Position numbers and translations under genes: made by a program. Below, one piece after another: positions 1 to 64,000 of a stretch of 64,000 nucleotides of DNA. Within the stretch, counting starts at the first letter, position 1, and every line of letters starts with the position of its first letter. Source of the DNA: Ilex aquifolium (taxonomy: Eukaryota > Streptophyta > Magnoliopsida > Aquifoliales > Aquifoliaceae); NCBI GenBank assembly GCA_951799425.1, contig OX637399.1, forward strand, positions 31,308,701 through 31,372,700, in the 5' to 3' direction. Below the pieces are notes generated by a model that did not search any database, was not told the DNA's origin, and saw only the letters and a list, made by a program, of their open reading frames with translations.

Positions 1-180
1 ATTTTTACCGTCAATGGTCAGCGATTAAAACCCTTTGTGGAGAATTTTGTCCAAAATGTGGAGACCATTTTTTTTATTGATCCAGAAAGTATCTCCGGAT
101 ATCACTCCGGAGATTACGCTTGCCGACACAAAAAAGGGTCGGGTCAGTCAGACACCCGACACGATGGACTGCCTTTATAA
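1..180 (+). CDS. 3' end of Ty3/gypsy pol (integrase C-terminus), partial
   Basis: Frame 1 is open from the first base to a TAA at 178-180, giving 59 residues. It begins IFTVNGQRLKPFVENF, the motif found at the extreme C-terminus of integrase in plant Ty3/gypsy elements that lack a chromodomain. The rest is hydrophilic and not recognised. The stop codon lies inside the sequence cctttataaggc, a TATA-like box that also occurs (as cctttattaggc) in the second copy of the downstream cassette. The 5' part lies outside the window. Confidence 0.7.
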   Translation: MFTVNGQRLKPFVENFVQNVETIFFIDPESISGYHSGDYACRHKKGSGQSDTRHDGLPL

Positions 181-182
181 GG
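165..182 (+). promoter_or_regulatory. TATA-like box overlapping the pol stop, head of cassette A
   Basis: The sequence gcctttataaggctccc is followed within about 15 bases by a roughly 100-base pyrimidine-rich stretch, the layout of a plant core promoter and leader. The matching position in cassette B (about 1648-1662) reads gcctttattaggccttcc and is also followed by a T/C-rich leader. Conservation of the box and leader between the two copies is what supports the call. No transcript evidence is available. Confidence 0.35.
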
Positions 183-329
183 CTCCCATCGCTTTTTTTT
201 TTTTTTTTTTCTTTTCCTCACCACACCTTTACTCTTTTCTTTTCTTTTTCTTCTTCTGCTTCTTCTCTTTTCTTCTTCTTCTCCACTGCATCTGGTCTTC
301 TGTACCACGATCCAACCCATAACAGTACC

Positions 330-476
330 ATGTCTGCATTTTTCGATGACCCTATCCTCCTTCTCATGATCTACATTTGTTTGTATTATTTACTTATGGC
401 TGTTCTTCTTCGGGCCGCACTGATGATCAAGGGTTTTTGTCCCAATGAAAACTCAGACCACCCCAAAGATGCTTAA
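330..476 (+). CDS. Small hydrophobic (membrane) peptide, cassette A copy
   Basis: The ORF has 48 codons from an ATG preceded by acagtacc. The peptide starts MSAFFDDPILLLMIY; residues 9-33 are almost entirely hydrophobic, enough for one membrane span, and the tail is polar. A related mini-ORF sits at the same place in cassette B (1815-1946), sharing the acidic DDP at residues 6-8 and the hydrophobic core, which argues that it is translated. Small one-span proteins are common in plant RNA viruses (for example TGBp3), but I see no family motif and do not assign one. A longer frame open from 120 runs through the T-rich leader and is probably not used. Confidence 0.45.
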   Translation: MSAFFDDPILLLMIYICLYYLLMAVLLRAALMIKGFCPNENSDHPKDA

Positions 477-797
477 TCTCTATTTTTTTTTGGTATAGGT
501 CATCGGCGATTGAACAGATCTCCACAGTTAACTGCGTATTCAAGCTCTACAAACCGAAAAACTCGAAACATTGGGGACAATGTTCAGTCTAGGTTGGGGG
601 GTGAGATCTACAGTTTACAATAGTTGATCTGCAGTTTACAGTAGTTGATCTGCGCAGGTTGAACCCGTAAAATTTTCTGTAAATTTTTTTTGTTTTTATT
701 GTTGTATCTGTTCATATTATGTACCTTGTATTAATGATAATATCTGTGGGTCAGTTTTGATCGTCTTTGTGACTGGAAGACGTAAAAAAACCAGATA

Positions 798-1229
798 ATG
801 GGTCATAGAGTATCAATCATGGATGTAAATCTTTTTTGGTTTAGTCTAGGAGTCCTACGTACTTTTCCATCTGATGTACATACCATGATCATGAGAAAAG
901 CAAGATTAGTAAGGAAGGCTGAAATCAAAGAAAAACAAGCGAAACCCCTCTGTGGCCGAAGCAGTTATTCTAAACGTCGTCGTGCTACACGACTTGGTGC
1001 CTGTAAACAGTGTGGCAGATACTTTCATGAGAAAAGATACAACAAATGTTCTGAACCAATTTCCGGTCGCGCAACCGATCGATTAAACTGGATAAAACAT
1101 GGGCTGAGTAAGGATTACCCTGATACGCCATGCTATTCCGGTACTGTGCTTAACCGATTTGTGAGAGAGGAAGTTGGGAGAGTTACTAGTTGTCCATTTT
1201 ACACAGATACGGAGGGGGAATCGGATTGA
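798..1229 (+). CDS. Vitivirus p10/NABP-like cysteine-rich protein, cassette A copy
   Basis: This ORF has 143 codons. Residues 11-40 are conserved with the second copy and contain LFWFSLGVL. Residues 52-68 form a basic block, CGRSSYSKRRRATRLGA, followed by a C-x2-C-x4-H-x6-C arrangement (C69, C72, H77, C84), then ISG-x3-DRL (88-96), and an acidic C-terminus. The order GRS-x-(Y/F)-(S/A)-KRRRA, CxC/CxxC, H, C, SISG, DRL, acidic tail matches my memory of the vitivirus p10 RNA-binding protein, and the basic block plus cysteines also resembles carlavirus proteins. In those viruses it binds RNA, and in grapevine virus A it suppresses RNA silencing. Whether this copy does either is unknown. The first ATG is used here; the ATG at 819 (M8, followed by D9) is conserved in both copies and could be the true start. 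Confidence 0.7.
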   Translation: MGHRVSIMDVNLFWFSLGVLRTFPSDVHTMIMRKARLVRKAEIKEKQAKPLCGRSSYSKRRRATRLGACKQCGRYFHEKRYNKCSEPISGRATDRLNWIKHGLSKDYPDTPCYSGTVLNRFVREEVGRVTSCPFYTDTEGESD

Positions 1230-1814
1230 CCTCTGTGGAAAAATGTACTGAGGTTGGGAATGAGAGCTGAAGGTCCGAGTCTGTAAATTTTATTTTATTT
1301 TATTTTATTTTATTTTTTTATGTTCTGTACAAACTCTTTTGCATATCACTTTCTTTTGTTGTATAATTTTGTTGTTCCTAGTTTCAGATATTGGTGCATG
1401 AGTCAAAGCTCAAGTGCGAGGTGTTCTCTTACCCTACTCATTTTTATTACTATGCACCATTATTGCGCCTGCTGCTATTATTGCGCCTGCCGACACTGCC
1501 GAAAGTAAAGTTAGAAAAAAAAAGGGGGGGGGCCTCCCACTGCCTTTCTTCTTCTTTTTTTTCTTTTCTTCTGCCTGCCAGCTCCTGCCGACACTTTCTT
1601 ATATTAAAAAAAAAAACAAAAAAAAAAAAAAAAAAACAAAAATCTGAGGAATGCCTTTATTAGGCCTTCCACCTTTTTCTTTTTCTTCCACCATCACCGG
1701 TGTTGGTTCCCCCCTTTTCTCTTTCCCTTATCTTCTTCTCTTTCTTTTTCTTCTCTTCTTCTTCGTCGTCGTTCTTTCTGTTCTCTGTAAAAACAACTCA
1801 CCCCCTGTAAATCC

Positions 1815-1946
1815 ATGACCATATACGCCGACGATCCAGTCTTTTGTTTAATAATTTGTCTTATATGTTTGTATGTGTACCTGGGTGCTCTTTGTGTTCT
1901 CACACTTAGGATGAGGAGTTTCCAGAGAAACCCAGATATTCCTTGA
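1815..1946 (+). CDS. Small hydrophobic (membrane) peptide, cassette B copy
   Basis: The ORF has 43 codons and is too short for routine ORF calling. The peptide begins MTIYADDPVFCLIICLICLY; residues 9-31 are hydrophobic and rich in Leu, Ile and Cys, and the tail is short and basic. It occupies the same place in cassette B as the 48-residue peptide at 330-476, and shares M-(S/T), DDP at residues 6-8 and a single hydrophobic span. The sequence between these fixed points has diverged strongly, much more than the larger ORF. It is probably a membrane-anchored peptide if translated. Confidence 0.4.
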   Translation: MTIYADDPVFCLIICLICLYVYLGALCVLTLRMRSFQRNPDIP

Positions 1947-2483
1947 GTTGAGTAATTGTTGTATTTTGTTTGTAGGTTTCGGCAGATGAACAGATCTGTA
2001 CCTTACAACCTTATCTCCACTAGCCCACTAGTGCTAGTGTTGTAAGTATTGCTTGTTTGTAATTTCATTTATATATATATTTGAAATTTGATATCTACAG
2101 CTTGTGATTCTCATGGCTATTTGTCTTTATAAGATTCCTTGTGAATTTGCTATGCCCTCCAATGACTATGTTGTAATTGCTGTTACAGTAAGATCTGATA
2201 ATTTGCCAAATAATCCTCCTCAATCCTATGTATTCTGGGTTTATTCCTTCTTCGTTAATTTGTTTGTTTCATCCTAAATCTTCTTCTTTCCGCTTGTATT
2301 TTGGTATACTTTCTCTAGTTTCGTATTTGTAATTTTAGTTTTAGATCTGAAAAAAAAAAAAAAAAAAAAAATTATTTTTTTTTGGATCGCGTTTTTTTTA
2401 GTATTTGTACCTGTATTTCATGATCACATCGGATGCAGCTTCAACTGTCTTTGTGACTGGCAGACGTTAAAGAACCAGATAGA

Positions 2484-2909
2484 ATGTCTTTAGTCTTAGC
2501 AAGCATGGATCCTAAACTTTTTTGGTTTAGTCTAGGAGTTCTACGCATTTTCCCATCTGATGTGCATGCTGTGATAATGAGAAAAGCAAGGGATGTGAGA
2601 AAAATTGAGATCCGAGAGAAACAACAACAACCATTGTGTGGCAGAAGCAATTTTGCTAAACATCGTCGTTCCAAACGACTGGGTGCTTGTTACCATTGTG
2701 GCAGGATATTTCATATGAAAAAACATAATCAGTGTTCTGAACCAATTTCGGGTCGTGCAACCGATCGATTAAACTGGATAGTGTATGGGCTGAGTAAGGA
2801 TTATCCTGACACACCATCTTATGCCAGTCCGGGACTTACAAGTTATGTGCGACAAGAAGTTGGAAGGGTCACTGATAATGACATAGATCCAAGCGATGAC
2901 TCGGATTAG
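2484..2909 (+). CDS. Vitivirus p10/NABP-like cysteine-rich protein, cassette B copy
   Basis: This ORF has 141 codons and is colinear without gaps with the ORF at 798-1229 over the first 130 residues; I count 90 identical (about 69%). The basic block at 52-68 reads CGRSNFAKHRRSKRLGA. C69, C72, H77 and C84 are all kept, as are ISG-x3-DRLNW (88-98) and GLSKDYPDTP (102-111). The C-terminus is again acidic (DPSDDSD). Substitutions cluster at the N-terminal seven residues and at 112-120, while the putative metal ligands and basic residues are spared, the pattern expected of a maintained protein. The conserved M8-D9 may mark the real start. It has the same viral-type affinities as the first copy. 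Confidence 0.7.
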   Translation: MSLVLASMDPKLFWFSLGVLRIFPSDVHAVIMRKARDVRKIEIREKQQQPLCGRSNFAKHRRSKRLGACYHCGRIFHMKKHNQCSEPISGRATDRLNWIVYGLSKDYPDTPSYASPGLTSYVRQEVGRVTDNDIDPSDDSD

Positions 2910-3020
2910 ATTTTGACTATAAAAACAAAGCTGTGGAAAAATGTGTTTTGGAATGAAGGTTAAGGGTCTGAACTCTTTTGTAAAATATTTTTGTACAAAG
3001 TCTGGTTGTTGAAATAAAAA

Positions 3021-3280
3021 TATGGGCCGAGTAAGGAACGTCCCGAACTACCAACTAACAGTGTAGGTAGGGATTTGATTCTGAGACGCCATAAATTTCC
3101 AAGTTCAATTTGTGCATTTTATCTTCTTTCAATTCTCATAGATAAATGAGTATGTGGGCGGAGTAAGGAATGTCCTAAAATGCCAACCTGTAGTGTGGGT
3201 AGGGACTTATCCTGAGACGCCATAGTTTTTCAAGTTTAATTGGTGCATCTAGTCTTCTTTCAATTTTCATAGATAAATGA
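3021..3280 (+). repeat. Two direct repeats (about 130 bp) resembling a decayed tail of the p10-like ORF
   Basis: 3021-3148 and 3151-3280 are direct copies. Both carry gagtaagga, cctgagacgccat or ctgagacgccat, and catagataaatgag. The opening tatgggccgagtaagga resembles tatgggctgagtaagga inside the second p10-like ORF (from about 2785), for roughly 28 bases. They may be remnants of older cassette copies. Coding capacity is gone. Confidence 0.45.
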
Positions 3281-3315
3281 GTATGTTTATAATTTTGAAT
3301 TTTATTTTTCTTGTT

Positions 3316-3356
<41 letters not shown>

Positions 3357-4773
3357 ACTTCCTTGAAAAATGGTATTTTCTCTATGCTTAAATGTCAAAT
3401 GTATATTGCTATTTGTTATTCTTAAGGTAAAGAATGACCAGACTCAAAAATAGAATCGGTATATAACCGACATTCCATGAAAAACCTGACATTACCAGTG
3501 GAGATGATAAAGAATACCATGGTAAGTTTTGAGCCTTATCATACTTTTGAGAGATAATTAACATTTATTCAAGTAAGGTCTTTCATTCTCTATTTTTGAA
3601 TAATCTCATTAAATTTGCTTTGATTGACGCAACTAAGGTAATCTGTTGACATATCCCCAAGAAATCTGTTCATACGACACATACATGTTCACATACTTGA
3701 GAAAGGATTTTAGGCCATCTTTGATTTGATATTGAGCCTTAGCCATTTTTTCTGCAAAATTATTTCCCTAGTCAGCCATGTTTGAGCCCTCAATGTATGA
3801 TTTCTTCTTTGATAAACCCAAATATTTACCAAGCCACAAGAAAACATACTGGACACACCATTGCTATCTAATTTTCTTGCACACTCTTATTAATTAATAT
3901 GACACAGAAATGCAAAGAAATGGGAAAACTGTGGAGATTACTTTTCGATGATAAGGAGAATCAATGAAAAAAAAAAAAAAAAGAAATCATTTCTGGGCAA
4001 AATGTCGAAAAGCTAGAAAGAAGTGTGCTACATTACAGAATGAAAAGATAGCTTTTGAAAACCTCTGACGTCATTTCATTAGCCACTGACCTCTGGCCAC
4101 GCTACAACCTATGAAAAGCCCTAATTGATCTCAAGTCTGTTACATGTGTGTGTTGTTAATCAAAATTGGGGTATGGTAAATAGTATTTCTTTAAATTGCA
4201 TCAATATTCTTTCATGAGATTATGCCAAACATGATTAGTTTGTTTCCGTAAACTTCACTTCCTTCCTAATTGTGCATGTGATTTTTCGATTGGCCACCTT
4301 CTGATCACATGCCCCGTGAGAGACAAGTCACTATAATCGGAGTGAATTTTTGCTGAGAGCATTGTACGAGAGGTTTGTGAAATCGAAGCTATCCATGGAA
4401 GGTAGTAAAGTGGAGTGTTTGTTATATAACAATTCTTGTTGCTAGAATGATCATTCTTACTACATAGGGAATTTCAAATACCAATATAACAAGTGTTTAT
4501 TTTTACATATATTACGTACCAATGACAGAGAAGTGTTTTATTTTGCTAAAAAAAAAAAAATTCGGCGTCTCAGCTATCATGGTGCTAATGCATATACACA
4601 TTTTTTTCAAATGGAGTTTGTAGGTAGCTTCACTGAAAACCTTCACGAGACAAAACTCGTCCACTAGGAATCACCTAGGGGTTTAACGGCTTATTGCATA
4701 TGCTAAATGCAATCGTGTTATCTACGAAAGTGATTTTGTTATGCTGTTATTTATTACTAGGGACTAGTAATGT

Positions 4774-4786
4774 TTAGGTTGGGGGG
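4774..4786 (+). other. Polypurine tract before the 3' LTR
   Basis: The sequence ttaggttgggggg lies directly before the TGTGATT that starts the LTR. A near-identical G-run phrase, tctaggttggggggtg, occurs at about 589-603 just after pol, but that one is not followed by an LTR start. Confidence 0.6.
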
Positions 4787-5054
4787 TGTGATTAACCCTA
4801 ATTAATGCAAAATGTAATTAAATTAAAAGGTCAATTGTGTAATTAAATAAAGTTAAACTAGTCAAAATAAATCTAATTAGGGTTAATGTGTGAATTAAGG
4901 ATAATGCATTGAATGTTGTTCTTTTCAGGTTTTTATGCGTCAAAACGACGGGAGCCAATTATCAAAGTATGGAGAGCAACTTATCAAAGCATAGGGTGTA
5001 AATTATTAAAGCTCAAAACAAAGGGAGATCAAAGTGTAAATCAAGATCTTCTTG

Positions 5055-5185
5055 ATATTTGTAATTAAATATCTTTTAGGATAAATATCTTTTAGGATAT
5101 TTGTAATTAAATATCTTTTAGGATAAATATCTTTTAGGATATTTGTAATTAAATATATTTTAGGATAAATATCTTTTAGGATATT
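5055..5185 (+). repeat. Tandem repeat upstream of the LTR TATA box
   Basis: Copies of atatcttttaggata alternate with tttgtaattaa, with a period of about 47 bases over roughly three copies. The array ends about 15 bases before the LTR TATA box, so it lies in the LTR's promoter region. Confidence 0.7.
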
Positions 5186-5364
5186 TGTAATTTGGATGCC
5201 TATAAATACCCCCCTTGGGGGCTTGTAATGGGCATCCTTCTCTTGTTTCATTTTTCTTGTAAAGAACATTTCTTCCTAGTGGAAAACACTCCAAAGGTCT
5301 TGAATCTTTTTCTTGAATCATCTTTCAAGTATTATTGCTTTATTTACTTTCTTGAGTTATTGTT

Positions 5365-5680
5365 TTCTTTTTATTAGATCTTGGTTGTGAATTAAACACC
5401 AAGAAGTTATTGTTTTCTTTTATGTTTTAGATCTTGGTTGTGAATTAAACACCAAGAAGTTATTGTTTTCTTTTATGTTTTAGATCTTGGTTGTGAATTA
5501 AACACCAAGAAGTTATTGTTTTCTTTTATGTTTTTATTATATCTTGGTTGTGGATTAAACACCAAGAAGTTGTTGTTTTCTTTTTATTAGATCTTGGTTG
5601 TGAATTAAACACCAAGAAGTTGTTGTTTTCTTTTATGTATTATCATCTCTTGGTTGTGGATTAAACACCAAGTATTTATT
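5365..5680 (+). repeat. Tandem repeat of about 57 bp in the LTR (about six copies)
   Basis: Copies share atcttggttgtg(a/g)attaa and acaccaagaagtt(a/g)ttg, with short length changes between copies. The array lies downstream of the TATA box, in the transcribed part of the LTR. Confidence 0.8.
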
Positions 5681-6585
5681 GCTTTCTTTTAATTTAAGTA
5701 TTGTTTTCTTTTACTTCCATTGTTGGAGCTTCCTTCTTCCCCTTAGAGGAGTGAAACTCTTCCACTTTTCTAGAGCTTTACCAAAGCCGTGAAGGGTGGA
5801 ACGTGATTCACTCATTCTTTGTCGAAGATCGGCTCCTTGTTTAGCTATTTTACTTTAAAGCATTTCACTTTTAGTGCTTGAGCATTTTACTTTGTAACAC
5901 CTTTTGGGGATGAGTATCATTCATCATTCTAGCTTTACCATAGCTATGAAGGGTGAGTAGTCCTCATTCACTCTTTGGGAAGAGATGATAGATATGTAAA
6001 AGATTAATCCGGACATTATGTTTGTGTATCACCTTTATGCTTAAATGTTCTATACTCCACTTGATTTTTGGGTGATTGAATGCACCTAGCAAAGTAAAGG
6101 TACTTTGTATAATCAACGGATCTTTCTATGATAAATGGATGACTCCTACATGGAAAGATCCATTGATTCAAGGCAAGTACCCTAACTAACTCTTCATGAC
6201 AAAATTTCAATGTCCACCATTATTGCACTTCATTCCTATCTTCCGATTAATTTGCCGTTGACACGGGAGTTAATTGAGTTATAAAGCATAAACATAATGC
6301 ACCGGATAATCAACTACATATTCTGATTCCCGAACCAAAGAGTGTTTGTTACATTTAATCATCTTATATTTTGTCTAGAAAAATACCCATTGGAAAGAAT
6401 TTTACATTCTATCCAAAACTTCCCACAACTTCAAAATCATAATATTTCCAGTTACAAGTCTTTCTCACTATTTAGTTCAAAGAACACCAACCATAGTTCC
6501 CTGAGGATTCGACTCTGGACTCAAACCAGATTATTACTACAACTTGACCGCCTGCACTTGGGTGTACACATTTCGGATCAAGTCA

Positions 6586-7320
6586 ACAATACTGGCATAC
6601 TAGACTCAGCAAAGGGTCACCTGGGACTACTAGACAATCTAGGTTTAAATCCCCCCTCCCCTCCATTGTTCATTGAAAGAAAAGATGAACTTTCATGTTT
6701 ACTCCCTTATATAAGCACACATAAACGTTGCTTTCATCAAGGTTCTTCTAAAAGTGTTTTCCCCCCCTCCCTCCATCCTATTTTCCCCCCTATGAGGCTA
6801 TGATCTCTTGAAAGGAATTAGAAAGGTCTATTAAGCTTAGGAACTACAATACGCATGCTTCAAACAGTTGGACGCCCACCATTCTAAATGAAAAACCACA
6901 ATCAGGGACTGAACAAACTCACTTCCACATAAAGACATTGCAGAACTTGGATAAGTTTTGAAAGCTTAAAAAAAAAAACAGAGATGGTCTAAACGATGCT
7001 TAAAAAAAACAGACAACGCCTGAACGATGCTTGAAAGTTAGGGTTTTGAGGTTCATTAACTTGATGCTTAAAAAAAAATCAGATATGTAGATGAAGGCCA
7101 CCAGATTGTGCCCAAACAGAGACACAGAGAGAAAGAGAGAGAGAGTACCTGGGGAGGTCAGGACTGAACGATGAAGGCCTGAGCTATGGAGGCATAGACT
7201 TGAGCGATGAAAGATGATGGAGGCAAGAGAAAAGGAGTGGAGTGAGGCGCTCGCTTAGTCAGTAGACGATAAGGTTGGTTAGCAATTAGGGTTTTTTTTT
7301 TAATATATATAAATTAATTA
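6586..7320. other. Sequence without a recognised gene
   Basis: This mixed-composition DNA follows the LTR. It holds short A-runs, a small GA microsatellite near 7130-7146 and three related phrases of the type aacgatgcttgaaa or aacgatgcttaaaaaa (about 6990-7070). I see no intact ORF with family features. Confidence 0.5.
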
Positions 7321-7324
7321 ATTA

Positions 7325-7500
7325 ATTAATGCGGGTAGGGTAGGGTAGGAATGCGAAAATTGATGGATATTCCGCATTCCTACCCGATTTAATCGGAAGA
7401 CCAAAAACTCTTCTGCATTCCTACCCAATTTTTTAGGCTAGTCGTTCAGTAGGGTAGGGTAGGATAAGAAATTGTAACCAATCAAAAATTTGAACACCCC
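7325..7500 (-). repeat. Dispersed repeat with ggtagggtagg and gaacacccctat ends (copy 1)
   Basis: The segment runs from gcgggtagggtagggtagg to aatttgaacacccctat. A close copy lies at 44814-44996 in the same orientation, and a related sequence in the opposite orientation lies at 32262-32415 (starting aggggtgttcac). The edge aggggtgttca, read on the minus strand, is the kind of terminus found on non-autonomous DNA elements. Only one terminus is recognisable at each site. Confidence 0.55.
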
Positions 7501-7909
7501 TATATTCAATCACTAGCAATAACAAGTGTCTCAAGTCCCTCTCTAATATGAACAATTGAATATTAATTATACAATATTTATATTTTAAATTATAATTTAT
7601 TTGTTTTTTCTATAATTATGTAATTTAAATTAAAGAGAACAGGAAAAAATAAGAGAAATGTGTAGATTAGTAGGGTTGTCTGGTATCAGAGAGTGTGTTA
7701 ATTAAGTTATCTTGACATTGGGGTCGTGCAGAGAATATGGTATTTTTGAGCGGGAAAAAAAATTTGGGATGAATTTGTACTATTAGATCGAAGTAGATAA
7801 AAATGGGATAAATATTGACCGTTGTTATACTTTTATAAGTTAAGAATTCAACTTTCTAAATGTAATATTAGATACATGAATTTCGAAAAAATAAAAAATA
7901 AGATAAATT

Positions 7910-8540
7910 TTATTCACACCACCTAAAGTGATAACTTTATTTAAAGGGTGGTAATTTCACCTCAAAAGATTGTAATCTCACATATACAAGTGATAAATTT
8001 ACTTTTACAGGTTACCTCGAAATAGTTATATCATCACCTCTAAAGTTGATTATTTTACATTAAAGAGTTGTAACCTTATCATAACAGGTTATAACCACAT
8101 AAAAATGGTAACTTTACCTCTATAGGTTGTAACTTAACCTCCAATAGTTTATATTATAAAGATAGTAGCTTTATATTATAGAGTTGTAACCTTACATCGA
8201 AAGCTTATAATCTCACTTTACTTCTTAGAGGTGGTAACTTTACCAAATATAATCTCACCCCAAATGATTGTAACATCTCTTTCAAAGATGGTAACTTTTA
8301 CCTCAAAGGGTTGTAACCTTCTCTCAATAAGTTATAACCTGACTTTAAATGATTGTAATCATACCTTCAAATGTGATCGTTTTACCTTAAAAATATTGTA
8401 ACTTAAACTCAAGAGGTTGTAACCTCACTTATAGTGGTTGTAACTTGATCTCTATAAATTATAATTTAACCTCAAAGAGTTATAATCTCATCTCCAAAAA
8501 TGATAATTTCACCTAAAAGAATTGTAACCTACATCGCATG
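7910..8540 (+). repeat. Degenerate gttgtaacctcacc-type repeat tract (copy 1)
   Basis: Phrases such as ggttgtaacctcac, gataactttacct and attgtaatctcacc recur irregularly about every 25-35 bases. The same tract is present in the second duplication copy at 12770-13410. A weak relative lies near 15890-16010. Confidence 0.7.
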
Positions 8541-8640
8541 ATTTACTTGAAGTGCACTTCGCGATTGTATTCAGCCCAAATTCACAAACTCAAAAAATTA
8601 AATCCACAAATTCAATATTCAAAATTTTTGAAGTCCTCTC

Positions 8641-8735
8641 CATAAATAAATAAATACAAATACAAATATAATAAATAAATACAAATACAAATATAATAAA
8701 TAAATACAAATACAAATATAATAAATAAATAAAAA
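8641..8735 (+). repeat. Minisatellite of about 30 bp, three copies
   Basis: Units of the type ataaataaatacaaatacaa follow each other three times. The tract gives a spurious minus-strand frame rich in Tyr, Ile and Phe. Confidence 0.8.
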
Positions 8736-9561
8736 GGCTTTGTCCAAACCCTACTGGACTTGGGCTAAAAGGTGAGCCCATTTCTTTGCCAAATTAACTT
8801 ACAATTGTAGTCACATAGCTTTCTTGCCCTTCAATTTGTTTATATTCTACGGATATGGGACAACTTGGCTATCATATTTGCTTATATATGTTGCCTTGCC
8901 ATTCTGAGTGTAAGATTCTATCGATGTGGGATAATCTCTTATTACTGATGTGAGAGTATGCTGTGTTATGACATTGCTTATTACGATTTTCACATTCTCT
9001 TTTCTAGTGTGCACAATATCATATATATAAAATTGACGCTCTCAGTGACCCTCCCACTCCTAACTATTTTTGAAATTTTACGTTCTTGGTCTCGCTCCCG
9101 CTCTCACTCTATGTGATCTAGGTTTTAACCTTATTAGAAGAAATTGTAACTTTCTCCGGTTCAATAAGTAATGGGTTAACAATAAAATAATAATAATACA
9201 AACAACAAAGTGATGATCAATGGCTGTAATATATGCATCTAGACAAACATTCACCCATAAAAGTTAATAAATAAAATATAAAAAAAAAAATTTGATGTAA
9301 ACCTGTATGACAAACTATTTAATTTTTAAATAAATATTAATTATAAGATCCTGAAATAAAAATTATAGGTTATAATAAATATTCTAATTTGATATGTATC
9401 TTTATGAATGAATCATAACTTTTCATATAAAATTTTAAGTAATAATGAGTAAGCACATGAGTAAGTGAGGATCAATAATGGCCATCGCAACCGGCCGTTG
9501 GACAGTAAAATCGCAGGTTAAAACCTCACCGCTCTTTCTCTTGTACAAGTTCAAAATAATG

Positions 9562-9565
<4 letters not shown>

Positions 9566-9623
<58 letters not shown>
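9566..9623. repeat. (TA)n microsatellite
   Basis: This is an uninterrupted TA run of about 29 repeats. The corresponding place in the second duplication copy (about 14787-14816) has a shorter TA run ending in acacacaa. Confidence 0.95.
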
Positions 9624-9624
<1 letters not shown>

Positions 9625-10087
9625 TAAGAGCTCAAATTCAAGAATTTTATGGAATAAAAGTGAGAATTGATGAAAAAATTGCTCTCATAACACGAATTCG
9701 TCCACGAAACGAGGAAGCGAATGCTATTTTGTTTCTTTTTTCTTTTCTATTTTCCTTCGAGATACAAAGTGACTAGCGTGTCGTACAATAAGGTATAGAA
9801 AGTCTATCCTGGACAAGTCCATTTTGGAGCTTTGAATTCTTCTACAGAATTTATCTGATAAGCTTGAGATGAAACTTGCGGAATAATTTTCAGTTTGAAT
9901 CTGTCAAGTTCTTGAATAAGATAGCTGACAATTTAGTGATCGTAGTTAAATGGATGATCTTGTTTTTCTTTTTGAAACAGTAAATGGACGAGTTTGAGGA
10001 TTTTTTTTTATTTGGAAGATCATTAAATTATATTTACACTTGGGACAAGAGAGAATATCCTTTCGGGGGCATCCTCGGCCCCACATC

Positions 10088-11365
10088 AACGGGGGCGAGC
10101 GAGGCCCCTTGCCATAAGTAACTCGAATTTAACCCGAAAAAATAGGATTTTGGTTGAAATTTGGGGAATTTAGAAGTCGGTACAATTTTTTAGACTTATT
10201 TAGGTAAAAGTACAACTCAAAAACTTATTTGGGGTAAAATACATATTTTTAAAAAATGTCATTATTGTCATCGGTAAATAGCACATGTATGGAAACTTAT
10301 CATCTTCCATCCGTTTTTTTTTGCAGCAATCAAGTAATGGAAAGGAAAATAGGGGGTTTAATTATCAAAATCCATCCTTTTCGGCAGAAGGATTCTATGT
10401 CCATGAGAATGCCAGAAGTGTGACTGTTCATCGTCCAAAAAACCAAGGAATACAAGTTACTGTTCATCGTCCAAAAAAACAAGGAGTACGAGTTACTGTT
10501 CATCGTCCAAAAAAAGAGAGGAATACGAGTTATTGTTCATCGTCGTCTACGATCAAGTAATTATGTATCGTCTCCGACAACTTCTTCACCGGAAAAATAG
10601 TTACACCCATTAAAAAAATAGTTACACCCATTAAAAAACAGTTACACCCATTATAAAAATAGTTACATACATTAAAAAACAGTTACACCCATTAAAAAAA
10701 TAATAGTTACACCCATTAAAAAAATTAACGGGGGCGAGCGAGGCCCCTTGCCATAAGTAACTCGAATTTAACCCGAAAAAATAGGATTTTGGTTGAAATT
10801 TGGGGAATTTAGAAGCCGGTACAATTTTTTAGACTTATTTAGGTAAAAGTACAACTCAAAAACTTATTTGGGGTAAAATACATATTTTTAAAAAATGTCA
10901 TTATTGTCATCGGTAAATAGCACATGTATGGAAACTTATCATCTTCCATCCGTTTTTTTTTGCAGCAATCAAGTAATGGAAAGGAAAATAGGGGGTTTAA
11001 TTATCAAAATCCATCCTTTTCGGCAGAAGGATTCTATGTCCATGAGAATGCCAGAAGTGTGACTGTTCATCGTCCAAAAAATCAAGGAATACAAGTTACT
11101 GTTCGTCGTCCAAAAAAACAAGGAGTACGAGTTACTGTTCATCGTCCAAAAAAAGAGAGGAATACGAGTTATTGTTCATCGTCGTCTACGATCAAGTAAT
11201 TATGTATCGTCTCCGACAACTTCTTCACCGGAAAAATAGTTACACCCATTAAAAAAATAGTTACACCCATTAAAAAACAGTTACACCCATTATAAAAATA
11301 GTTACATACATTAAAAAACAGTTACACCCATTAAAAAAATAATAGTTACACCCATTAAAAAAATA
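10088..11365 (+). repeat. Very young 639-bp tandem duplication
   Basis: The unit starting aacgggggcgagcgagg at about 10088 repeats at about 10727. I see only about three base differences, so the duplication is recent. Each copy contains a 91-codon frame (10285-10560; 10924-11199) holding three copies of a roughly 36-base minisatellite, gttactgttcatcgtcc. Each then has a minisatellite of about 20 bases, tagttacacccattaaaaa. Without homologues or a promoter I do not call the frame a gene. Confidence 0.9.
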
Positions 11366-11530
11366 GTTACACCCATTAAAAAACAGTTACACCCATTATA
11401 AAAATAGTTACATACATTAAAAAACAGTTACACTCATTATAAAAATAGTTACATACATTAAAAAACAGTTATACCCATTAAAAAAATAGTTACACCCATT
11501 AAAAAACAGTTACACCCATTAAAAAAAAAC
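10595..11530 (+). repeat. tagttacacccattaaaaa minisatellite (10595-10725 and 11234-11530)
   Basis: The unit is about 20 bases with variants tacacccattaaaaaa, tacacccattataaaa and tacatacattaaaaaa. The second block is longer because an internal group of units has been copied again. Confidence 0.9.
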
Positions 11531-12427
11531 AAAGTTATTTTTTCCCTACATCCCAACAACGAACAATACATAATATCTAACAAAACATTTACTACATATA
11601 TCCCACAAAACTACTCATTCAAAATTCAAAAAATTAATGATAAAAAATATGTAATCTTTACATATTTGTTTCCTAAAATATCTGTTAATGGCTGCCTAAA
11701 ATCTCCCACATAACTGTTCATTCAAAATTCAAAAATTAAAAGATAACAAATATGTAATCTTTACATATTCATTTCCTAAAATAACTGTCAATGATAGCTG
11801 CATAAATTAAGGAAGGGTGTTTAGGTAAAAAAGATTTTAATTCATTTGAATTTTGTACCTAAACATAAAAAATTTTATAAAAATTGTACTTAATGGAATA
11901 AACAACTTACCCATACACTTTTACTTAAATAAGTTTAAAAAATTGTACCCACACATAAAAAACTCAAATTTTTAATACTTGAGTTAGATATGGGTTGAAA
12001 GACATCAACTCGAATTAAATTTGAGCAATACCCGAATTAAAGTCTCAAATTTTGGGTCCAACCCGAATATTAAATCAGGCTCAACCTGAATATTGTGGTT
12101 AAACATTGAGACCAGTATGTTTTTTTATGTTAATTTGGCTATTATAACTATTATGTTAATTTGGCTATTATGTTTTTATGTTAAGTAAAGTGTAATTTGA
12201 TTTTTGTCCGGTATATTTTTTTATGTATTAAATACCATGTTTTTTATGTTAAACATTTGATTGAAGTTATTGGTTGTTATTTTAGGTAAATACTATGTAG
12301 TATGTACTAGATTTAGAACAACAAGTTGATTTCGAGTATGAACCGAGCTCACATGAATTCAACTTGGGCAATACTCGGATTGAGTATCTAGGATTGAGGT
12401 CGAATTAAAATTAGAATTAGAGTTAAA
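11531..12427. other. AT-rich sequence without a recognised gene
   Basis: Two phrases of about 40 bases recur, caaaattcaaaa and gtaatctttacatat, near 11620-11670 and 11725-11770. From about 11985 to 12100 there are short words such as aactcgaatt and caacccgaat that recur in other non-coding parts of the window (26650-26900). No gene is seen. Confidence 0.5.
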
Positions 12428-15375
12428 AATTTTAAATTATAATTTATTTTTTCTATAATTATTTAATTTAAATTAAAGTGAACAGGAAAAAATAAGAGAA
12501 ATGTGTAGATTAATAGGGTTGTCTGGTATTAGAGAGTGTGTTGATTAAGTTATTTTTACATTGAGGGTCGTGTAGAGAATATGATATTTTTGAGCGAGAA
12601 AAAAAAATTGGGATGAATTTTATACTATTGAATCGAAGTAGATAAAAATTGGATAAATATTGACCGTTGTTGTGCTTTTATAAGTTGAGAATTCAACTTC
12701 CTAATTATAATATTAGATACATGATTTCCGAAAAAGTAAAAAATAAGATAAATATTATTCACACCCCCTAAAGTGATAACTTTATTTAAAGGGTGGTAAT
12801 CTCGCATCAAAAGATTGTAATCTCACCCATAAAAGTGATAAATTTACCTCTAGATGTTATAACCTACCTCGAAATAGTTACATCATCGCATCCATAGTTG
12901 ATTACTTTACATTAAAGAGTTGTAACCTTATCATAACAGGTTATAACCACACCTCACCTCAGCCTAAAGATGGTAACTTTACTTCTATAGGTTGTAACCT
13001 AACCTCCGATAGTTATAACATCACCTCTAAATGTAATAGTTTTATATTATAGAGTTGTAACTTGTAACCTTACTTCCAGAGTTTATAATCTCACTTTAAC
13101 TCTTAGAGGTGATAACTTTACCAAATATAACCTCACCTCAAATGATTGTAACATCACTTTTAAATATGGTAACTTTTACCACAAATGATTGTAATCTTTC
13201 CTCAACAGGTTATAACCTGACCTTAAATGATTGTAACCATATCTCCAAATGTGATCGTTTTACCTTAAAAATATTGTAACCTAAACTCAGGAGGTTGTAA
13301 TCTCACTTGTAATGTTTGTAACTTGGCCTTTATAAATTATAATTTAACCTTAAATAGTAGTAATCTCACCTCCAAAGATAATAATTTCACCTGAAAGGAT
13401 TGTAACCTACATCACATGATTCACTTACACACTTCTTGATATTCAACCCAATTTCACAAACTCAAAAAATCAAATCCACAAAAAATCAAATGCGCAAATT
13501 CAATATTCAAATCCGCAAATTCAATATCCAACCGCAAATTCGATATTCAAATCTGCAAAAAATCAAATCCGAAAATTCGATATTCAAATGCACAAAAAAG
13601 CAAATTCAATATTCAAATCCACAAAAAATCAAATACGCAAATTCAATATTCAAATCTGCAAATTCGATATTCAAATCCACAAAAAATCAAATACGCAAAT
13701 TCCATATTCAAATCCACAAAAAATCAAATACGCAATTTCCTTCCATATTCAAATCCACAAAAAATCAAATACGCAAGTTCAATATTCAAATACACAAATT
13801 CCAAATATGCAAAAATCAAATACGCAAGTTCAATATTCAAATACACAAATTCCATATTCAAATCCACAAAAAATCAAATACGCAAGTTCAATATTCAAAT
13901 CCACAAATTCCATATTCAAATCCACGAATTGAATATTTTAAAATTTTAAGTTCTCTTTATAAATAACAAATAAATAAATAAAAGGTTTTTTTTTCAAACC
14001 CAACTAGACTAGTAAGTTTTATATAGCTTTCTTGCCCTTCAATTTGTTTATATTCTACCGATGTGGGACAACTTGGTTATGACATTTGCTTATAAAAGTT
14101 GTCTTGCCATTCAGAGTGCAAGACTCTACCGATGTGGGAGAATCTATTACTAATGTGAGATTCTGTTATGTTATGACATTGCTTATTACGATGTTCACAT
14201 TCTCTTTTCTAGTGTGCGCAATGTCATATATATAAATTTGACGCTCTCAGTGACACTCTCACTCTCAACTATTTTTGAAATTTTACGGTCTCGCTTTCGC
14301 TTCCGCTCTCATTCTATGTGATCTAGGTTGTAACTTTATTCGAAGAAGTTGTAACTTTCCCATGTCACTGGTTCAATAAGTAATGGGTTAACAATAAAAT
14401 AATAACAATACAAACAACAAAGTGATGATCAATGGCTCTAATATATGCATCTAGACAAACATTCACCCATAAAAATTAATAAATAAAATATAAAAAAATA
14501 AATTTCATGTAAACCTGTATGACAAACTATTTAATTTTTAAATAAATATTAATTATAAGATCCTGAAATAAAAATTATAGGGTATATTAAATATTATAAT
14601 TTGATATGTATCTTTATGAATGAATCATAATTTTTCATATAAAATTTTAAGTAATCATGAGTAAGCACACAAGTAACGGAGGATCAATAGTTGGCCTAAT
14701 GGCCATCGCAGCCGTCGTTGGACCGTGAAATCGCAGGTTAAAACCTCATAGCTGTTTCTCTTGTACAAGTTCAAAATAATGACAAAATATATGTATATAT
14801 ATATATATATATATATACACACAAATAAGTAAGAGCACAAATTCAAGAATTTTATAGAATAAAAGTGAGAATTGATGAAAAATTTGCTCTCATAACACGA
14901 ATTCGTTTACGGAACGCGGAAGTGAATGCTATTTTGTTTCTTTTTTCTTTTCTATTTTCCTTTGAGATACAAAGTGACTAGCGTGTCGTACAATACAAAA
15001 AATTTATCCTGGACAAGTCCATTTTGCAAGCTTTGAATAAACAGTAAAGTCTTCTTGATGTTTTAGTCAATATTCTTCTACAGAGTTTATCTGATAAGCT
15101 TGAGATGAAACGTGCGGAATAATTTTCAGTTTGAATCTGTCAAGTCCTTGAATAAGATAGCTGACAATTTAGTGATCGTAGTTAAATGGATGATCTTGTT
15201 TTTCTTTTTGAAACGGTAAATGGACGAGTTTGAGGATTTTTTTTTTATTTGGAAGATCATTAAATTATATTTACGACTCGGGTCAAGAGAGAACATCCTT
15301 TCGGGACATCCTCGGCCTCACATCAACGGGGGAGAGACCTCTTGCCATAAGTAACTCGAATTTAACCCGAAAAAA
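12428..15375 (+). repeat. Large direct duplication, copy 2
   Basis: This is the partner of 7585-10145. It is longer mainly because of a minisatellite at about 13470-13930 that copy 1 lacks. It ends with cttgccataagtaactcg and acccgaaaaaatt. No gene is evident. Confidence 0.7.
13470..13930 (+). repeat. Minisatellite of about 35 bp built on aatcaaata and aattcaatattcaaa
   Basis: Units alternate atccacaaaaaatcaaatac with gcaaattcaatattcaa for about a dozen copies with variants. The frame of about 176 codons over this tract is a repeat translation (Ile, Gln, Lys, Asn and Ser only) and is not called as a gene. Confidence 0.85.
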
Positions 15376-16571
15376 TTATATATAATCTTGAAATATTACA
15401 ATCCTTAATAATCTTGAAACCAAAAACTCAACCAGAATATAAAAATCAAAAAGTATGAAGCTTTAGAATTAGAGAGAAGAAGAAGAGAATAATTTTCATC
15501 ATATACTTTGATATTGCAATTCAACTCTAATAATAGTGTTCTATGCATTACTTCATGACAGAATATATCCCTTCATTACTATGGTAGAAGACACCTCTTA
15601 GAAGGTTTGAAACAATGTAGCCATTAGAGAGAAAACTGAAACAAAAATTAAAAATTTAACTGTCGAACGTAACTAACTCTCAGTATTTCGATTTTGAGAT
15701 TTTTTGAATTCTCTACCAAATTACTAAGAGTAAGTTACATTCGAGCGAGGGTTACATTCAAATATACCAAACTCTCAATATCTCAGAAACTGAGTTTTTG
15801 ATAAAGTATTAGGAGTAAGACTCGTTTTTTTTAAATAATTTTTTAGGGTCATTTTACAACTTTTGTGATGACTTGCAATCGATCTTAAAAATGTTAGGAT
15901 TGATCGTAATATTTTTAAGATCGATTACAAGTTACCATAAAAGTTGTAACTTGATCCAAAAAAATTGTAATTAAAACATTAAAAGTTGCAATTTAACCCA
16001 AAAAGTTGAAAAAAAAATTTGTTACTTGTATCAAAATTCACCCAAGTTATAAAATTTGGAGGTACCGTAGTCTTTTCCAAATGTATATACTAGCAACAAA
16101 GACATCAAATCTGATCAGCTTTTGAATTTTTCAAAATACCATGTGCATGTTCTTTGCTGAGAAAATGCAGGGAAGGCTAATCAGTCTCTTTCAGCTAAAA
16201 GTCGGCAATGTGATGAAGCCCAAGATTTCAATCCTTTACACAAGTCAAAGGACTAAACCTCTACGTAAGCATTATCAATCCGCAAGCAACCTCCATGACG
16301 GCCACAAGACATTTGTATAAACCTTGGACTATTTTGTAATTCAAAACAAACTAAATTGGAAGAGAAGGCAACAATGAAGTTTCCTCCATAGACTAAATCA
16401 GAAGAGAGTAAAGAGCAATGAAGTTTCCTCTGCAAACAAGTCATTAAAGTTGCGTCTTTTTATTCCAAAAAAGGAGCTACCCAAATTCCTCATTCAACTT
16501 ACAACCCAATCTATTACTCAAAAATCGATCAATTCGCCATTTTTGAGTTTGCAACTATTGTCATCAAGTTG
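15376..16571. other. Non-coding sequence and upstream region of the lectin receptor kinase
   Basis: This AT-rich DNA includes short relatives of the gttgtaac repeat (15890-16010). In 16250-16445 two phrases containing atgaagtttcctc recur about 50 bases apart (16374 and 16423). The last 100 bases, with aattcgccatttttgagtt, presumably hold the leader of the kinase gene. I cannot place a TATA box with confidence. Confidence 0.4.
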
Positions 16572-18560
16572 ATGCACTTGTGCGGTATGTCTTATGCCAA
16601 CAAGTGTATGTTCATTTCTCGAATTGTCAATCTTCTTGTGGTAGCAACTCTCTTGAGTAACTCTGTTATTCAAGCAAAGTCCTTAAATTTCAGCTATGCG
16701 AACTTCACCAGCCAGAACGAGATAGATTTCACCAAGATAGGTGATTCAAACATAGCTATTGGTGCCCTTCAAGTGACACACGAGGCTCGTTTAGTTCCTA
16801 TCGCAAATTTAGCTGGACGGATATTGTATAAACGTCCATTCCAGCTATGGAGGAAAAGGAAGAATATCACAGCGTCCTTTAACTCTACCTTTGTTGTTAA
16901 TATTACTCCCCAGAACAACACAATATGGGGTGAAGGACTGGCTTTCATATTGACAAACGAAAGTGGTTCTGTCCCAGATAACAGTTCAGGGCAATGGCTT
17001 GGTGTTGTGAATGCAAGCACAAATGGGACTACACGAGGCAACATTTTCGCGATTGAGTTTGACACGAAGAAGAGCTTCGAGGAGGATATCGATGACAACC
17101 ATGTTGGTATTGATGTAAACAGCATTTACTCCATCGAGCAAGTCTCATTGAATGGCATTGGTGTTAATCTTTCGAGTGGTGTTGATATCCCCATGAGGGT
17201 TCAGTATGATGGGGGACTAAAGACCTTGGCCATATATATATTGATGACCAACACTTCAGGATACAACATGAACAGTCCCATAATTTCGAGGCCTCTTGAT
17301 CTCTCTGAGCATCTTTCAGAAGATGTTTATGTGGGATTTTCAGCTTCCACAGGGGAATATACTCAGCTCAACTGTATAAGGGCTTGGAATTTCACTAGTA
17401 CAGACATTGATGATGATGATACAGCCAACCTCTTGTGGATGTGGATCTTAATATCAGCTGCTCTGATTGCCTTTCTAGCTGGCCTTATCTTTGTCCTGTG
17501 TTGGAGAAGGAAAATGAAAGAGAAGCAAATACAAAAGGATTCGAAAGTGGAGCTACAGATTCAGGGTTCAGCATCTGCTCCATTGAAATTCCTGCTGAAA
17601 GACGTTAAACACGCCACCGCAAATTTCCACCCTCAGAACATGCTCGGGAGAGGAGGATGTGGGATAGTCTACAAAGGACTATTAAGCAAAAAAGAGGTAG
17701 CTGTGAAAAGATTCTCAAAGGATTCCAACCAAGGGGTGCAAGATTTCATAGCAGAAATCACAACAATTGGCAACTTCCATCACAGAAACCTTGTCAAATT
17801 AATTGGATGGTGCTATGAAAAGAATGAACTAGTTTTGGTATACGAGTTAATGCCAAATGGAAGCCTAGACAATCACCTATTTTACGATGAGTCTCGAGAC
17901 ATGGGAGGTTCTAGTTCTACACTGAGTTGGGAAAGAAGGCATATAATCATTTGTGGTGTGGCAACAGCACTGGATTATCTTCACAATGGGTGTGAAAAAA
18001 GGGTGCTTCACCGGGACGTTAAATCCAGCAATATAATGCTGGATTCAGAGTTCAATGCCAGGTTGGGAGATTTTGGACTGGCTAGAACCATTCAATTAGG
18101 AGGAGAAACTCATCACTCGACGAAAGAGATTGCTGGGACGCCCGCGTATATGGCTCCAGAGAGTTTTCATGTAGGCAGGGCAACTGTCGAAACAGATGTT
18201 TATGCATTTGGTGTTCTACTACTTGAAGTTGCCTGTGGAAGAAAGCCTGGAAATCTCAGAATCATTGATTGGGTATGGGAACTATACCAGAGGGAGGAGA
18301 TAATCGAAGCCATGGATATCCGGTTGAATGGAGATTTCAACAAGGAGCAAGCAGAGTGTGTGCTCAGGTTGGGATTAGCATGTTGCCATCCGAACCCGTA
18401 TCAAAGGCCCTCCATGAGGACTGCTTTGCAGGTTCTTACTGGAGAAGCAGCTCCACCACCCATCCCTAGTGAGAAACCTGCATTTACATGGCCAGCTATG
18501 GCTCCATCAGCTGCAGAAATTTGGATTACACTCTTGGAGGAAACCAACTCACACCAATAA
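16572..18560 (+). CDS. L-type lectin-domain receptor-like kinase
   Basis: This is a single-exon gene of 662 codons, a normal length and structure for the LecRK family. A signal peptide lies near residues 14-36, and a legume-lectin domain spans about 38-275 with IEFDT (161-165) and the metal-site stretch DDNHVGIDVN (174-183). Many NxS/T sites are present. One membrane span lies at 287-310, then a Ser/Thr kinase domain at about 355-625 with GRGGCGIVYKG (359-369), K379 in VAVKR, E395, HRDVKSSN (480-487), DFG (500-502) and APE (528-530). All catalytic residues are present, so it should be an active plasma-membrane kinase sensing an extracellular ligand, often in defence. The juxtamembrane and kinase sequence suggests the S.5/IX side of the family. 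The first ATG is at 16572; ATGs at 16587 and 16608 are alternatives, and the last gives the cleanest signal peptide. Confidence 0.95.
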   Translation: MHLCGMSYANKCMFISRIVNLLVVATLLSNSVIQAKSLNFSYANFTSQNEIDFTKIGDSNIAIGALQVTHEARLVPIANLAGRILYKRPFQLWRKRKNITASFNSTFVVNITPQNNTIWGEGLAFILTNESGSVPDNSSGQWLGVVNASTNGTTRGNIFAIEFDTKKSFEEDIDDNHVGIDVNSIYSIEQVSLNGIGVNLSSGVDIPMRVQYDGGLKTLAIYILMTNTSGYNMNSPIISRPLDLSEHLSEDVYVGFSASTGEYTQLNCIRAWNFTSTDIDDDDTANLLWMWILISAALIAFLAGLIFVLCWRRKMKEKQIQKDSKVELQIQGSASAPLKFLLKDVKHATANFHPQNMLGRGGCGIVYKGLLSKKEVAVKRFSKDSNQGVQDFIAEITTIGNFHHRNLVKLIGWCYEKNELVLVYELMPNGSLDNHLFYDESRDMGGSSSTLSWERRHIIICGVATALDYLHNGCEKRVLHRDVKSSNIMLDSEFNARLGDFGLARTIQLGGETHHSTKEIAGTPAYMAPESFHVGRATVETDVYAFGVLLLEVACGRKPGNLRIIDWVWELYQREEIIEAMDIRLNGDFNKEQAECVLRLGLACCHPNPYQRPSMRTALQVLTGEAAPPPIPSEKPAFTWPAMAPSAAEIWITLLEETNSHQ

Positions 18561-18874
18561 CAATTTTCAATACGGAAACATTCTCTTTGCATGCGATTGC
18601 ACACATCTAATTCTATTCAAACCCCGCAATGGTCGAAACATCTTACATGGACAAAATGTAGTATGAGCCAAAAGTGAAATTTGCACTATATTGTTATTAC
18701 ATTTGTAGATATTGTAGTTCTTTCATTATATTTTCAAACATGTACATTGTTACAGAAATACCCTTGATTTTTTTTCAATACATGTTGTTTCCATGATCTA
18801 CACCAACAACAGAATTGCAAATTAGCAAAGAAGAGCAACAGTAAATGTTTGTTAATTACGTTTTATTCTTCTTA
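18561..18874 (+). other. Presumed 3' UTR and spacer after the lectin kinase
   Basis: This is AT-rich sequence with no ORF of interest. It ends at the 9-bp target duplication of the MULE-like element (18866-18874). Confidence 0.4.
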
Positions 18875-20431
18875 GGGTTAATTGTTTTTTACCTCCTGTG
18901 ATTTTGACTAGAAGCACACATTTTACCTACTTCACGTTTTATTTATGTTACTGAAGTAAAATTGTTACTTTTATCATCCAAGTTAATGGGGAGAGTATGC
19001 TCCACACACCCAAAAAATGTTGTGGGTTTTATTTCCATTGTTTCTATCTAAAAAAACATTATCTAAGTGCCTAAAATACATTTTATAATGCTAGATCATG
19101 CACACGTGCCTTGCACGTGGATTATTTGAGCTATGATTTTGTTTTAATTAAGATTTTAACTTTTTTTTTTTGGATCAATTAAGATTTTAATTTGAAACAA
19201 TCAAATAAATACAATGAATATTAATTTTTATTTTTTTTACTAACTCTTAATGTTTTGATGAATTACTTTCTTGCAAACTTCTACCCTTAAGGTTTAGAAC
19301 TTTTCACATGAAGCTAATAATTTTGATTAATTTTATTTGTAATATCATAGTAGTGGTATAAATATATTTTGTGGTATTCGGGTATATATAACTAAAAAGT
19401 ATCACGGTCACTTATTAAATTATGAATAATACTAAAGAGAAACTGTTTTAAGTTATGGTGGTCATCTAATTATAAATAATTGATTGAGCAAATTTAAGAA
19501 GTTAAGTTGTGGTAAGTAAATTAATGTAATACTGAAAATTCGTGGCATTGTTAACAAATAAAAATAAAATGAATTGTAATATTGGCAATACACATAACTA
19601 AAAATGATGTATTGAAACTAAAACATAAAAGAGAAGAAAATGAAAAGTCAGGATTTGATAATATTATCTAAGTTATATTAAAATAAATTTTATATTAAAT
19701 AAGATCTTAGTGCCTTTATACAATTTCATTTAAAAATTCAGAAACTTGTCATAAACTAATGAAAATAGATACATAAATAAAAATAAATGTAATTATTTTA
19801 ATAGTTAACTTTTATATTTTAAAAGAAAGAATATGAAAGGCTTGAATGTGTGTCATATTAATGAAGTTGTATTAATATAAATTCCGTATTAATAATGTTA
19901 GTGTTGTATTTATTATGAGAGTAAATTTGTCCAACTAAAAGTTTAGCATTAATGAAGTCCTATTAATATGAGTTCTACATTAAATAGGCTAGTATTGTCT
20001 TTCTATTTTGTTTTAGAGATAAAGTAGTCAATCAAAAGTTTTTCTTGATAGTGTACTTTTATTAGTAATAGAAATATAGATATGATATAACACCCAAATA
20101 GATAGGGCATCAATCCCAAATCAAAAAACATAATTGATTTTCAGCCCCGAATCAAAACCTAATTTGAGGGAGAAAAAAAAAGCTCAACATATTTAATTAA
20201 AATGTGTTAGTTTGTTGTCATGTTCTATTAATTTTATGGTCAAGAATAAATCAAAAAAAAAAAAAATTGATTTTAAAACGTGGGTATTATGGTAACTTTT
20301 TAATTATGTTAACGGTGTCAATTACTTCACTTTGATACATAACTATAAAGGAGTAATATATATAATTTTAAACATCAACTAGATAAGATATTCCTAACCG
20401 AAACCACAAGGGGTTAAAAAACAATTGACCC
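18875..20431. mobile_element. MULE-like non-autonomous DNA element, split by a Helitron
   Basis: The left end gggttaattgttttttacc and the inverted right end (minus strand gggtcaattgttttttaacc) form a terminal inverted repeat of about 35 bases with a few mismatches. It is flanked by ttcttctta (18866-18874) and ttcttttta (20432-20440), a 9-base target duplication with one mismatch; 9 bases is typical of Mutator-like elements. Without the Helitron at 19091-20080 it is about 570 bp. It has no transposase. Confidence 0.65.
19091..20080 (-). mobile_element. Non-autonomous Helitron (minus strand) nested in the MULE-like element
   Basis: On the minus strand it starts tctatatttctattactaat (20080 downward), a common plant Helitron 5' end. 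It ends with a palindrome ccacgtgcaaggcacgtg followed by gtgcatgat and CTAG (19091-19094). The flank at the 5' side is A as expected; at the 3' side it is C rather than T, which may be a later change. The interior is AT-rich without genes. Confidence 0.65.
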
Positions 20432-21330
20432 TTCTTTTTATTTCATCTGACAGACAGGAATTATCAGCAGAATTATCTAACATGACCAACCAAAAAATTT
20501 CAACAAATGTTAAAAGGTTATTGTACAATTGACCCATCATTTGGTGACCTCAAATATCAGAGCAGTAAATTTTAAAGCAGGGCAAAGGAAAAACAGTGTA
20601 CATATACCCCCGATATTGGGAGTACGGTACTCTCCAATCTGTTCTATTCACAATGCAATCTTGGCAAAAGAATACTGGCTCATCAGCACTGCAAATGATA
20701 ATCAAGAGAGTATGCACGAATATCCGATGGGCTTGTGCCAGGCCTGTCAAAACAACCATCAGAACATAAACACAAAATGTGGATATTAATATTCAAGGTT
20801 TTCATACAAGTCATTCAAAAATTATCATTAAACTCTAATCACTGAAAGAAATATACTATGCCAACTAGTAGCACCATTGCTAGAGGTTTGCCAATTTCTA
20901 CTTGAATTTACTGTTAGTCTCCCATTCCCTTCCCTTGTTACATGCACAATTGTAAACAGAATGCCAACCAACGATGGTGGATACGTAAACACCACGAGGA
21001 CTGCCAATGAATCAAAATGTGCTGAATATTTATCTTTCTGATATCATCCCGCCACCGCCACCAAATTCACCAAATTCCACCCACCCACTGCCCCAACTGC
21101 ACCAAGCAATGCTCCACAATCAGTTCCCACCCTAATGAACCCACACCGGGAACAAACCTCACCCAACACTATTCTGCCATCATCAGCACAGATCTTTTTC
21201 TTTACCCACCACACATACACCCAGTGGGCTCAACCGTACAGACTACGCACCAAACCAAGACCACAACTCCGAACCCATCACTTTGAACTCAACAATAGCA
21301 TTTGACTGTCATTAAATCATATATTATGGG

Positions 21331-21377
<47 letters not shown>
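21331..21377. repeat. (GT)n(GA)n compound microsatellite
   Basis: A run of gtgtgt units passes directly into gagaga units. Confidence 0.95.
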
Positions 21378-21380
<3 letters not shown>

Positions 21381-21910
21381 CTACTCCTTTTAAAAGTGTG
21401 TGGGACAGGACTGTGGGTTCTCGAGGGAGGGACTGTGGTTCCCCTCCTCGGCCCCGAGGAGATGGGGTGGTGGTTTCCAAAGGGGCAGAAAGGAAGACGG
21501 TAGGAGTGAGGGATTGTGGGTTCGAGGGGGTGACGGGCCCATGGGGCAAGAGAGAGGAAGGGGGAAGGGAGAGAGGGAGGGAAGGGGGGTTGTGGACTAA
21601 GGGGTGAGGGACTGTGAAAGCAGAAGGATGGAGGGAGCAGTGGGTCCCAAACTGGGGAGATGGGAAAGGAGGGAAGACAATGAGTTCCACCGACAGTCTG
21701 AGAGAGAAGAAACTAGAAAGATGAGAGAGGTCCGAGATTGACATTTCCTAAGCAAAAAAAAAAAAGAAAAACAGATTCTCTCTCCCTCTTTCTTCAAGGA
21801 CACTATTTCACTTAGAGAAGGAAGAGAGATGCAGAAACTGAAATCACCCACCAAGGGTGCTTCAAGAGTTACCAATCTTACCAATACCACTAGCACCCCA
21901 TCCACTATTA

Positions 21911-22046
21911 TAATTTCCTACCCTACCACAACATCGGCCTTATGCACTAAGAATGAGCCCAACCACCAATTCAATTAATTTCCTACCCTACCACAACATC
22001 TGCCTTATGAACTAAGAATGAACCCAACCACCAATTCAATTACTTA
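21911..22046 (+). repeat. Direct duplication of about 68 bp
   Basis: Both copies contain tttcctaccctaccacaaca, ccttatg and caaccaccaattcaatta, with about four differences. Confidence 0.85.
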
Positions 22047-22244
22047 TTCAATTAGAGGGAATAACAAAATTACTGTAGGAACCCAAATAGTTGTTGCAAA
22101 CATGACCTTAAATCTTTGGTCTCCTATGAACCGAAGTCCAAAACTGAACATTTGCATTCATTATTTTTTCACGTCTATTCTGGCAAGCAAATTGCACAGG
22201 AGATTAAAAGATAGTATATTCTTGAATAAATTCTGTCGGGGGTA

Positions 22245-25200
22245 TTATAGATCGAAATCTTTAATATGTAGATCGAAATACCTCTTGTTAATGGTGCCAT
22301 AGTGAAACACCGGCCCTCCAATCTTTCTATCTTCAGTGTACTACACCCACAAATCATACATAATGGCATGAATTATGTGACAAAAGCAAATGAATGACAA
22401 AGGATGATTCTTATTGAGGATCTGGTTTATACCAAATTTAAGGTAACCAACATTGAGGAAAATGCCAAAGAATCAAATGGAATCTCATCAAGTGCAAAAA
22501 GCCGGCATTCTGATGATTCAGGGCCCGGTGAAAAGTGTGGCTTCTTCAACTTGGCCAAGAAAATTATGTAAGTCTGCTCCAAAAGACAAATGATTGTTCA
22601 ACACAAACATCTTTAGCAATTGCACAGGAAATCTAAGTATGTTGAACAAAGTACTGTTTCTCCTCACCTGGCCTATAAGAGGGATGTCCAATTGCACAAA
22701 GGGAGACAAAACTTCCACTTCTGCACCTGCCTCTTCCCATGTCTCCCTGATTGCTCCTTCTGCAGCAGACTCCCCGATCTCCATATAACCAGCAGGAAGT
22801 GTCCTACGATTTTAATACCCAAGAAAATAAACTAACTGATTATGGTGACCATTGAAGAGTCTTGGATATGGATTTATAATTGAAAATTCAGCACCTACAT
22901 ATATATAAATGTATATATTTTGATTATGAGCTGATAGAATAAAACAATTAGTATTATGAAAACCAAGTATTTTTCCAGATCAAAGCTCCATTAATGTAAA
23001 TGCATACCAAAGACCATATGATGGTTGAATCTTCCGCTTGCAAAGTAGTATCTTGTTATCATGCTCAATGAGGCAACCCACAACCTGCAAGTGTCCATTG
23101 AAAATAAAGATCAGCATTTGCATCCTATAGGAAGAGCAAGACCAACTTTAGATCATTGGCATTTAATCAGAGAAAACAAGAGCCATTCTACTGTCTGAAG
23201 ATTTGGCATAAGATATAACCTTCACGATAATTATAGTCTGTGTTGTCATCACTTGATTATAGTAATTAGCTATAAATATATTGAACAGCCTTACAACCTA
23301 TCAAAAGCAATGCATTCACTCAAAGCTATAGATATTAAGTATCTTTAACACATTGCGAGCTCAACCCCCCCCCCCCCCCCCCAAAAAAAAAAAAAACCCT
23401 TGCATCTTTAACTTGCCTCAATCCATAGCATCTTACTAGCAACGGAAGCACCATCACTACTCTTCTTTACAGATAAATAGATCAATTAACTAAAATCGTG
23501 TTCTTATTTTTATCATGTATAAGAATCATTAAGTTTGCTAAGAAACAATAGTGTTACAAGTTATAGCCTTATCTTTCTCAGTCATTCCAGTAGCATCTCA
23601 ATCATCACATCCTAATTCACCACAGTTTGAGCCTCTGGTCACATTTCAAGGCAATCTAATTGACAACGTAAGCAAGCATCTATTCCACCTAATCATGTTC
23701 ATTAGGAATAGCAGAAGTCTGCCACAGATTATGCCTACAGTCATACATAGATTAGTACATTCTAAGTGAACTCACTGATGAATCATACCTCCTGTAGCTA
23801 CATCAAAATTCATGAATCAAGACTACAAATTAGTGTCTATTTTAATTTTTCTTTTTCTGATAGGATACAATTGTCTCTTTTAACATACCCCAACTTTTGC
23901 CCAAAAGTTTCAAAATTTTCCTTATTAATCCAAAAACATGTGAAGATGAAATATACATAACTGATGCAATTTGAAAACAACAGATGATTAATTCAAAATG
24001 AGCTGTTGGCAAAGTTGTACAATGAAGTAATTTTCATTTTCCATCATAGTGGGAAACATAGCAAAATTAAGAGCCTTAATCATTCAGGTCATCTGGTCAG
24101 CATATGCAATTACGTAAATGAAGTCCAGAAGCTCTATCTCAACATGAACGTAGACAATCTTACCATTTTAGGATTCTCATAAGCAATTTTTCCACACTGA
24201 GTGCATATAGCTCTCATTTTTTCCTCCCCATCAGGTATCTCATGCTTTGTTGGGCCACCACACCACTGACAGAAATTGATCTTACGAGTACTGCCCTGCA
24301 TAGTGGTAGATATTACAAGAAATTCAAAAAAGAAAGGAAGTGGTGGCAGGGAAAGAAAAGATAAAATGCAAACTTGCACGCGTGCACCCACATACATATA
24401 CACACAAGCATTCAAAAATTGCAGCTCAAAGGACAGTAACTGTACAGAATATGTAGTAATTTAAACAAACATCGTTGTCAATGCCAAAACTGACTATCAT
24501 TGTTTATTCTATGAATTAATTCATCTGCCTCTATTATCATCGGATAGCTAGTGCAGGTCAACAGTAATAGCAACAACTTCAGATCCATGTATAATACACT
24601 AAATAGAGAGAGAAACAGCAAAAGTAGCATAGTCATGACACGAACACAGTAATAACAAGGCCTAGTTATGCCAATTAGGCGCTGCGGATTTACGAATTCA
24701 TACTGCATGCTTAACCTGTGTCAGAAATATGTCTATACAAAGAAAAGAAATGAAACGCAAAAGGAGAAAAAGGTGCAACACACTCAAAGTTTATGTAGAA
24801 GGTACAAATGGGAGAATTTTATGAGGAACAAGAACTGCCCATAGATAATAGTAGTACATTAACAGTGTGAAGCTCTGTTTGTTTTCGTTTTTCGAATGAC
24901 CTTTCTGGAATTAGAGGAGTTGAAAAGTCAATAAGTACCCCCTGTATACTGACCTTCCAGGTCTTCCCTTAATTTTATTGTAAGTTAATTGTTCATAAAT
25001 AAATAACAAAATTATGTCAATCCAAACGATGATGAAACTAAATTAAATGTCAAAATACCAAAAAAAAAAAAAAAATCTCAAAGAAGTAAGCTAACTAAGG
25101 GTGGAATAATTAAGGAAATTATCAAAACTATACAATCCCACTCCATGAATTCTTACAAATTTGCACATAATTCTCAATGACTACCAATTAGGATGTTGCT

Positions 25201-26343
25201 GCCTTTTCTCCAACCATTACTGTAATTTGCTTTATTGCTAGTGTTCCAACACAGTTGGGATTTCTATGGGAGGAAGAACTTGACCAAAGAGACAGGAAAA
25301 AACTCGAATTTTAATTTCTAAACAATTATTAACTGCAAAAAGGTACATTCCCCACCTCCCCTCCCCCTATATAATGGATATTTACACACTTAAGAAACCC
25401 AATTACGAATAAGAATAAAATCCACTATCACCACATTGCCATTCCACCAAACATCATAACAGAAAACCTCATCATCAAATAATTGTTAAGATGCTCAAGG
25501 GTCTTGACCCCCAATCCGGATCCTTGATAAACCATCAAACAATAGAGGGTCTAGTCAAAAAATTCAGATCAACCACAACCGACCATAAAAAATGTAAAAC
25601 GCACTCCGGAATTTAATATCAAAATCATTAAGGCTAAGATTATGGGGTATGTTTCAAAAAACTTACAAATGAATACCTAATGAGCAATCATGTAAATTCA
25701 GAGACCACCATCTCAGCACATTATCAGCGAAATCAAAACCCACCACACAGCATCACATCATATACAACAATCAGTAGAGAAATTCAATCGAACCCCAAAA
25801 GGTAACATACTGAAATATCATGTAAGCCCACAAAAGAGAAGCAAAAGTAGGTAACATATTGAAATATCATGTAAGCCCACAAAAGAGAAGCAAAAGTATG
25901 CTATTCGGTAAAACAAAAATATCCATCCATAGCTCCACACTGTCAAAAAACCACAAATCCACGATAACACACCAAGAAAATTTCCAATAAACATTCAAGA
26001 AGTAAAAAAAAAACCAAACCCATCGAAATACACACATCAAACTCACAGTTGATCGAAATGCGACAGATGAGGATGAACTTGGAGAAGAAGACGAAGTCGC
26101 ATCTGGGTTTGACTCAGATTGAGTTGAAGACATCCTTAATGCTCTGAAGCAACGATTCTTGCGAGCTGAAGAAATGGGCGATTGGAAAATACTTCTCGTT
26201 GTTAATCTTCCTGAAGAACAAGAAGAAGACGGCGATGATTGCATAGAGACTGATACGAAAAAAGGGCCATGATTCGCATGAGGTTTCAATCTCTGTGAAA
26301 CAAACCCAGACGATGAACCAAGAATTTGTATAGCTTTGAGCAT
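22245..26343 (-). CDS. Nudix hydrolase, NUDT23-like, chloroplast type (six exons)
   Basis: Exons on the minus strand: 26343-26047, 24295-24164, 23084-23008, 22803-22668, 22573-22433, 22340-22245. Every junction is GT-AG and the frame joins without error, giving 292 residues. Residues 1-99 are Ser-rich and basic with few acidic residues early, like a plastid transit peptide. Residues 100-143 hold a zinc ribbon with C108, C111, C130 and C133. Residues 174-196 are a complete Nudix box, GYMEIGE followed by RETWEEAGA. The order transit peptide, zinc ribbon, Nudix and motifs LAKL and [15 protein letters not shown] match Arabidopsis NUDT23 as I remember it, a plastid pyrophosphohydrolase acting on FAD and ADP-ribose. 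The last exon keeps FHYGTINKR but then runs into a short tail unlike the one I recall; an extra 3' exon is possible. Intron 1 is about 1.75 kb. Confidence 0.9.
23365..23396. repeat. Poly-C then poly-A run in Nudix intron 2
   Basis: A run of about 18 C is followed by about 14 A, inside the intron between exons 2 and 3. Homopolymers of this length are prone to assembly error. Confidence 0.9.
25801..25898 (+). repeat. 49-bp tandem duplication in Nudix intron 1
   Basis: Two adjacent copies (25801-25849 and 25850-25898) start ggtaacata and end gaagcaaaagta, with one difference. It is a recent local duplication that does not touch the exon. Confidence 0.9.
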
Positions 26344-28140
26344 TATCTGTGTCTATGTAGATATATCATATACAGGTCTCAAGAAAGAAAGAAAAAAATC
26401 AAAGATTTGCATGAAGAAAGGTCGGAGAAATCAGAAAACTAAAGGCTAAAATGGGTTGATTATTGATTTTGCAATCAGTAAATGCGAATTTGCAAATGGA
26501 ATCGAGTGTTGCTGAGTCAGTTTGTGTAAGTTCTTCAGCGAGTTCAATCTGTACATTTTATTGGGGATTTTTTTCACCTCTCACAGCAAGAATTATCTTC
26601 TTGTGGGTTTAAATATTTTCGCTATTTTTTTCACCTCTCACGGCAGTGAGTTCAAACTCGTGGTTGAATTCGGATCAAATTCGGGCATGACACAATAGCC
26701 TAACTAATCTAAATTCAATAAAATTTTAAAATACATTTAATTTTTTGTATATATATATATAAATTTCAAGTTAAACCCGTATTATGAATTTGAGTTGCAA
26801 CCGATTTTAATTCGGGTCGGATGGATTGAACTGTAAATATTAGGCCTCAACTTGAGTATGACTTCAATTCAGATTGAGGTTTTTCAACGCAAATTCAATT
26901 CAAGTTTTAAAAATTTTAATCTAAGTCCTATTTTTTATGGATTAGGTTCGAATTCGCCCCAAAAATTGCATACCTAAGAGAGTAAGTTCGGTGTAATGGT
27001 AAAATGAAAGTTGTCCAACATTTATACTGGCATAATTCAGTATCCATACCACATTTAGTAAGCAAATTTTTATCAAGAACTGTAGATATGACAATTTACA
27101 AATGCAATTGAATCGGTCCGATTTGTCAAAATAATTTATGAAAAACCCATCATCTTCCCATAGCGATTTGTCAAAATGAAAGTTGGCAAGCACGATTTCA
27201 GATTTTTAAACATAAGCAAATCTTGAATTCTAACTTGACGGGTTAGTATGACATATGAACACTTCGAATAGGAATTTATTTTCTAAAAGATACTAACTTT
27301 TGTGTTTTGGTAAGTCTTCGAGATCCAATGACCTATTTTGTGCCAAAGATAAATCTATACAATCTAATCGATTTATTGCGTAAAACTTCTTTAAGTTTTG
27401 TCTATTTTCTATCATCTTTTCTTTCAGAATTGACTTGACCCTAAATGGTCCTATGAAGCTCGTCTCATGGCCCATCATAACTAGGGTATGTGTAGAAGTC
27501 GATTTTCTCAAGGAAAACCTCCCAATTAGTGTTTGGATTGGATCTATTGTGTATGGATCACTAGCAATAAATTGTTTCTTTTTGTATACCTAAGTTTTGC
27601 ACGCATTTCAAACGACAACGTCATGCCTCTCGTTAAGAATGGCCTATGTTCCATGAACCAATGCTACCAATACGATTAACACCTGCCATGGAAACGATGC
27701 CTGCTGGTGATCAAAATGCAACTACTCAAAAGCTCCAGCAACAATTTGATTCTGATTCTATATCAAATCCATTACAGCTTCTGAACTAAAAGCTTTTCAT
27801 GCTGTGAAGTGAACATTCGCACAACAAACTACAAAGAAATTTCTATATGGTCAAGAAATATAACTGTACATCAAGAATAACTAGTTACTACTATATATAT
27901 TGAACCCGAAACCCGAAACGCCGTGCTTTTGCCATCCTCAAAATTATTGTGCAGAGATCATCTACACAATTCAAGCAAGCATTTCCTATGAAATATCAGT
28001 AAATGAAATTGAGTGCACAACTTACCTTTACGAAAATCTGAAAAGGGTTCTTCTCCAATAGGCCAGAACAAAGCTGGGGTGCAGATCGGTGTACTTTCAG
28101 CAAATCATCTATTTAAAGTGCTTATCACATAAATATTCAT
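26344..28140. other. Upstream region of the Nudix gene and spacer without a recognised gene
   Basis: The first 150-200 bases must hold the Nudix leader and promoter. Two copies of tttttcacctctcac lie near 26569 and 26626. From 26650 to 26930 there are short words such as aattcggatcaaattcggg and aattcaattcaagtt of the type also seen near 12000. Nothing else recognisable was found. Confidence 0.45.
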
Positions 28141-28150
28141 ATGCAGCACT

Positions 28151-28738
28151 AGGCCTGGCAATTCTAGATACGACTCGTGAAACCGACACGAATCCGACAC
28201 TGTTTTAGCGGGTTTGGGTGTAGTCCTAACGGGTTCGGGTGATTAACGAGTTAACTCAACAGATCCGTGAAATAAACGAACCGGTTTCATGTTTAACCCA
28301 TAAACTCGTTTCCACCCGTTTAACCCATTAACAGTGGTACAATAAATTTTTAAAAAACAAGTTAGGTCTTTCAGCTTCTGTCTCATCTCACACCTCCTAT
28401 CTCTCAAAATCATTCAAATTTAATAGTCATTTAATGTTTATTTTTTGTCTTTATTTTTTTGCTCAGTCAGGATTTATTGTTATAGTAAACAAGTCAAACA
28501 TGTGTAATGTGTGACGAGTTAATGATTTTTCATGTTGACTCAAAATTATCTAACCTATTCTCTTATTTAACGGGTGACATACGGGTTGTATCGGATAACT
28601 CGTCTAATAAACGATTCGTGTATGAGTGTGATAATTGGACTCGTTTATACAAACGAATAGAGTATAGATGGAGGATTTTTTGACATAAATTCGTTCCCCC
28701 GACACAAAACCGTTCCACTCGACACAATTACCAGGCCT
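28151..28738. mobile_element. MULE-like non-autonomous DNA element (588 bp) with perfect 10-bp target duplication
   Basis: The left end is aggcctggcaatt and the right end, on the minus strand, is aggcctggtaatt, a 13-base inverted repeat with one mismatch. The flanks are atgcagcact on both sides (28141-28150 and 28739-28748), identical. A target duplication of 9-11 bases fits Mutator-like elements. The interior has words such as acgggttcgggtgattaacg near both ends, a subterminal repeat feature. There is no transposase. Confidence 0.75.
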
Positions 28739-31065
28739 ATGCAGCACTGCAGACCTTGAACTTCTCTGCAGCAACAGCCTGTTCATGTATATAAAGCAGT
28801 TAATTTGGTAGGACAATGTAGTAGTAGTGATCGGTACATCGATAATGATTACAATCACTAAAAAATGTCACCTATAGACAACTTCCATGCTCGGCACTGG
28901 TAAAATAAACACAGCACTCACACATTATTAGAAAGAAATTTATGCAAGAATCTAGTGTAAATCAATTGTAAATCAAGGGTGGTTCGTGATTGACTCAAGT
29001 GATGTGTAAATCAAGGGTGGTTCAATTACGAACCACCTCAACCAATGCTACCATATCAAATTAAATTCCAATAAATAATACAATTTTATACTAATTATGA
29101 TTTTTTTAAGAAAAAATTAGTTTTTTATTTTTGATTTTATTTTAATAAATATCATAATAGAATATAAATTTTGGTTGTAAAATTTAAAATATTTTATAAT
29201 TTATATTTGATTGGAGTATTTTTTGTCTAAGTATAACAATTTGAACTTGAGGGATCTAAGTATTACACGTTTACAAACTTTAAGGGTTTGAGTGTAATTT
29301 ACTAATGGATATATTTAACCTACGACAAGGATCTAAGTGTTACGCGAGTACAAACTTTAGGAGGTCTGTATGTAATATTTTAAATGTTAGAAGGTCTAAA
29401 TGATTAAGTGACAAATTTCATAAGGTCTGAGTGTAATTCTTCCAAAAAAAAATAATAAAAAGTTGAAGTTGAAAGCAATTGCCCAACTAACATTCAATCA
29501 AATGGCCAAAAAACTAACAGGGATAAGTTCTTACAGCATTTTGTTTGTGCACAGAAATTTATGATGAAGACCATCAGCATATAAGGACAAACCCACAATC
29601 TTTTTTTATTTTTGGAAAAATCGCAAGCCCACACATATAAATAGAGGCAAAAGTGATTACCTACGAATCGAGTTTTACAATATAGAGAGGGCAGTTTCAC
29701 ATCAAACAAATGCATTAAGCAAGAAAATTTTTACAACAATCCTTGAAACTCAATAGGAAAGAGAGAAAAAATTTTAAAAGTTTTTCGTAATTACAATAAA
29801 CTCTTGGTTGTTCCAAGTCCATAAAACCAACACATCAATTTAAGAGAAAATTTTTAAACTTTCTTGTAGTCACAAAAAACTTTTGGCCTACGAACAATAA
29901 AACTTCAAATAAATTTATGTTGTTAGAATTAGAAGACCTAAAGTTGTCGAGTCCATTATGTGAAAAAACAAAAAGGTGATTGTGTACTATTTTGTTATTA
30001 CCCATAATAGTATGAACATCATTAGAGTTGAAATCAATAATTAAAGTTGAAATAAATACATAAAATATTAAGTATATGTACATAACTAACTTAAGGAGAT
30101 AATAGAATAAGAGAGGAGTATTTATCTATACTACTAATAGAAGTACCTTAGATGAAATTTTTTTGAATTCCTCTTTTGCCCTTAAACAAAATGATAAGGA
30201 CAATTATACCTCACACTAATTTGATCTAAATATAAAAACTTTTGAATTTCTCTTTTATCCTTAAATAAATATATGAAGACACTTATGGCTTAAATCATAA
30301 AAATTTGACCTTTGTGTACCCTTAAAGAAACTTACAAATTCAATGATTACACTAATAAAAAATTTATTTTGTAATTTTACTCCAGTACAATTTAATAAAG
30401 TTCATATTGTAATTTTGTATACTCCAAGCTATTAGGATATGATAAAAATCCATAAATTAGTACCCTCCTCATCATAGGGTATGACAAAAATGTGATCCCT
30501 ATTTTGGTGTACATTTGCCCCCTCATGACAGGGTATGATAAAAGTCAATTTTTTTCGTTAGTCTCATATGTGTTGTAACTTATCTAAATTGTAGACCTTA
30601 TAAATTCTAGAAATAGTGCAAACAAATCCTAAGAGTTCTTGAAAGTAAATTTCAAGTTATAACAATGACTTATGAAATTTATACGGACTCAAGCACTTTA
30701 AAATTTTGACTTTTGAACTTTTCATTAATTACTAATATCTTATATATTTAAATAAATCTAACAATGAATCTAGAATTAAAGTTCTTTAACTAGAGACAAG
30801 TTAGCCCTGAGAATTACTCAAATATAAGCTTGAGTTAGTTTTTTCACTTTTAATTCCCAAAATTCTAATCCCTTATATAAATGTTGCAAAAGAAACAAAC
30901 TTTTGTAGTTGAAACATGTACGTCGTCTTCTGTCTATCAGTTTGTCTGGAACTTAAAGTTGCAACTTGCTCTTGATCGTTATTGTATTTGCAACCAAATC
31001 TACATTTGAAGGCGCATTATGATGATTTACTAAATTGTCTTGTTATCTTATATTATATTATAAAA

Positions 31066-31118
31066 ATACAATATCTTTTGTGGTGTTACATGGATTTGCA
31101 CCACAAAAGATATTGTAT
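31066..31118. repeat. Perfect 20-bp inverted repeat with 13-base loop
   Basis: The arm atacaatatcttttgtggtg (31066-31085) is followed by the loop ttacatggatttg and the exact reverse complement (31099-31118). The phrase ggtgttac(a/g)tggatttg also recurs just downstream at about 31125. Confidence 0.95.
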
Positions 31119-32261
31119 ACTTGTTGGTGTTACGTGGATTTGTACGGATCGAAAGCTATATATGTGGATTTTGGGTATCTGGAATCTTATCAGGTGTTCA
31201 GCTACACAGTAACAATTTATCATATAATAAGAGGGAATCATAAGGACACTTACTCAAGAGCCTCTAATCAAGGATGAAATCATAAGTTTAAGATAAATGG
31301 TTCGAATACTGGCGTAGCTATGAATTTTATTTCACAAGATCATTCAAAAAGTTGTCGTTGATGTCAATTTTTTAGTTGTATATGACCTACATAAATTGAT
31401 TTCCACACAAAAAAAAATTAAAATATTATCTATTTTTAATAAAATCAAAAAAACTAATTTAGTGCTGATCAATTTATAAAACAATTAAAAATTTATAGTT
31501 TATTTTCATTCCACAATCACTCAAGTATAACTAAATTTCAATTCAATTTTATCATATAGTAAAAAATTTCAACACAAAAATATTAAATAATCTAATAATT
31601 ATAGTTCAATTTATGTCTAATTTTACCATATAAGCCGATCATTTCAATTCAATCAAAAAATATAATGTCGATCCGAAAAAAGCAAAAAATATACATTTAC
31701 TCAATATGCCTTCGCCACTAGACCACAACCCTTCTGTAGTGTTTTTAGTGACGGATAAATTATACATACTTTAATTATTTCTTAAAATTCCCAATATATA
31801 AGAGTTTTTTTGAAAAAACTTGAGGCAAGCTATGTCCCCTTTTGGTCATGTAGTGGTTCTATCAATGCCTCTAATGGCAAATACATCGGGAGAAGGAATT
31901 ATGTTCATTATCGATAAAGTATAGTAGATTTGTCACACATAAACATATAGTCTCAATCAGTCTTCCATTATTCATGGGATGACCAATCAACCTTGAAGTA
32001 ATCAATTTAGCATACAATCTAACTTTTTGGAAGATTATGGTGGTTGGTACACGTAATATATAACATATCCACGCAACAAGTATCAAATGACATATATTTT
32101 GATTCATAGGTGTATATTTATTTAATTATTTCAACATAAAGATAAAAATAACATCATTACTATAAATTAAAATTGTCCATGTGTACCAATGTGTCGAGTG
32201 ATAACTTCACATTAAAAAACATTTTTGATAAATGAAATTGTATATTGGGTCAATATAGGGG

Positions 32262-32415
32262 TGTTCACACTACCCTATAGGTAGGAAATATGGTCTTCTA
32301 TCTTCCTACCCGATACTTTGCGGAAGAATTTTCTTTGGCCTACCTTACTCGATCAAGTGTAGTATTCCTACCCGACTTCCGTCCAAATTAATCGAGTAGG
32401 AAATCGGGTGAATAA
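32262..32415 (+). repeat. Diverged, inverted relative of the ggtagg dispersed repeat
   Basis: It starts aggggtgttcac and contains cctacccgatactttgcgg and cctacccgacttcc. It is related by word content to 7325-7500 and 44814-44996 but in the opposite orientation. Confidence 0.45.
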
Positions 32416-33112
32416 GTTTTGTAGTTATTAATTTTTGGATCATTTTAACAATTCAATTAAGTAACTTGCACCAATTTAACAACACAATAAACCAATAACA
32501 CTAAAATCAAAAACAATTACAATTATAATTATAATTACAATAAAACACAAGAAAGTTCAAGGTATAAACATCAATCCATCATAATTGTTGCACAAATACA
32601 AGGGTGAGAAAATTGATGAAAGATCATGGGATTCATAAAATGCCTGGAAATAGCTTGGTTGAGACAAATGGTGCTATGCATGAGTTCATTATTCAGAGCT
32701 GTATTATAGGAGCAACAACGACATACTAGTAAGGGTAACGTTCTCTTCAATCATTTGTTTATGGTAATACTATTTAGTACAATCATTAGATTAATAAAGT
32801 ATTCTAAAGAATAATAAAATCTTTTGTCAATCTAATAATCATGAGTAAGATTGATAATTAAGTCGAGCTACTCGAGTTCGTCTTGTTTTCAATAATTTTT
32901 TTAGGTTTGTTTAGAAAAATGAGTTCGACAAGTTCAACTCGTGTTCACATAGTTCTGCTCAATTATTAGCCCTAATTATGAGTAATTAAGTTAATAAATT
33001 AAGTCAAAAATTTAATTTGTAAATAACATTCCTCGTTTGTTTAAAGTTGACATTTATTTTTAACATGGGTAGGTATATCATACCCACCCATTACTATATG
33101 GGCCATATAGTA

Positions 33113-33218
33113 TTGACTCATTGACCGAGGCACTTGTTTGATTGGTAGATATGGACCAAAACTCTTGTTTGTTTGGTAGTTATTGACCAAGACTCTAGTT
33201 TATTTGGTAGATATTGAC
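33113..33218 (+). promoter_or_regulatory. Cluster of four W-box cores upstream of the NLR gene
   Basis: TTGAC occurs at 33113, 33121, 33183 and 33214, three of them as TTGACC. W boxes bind WRKY factors, which drive defence genes. The last ones sit in a short tandem repeat with units sharing (t/a)ttggtag and ttgaccaagac, so the sites were multiplied by local duplication. The cluster is about 1 kb before the start codon and a few hundred bases before the inferred leader intron. Confidence 0.55.
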
Positions 33219-33407
33219 CAAGACTTCCAAGCAAGCTTAACTGGTAGAGCAAGAACATCACCAAGCTTTGCTCTCTTTCTCAATCGCCAATCTGCTGCGA
33301 ATATACTTTTTCTCTCCACATTGTTGCTACTTTCTGCCTCTTCCTGCTGAAATTTTTTTGCTCTGCATCTCCTTTTTGTGCTGCTTTAATCAATTCAAGA
33401 AATCGAG

Positions 33408-33811
33408 GTGCGCCTAAAACGTTTTTGTTTAATCTTTTTTCTTTCGAATAATTTTTGCTTAACTATGTTTGTGTAGAACATATAATAATGTTGAATTTAT
33501 GTTTTTTAAAAACACCAGTTACATCCATCGTGCTTTAGTTTTTAAAAAGTGCCTGCAGGAATAAAAAAACCAACATGTGCAGCTATCTTTTGCTCTAAGC
33601 TAGAAATAATTTGAATCAATCTTGGATGAGAACTATATTTTGATATCCAAATTCAAAATTTTCAGCAAGGCCCTCCATCTTATAAGACTTTTGAGAGTTT
33701 GAGATATAGTGATGATTTGCCAATGTGGACGACACAAGTAATAAAAACAACCACAATGCATTTTATAACTGAAAAACATACCCTCATTTCTCTTATGTTG
33801 TGATTTTGCAG
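33408..33811 (+). other. Probable intron in the 5' leader of the NLR gene
   Basis: The donor tcgag/gtgcgc at 33408 and the acceptor gattttgcag/cggg ending at 33811 bracket T-rich DNA. There is no long ORF before or after until the ATG at 34181. Leader introns are common in NLR genes. Splicing is inferred from the sites only. Confidence 0.4.
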
Positions 33812-34180
33812 CGGGATACGCCTCTCTCAATATCTGCTGCCAATATTTTGCTCAACTCTGCTCGGAAAGTATATCTGGGCTGCCCTCATTTATATAATTC
33901 AAGAGTCTTTAGAAAGTTTTGCTTACTCTTCCTTCTCTTAAAACCATCCTCTGCTTTGACTGTGCTAGCTTTTCAATTTGAGTCCAACCTATTCTTCTTG
34001 TTGTTGGCTTTTTTGCTTTTCTTTGTTGAACTTTTATTCAAAAAGAAAAAAGAGAAGAAAAAAAAAAGAGAGAGAAAACAAGTGAAACAAAAAGACAGGG
34101 AGGGATAGTAGAAGGGAGGAAAAAAACAGAAAGCCAAAAAAGGGGAAAAGAAAAAAGAAAAAAAAGAAAAGAAATCGGAA

Positions 34181-37100
34181 ATGGCCGAGGCAATTGGGTT
34201 CTCTATTTTGGGAAAATTCACGGAAGTGTTTGCAGACTATTTGGTGGTCCCAATGGGACGAAAGTTTGGATATCTATTTCGCTACAACAACAACATTCAA
34301 AATTTGAAAGACGAGGTCAAGCATCTAGAAAACATAAGAGTTGGGGTGCAGCTATCAGTAGACGCAGCCGAAAGAAACATAGAAGTTGTTGGACCACATG
34401 TGCAGGACTGGTTGACGGAAGTGGAAGTGGTCAAAAACGAGGTAGACGAAGTTCTTGAACACACAACCAAAGTTGAAAGGGGTTGTTTGAATGGATGGTG
34501 CCCGAATCTGGTATCTCGTTACTCGCTGAGTAGGAAAGCCACGAAAAAGACTCAGAATATCTATAAACTCAAACAAGATGGGGACAAGTACACTAAATTG
34601 GCATACCCTGCACCACCCATGCAAATGGCTTCCGTATCAACAGAAGATGTCGAAGGCCTTGAATCCAGGATGTCGACTACAAATGAAGTTATGGAGGCTT
34701 TGAAGGATGGTGAGATCAGAATGATTGGGATATGCGGTATGGGTGGAGTGGGTAAAACAACAATGGTGGAAGAAGTTGCCAAAAGAGTACAAATTGAGAG
34801 GTTATTTGATGAGGTTACCATGGCTACTGTGTCCAACAATCAAGATTTAATAAAGATTCAAGGTGACATAGCAAACATGTTGGGTTTGAGCCTTGAGAAT
34901 GAAACTAGTCTTCTTGCAAGAGCAGATAGACTTTGTACAAGATTGTCAAATGGCAAAAAAATTCTTGTAATATTAGATGATGTTTGGGAAGAACTTGATT
35001 TGAAAAAACTTGGAATTTATTTTGGAGGTGGCCAAAAAGGGTGCACAATTGTATTGACTTCTCGAAATGAACATGTTTGTATTGAGATGGGATCTCAAAA
35101 AAGCATTGTAGTCCAAGTCCTACCTAAAGACGAAGCATGTAATCTTTTTAAGAAGCTGGCGGGAATTACCAATGACATTATTGAGCTACAGGCCATAGCA
35201 AAAGAGGTTGCAAATGAATGTGGAGGCTTACCTCTTGCAATTGTAACTCTCGCCAAGGCACTGAAAAGTGAAAAGGAGCATTCGTGGAATAATGCACTTC
35301 GAGAACTACAGAGGTGTAACAGACTACCCGAAAAGGTTCAAACCAGTATAGAGTTGAGCTACAATATGTTGAACAGAGAAGAAGCCAAGTCATTGCTTCG
35401 ACTTTACAGTTTATTTCCAGAAGATTCCAATATTCCCATCGAGTGTTTGGTTAGATATGTGGTAGGGCTATGTTTGTTTGAAAAAGTTGATACTGTGGCA
35501 GAAGCAAGAGATATGGTGTACTCATTAAACGATCAACTCAAAAGTCGTTACTTGATACTCCCCAGTGATGTAGAGAAAGTGAAATTACATGATGTCGTAC
35601 GCGATGTATGCATATCAATTGCATCTAAAGGTAGGGAAGCATATTTGGTAAGGTGTGATGCAGGATTGAAAGAGTGGCCACAAGAAGATACATTCAAACA
35701 TTACTCAGCCATTTCATTGATGTTCGACCAATTGAACAAGCTTCCTACTGGATTAGATTGTCCGAACCTCAAGCTCTTACAGGTGCAATGCAAGCATGCT
35801 CCAGAATACAACGCCACTAATGAAAGATGTACCAGATTTGACTCAATAGATTTTTTTGAAGGGATGAAAGAACTCAAAGTTGTTGATTTCAGATCAATGT
35901 TCCTTCAGCTTCCACCACAACCACTCAAATCTTTGCTAAATATTCGAACATTGTGTTTGGATTTTTGCCGGCTAGACACTAACACATCCTCCATGATTGG
36001 AAGCCTAAAGAGCTTGAGAATTCTCAGCTTTTTTAAATCTTACATTGAGGAATTACCGAGTGAAATTGGACAACTTGAGCATCTACAAATATTGGATTTC
36101 AGGTTTGCGGGACGCCGTGGAAGAATTTTGCCAAATATTTTGTCCAAGCTGGATAAACTTGAAGAGTTGTATGCGGGCGAAAATGACGTGAATGCTAGCA
36201 TTGCAGAGTTGAACTCAATGTCTTATCTGAACACTTTGGATATTTGCACAGGTGTAACTGCTATGCTAAAATTGAAACACTTTCGCTTTGATAACCTGAG
36301 AAGATTTTGCATAACAATTGGTTCTCCGTTCCTAATCAATAGATCGAAAGGCTACGGGTTACAAAACAGCTTGAATCTCAATGATTGTGACTTGGGTATG
36401 CTTTATGATTTTGGGATAAAAGTTTTGCTGAAGAGATCCAAACATGTCTTGTTTGACAGGATAAAAGGCTTGGGAAGAAATATTTTCGATGCCCTTGATG
36501 TAGATGATTCGGTAAGCTGGGAGGAACTAAGTGTTTCTCATTGTGATGAGCTCGAATATTTTATTTGTAGGGATATTCCGGTGGAGACCTTTGCCTTTGG
36601 AAAACTGCAAATATTGAAGCTAGAGAACCTACCTGCAATGAAGGGTCTATTTCCACAGTCCATGGTCAAATGTTTAGTGCAACTCCAAGAACTAGAACTA
36701 GTAGGGTGTAAGAAAGTGGAATACATTGTTGCAAAGGAAGGAGGAGAAGATGAAAAAGATTCTGAAACCATCGTTTTCCCAAAACTGAAGTGGTTGTGTT
36801 TGTGGTATCCGGACATGCTTAGAAGCTTTTGCTCCAACTCAGATATTTTGTTCCCCCAACAGGTGTGCTTCTCTTTCTTGAATATATCTCCAAAATTACT
36901 TTAGCACAACACTGATATGTTTTACTTTATTTTGATTTGTTTGTACACATCACACCTCAATTTTTAGTGGGAAACAACTTAGAAATGAACATGTTTAGGA
37001 TACTTTAGAAATGAATACCTTAACTTCCTGATGAGAAGGCAAGAATAAAACTTCCTCCCTCCATCCCAAATTTATTTTCATCTGTGAAAAAGCAAATAAT

Positions 37101-39303
37101 TTAGGGAAAAGATTTTTTATTAAAGATGAAGGATACTTTAGAAATGAATACCTTAACTTCCTGATACTTGTAATGCATTTATGATTAAAGAAAGAAACAG
37201 AAAGTAAGAAATTCTAGTGGGGCGAAGGAATTTCACCACCACACAAAAATAGTTTCTCTAAATTGGGATTTTGCTGCTCTTGAATTCACCGTCATTACAT
37301 CATCTTTTTTCTCTTTCACCCTCTTTATTTCTATTTATAAACAATAGACTCTCTCTCTCTCTGAAAAAAAAAAACCACAAACATACACACATACTCTCCC
37401 CCACTTCCACGTTATTGTTTTTTTTAAGAACCTGCTTGGTTCTTTGGAGATTATTAAGAATTCTATTGCGTTAGTACTTAAATCAGAATTCTAATTTTTT
37501 TTTTTATAGTTTTTTATATATACTTATGCATATCATATTGGAGTTGTCAGAAATGTTAATTTGTTTGTTATAAAATGGTATTACAAACATGTGACTTGCA
37601 ATAGACATTATATATGCTTCTTGTGGAAAAAAAAAATAGTCAATTACCCTTGAGGTATGTCATCTAACTTTTTTTTTTTTTTATGTTGATCGTAAAATGT
37701 GGTGGTGACTAAGTTCTTTGAAAAAAAGAATTCATTTAATTATTTAACAACTAAAATGTTGTTAACAGTGGCAGAGGCACACATGGGCCAGGGGACCCGA
37801 GCCCACCTTATTTATTTATTTTTTTACCTATGTATGTCTCGTATATTTTTTTTTAATATCTTCAATTGAGTCCACCCTAATGTCTTTAAGTAAACAAAAT
37901 TGAGTCCATTTGTTTTTTGGGAGGGGGAGGGGGGAGGGGAAACAAATGTTAGTGCCCCTCAATAGGACATCATAGGAGAAACAAGTTTAACACAAACAAC
38001 CATGATAGTATGTGGTTCAAAAGAAAAATATGATAATTAATATAGCACAACGACGAAATAGAATTCATGTAATCGACTCTAGTTTAAACAACCCTTTGTT
38101 GGGTTAAAATCTTTAATCCAAATATGCTTTAGCATCCAATTATTGTTTTAGAATTAGATTCCAATCATATGAAAGAGGATTGCTTAGTTACCTATGAAAG
38201 TGGTTTATATTTTTATATTGATCAGAATACTTTTATTTAATCTTATTGACGCTCCTTAAAAATTGATATTTTTGCCAAATTTTAAAATCATTTGTCAAAA
38301 TTTAATTGAAAAATGCAGCCCTAAAGTGCAATTTGTCCGCAAAAAGTAGAGGGTTTCATATAGGCTGATGTTTTATTCAATGAAGCTCCTTTTTTTTTTT
38401 TTTCTGTGCTACGTGTAATTAAGTGTTATTGGACATACATAGGGTTTATCATGATCACTTACTTGAAAACTTCATATAATCGTAGGTTTTTCTGCCTAAC
38501 TTGGAGCAACTGCTTCTTCGCGGAATTAGTGTGGTGCACATAGTAGACTACCAAATGCAAGGTGGGTCCTTCCACAAACCAAGAGGCTTGGATGTGTCGT
38601 ATTGTCAAAAGGTTTTCAATGTTGTTGCACCTGGTCAACTAACACTATTTCCAAATGTCAAACGCCTTTTTGTCCGAGATTGTTGCGAACTGGAAGCAGT
38701 GTTTAACTTCGAGGGGTTAACAACTAAGAGAGATCATGCAGAAGTCACACTTGGTCAGTTGGAGTCATTGGAATTAGGTTACTTACCTAAGTTAATGCAT
38801 GTATGGAGGATGGTTCCCAAAAAACTTCGAGGTTTTCAGAATTTGACATTCTTTGATATTGAGAAGTGTGATAGCTTGAGATACCTATTGTCACCTACTA
38901 TCGCGAAATTGCTTGGGAATCTAAAGTTCCTACGGGTTCACAGGTGCAAGATGATGGAAGAAATTATTGACACGGAAGAAGATCTTTCCAAGATCAAGAT
39001 TTTAGACGAGATCATTACTACACAGGATGAAGAACAAATGATAGGGGACAAAATTTTGTTTCCACAATTGAAAAGGATATCCCTTGGAAATCTAGAAAAC
39101 CTCAATTGCTTTTGTTCTGGAAACTATGAATTTCAATTTCCGTCATTGAATAAACTGGAAATTAACGGCTGTCCAAGCATGAAGACTTTCTGCTCTGGAC
39201 CACTAAGCACAGGAAAGCTTGCAGAAGGAAAAATATCCATTAGCAGACAAAGACGATCATGGATGGGTGATCTTAACACAACCATACAAAATGCAAGCGA
39301 ACT
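34181..39303 (+). CDS. CC-NBS-LRR (CNL) immune receptor, RPS2/RPS5-like clade
   Basis: Exon 1 is 34181-36862 (894 codons) and exon 2 is 38486-39303, joined by a donor cccaacag/gtgtgc and an acceptor atcgtag/gttttt in phase. The N-terminal coiled-coil region spans about 25-170. The NB-ARC domain has the P-loop GMGGVGKTT (186-194), kinase-2 LVILDDVW (262-269), RNBS-B TIVLTSRN (289-296) and GLPLA (349-353). At the MHD position the protein reads LHD (469-471). LRRs run from about 500 through both exons. All ATPase motifs are present, so it looks functional: a cytoplasmic receptor that detects pathogen effectors. The end is uncertain: splicing at 39304 to an acceptor at about 39983 gives a stop one codon later, while reading on gives a stop at 39373. 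The ATG at 34181 follows a purine-rich leader. Confidence 0.9.
36863..38485 (+). other. Intron within the LRR region of the NLR gene
   Basis: This intron of about 1.6 kb is AT-rich. It contains two copies of ggatactttagaaatgaata (about 37000 and 37130), a T/C-rich low-complexity patch with spurious frames (37290-37400), and a transposon-like patch near 37770-37975 with ggcagaggcac and gtgcccctcaatagga. No gene is seen inside. Confidence 0.6.
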
Positions 39304-39479
39304 GTATGTCTTTATTCTTTTCAATTTCTTCCTTTTATTTCTCACTTCCCCCCTGAAAATTAGAAGAAAATAGTTATCTATGCACTATTGCCCAGTTTCA
39401 TTTCAAGGCTAAACTATTTCTCTCCTTTAAGTCGTCACTTTCCTTCTTGTCATCTAGCCTCAACGATGAATCAGAAGAA

Positions 39480-39668
39480 GAATGATGATATTTGACAATG
39501 ACAGTGACAACGATGATGATGAAGAAGAAGAGGATGAAGATGATGACAAGCAAATAGAAGAAGCAGCAGAAGATGATGATGATGATGATGACAAGCAAAT
39601 AGAAGAAGAGATGGTGATGAATAAGATCATGAAGAAGGAACAAATGAGCTTTCTTTAACAATAAGAAA

Positions 39669-39749
<81 letters not shown>

Positions 39750-39751
39750 AC
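39480..39751. repeat. GAT/GAA-rich tract followed by (CT)n(CA)n microsatellite
   Basis: 39480-39640 is rich in gatgatgaagaag, with gatgacaagcaaatagaaga occurring twice (about 39540 and 39587). 39671-39724 is a CT run, and 39725-39751 a CA run. Frames of Ser/Asp or Arg/Glu over it are not genes. The tract lies in the last inferred intron or 3' region of the NLR gene. Confidence 0.9.
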
Positions 39752-40264
39752 GGTAGTAGATCAATACCTGAATGATATACAATTTAATTAAGTAACTTTT
39801 GTTTGAAAAATGCCAAGACTTGATAGTAAGAGAAGACCTTATTGTTGCCATAGATCGGAGTTTAATACATATTTGATTGCATTGGAACCGATAAGTTAGT
39901 CTATGCTAAATTAAGTTTCCTGGTAAAACATAATTTTTTGCATTCTTCAGTTTGGGGGGAAAACGCAACTTTTGTTTTTGCAGATGACCTATAGCAAGGA
40001 CAACAAGAAGTTTCCTTTCGTCATGGAACTTTTTGGGAGGTGGGTGTCGGTGTAGTGACAAAGGTTATTCGATTATCAACCAGGCATTAAAGTTTCGAGA
40101 CAGAAATGTATTTGATAAAATTATATACATGAAACAATTCTAAACTCCACGGTGACGAGAGCCTCTTGTAGTAGGTCGCCATTCTTTATTGTGCCACTCT
40201 TTTAGTTTCTCTAAACTCATATCTGACTACTTTTTCATATACTTTTAATGCATTTTTATTATAA
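39752..40264. other. 3' region of the NLR gene
   Basis: It includes an acceptor-like ttgtttttgcag at about 39972-39983 that would take the last short NLR exon. The rest looks like 3' UTR. No separate gene is seen. Confidence 0.4.
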
Positions 40265-41127
40265 CTAGCAATGTACAACGTGCGTTGTATGTAAATAAAT
40301 TTGAATAATATTACTTTTATAGAAAATATAAATTATATGTGTAATTAAATTAAATAATAAATTAGGTGCCAATGTTTAGGTATTTTTTCAACTCCTTTAA
40401 GCATTTGTCCATTTAATTATATTATAGAATTATCAATTTTTATTTTGTTAAATAAATTAATTAGATCGCTTATAATATTATTATTTTATTTCATATCAAA
40501 AAATAAAATATAATATATATTTGACTATAGAATTCAATCTTGGTAATTACATGTGTATATTAATTTAACATATATAGCACTTTACTTTTTTCATACATTT
40601 AGATAATTGTATGTAATTGTATTATTAAATATAAATTATATGTGTAATTAAATTAAATTATAAATTAGGTGCCAATATTTAGGTATTTTTTCGACTCCTT
40701 TAAACATTTGTACATTTAATTATATTATAGAATTATCAATTTTTATTTTGTTAAATAAATTAATTAGATCGCTCATAATATTATCATTTTATTTCATATC
40801 AAAAAATAAAATATAATATATATTTGACTATAGAATTCAATCTGGTAATTACATGTGTATATTAATTTAACATATATAGCACTTTACTTTTTCATACAAA
40901 TATAGATAATTGTATGTAACTGTATTACTAATAAATGAGTTCAAAAGAATTTAGAAGTCCTTATAAAAGAGTCCAAAACAAGTTGAAAGTCAAATAGGTG
41001 TAAAAAATAAAAATTAAATAAAAATATATAGGTCGGTATGACTGACTTTATTATAATAATTAGAGATAAAATAGGAAATCAAAAACTTTTCGCAGATGCT
41101 GACATTTATAAGTAATATAAATATAGA
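40265..41127 (-). mobile_element. Non-autonomous Helitron (minus strand), about 860 bp
   Basis: On the minus strand it starts tctatatttatattactta (about 41127 downward) and ends with the palindrome-like acaacgcacgttgt, then acattg and CTAG (40265-40268). The next base on the minus strand is T, and the 5' flank is A, as expected for A^T insertion. Two internal direct copies of about 300 bp (from about 40325 and 40628) share taaattaggtgccaat and ttatattatagaattatcaa. Confidence 0.65.
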
Positions 41128-41149
41128 TATAGATATCTATATCTATCTA

Positions 41150-43980
41150 TCTATACTACTTAAAAAGTGAGGATACATGAAAAACATTTACCCTTAGTAT
41201 AAAGTCAATCATATCCACTATGTCTTTTGATCTTCCCTTAGTATCAAATTGATTAGTTGCATTGTTCAACAAGCAATGTCAGTGCACGATCATCTGATTA
41301 TATTTAATTTTTTTAATTAATATACTGATTATATTTAATTTTCTTAAATTAACACTAAAACGTTTACAACTCATTGTCTCCCACAACAAATAAATCTTTC
41401 TCTGTTGATACAAAAAGTCATGTTCTCGATCATCTTCTCTGTCTTCCATTCTCTCATTTCTTTGTTTTGTTATATTTTAAAATTTTGGCTCTTTGTTGTA
41501 TCAATTTGTGGGCATCTGTCCACAATCTTATCGATCCTCCAATTACTTTCAATTCACCAAAATTTTGACTTTTATAGATTGTCACTTTTGGGTAATGGAA
41601 GCATGCGATATCCCATTAATTGGTGAGGCACATCACATAATAACAACAAATCGAAATAGTGGATCAATTGTTGGCTAGAAAGCATATATACTTCTCAAGG
41701 GTGTCGTGGTAGTGTTGGACACAACTAGACATGTGTCCGACACAGCTAGAAGTGCCCTGAATAATGAGTTCAGTCGAATACGACCAATGTTTTTTTTTTT
41801 TAAATGATTGTAGCTTGGGGGGTGTGTGTGTGTGTGTTTTTTTTTTTTTATGTAACTTATGTATTATGAATGTTAATGTATGTAATGATGTTTGGTGAAA
41901 ATTATGGATGTTTATTTTGATCTATTTTAATTTTAATCAAAAAATAATATTTGCTAGATTTTATTATTAATATTATTATAAAATATGCTTTATTTTTAAT
42001 ATATTATAATTTTATTATTGTCTAAAAATATATTATATTATTTTAATTAGTTGTATCTTTGACATATATGTGTATTATATTTTTGAACTTTGTCATATCC
42101 CGGTGTCCGTATCATATTAGATATAGATTTTGTTTACAAATTAATGATAATATTTTTCCTTCTCACACTTGATTCTTGATTTTTTTCCCTACAAATTCTG
42201 AATGTATGACCAAATATTGGGTTTTACTTATAACCCATTCAGTTAGTATACTAGGTGCAGATCTAAATATCTCCAACTATGTGTGACTTGACTAGATTTC
42301 CAAAACATAATCTTAAGGTAAAGTGGTTAATGCCTCAAACTAAACTAAGCATTATGTATTGTCATTTCAAAAAACTTTCTTGCCTTTCTACTTGCACAAG
42401 TAGATAATTTAGCTTTCAATTTTCTGTGAACAACACTTCCATTTAGTTGCTGAAAAAATACCAGACCTGGCCAGAAATTGGAAGTTGATTTCCAGGTTCT
42501 CAACTCAATAAAATTGAACATCGATTCTTATATTCTCTACTTAATGAGGTAATTGTAATATTACCTTCCGGAAAAAGATGTAGTTGTAGTATTAGGTCTA
42601 TTTAGGTGGAAGCTAATTTGAATTTTTATGTAGAAAGTAAGTCAATTTGGATGTTAGTACTTTTATAAAGTAAACTCTAGACTTTGATGAGGGAATTATT
42701 TATTGAAACGAATACCAGTTATTTAAAATAAAATGGAATTTGATGAGAAAATCATATGATTACGAATGGAAGAGAGCAGAAAACAAAGATGAATATATTG
42801 TCTCGATTTATTTGTAACATAGGAAACTCGGCCAAATCGATCGAGTTTCCCAGGATACATTCATAAGTTTCAGACATCAAGAAACTCAACCAATTGGCCA
42901 ATATGAGAAATTTTACGAATGAGACATCAATTAAGATGTCTAATTAGCTATTTATTTGTCTTTTAAGAGAGAAAGATTATCTCCATGACTTCCCTTTTCC
43001 TTTAATTTTGCTATTATAAACTATTACCGAGGTTCTCTATATAACTTCTCTTTTTCGATAATTAACTATTAATTTTTCGTTTATCTTGGTTAATAGAAGA
43101 AATTGAATTCTATTTGGCTAAAAACTTGTCATAGGTCAAGAGTTATTTTTGTATTCTTTTGTGTGGGTAATGATAAAATTATACAGAATTTCCAATATAT
43201 ATAAATGTTAACAATACAACACTAAAATTCTCTTTGGGTGCAATTCTTATTGTGCTGTTGCTATCCACTCAAGCAGTTTGGAATGACAACAAACTTGGAT
43301 TATAGATAACTATATTCAATTAAAGGAACACTCTGCTTAAGTTGAGTTGCATGATTCATCTTTTAAATTATTAGGTTAATTTAAGTCTGTTATGCCATGG
43401 CAAAAAAGAAAGAATGTTTGATTGATTTTGTGACAAGAGTGCAACAACAATAGTCATCACCCACACAACATACTCACACAATAGTCGGGGAAGATGATGA
43501 CAAACACAAAAGCTCAAATGGATGCAAGGTATATCTCTTCCAAGAAGTAGAAAGCCAGAGTAAGGTTCTCATGATAAAAAGGAAGCGTCAAGAAGGCATC
43601 AAGAAGGGATCCAAGAGCAAATTGGAAATATTCACACTTGAAGATGAGGAGTTCTTGAATTACCTAAATCTACATATGATAATTCTCCTTTTGGTTTTGT
43701 TGAAGTTATCCAAATTATGAGTTTATTGGTGAACTATTGATTCTAATTCTTGATTATTGACTATCTACTTAATTAGTTTTCGTGAATACTAAATAATGTA
43801 TACCACCTAACTTATAGCCGACATCTAACTAGCAAGAGAGTTCAAAAACTTGTCTACAAAAGTTGACAAAGACACGACAAATATGTATGATTTATTGGAG
43901 TTCATAGTTTTTCACATCAACAATGAGTAATATTTGATGCTCGAAATGGTCCACGTGCAACGCACGTGTGCACCAACTAG
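41150..43980 (+). mobile_element. Non-autonomous Helitron (plus strand), about 2.8 kb
   Basis: It starts tctatactacttaaaaagtg after an A and ends with the hairpin cacgtgcaacgcacgtg, then tgcaccaa and CTAG (43977-43980), followed by T. The interior is AT-rich with no Rep/helicase. The 43400-43690 part is less AT-rich and gene-like in composition (for example around ggaagcgtcaagaaggcatc), so it may be a captured fragment, but I do not recognise it. Confidence 0.65.
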
Positions 43981-44341
43981 TAGATATAAATATAGATAAT
44001 AGTAGATTGTTGTTGATTATAATTATGATAATACAATTTATTTATCTAAAAAAGAACAGAGCACTCTCAACCCTTTCAGATGAAGCTCTTTGCCTACATT
44101 AAACAATTCAACCCTTTCAGAACGAAGCACTCTCAACGGACCATGAGACCATGAATTTGTGTTTAACATTAAGCAATTCGACGCCATTGCAATACATAAT
44201 ATTAAAAATTCATATCAAAACCAACAATACATAACCCAATTGGTCACTTTTGATTTTCTCATATGAGAAGGAATTGTAACACTTCATTTTTTTTTTTGTT
44301 TGAGTGTTTTTTTTCTTCTGAACTCGAATTTTTTGTATTAA

Positions 44342-44692
44342 AAAACACACCCACAATTGGAAGAGATATATTTGAAACTAGAAGAGATGAATAGGAGATT
44401 GCAAGAATATGGTCATACGCCAAGAACCAGAGAAGTGATGTTTGACATTGAAGAGGAAGAGAAGGAAGATGCACTCTCATACCACAGTGAGAGGCTAGCT
44501 ATTGCGTTTGCACTCATTGCATCTGATTCCAGCTCACCAATCCGTATAATAAAGAATCTTCGAGTTTGTAGTGATTGCCATTCAATTACTAAGCTTATAT
44601 CAAAGATATATGAGAGAGAAATTATAGTAAAAGATTGAAATCCATTTCATCATTTTAAAGAGGGGGTTTGTTCTTGTTTGGATTACTGGTGA
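44342..44692 (+). pseudogene. PPR protein E+/DYW C-terminal fragment
   Basis: A frame of 116 codons plus stop matches the C-terminus of DYW-class PPR proteins. It begins KTHPQLEEIYLKLEEM, continues with the deaminase-like zinc motif YHSERLAIAF and the CSDCH cluster, then NPFHHFKEGVCSC and the terminal DYW followed by TGA (44690-44692). A TGA at 44636-44638 replaces the residue between IIVKD and NPFHHF, so the frame is interrupted. No PPR repeats, start codon or transit peptide lie upstream; a Helitron ends at 43980. Intact relatives edit organelle RNA; this is a relic, perhaps carried here by a transposon. Confidence 0.85.
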
Positions 44693-44813
44693 GGCTTCCT
44701 AACATTTACAATGTTCCCACAATCAAAAGAGATACACTAACAACTATTTTAGATTTAAACTATATGAAACACATCAAAAATCATAACTGCACCAATATAA
44801 ATAAATAAATCTA

Positions 44814-44996
44814 TGCGGGTAGGGTAGGGTAGGAATACGGAAGTTTGATGAATATTCCGCATTCCTGCCCGATTTAATCGGAAGACCAAAAAATCTTCCG
44901 CATTCCTACCCGATTTTTTCGGTTAACTGATCAATAAGGTCCGGTAGGATCGGGTAGGTAAAAAATTGCGGGTAATCAAAAATTTGAACACTCCTA
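44814..44996 (-). repeat. Dispersed ggtagggtagg repeat (copy 2)
   Basis: It runs from gcgggtagggtagggtagg to aatttgaacactccta and is close to 7325-7500 over its length, with shared gatttaatcggaagacca. Confidence 0.6.
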
Positions 44997-45141
44997 GGTC
45001 AATAGAAGTATGCATTAGTAAATCACTATTATAGGTTTAGCATAATGCATCTATATGACATAACAAAATATTTATAGAGTCAAAGAGAAATCCAAAAGAA
45101 AACACAATAGAATCTTAAAAGAGGACAACATAAAAAACTAA

Positions 45142-46086
45142 GGGGATGTTTGTTTGTTGTTTTTGTTTCTTATTTTGTGTCTTTGTTTTTAATTTTTGCC
45201 AAAAAAAATAAACAAAAACGTGTTTGGTAATTGTTTTTGTTTTTGTTTCACATCAGTCGTCTTGAAAACAAGCCAAAAAAATAGGAACAAAAAAAAAAAG
45301 ATGTTCCAAGAAACACTGGAAACAGAGACAACATGCGCAAGGGGTGGGGAATTAAAGAGATCCGGGTTTCGAGTCCTCTTAGCAGCAAAACAAAGCTTTT
45401 TTTTTTATTATTGAAGTATAAAAACCCATTTCAACACCTCTCTCCTCCCCATCGCTGCTCTCTCTCTCCTCTCTCTTTTCTCTGTATCAGACCACCAGAT
45501 AAACCATCACTGCCTCTGCCTCCACCTCTATCGTGCCTCTGCCTCCATCACTGCCCTTCTCTCTCCATCACACTCCATCAGAGTCCTTCTCTCTCCATCG
45601 CTATGCCTCTCCCTTTCTCCATCGCTACCTCCATCGTTGTGGGTGTGTAGATCTCCATCGCTGCCCTTCTCTCTCCATCGCACTCCATCACAACCCCTCT
45701 CTCTCCATCGCTGCCTCTCCCTTTCTCCATCGCTGCCTCCATTGTTCTGGCGCTGTGTGTGTGAATTTTGGGGGTGTGTGTGGGTGGGTGGGGTGTGATT
45801 TTGCTATGTGTGGGTGTGTTTATTGTGTTGTAGAGAAGACAAAGTGACAGAGAATAGGGGGAGAGAAAGGGGTGTGGTCTATGTGTGTGGGTTTGGGTTT
45901 GGGTTACCAAACATAATTTGAAGAAGTCACCAAACATGTTTTTTATTTTTATTTTCATAATTTGGTAAACACAAATGACTCTCAAACATATTTTTTGTTT
46001 TTGGTGTTTAGGACAAAACTACAAAAATTGTCTATGTTTTCTTGTCTTTTGAAAACAAGAAAACAAAAACATTACCAAATGAGCCC
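45142..46086. mobile_element. Harbinger-like non-autonomous DNA element
   Basis: The ends are ggggatgtttgtttg and, on the minus strand, gggctcatttggta, an imperfect inverted repeat. TAA flanks both sides (45139-45141 and 46087-46089), the 3-base target of PIF/Harbinger elements. Subterminal sequence is rich in gtttttgttt on the left and aaacaaaaac on the right. The middle holds about ten copies of a ccatcgctgcc-type minisatellite (45450-45740) and a GT-rich patch. No transposase is seen. Confidence 0.55.
45450..45745 (+). repeat. ctctctccatcgctgcc-type minisatellite
   Basis: Irregular units include ctctctccatcgctgcc, ctccatcactgcc and ctccatcacactcc. Frames rich in Pro, Ser and Leu over it are not genes. 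Confidence 0.8.
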
Positions 46087-46382
46087 TAAGTCTTACATTT
46101 GACACTACTGTTTCACCTCTTAGCTGGTATAGTCTTAAGAGATTGAAGAGTTGCCAATTAGATTAGACTAAATTGATTCAATCATTTATTGCCTTTAAAC
46201 TTCAAAATAGGAGATTGTTGTGGTAGGTATGTGTAGGTATATGGCCAATGTATTATAAAATAAGACCCATAAATTACAAAAACAACATTTAAGGTAAATT
46301 CTCATAATATTCCAGTTCCAAACAAAATAACTTATATACCGATATGATAAATATAAAATCAAAACTATTGTCAAAAATAATT

Positions 46383-46411
46383 CACGTGCAACGCACGTGT
46401 GCAATATCTAG
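46383..46411 (+). mobile_element. Isolated Helitron 3' end
   Basis: The hairpin cacgtgcaacgcacgtg is followed by tgcaatat and CTAG, then T. I find no matching tctatactac start close upstream, so the 5' end is lost or further away. Confidence 0.6.
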
Positions 46412-46781
46412 TGTAATTAAAGAGATGTTGAAAGAAAATTATTCAAGGAATTATATGTTATGAAGGATATTATAATCTTGGATCCAAAAAAAAAAAAGGA
46501 TATTATAATCAATCAAAAAAATTTCACATAATTTCCTCCCTCCGTAAGTCATTCCAAATAATGTTACATTCATTCTGCTCCCCGTAGCAATTACAACATC
46601 TCCTCCCGAATCAAACCACAAACCCTAAAGAAAAGATAAATACAAAAGTAAAGACAATCAAAACACAAAAAAAAAAAAAAAAAGGTAAAAAAAAAAAAAA
46701 AAAAAAGGAAGGGACTGAGGAAAAGAGGAGAGAGGAGGGGTTCGTCCATTTGGCAAGATCAAGTGCAGTAAGCAAGCAACC

Positions 46782-47333
46782 CTACGGCATCCATACCAAT
46801 TGTCCACATGCATTTAAACGCCACCGTCCACCACCACCACCACCACCACGAGGAGACGGTCCTCCTGGTATATTGATACCAAGTCGATTAGCATGATATC
46901 TGGCATCAGCATTACTCCAATTAATTGGAACTCCAGATCTAAAATAATCCTCCCAAGATATATTTCCACCTGGAACAATCTTCTCCACTACTCGTTCAGG
47001 TCCAGGCGTGATCTTCTCTACCACTTGTTCAGGTCCAGGCACAAGCTACTCCACGACTCGTTCCGGTCCAGGCACAAGCTTCTCCACAATTCGTTCAGGT
47101 CCTGGAACAATCTTCTCCACCACTCGTTCAGGTCCTGGAACAATCTTCTCCACCACCTTCGTAATCTCCACTACTCGTTCAGGTCCAGGCACAATCTTCT
47201 CCACCACTCGTTCAGGTCCTGGAACGATCTTCTCAACCACAATCACCTTAGTTTCTGGACAAGGAGGACAATCAGGCTTCTTCTCTTCCACTCCCAAATC
47301 ATCAGGACGTACAATCTCTTCAGGAAAAGAAAC
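46782..47333 (-). pseudogene. Unrecognised protein with VPGPERVVEKI repeats, interrupted
   Basis: One frame runs from about 47333 to a TAG after WMP (46782-46784). It starts VSFPEEIVRPDDLGVEEKK, then CPPCPE, then seven or more copies of a VVEKIVPGPER unit (about 11-12 residues). A Gly/Ile segment and a C-terminal part with ISWEDYFRSG, NWSNADARYHANRLG, a poly-Gly run and GRWRLNACGQLVW follow. A TAG at 47046-47048 interrupts the repeat where every sister unit has AAG, a one-base difference. There is an acceptor-like TAG just before the first codon, so earlier exons may exist. I do not recognise the family. The C-terminal part is not low-complexity and looks like real protein. Confidence 0.5.
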
Positions 47334-47399
47334 CTAACCACCACTGGGATCATGCAAGTTACACATCACCAGTGAATTAACGATCAGGATACTGGTGAT

Positions 47400-48100
47400 A
47401 ATAGAATAGACTATTCAGTGCCTTGGTACTTTAAGGAACCAAAACTTTTTTATAGTCTTTTCAAATATTTTCTAGTGTTGCAATTCTTTGTTTTAACAAA
47501 TATTTTGTCTTTATTTAAGAAATTTTTAACGATGTTTAAGATGATTTCTAGTGGAGGTATGATATGAGGATTAGGTCAAGTTGATCAGCCTTAGTCGGCT
47601 CTAAGAAATTTGCATATCTTTAGGGAACAAATCTGATCTCTTCTTGATCTTTTTATATATTATTCTCAAATATTTTCTAGTGCAGCAGTCTTTGTTAGGG
47701 AACCAATCTGGTCTCTTCTTGATCTTTTTATATTATTCTCAAATATTTTCAAGAGCAGCAGTCTTGATGTTTCATATGATTTTTGGCGGGGTTATGATAT
47801 GAGGATTAGGTCAAGTTGATCAGCCTTGGTTGGCTCTAAGAAATTTGAATATCATTCGAAACTTGTAAATGGTGATTGATGATAGAATAGACTGTTCAGT
47901 ACCATTCTGCTTTAGAGAACTAATCTAGTCTCTTCTTGATCTTTTTATATACTATTCTCAAATATTTTCTAGTGCAGTAGTCTTTGTTTTAACAAATTTT
48001 TGGTCTTTATTTAGGAGATTTTTGATGGTGCTTCAGATGATTTCTGGTGAGGTTATGATATGAGGATTATTACATAATGGATATGGTCTAAAACATCATT
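47400..48100 (+). repeat. Degenerate tandem repeat region (about 200-500 bp periodicity)
   Basis: Phrases recur in the same order: ctcttcttgatctttttata, ctcaaatattttctagtgca, gtctttgtt, and gttatgatatgaggatta with gtcaagttgatcagcctt. There are about three partial copies with deletions. No coding frame is conserved among them. Confidence 0.7.
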
Positions 48101-48789
48101 AAGAATCATTATGACATGAGGATTACATCTACCCCATGTTTCAGATGATTTCTGGTGTGGTTATGATATGGCAGCTATCCTTGTGTGTGTTCTACGCATA
48201 AAAAAAAGGGTGAGCTGGTGAGGGGGTGGGGGATCTGTGTATATCACATGACCTTTTGATTGTAGATGTTCTAATAAATGGCCTTCTGATTGTATATGTT
48301 CTGATAACTTTTTCTTTTTTTTTTTCCTAAAACGGTTTCCTTATTATGAATAAGAACCTACTTTATGTTGATGGCTGCACACAGCTTGATCTCATTGAAT
48401 TACTTGATGACTGAGGAATAAGTGAATTTATTGAACAATATGTTAAGTGGAGGTAGAGTTGTTGTCTATTTAAATTGTGTAATGCTATTATGACCTAAAA
48501 ATTTACCTTAACTTGTTGATCTAACGATGTAGTTTTCATTTGTCATCATTAGTTTAACACCAAATTTCCATGATATTGTCACACTACTTCTTAGATCGAT
48601 CTCCTGTGAAAAATTGTTGTCTATTTCAATTTGAATTATCTTTTATAATGAAAAATTTCTTATAGATTGACAATGCTTTGTGCAGCTGCATTAACAATAC
48701 CATCTAAATTTACTACCTCGTTTCAAGCTACAACTACCTCCTTTCCAATTGAATCGAGCTTAAATAAAATATATAGAAAATAAGAGAGT
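48101..48789. other. AT-rich sequence without a recognised gene
   Basis: It begins with a last partial copy of the preceding repeat (gatgatttctggtg). The rest shows no motif or ORF worth calling. Confidence 0.4.
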
Positions 48790-49740
48790 TAGAGACAGAA
48801 AAGAGAAAGATAGGTGTATATTAATAGGATTATTTGACATTGGTATTATGTTGATTGTTGTCTGACATCGATAATGGTTTTGAACAGAAAAAAATATTTT
48901 GAGGTAAGTATTATATTGTTAGATTAAAGTAGATGAAAAATAGATCAATCTTAACCGTTATTGTGTTTTTATAACTTCAGAATTAAACTTTCAAGCTATA
49001 GTATTAGATTTTGATATAACAAGGGAGCTAGGATAATCCCCATATATTGTTTTCGTCCATTTATATTACACTAGCAATGCACCACGTATATTGCACCGTG
49101 AAAGTTTTCATTAAAATATTTGATAAAATATATAAAAATTTAATTATATAGCTAAATTAAATATTGTCTCATGTTTATCATACTTAAAATTTTTTAGCAT
49201 CGGAGATGATATTGTATTAATGAATTTTTCGATGTGTATTAATATTGGGGTTTTGAAAAAAAAAAGAATAATATTTTTATCTTAAAGTTTGGAAAATATA
49301 GAGAAATTTATATGATATGTTAAAGGTTAATTTGTTATTTAAGTATAGAGGGATATAATAGTAATTTAAATATTTAAATACAAAAAGACATGTTAACCTT
49401 TATAATTTCTTATAAGGGCAAAATAACTAATCAAAAGTTTTTCATATTAAGATATTTTTATTAGTAGTATAAATATAAATTTTATTAGTAATATAAATAT
49501 AGATATATATCACTCACTTCTTGTAAAAATTGAATTATTTAATTTTTTATTAATTTGTGGCTTAAATTTATTTAATGTTACAATTAGAAAATTGACTACC
49601 CAATTTATAAAAACACAACAACGGTTATGATTTATCAAATTTTTTTCTACTTTGATGTAATAGTACAAAATTCATCAATTTCTCGCTATAAAACATTATT
49701 TTTTCTGTACACCCCCAATGTCAGACAACCCTATTGCAAG
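48790..49740. repeat. Large inverted repeat, arms 48790-49015 (+) and 49565-49740 (-), related to the 7585/12428 duplication
   Basis: The left arm contains words such as aatagatcaatcttaaccgtt and ttataacttcagaatt. The right arm is its diverged reverse complement (for example aacaacggttatgatttatc). Both are relatives of the starts of the duplication copies at 7640-7860 and 12484-12705. Together with the Helitron between them they look like one element with long inverted ends that was later split. Confidence 0.5.
49071..49503 (-). mobile_element. Short non-autonomous Helitron (minus strand), about 430 bp
   Basis: On the minus strand it starts tctatatttatattactaat (49503 downward) and ends in gcattg and CTAG (49071-49074) followed by T. 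The 3' hairpin is degenerate. The 5' terminal motif is present twice (again about 25 bases inward). Confidence 0.55.
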
Positions 49741-49839
49741 AAATTTTAAGCAACAGATTGAGATCAAAGACAACAATTAAGAATTTTACATGAAGAGAAC
49801 AAAAAAAATGTTAACAGAATCATACAACAAAATCAATAC

Positions 49840-50480
49840 TAGGAAAAATCTACACCTGTCACAAGCTCGCCTTAAAATAAAGCTGCAACTGCTTGAATTG
49901 TTGTTTTACGAGCCCTCCACCACCTTAAGGTACTGCACTCAATAAGCAATAACACACATTGAGTCATAACAATAGCATACAATACTCAAGTAAAAATCTA
50001 CAACCGTTACAACAAGCTCACCTAATGGTAAATCTGCTTGGATTGCTTCATGGTGTAGGATCTTCAAACTTCCACCTTAGTGTCTTCATAGTTCGATAAC
50101 TACAAGAAATCTTAAGCAAAAGATTGAGATCGAAGACAATAATTAAGAATTTTACAAGAAATAGAATAAAAGAAAACGATAACAAAATCATATCACAATA
50201 TCAATATCATACAATACTCAAAGAAAAATCTACACCTATCACAAACTCTCCTGAAGGTAAATCTGCAACAACTTGGCTTTACGAGCCTACCAAATTTCAA
50301 TGGATTGGTCTTCCATCCACCATCTCAGGCAAAAAACTAAAACCGTCACAAGCTTACTTAATGGTAAATCTGAAATTGCTTGGATTGTTATTTTATAACC
50401 CTCCCAAATTTTAATAGGTTGGTCTTTCCTCCATCTTTTTAAGGTACTACAACACTCAATTGGCAAAATTGAGTCATAGC
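49840..50480 (-). other. Protein-like short modules in the array core (first of six cores)
   Basis: On the minus strand each core holds four related stretches of 18-36 codons, with consensus DQ(S/P)IEIW(K/E)A followed by K-T-TIQA, then DLP-x-GELVT and VDF. They are separated by spacers containing gctattgcttattgagtg. Cores lie at about 49840-50480, 52060-52710, 54330-54930, 56510-57600, 60900-61520 and 63330-64000. The modules keep the frame better than the spacers in several units, and the spacers begin and end in a way that could be intronic, but I can find no start, no continuous gene model and no family match. They may be degenerate exons or simply a conserved repeat. Confidence 0.35.
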
Positions 50481-52597
50481 ACAAAAAATTAATAAATAAA
50501 ATACACCAAGTATGGCAGCAGAGTAGTTGTAGTAAGTTAGTCTTTCCTATTACAACTACTAATACACAAAAACATATATAACAGTATTACACAAATAAAC
50601 ATATACTAAGTACACGTAAAAACACACAAATTAATACACTAAAATACAATGTATTAACATGCACACTAACATACCAAAAACATGCACACATTTTTGTTGA
50701 AAGACACAAAAATATACACACCAAAAACACTTATATATCAAAATATATAACCATAAACTGTGTTAACAAACACCAATACACCAAAAAACACACATACTAC
50801 ATGGAAAAAAAAATAGACACCAAAACACACTATTACACACACCCACACACACGCTAATACCTATCCCATACAATATTAACACATACTAATACACCACAAA
50901 ATAAACACATTAATACGCCTAAAACACATACATATTAATTCACCAAAATACATACACTCCATCACATGTGGTGTTAACACATGCCAATACACCAAAATGC
51001 ACACATTCACACAACGAAACGGACACACATTAATACACTAAAACACACACACACACTAATCAGCATATGTATTAACACACAGAAATATACCACAAACACA
51101 TATACAGAAATATACCGCAAACACACACACTAATAAAACAAACAAATAAACACAGTATTATAGAAACACAAACTAACATATACACCAAAGAAAACACACT
51201 TCAAAGCAAACGTTTTATTCACACACACTAATACTAAAAAAAGCACACCCATACACTGACACTAATACCCTAAAAAACACACCCATACACTGATATACCA
51301 AAGAAACATAAACACACTAATGCACAAAATACACATAACCTAATCATTGTTCAAAATTAAAAGAGTTTATCAAATTTTACGAGATGGATAACTAATTAAA
51401 GTAACACTCACATATTGCACATTTAGGTTCGCTGGGAGGGGTCAAAGATGCGCAGAGCACTTACGCTTTGTTGAGTGTGTATTAACATTGGAATTGTTTT
51501 TGTGCATTAACATGTGTATTTTTTGACGTAATAGTGTGTGCTAACAAAGTGTGGAAGCATCGTATGCACGGTTTAGTGTCTTAGTGTGTATATGTGTTTT
51601 GGTGTATTAGTATGTTTGTGTTTGTGGTGTATTAGTACGTGTGCGTGTGCGTGTATTAGTGTGTGTCTCCTTTATTCTAATTTAATAATTCGTCTACAAT
51701 ACAACAACTAAATCATGTTTTTTACTAGGAGTGAACTTTCAAACACCACCACAGTTATTAAGAAAACATATCATTAAAACTTAAAAATGAAAGCTAGAAC
51801 ATCTTCTCAAAGATATATAAAAAAGAATAGTCATGTAGACATGTAAAAAACCAACATGTATGCTCCTCAAAAGTAGGTGTAGAGTTGTGTCACTTGAACC
51901 TGGATTACCATTGACAAAAATCGTCAATGTTCATTCGTATCGAGAGTAACGTGGTGTCTTTATAGATCGATAACTATAAAATAGATTCAGATTGAAGACA
52001 ATAATTAAGAATTTTACATGAAGAGAAGAAAAGAAAATGCTAATTATACCACAAAATCAATACTCAGAAAAATCTTCACCTGCCACAAACTCGCCTTAAG
52101 ATAAATCTGCAATCGCTTGAATTGTTGCTTTAAAGTACTGCACTCAATAAGCAATAGCACAACTGTAACAAGCTCACCTAATGGTAAATCTGCTTAGATT
52201 GCTTCATGGTGTAGGATCTTCAATCTTCAACATTAGTGTCTTTATAGTTCGATAATTACAAGAAATCTTAAGCAAAAAATTGAGATCGGAAACAATAATT
52301 AAGAATTTAACAAGAAATAGAAGAAAAGAAAGCACTAACAGAATCATACCACAATATAATTACCATACAACGCTCAAAGAAAAATCTACACCTATCACAA
52401 ACTCACCTGAAAGTAAATCTGCAACAACTAGAATTGTTGTTTTACGAGCCTACCAAATTTCAATGGATTGGTCTTCCATCCACATCTCAAGGTACTACAC
52501 ACTCAATAAGCAATAACACACATTGAGTCATAAAAATAGCACTTCATATTCAAGAAAAAATCTACAACCGTCACAAGCTCACATAATGGTAAATCTG

Positions 52598-52873
52598 TAA
52601 ATGATTTGATTTCTGTTTTATAAACCTCCCAAATTTCAATAGTTTGATATTTCCTCCATCCTTTTAAGGTACTACAACACTCAATAGGCTATTATACATC
52701 GAATCATAGTACAAAAATTTAAGAAATAAAATAGTAAATGATTTGATTTCTGTTTTATAAACCTCCCAAATTTCAATAGTTTGATATTTCCTCCATCCTT
52801 TTAAGGTACTACAACACTCAATAGGCTATTATACATCGAATCATAGTACAAAAATTTAAGAAATAAAATACAC
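52598..52873 (+). repeat. 138-bp tandem duplication inside an array unit
   Basis: Two adjacent copies begin gtaaatgatttgatttctg and end taagaaataaaata or close to it, almost identical. It is a recent event within the second unit. Confidence 0.85.
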
Positions 52874-55800
52874 CAAGTATGGCAGCAGACTAGTTATAGT
52901 AGGTTAGTATTTTCTATTACAACTACTGATACACAAAAACACATGTACAACGTTATTACACAAATACACATATATTAGTACACATAAAAACACACAAATA
53001 AATACACTAAAACACACATTGTATTAACACGCACACTAACACACCAAAAACATACTCACATTTTCGCTGAAAGACACAAAAATACACACACCACAAACAC
53101 CTATATATCAAAATACATAATCACAAATTGTGTTAACAAACACTAATACACCAAAAAATACACATAATACATCAAAAAAATAGATACCAAAACCACTATT
53201 ACACAGACACAATATACGCACCCACACACACTAATATACCACCATCCCATACACTATTAAGACACACTAATACACCACAAAATAAATACATTAATACGCC
53301 TAAAATACATACACATTAATTCACCAAAAATACATACACTCCATCACGTGGTGTTAACACTGGCTAATCCACCAAAATGCACACACTAATCCAACAAAAT
53401 ACACATTATTATACAAACACAAATACACACTCACTCAACAAAATGGACATACATTAACACACTAAAACACACTTATCTACATTTACATGCACAAACATAC
53501 ACATAAACACACATTACGTTAATGCACAGCAATATACTGCAAACACATACACAAAAATATACCGCAAACACATACACTCATACAACAATCAAATATACAC
53601 AATGAAATAACACTATCATAGAATCACAAACTAACACATACACCAAAGAAAACAAACTCCAAAGCAAACTCTCTATTCACACAAACACTAAAACCACAAA
53701 AAACACACTCATACACCAACACTAATACAACAAAAAACGCACCCATACACTGATACACCAAAGAAACATAAACACGTTAATGCACAAAATACACACAAAC
53801 TAATTATTGTTCAAAATTAAAAAAGTTCATAAAATTTTACGTGATAGATAACTAATCAAAGTAACACTCAGAGATGCGCAAAACACTTACGCTTTGTTGA
53901 GTGAGTATTAACATTGGATGTGTTTTTGTGTATTAGCATTTGCATTTTTGATGTATTAGTCTATGTGTTAACAATGTGTGGAAGCATTGCATGCGCGGTT
54001 TAGTGTCTTAGTGTATATGTGTATTTTGGTGTATTAGTATGTTTGTATTTGTGGTGTTTGTGTTTGTGGTGTTTGTGTTAGTGCGTGTATTAGTATGTGT
54101 CCTTTTTCATAACTTGTAAATTTTAAAGATTCAAGTAGAATACTACAATTAAATCAAGTTTTTTACTAGAAGTGAAAACTTTTAAATACCACCACAATTA
54201 TTAAGAAAACAAATCATTAAAACTTAAAAATGAAAGCTAGAAGAGAAGAAATCTTACGCAAAAGATTGAGATCAAAGACAATAATTAAGAATTTTACATA
54301 AAGAGAAGAAAATAAGTGTTACTCAAAAAAATCTACACCTGTCACAAACTCGCCTTAAGGTAAATCTACAGGCGCTTGAATTGTTGCTTTTCGATCCCTC
54401 TACCATACATTGAGTCATAGCAATGACATACAAAACTCAAGAAAAAATATATAACCGTTACAAGTTCACTTAATGATAAATCTGCTTGGATTTCTTCATG
54501 TTGTAGGATCTTGAAGCTTCAACATTAGTGTCTTTATAGTTCAATAACTACAAGAAATCTTAAGCAACAAACTGAGATCGGAGACAATAATTAAGAATTT
54601 TACAAGAAATAGAAGCAAAGAAAATGCTAAACAGAATCATACCACAATAGCAACAGCATACAATACTCAAAGAAAAATCTACACGTCACAAGCTCGCCTG
54701 AAGATAAATTAATAGCTTGGATGGTTGTTTTACGAGCCTACCAAATTTCAATGGATTGGTCTTCCATCCGCCATTTGGGAGGCTTGTAGATTCAAGCAAA
54801 AATCTACAACCGTTATAAGCTCACTAAATGGTAAATCTGTAACTCCCCTTGGTTTGTTGTTTTATAAGCCTCCCAAAGTTCAATAGGTTGGTCTTTCCAC
54901 CATCGTTTTAAGGTACTACAACACCTAATAGGTAAGATTATATATCGAGTCATAGCACAAAAATTTAAGAAATAAAATACACTAAGTATGACAATAGAGT
55001 AGTTGTAGTAGGTTAGTCTTTTCTATTACAACTACTAATATACAAAAACACGTATATACAACCGTATTACACAAATACACATATTGTATTAACACGCACA
55101 CTAACACACCAAAAACATGCACACATTTTCACTGAAAGACACAAAAATACAATCACCACAAACATTTATATATCAAAATACATACCAACAAACTGTGTTA
55201 ACAAATACTAATACAACAAAAAAATAGACACCAAAACACACTATTACACAAACACAACACACGCACCCCCACACACACGCACACTAATACACCATCCCAT
55301 ACACTATTAACACACTAATACACCACAAAATAAACACATTAATACGCCTAAAACACATACACATTAATTCACACGTGGTATTAACACAGGCTAATCCACC
55401 AAAATGCACACACTAATCCACCAAAAATGCACACACTAATTAACCAAATTACACACTATTATACAAACACAAATGCACACACACACAATAAAACGGACAC
55501 ACATTGACACACTAAAATGCACACACACACACTAATACAACGAACAAATAAACACAATAAAAACACATTATTATAGAAATACAAACTAACACATACACCA
55601 AAGAAAACACACTCCAAAGCAAATCCTCTATTCACATACACACTAATACCACAAAAGACACACCCATAACCGACACTAATACCACAAAAAATACAACAAT
55701 ACACTGATACACCAAAGAAACACAGACACACTAATGCACAATATACACACAAGCTAATCATTGTTCAAAATTAAAAGAGTATCAAATTTTACGTGATGGA

Positions 55801-56225
55801 TAACTAATCAAAGTAACACTCACATATTGAACATTTAAGTTCGTTGGGACTAGTCAGAGATGCACAGAGCAATTACACTTTGTTGAGTGTGTATTAACAT
55901 TGGATGTGCTTTTGTGCATTAGCATTTTTTGATGTATTAGTGTGTGTGTGTTAACAATGTGTGGAAGCATTGCATGCGCAGTTTAGTGTCTTACTGTGTA
56001 TGTGTATTTTGGTGTATTAGTATATTTGTGTTTGTGGTGTATTAGTGCGTGTGCGTGTGCATGTGCGTGTATGTGTATTAGTGTGTGTGTCCTTTTTCAT
56101 AACTTGTAAATTTAAAGATTCGTCTAGAATACAATAATAACTAAATCATATTTTTTACTAGGAGTGAAAACTTTTAAACACCACCACAATTATTAAGAAA
56201 ACAAATCATTAAAACTTGAATATCT

Positions 56226-57060
56226 ATCAAAGATATCCAAAAGAAATAGTCATGTAGACATGCAAGAAACCAACATGTATGCTCTTCAAAAGTAGGTGTA
56301 GAGTTGTGTCACTTCAACCTGGATTACCACTGACAAAAATCGTCATTGTTCATTTCATTCGTATCGAGAGCAACATGGTCTCTTTATAGTTCGATAACTA
56401 CAAGAAACCTTAAGCAAAAGATTGAGATCAAAGACAATAATTAAGAATTTTACATGAAAAGAATAAAAGAAAATGCTAACAGAATCATACCACAAAATCA
56501 ATACTCAAAAAAATCTATACCTGTCTCAAGTTCGCCTTATGGTAAATCTGCAACCGCTTGACATGTTGCTTTACGAGCCATCCACCATCTTAAGGTACTG
56601 CACTCAATAGCATACAATTGACAAAAATCGTATAGACATCAAAAAAATGAAAGCTAGAATAGCTACTTCAAGATATCCAAAAGGAATAGTCATGTAGACA
56701 TGCAAGAAACCAACATGTATGCTCTTCAAAAGTAGGTTTAGAGTTGTGTCACTTGAACCTGAATTACCATTGACAAAAATCGTCATAGTTCATTCGTAGC
56801 GAGAGTAACATGGTGCCTTTATAGTTCGACAACTGCCAAGAAATCTTACGCAAAAGATTGAGATCAAAGACAATAATTAAGAATTTTACATAAAGAGAAA
56901 AGAAGTGCTAACAGAATCATACCACAAAATTAATACTCAGAAAAATCTACATCTATCTCAAGCTCGCCATATGGTAAATCTACAACCGCTTGACTTGTTG
57001 CTTTACAAGCCCTCCACCATCTTAAGCTGCTGCACTTAATAAGCAATAACACACATTGAG
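56226..57060 (+). repeat. Partial duplication of about 440 bp inside an array unit
   Basis: The stretch with agtcatgtagacatgcaaga, tcttcaaaagtagg and agagttgtgtcactt, followed by the module containing ctgtctcaag or ctatctcaag, occurs at about 56240 and again at about 56690. This makes the fourth unit longer than the others. Confidence 0.8.
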
Positions 57061-57799
57061 TCGGGGCAATAAAATACAATACAAAAGTAAAAATCGACAA
57101 TCATTACAAGCTCACCTAATGGTAACTCTGATTGGATTACTTCATGGTTTAGGATCTTCAAGCTTCAACATTAGTGTCTTCATAGTTCGATAACTACAAG
57201 AAATCTTAAGCAAAAGATTGAGATCAGAGACAGTAATTAAGAATTTTACAAAAAATAGAAGAAAAGAAAACGCTAACAGAATCATACCACAATATCAATA
57301 CCATACAATACTCAAAGAAAAATCTACACCTGCCATAAGTTCGCCTTAAGGTAAATCTGCAACAACTTGGATTGTTGTTTTACGAGCCTTCCAAATTTCA
57401 ATGGATTGGTCTTCCATCCACATCTCAAGGTACTACACTCAATAAGCAATAGCACACATTGAGTCGTAGAAATAGCATATAATATTGAAGAAAAAATCTA
57501 CAACCGTCACAAGCTCACCTGATGATAAATCTATAACAACTACGATTTTTGTTTTATAAGCATCCCAAATTTCAATAGTTTGGTCTTTCCTCCATCGTTT
57601 TAAAGATACTACAACACTAAATAGGCAATATTACACATCGAATCATAGCACAAAAATTTAAGAAATAAAATACACTAGACAGTAGAGTAGTTGAAGTAGG
57701 TTAGTCTTTTCTATTACAACTACTAATACATAAAAACACATATATACAACGGTATTACACAAATACACATATACTAGTGCACATAATAGCACAAATTAA

Positions 57800-60117
57800 T
57801 CTATACTACTTATAAAAGCAAGCTAATTGGAAAAACTTTTATTTTCCAAACCTACCCTCAATTAACACTATAAAACCAATCTTATCCTTAATCTAATGGA
57901 TGTAAGCTGTAGCTGATTTAAGAATACATCAGTTAGCCAATGGAATTTGAACTATTTGTCACTTATGCTTTGTTCATTGCAGTAATCACAACTAATAAAT
58001 CTATAATTAGGATACCAGTTACAAGAATTTGAACCATTTCATCTTCTTGTGCTTCTTTTATTGGCAGCTAACAACCAATAAATCTGCAATTAGAATATAA
58101 CAGTTGCAAAATTAGAAGCTGGATCATTTTAATTCAAGCACTTAATACCTGCTGATAGGCAAAGCTTACAAACCCATTCAATTCTAACACTTCAGCCCAC
58201 CCTCTTTTTCTCTCTCTCTAAACCAACATGTTGCTTCGGTGGTTTCGATTTGACAGTCCGACGATTGACTCTCTGGTTCATCTTTGTTCGCTTATCCAAC
58301 TTCTAGCCAGTCAAAGTCAGTGATGTTTTATGTGCTTATAAACACTGAACAATTGCATCAAATTAATACATATAGATTTTATATTATTCAATCAAATACA
58401 TTCCATCAACATATGATGGTGCTCAATAATTTTTGTACTCCCTTTTCCCTTAATCTCAAATAATATTTAGCACAAACAAGAAAAAAAACAAAACTTTTCC
58501 AGTACTTCTTACTTAGCATTTTATTATTTTCGGGATATTGTTAGTTTGCAAATTATGAGGTTTTGTGTGTGTGTGTGTGGTGTATTCAAGGAATTGTCGT
58601 GTGCAAGTATGACATTTTGATTTCTGCCTCTTATGGATCTTTATTTTATTTTTTGTTCTTCTTGATACTTGAATCTCAGCTATTGTTGAGGATGTTGATT
58701 TTAGGGAATTGATGGTTTTGCTTGTGAATCTGTCTATGGAATTGCTATTAAGTAATCGTATTGGAAGACAACATTGATGCAAGCATGTTGGTAAAGCCCT
58801 GGGAAGTTGTCCAACTCTCATGCTCTTTGGATGCAATGTAAGTTTCCATTTATTTTATTTTTTGTCCTTTTTTCTTTTCATTACTGACTTCTAAGCAAGT
58901 TTAAAAAGCTTAATAACTGAATTATGAGCATATTTTTTTAATGTCTAAAAGGCATAATTATTTGATTTCTCTTAATGAGGATGTAGTTTATAGCACAAGT
59001 TCATAAGTTAGTGATTTTAGTTTGAGGAACTTCTCAAGAATTGACCTGTCAAAAAGAATCTCCAAATTGATTGAAGTCCTAATTGTGTGTTGCATTTCTT
59101 TTAGGTTATAAGACCAAATGATTTTGTGGAAGGACAACTCTCGTTTTGGCAGCAATAAATGGATATAGAAATTGTGATTCCCATATAAAAAACAGACACA
59201 ACAAAAATTTTGTCATATCTTCATGTTTCACATGGTCCTTTTTTTTATCATAATATGATTCACACACCCAGTTATAAAAATACTAACAAGGTAGGATGAA
59301 TTATGGTTCAAACATGTCTAATAAACTATTAGTTGTCCTTCTAATGGTGTGACGTGAGATAAGTTGAAGCAACTAAAGATAACAAGAGACCATGAAAGAC
59401 ATGAGCAAGGCATTGGTTAAAGAAATTGGCTTACAAAGTTTTCAATTAGATTCTTCAGTTTCTATGTTCATTAAAGAGTGCTTTGTAAACATTAGAAGGG
59501 AAGCCAGTGGATTAATATGGTTGAAAATGATACTTAATTTTATGGTGCAATACGATTAGTTTTTTCTTAGTTTTTACCAATAGAATTATAAAAGGAGTAA
59601 TTTTTGATGAACTTATTCTAAAAAAAAATAGTTCTAATAGGCTTAAATACATGCATAACAATGATTTCTATGTGTTCAAGAGTTGTTTAAATTGCGTGTG
59701 CCAAAATTAATCAAATCATGAAAACAAGAATGGTTGTTATTCCCAAGTGTCTTATATGTAGGTGGATTGATCCACACACACTATAAGAATTAAGGTCTTT
59801 TGACATAAATTTTTTGTGGCGACAAGTATTCACCGTCACGTGTTTTGGAGATTTTTTTTTGTGACGGTAAAGACCATCTTAAATAGTATTTGCGACAACA
59901 AATAAACCTTTTATGACAACACTATCGCCACAAGTCATTTCATATACAAAAGGATGCTATATAATGTGTTCACGTATTTCCTTAAAACATCACTTTGTCG
60001 GAATGAGCCTCTACTTAGAACAGTTGGCACATTCAATGATAAAAGTCTCATTTGAATGAGATGAGTATAATTTAACTCGGTTACAGTTCACGTGCAACGC
60101 ACGTGGTGCATTACTAG
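57800..60117 (+). mobile_element. Non-autonomous Helitron (2318 bp) inserted in the array
   Basis: It starts tctatactacttataaaagc at 57800 after A. It ends with the hairpin cacgtgcaacgcacgtg (60089-60105, 7-bp stem, AAC loop), tggtgcatta and CTAG (60114-60117), followed by T. Sister array units read acaaattaa-tacactaaaa without a break at this point (for example near 50630 and 61735), proving the A^T insertion site. Inside are a T-rich stretch with a short frame starting MLLRWFRFDSPTIDS (58230) and a patch at 59785-59950 starting cactataagaattaagg, with gtggcgacaa and ttgtgacggtaaaga, reminiscent of CACTA element ends. No Rep/helicase is present. Confidence 0.85.
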
Positions 60118-63100
60118 TACACTAAAACATACATTGTATTAACACACACACTAACACACAAAAAATATGCACACATTTTTGCTTAAAGACACAAAAATAG
60201 ACACACCACAAACATTTATATATCAAAATACATAATCACAAACTTTGTTAACAAACACTAATACACCAAAAAAACACACATAACACATCAAAAAAATAGA
60301 CACCAAAACACACTATTACACAGACACAACACACGCACCCACACACACACACACTAATACACCACAAAATAAACACATTAATACGCCTAAAACACATACA
60401 CAGTAATTCCAAAAAATACATACACTCCATCACATGTGGTGTTAATACAAGCTAATCCACCAAAATGCACACAATAATCCACAAAAAATGCACACACTAA
60501 TTAACCAAAATGCACACTAGTATACAAACACAAATGCACACATTAACACACTAAAACACATACACACGCACACTAATCAGCATATACATGTACACACATA
60601 CACATACACACCTTGTTAACACAGAAATATACGGCAAACACAAACAAAGAAATATACCGTAAACATACACACTAATACAACAAACAAATAAACACAATAA
60701 AAATACACTATTATAGAAACACAAACTAACACATACACCAAGGAAATCACACTCCAAAACAAACGCTCTATTCACACACACACTAATACCACAAAAAACA
60801 CACTCATACACCGACACTAATACCACAAAATCAATACCACAAAATCAAGAAGAAAATAAGTGCTAACAAAATCATACCACAAAATCAATACTCATGAAAA
60901 TCTACAACTGCCTCAAGCACGCCTTATGGTAAATGTGCAACCGCTTGATTTGTTGCTTTACGAGCCATCCACCATCTTAAGGTACTGCACTCAATAAGTA
61001 ATAGCACACATTGAGTCATGGTAATAGCATATAATACTAAAGTAAAAATCGACAATCGTTACAAGCGCACCTAATGGTAAATCTATTTGGATTGCTTTAT
61101 GGTGTAAGATCTTCAAACTTCAACATTAGTGTCTTCATAGTTCGGTAACTACAAAAAATCTTAAGCAAAAGATTGAGATCGGAGACAGTAATTAAGAATT
61201 TTACAAGAAATAGAAGAAAAGAAAACGCTAACAGAATCATACCACAATATCAATACCATAAAATACTCAGAAAAATCTACACCAGTCACAAGCTCGTCTG
61301 AAGGTAAATCTGCAATAGCTTGGATTGTTGTTTTACGAGCCTTCCAAATTTCAATGGATTGGTCTTCCATCCACATCTCAATGCACTACACTTAATAAGC
61401 AATAGCACACATTGAGTTATAAAAATAGCATATAATATTGAAGCGAAAATCTACAACTATCACAAACTCACTTGATGGTAAATCTCTTAAATTTCAATAG
61501 TTTGGTATTTTCTCCATCGTTTTAAGGTACAACAACACTCAATAAGCAATATTACACATTGAGTCCTACCACAAAAATTAAAGAAATAAAATACTAAGTA
61601 TGACAACAGAGTAGTTTTAGTAGGTTAGTTTTTTCTATCACAACTAATAATACACAAAAAAATACACACACACACACACATATATATATAACGGTATTAC
61701 ACAAATACACATACTAATACACGTAAAAACACACAAATTAATGCACTAAAACACACAATGTATTAGCACGCACACTAACACACCAAAAACATGCACACAT
61801 TTTCGCTGAAAGACACAAAAATACACACACCACAAACACCACAAACACTTATATATCAAAATACATACCCACAAACTATGTTAACAAATACTACTACACC
61901 AAAAAAACACACAATACATCAAAAAAATAGACACCAAAACACACTATTACACAGACACAACACACGCACCCACACACACACACTACTATACCATCCCATA
62001 CACTATTAACACACACTAATACACCACAAATACGCATATAACACATACACATTAATTCACCAAAATACATACACTCCATCACATGTGGTGTTAACACATG
62101 CTAATCCACCAAAATGCACACACTAATCCACTAAAAATGCACACACTAACCAAAATATACACTTATACAAACACAAATGCACACACTCACACAACAAAAC
62201 GGACACACATATACATGCACACAAATACACACATATACACACACACTGTGTTAACACATAGAAATGTACCGCAAACACATACACAGAAATATACCGCAAA
62301 CACACAGGGAAATATACCGCAAACACACACCCTAATACAACAAACAAATAAACACAATAAAAATACACTATTATAGAAACACAAACTAACACATACACCA
62401 AAGAAATCACACTCCAAAGCAAATGCTCTATTCACACACACATTAATACCAAAAATAATTAAACTCATACCGACACTAATACCACAAAAAACACACTCAT
62501 ACACTGATACACCAAAGAAATATAGACACGCTAATGCACAAAATACACACAAACTAATCATCGTTCAAAATTAAAAGAGTTTATCAAATTTTACGGGATC
62601 GATAATTAATCAAAGTAACACTCACGTATTGTACATTTAAGTTCATTCAGGCGTGTCGGAGATGCGCTGAGCACTTACGCTTTGTTGAGTGTGTATTAAC
62701 ATTGGATGTGTTTTTGTGTATTAGCATTTACATTTTTTGATGTATTAGTGTGTGTGTGTGTTAACAATGTGTGGAAGCATTGCATGTGTGATTTAGTGTC
62801 TTAGTGTGTATGTATGTTTTGGTGTATTTGTATGTTTGGTTTTGTGGTGTATTAGTGTGTGTCCGTGTCCGTGTGAGGGTATTAGTGTGTGTCCCTTTTT
62901 TCATAACTAGTAAATTTAAAGATTCATCTAGAATACAACAACTAAATCAATTTTTTTACTAGGAGTGAAATCTTTCAAATACCACCACAAGTATTAAGAA
63001 AACAAATCATTAAAACTTAAAAATGAAAACTAGAACATCTACGCAGTGATATGCAAAAGTAATAGTCATGTAGACATGCAAAAAACAAACATTTATGCTC

Positions 63101-64000
63101 TTCAAAAGTTGGTGTAGAGTTGTGTCACTTGAACCTGGATAACCATTGACAAAAATCGCCATTGTTCATTCGTATCGAGAGCAACATAGTCTCTTTATAG
63201 TTCGATAACTGCAAGAAATCTTAAGCAAAAGATTGAGATCAAAGAATATAATAAGAATTTTCCATGAAGAGAAGAAAAGAAAATGCTAACAAAATCATAC
63301 CATAAAAATCAACACTTAGAAAAATTTACACCTGTCTCAAGCTCGCCTTATGGTAAATCTGCAACCGCTTGGCTTGTTGCTTTACGAGTCATCCACCATC
63401 TTAAGGTACTGCACTCAATAAGAAATAGCACACATTGAATCATAGCAATAGCATACAATACTCAAGTAAAAATCTACAATCGTTACAAGCTCACCTAATG
63501 GTAAATCTGTTTGGAATGCTTCATGGTGTAAGATCTTCAAGCTTCAACATTAGTGTCTTCATAGTTTGATAACTACAAAAAATCTTAAGCAAAAGATTGA
63601 GATCCGAGAGAATAATTAAGAATTTTACAAGAAATAGAAGAAAAAAAACGCTAACAAAATCATAACACAATATCAATACCATACTATATTCAAAGAAAAA
63701 TCTACACCTGTCACAAGCCCGCCTGAAGGTAAATCAGCAACAGCTTGGATTGTTGTTGTTTTACGAGCCTATAGAATTTCAATGAATTGGTCTTCCATCC
63801 ACCATCTCAAGGTACTACACTCAATAAACAATAGAACACATTGAGTCATAGAAATAGTATATAAAATTCAAGCAAAAATCTACAATCATTATAAGCTCAC
63901 CTAACGGTAAATCTGTAACTGCTTGGATTGCTATTTTATAAGCCTCCCAAATTTCAATAGGTTGGTCTTTCCTTCGTCGTTTTAAGGTGCTACAACACTC

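Follow-up and report, generated by a model that had tools for sequence, protein, structure and literature searches.

Two NABP genes inside a Ty3/gypsy element

Two intact ORFs related to the nucleic-acid-binding proteins (NABP) of betaflexiviruses are found near the start of the window, as the whole 64,000-nucleotide stretch of Ilex aquifolium DNA analysed here is called (G000:C9:31308701-31372700; assembly of 800 Mb, 103 contigs). ORF1 (798-1229, + strand) encodes 143 amino acids, features a CX2CX4HX6C zinc-finger pattern and has a net charge of +13 (K+R minus D+E). Its paralogue ORF2 (2484-2909, + strand) encodes 141 amino acids, with a net charge of +7 on the same count. Both were identified by ORF listing and Pfam. 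The two paralogues are about 66% identical; a gap-free alignment from the MD start gives 88 identities in 122 residues, in line with the 90 identities over 130 residues, in ORFs of 143 and 141 codons, that an earlier sequence-only reading had counted. The basic GRS block, C69, C72, H77, C84 and the ISG-x3-DRL motif described in that reading are all present in both ORFs, the last as the stretch ISGRATDRL, and the four Cys/His residues do not vary among the 12 rows of an alignment of element-type sequences (A1). A basic block followed by a Cys/His finger, the order typical of the Viral_NABP / Carla_C4 family, is found in both.

The profile search proposed against these two families placed both ORFs above the curated cut-offs. 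PF05515 (Viral_NABP; cut-off 23) matches ORF1 with E 7.3e-11 (42.9 bits) and ORF2 with E 1.5e-12 (48.4 bits), PF01623 (Carla_C4; cut-off 20.9) with E 7.3e-6 (26.3 bits) and E 3.3e-5 (24.2 bits), respectively. A profile of 14 viral proteins gave 53.5 bits for ORF1 and 54.5 for ORF2, against a maximum of 9.6 in 1000 shuffled versions; its rows had been collected with profiles that already included the window proteins, a dependence that the Pfam models do not share. Comparison of A1 with a viral-only alignment by hhalign gave a probability of 99.2%. The likeness to the viral families is not due to chance, and ORF1 and ORF2 are, with near certainty, homologues of betaflexivirus nucleic-acid-binding proteins sited inside a Ty3/gypsy element. 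The label "vitivirus p10-like" first given to them holds as to the betaflexivirus families and is too narrow as to the genus, because the N-terminal region of the element protein is absent from the vitivirus rows of the viral alignment A3; the rows of Peach mosaic virus and of carlaviruses do have it. The AlphaFold model built from A1 is poor (pLDDT 43), and no conclusion was drawn from the fold.

The carrier of the two genes is one complete Ty3/gypsy element of about 14 kb, which extends into the 10 kb directly upstream of the window (L009). In L009, a gag ORF includes a Retrotrans_gag domain, and the pol ORF encodes protease, RT, RNase H and integrase, arranged as in Ty3/gypsy elements. The pol frame runs from L009 5420-10000 into the window, where the end of the integrase occupies positions 1-180 (+ strand; stop codon 178-180). 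A polypurine-tract-like sequence (4776-4788, + strand) directly precedes the 3' LTR (4789-6585, + strand; TG...CA), the 5' partner of which lies at L009 2616-4454. The ORFs thus sit between pol and the 3' LTR, as originally described. The LTR includes a TATA-box-like TATAAATA (5201-5208, + strand) and is followed by the target-site duplication ACAAT (6586-6590, + strand), the same five bases being found at L009 2611-2615. Paired TG..CA LTRs, a PBS-like site, a PPT and a 5-bp TSD, all hallmarks of Ty3/gypsy elements, are present. The PBS-like TGGCGCCGTTGCCGGGGA near L009 4461 resembles the tRNA-Asp type; neither the window nor L009 contains tRNA genes. The LTR pair shows 6 differences in 1798 aligned bases and one 42-bp indel; with substitution rates of 1.3e-8 or 7e-9 per site and year, this dates the insertion at about 0.13-0.24 million years.

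Gag and pol of this element are parted by one in-frame stop, which two distant copies lack. A splice-donor-like GTAAGT is found near the gag end, and a CX2CX4HX4C knuckle early in the pol frame (L009 5534). By its layout the family is likely OTA/Athila-like. The Athila ORF-1 domain PF03078 was not matched in the gag, pol and ORF pieces scanned; one survey reported this domain from only 16% of Athila elements (PMC6317226).

An endogenous betaflexivirus fragment was considered and rejected: the eight other ORFs of at least 60 aa in window 35-2726 have no viral Pfam match up to E 0.1, and no ORF of at least 60 aa is listed between 2910 and 4788. Betaflexiviruses encode this protein in the 3' terminal part of their genome; the genes described here are found in a Ty3/gypsy element and encode homologous proteins, without being a viral gene in its original place.

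The rest of the window hosts a large direct duplication (7755-10009 and 12600-15245), made of blocks of 88-98% identity spaced by about 4.8-5.2 kb; short-period repeats lie in between. Intact-looking genes for a lectin receptor kinase (16569-18560) and an NB-ARC/LRR resistance-type protein (34181-36904), and an RPS2-type LRR piece (38501-39373), are also found; the kinase and NB-ARC/LRR genes mark the DNA as that of a plant. Rfam detected nothing at gathering score in the window.

Copies, subfamilies and a conserved leader

Both genes are repeated in the genome. For ORF1 the best 150 of 4098 candidate places were scored, for ORF2 the best 150 of 4093; all are 99-100% identical and free of stops, 90 of the former and 66 (over full length) of the latter being identical. 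Scores limited to the best candidates favour intact copies, and the remaining candidates are to be regarded as unverified copies. As paralogues of this divergence cannot appear in both lists, at least 300 places are represented altogether. ORF1 is listed 1546-2334 bp upstream, on the same strand, for at least 35 of the 66 full-length identical ORF2 places. A wider set was obtained by scanning the genome with PF05515, in which the best 150 of 3095 candidates are all above the cut-off, 3 with an internal stop; the same scan found a match in none of 14 control genomes. With P0051, a protein of the NABP group C described below, the best 150 of 2556 candidates show 32-42% identity, and 13 have a stop in the matched stretch. 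Some NABP places in either scan are hence decayed.

Eight loci, chosen mostly from the lower part of the 150 listed PF05515 places, were read with about 4 kb of upstream DNA (L052-L059). In L052, both NABP ORFs follow an integrase that shares 98.6% identity with the integrase of the window's element. The remaining seven feature one NABP ORF each within the 5-kb stretch, a second one beyond it being possible, and in five of these an integrase, mostly 66-84% identical, precedes the ORF. Gag and protease precede it in L057 (the same place as L061) and L059, where RT-integrase is missing, and protease adjoins it in L060 and L062. These four loci, all lacking RT-integrase, retain gag and/or protease plus an NABP ORF, and may be non-autonomous derivatives. 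A third subfamily, with an integrase 94% identical and an ORF1-type gene, is represented by L063 and L064. Twelve ORF1 loci (L010-L021) all have an integrase upstream, 98.7-99.6% identical.

Altogether, gag or pol of the window element's family adjoins NABP in 25 of 25 testable loci (L010-L021, L052-L060, L062-L065), and among these, a small sample, no NABP copy lies outside a retroelement. Thirty-eight loci without RT/integrase match (L001-L008, L022-L051) are uncounted, their flanks covering only 1.5 kb upstream of apparent ORF2-type genes and falling short of pol. The expectation that the same ORF would be found in other elements is borne out, as related ORFs are located beside the same gag/pol in divergent subfamilies. 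A tandem array is also present at G000:C2, about 23,935,965-23,960,518, with 17 listed matches mostly 1518 bp apart; its units, read in L065, contain the 3' end of the integrase and an ORF1-type NABP ORF.

Alignment of the ORF starts revealed a conserved 30-nt leader at 763-792 before ORF1 and at 2447-2476 before ORF2 (both + strand), the two forms differing by 3 mismatches. The leader is present at all nine aligned NABP starts (in L056 its first part only) and also precedes the ORFs of L060 and L062-L065. Searches allowing up to 8 mismatches in the window and up to 9 in L009 found it nowhere else. Window ORFs and those of divergent subfamilies are separated by dS values above 1.2 or undefined, and the leader, being kept despite such distances, is probably functional. 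It may be a 3' splice site or another expression signal. A stem within it is not claimed, because among the variants, inspected by eye, some pairs were kept and others broken.

Selection and relatives

ORF1 and ORF2 differ by dN 0.18 and dS 0.82 over 122 codons, corresponding to dN/dS 0.22; longer alignments gave 0.29 (135 codons) and 0.28 (134 codons). In other NABP pairs the ratio, where defined, is mostly 0.08-0.45. Higher values were obtained in three pairs with dS 0.07-0.27 (L054-L055, 0.49; L054-L056, 0.48; ORF2-L052 ORF2, 0.59), and four pairs with L058 are saturated at dS and give no ratio. In neutral simulations at 0.4 substitutions/site, ORF1 stayed free of stops in 36 of 5000 runs and ORF2 in 57 of 5000. 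Purifying selection, not neutral drift, has kept both genes, which answers the dN/dS comparison initially proposed. Integrase ratios are lower, at 0.04-0.09 against L053, L054 and L056, whose integrases contain 1, 4 and 1 stops in the aligned part; the ratio is 0.14 against L052, and L055 and L058 give no defined value. Against L053, L054 and L056, NABP gave 0.17-0.27 for ORF2 and 0.25-0.34 for ORF1. These higher values denote weaker constraint or a faster-changing gene. ORF2 of L052 contains an ORF1-like patch, which suggests exchange between the paralogues.

The A1 profile found 27 relatives among 5.8 billion proteins, including the Grapevine virus A RNA-binding protein (E 1.4e-7) and Carrot vitivirus 1 protein (E 8.8e-3). 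A wider profile found 58 proteins, among which vitivirus, carlavirus and Peach mosaic virus members and a partial protein of Striga hermonthica, encoded on a 2.88-Mb contig. No relative was detected by scanning genome contigs with A1, nor by tblastn of phages and plasmids. Viral-contig scans with ORF2, A1, A5, A3 and A4 were similarly empty, an absence that says little because the viral alignment A3 itself found nothing there.

A first tree of 41 rows was made from the two ORFs and 39 of the 61 proteins found. Both window ORFs fall with 12 further proteins into one group A (97/97), in which ORF1 clusters with P0006-P0010 to the exclusion of ORF2 (98/95), and ORF2 weakly with P0001-P0005 (92/63). 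Grouping separately, the paralogues must derive from a duplication older than those splits. P0009, of ORF1 type, and P0014, ORF2-like by its C-terminal end and outside the tree, are each encoded by one 2941-base contig from the same source, probably the same contig. In a second tree (33 rows) group A has lower support (79/39); the group of ORF1 is retained (91/100), and rows of ORF2 type do not form a clade. Two further NABP groups, B and C, were noticed, one made of P0015-P0030, the other of P0046, P0048, P0051, P0053 and P0054, Striga hermonthica being represented among them. Several degenerate members (P0024, P0025, P0035, P0049 and P0059) have a stretch upstream in common, as would be expected of genomic elements present in many copies.

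A putative anti-silencing gene and its known counterparts

The explanation we favour, by a little more than even confidence, is that a Ty3/gypsy family carries a betaflexivirus-type NABP gene as an RNA-binding, silencing-shielding accessory gene expressed from processed small mRNAs. The NABP gene occupies the place of the "env-like" extra ORFs of other plant elements. One NABP ORF is seen in most of the copies read from divergent subfamilies, and the young subfamily of the window features two diverged, separately preserved paralogues, each with its leader. Each paralogue would obtain its own small mRNA by processing of the genomic transcript, probably through splicing at the leader or close to it, and the basic zinc-finger protein would bind the RNA of the element and shield it against host silencing, as homologous virus proteins do. 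We infer the virus-to-element direction, the splicing, the RNA binding and the anti-silencing action as parts of this best explanation. Protection from silencing by an RNA-binding accessory protein is the most likely mechanism, at a confidence just short of even. The Grapevine virus A member of the family has silencing-suppressor activity. Suppression by ORF1 and ORF2 is a purely homology-based prediction, drawn from the carlavirus cysteine-rich proteins, which are reported to be silencing suppressors (PMC10219291, PMC12172455). Not every NABP relative need be a suppressor.

The main rival, appreciably less probable, holds that NABP is a structural or replication factor, i.e. an RNA chaperone or nucleocapsid helper acting in packaging or reverse transcription. 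The CX2CX4HX6C finger is close to the retroviral zinc knuckle; the element, however, already has a knuckle of its own close to the start of pol. A gag-linked factor would be expected to persist with gag and/or protease, as NABP does in the four copies devoid of RT-integrase; these copies suit a gag-linked role no less than an anti-silencing one, but retention in deletion derivatives may be passive.

As to direction, the betaflexivirus gene could conversely have come from plants, its source being either a retroelement or a gene of the plant, which we judge unlikely. The gene is diverse and numerous in the DNA of this plant, and groups B and C provide further non-viral members in public data. 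The unrooted tree allows such a transfer, because neither arrangement is rejected by AU tests, be it one clade of all plant sequences (p 0.44) or one of all viral sequences (p 0.45), which leaves room for transfers in either direction and in any number. Against it, the viral matches come from vitiviruses, carlaviruses and Peach mosaic virus alike, a spread that points to an old viral gene, and the testable loci, few as they are, include no copy independent of a retroelement. Of the initial proposal that the element acquired, kept and duplicated a gene of RNA-virus type, keeping and duplication stand, and acquisition from a virus is one of two directions compatible with the AU tests. None of the outcomes that the earlier reading had named as contrary to its proposal was observed.

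A nuclear regulator, i.e. a transcription or transport factor serving the element, is more doubtful still; the basic block and the finger would suit it, and accessory proteins acting in the nucleus have been considered for other plant elements (PMC7264820). A captured host zinc-ribbon protein (ribosomal eL37 or eL43) with a superficial viral match is scarcely credible, since the weak PDB matches of ORF1 to eL43/L37Ae (best E 0.0048), echoed by one source that labels P0009 "ribosomal protein L37AE/L43A", fade with the family profile (best E 0.11), while both ORFs exceed the curated cut-offs of the viral families.

If the anti-silencing reading is correct, this lineage may long have carried a silencing suppressor of RNA-virus type, and its duplication into two specialised paralogues may have gone along with a recent burst that produced hundreds of copies; the groups found in Striga and other sources may mean a wide or repeated origin of the alliance. 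This broader scenario is tentative. It addresses the open question of how plant retrotransposons evade RNA silencing long enough to burst. The NABP gene links the gene pools of plant RNA viruses and retroelements, and an extra ORF located after pol and having clear viral relatives, some of measured activity, makes its role directly testable.

Retroelements with RNA-virus-type genes are already known; new here are an NABP gene in a plant retrotransposon and the 30-nt leader. Among the titles and abstract openings listed in searches of open-access papers, none describes an NABP gene carried by a retrotransposon. The element proteins share with the betaflexivirus NABP and cysteine-rich proteins (PF05515, PF01623) a GRSTFAKRRRA-type basic block, the Cys/His finger and a D-R-L...G stretch, but are encoded by a Ty3/gypsy element, are duplicated, include an N-terminal region that vitivirus rows lack and have a leader of their own. 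According to PMC7264820 and PMC6317226, extra ORFs after pol are present in many plant elements and mostly without known relatives. The env-like ORFs of Athila and SIRE described there are similarly in sense orientation after pol; the NABP ORFs, in contrast, have a clear RNA-virus homologue. The eORF survey applied a minimum of 250 codons (PMC6317226), and would hence have missed ORFs of 141-143 codons. Insect retrotransposons carry viral SF1 RNA helicase domains, for which weak silencing suppression is reported, and a benefit to element or host discussed (PMC6338049). Both cases concern an RNA-virus-type gene in retroelements, but the helicase domain is found in insect LINEs or fused to LTR-element proteins, whereas the gene described here is a free, small, duplicated ORF of a plant gypsy family. 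In orchids, Ty3/gypsy elements that include an ORF for an m6A demethylase are reported (PMC9289625), AlkB domains being found also in flexiviruses: these too are plant gypsy elements with an extra ORF acting on RNA, which belongs to a different protein family.
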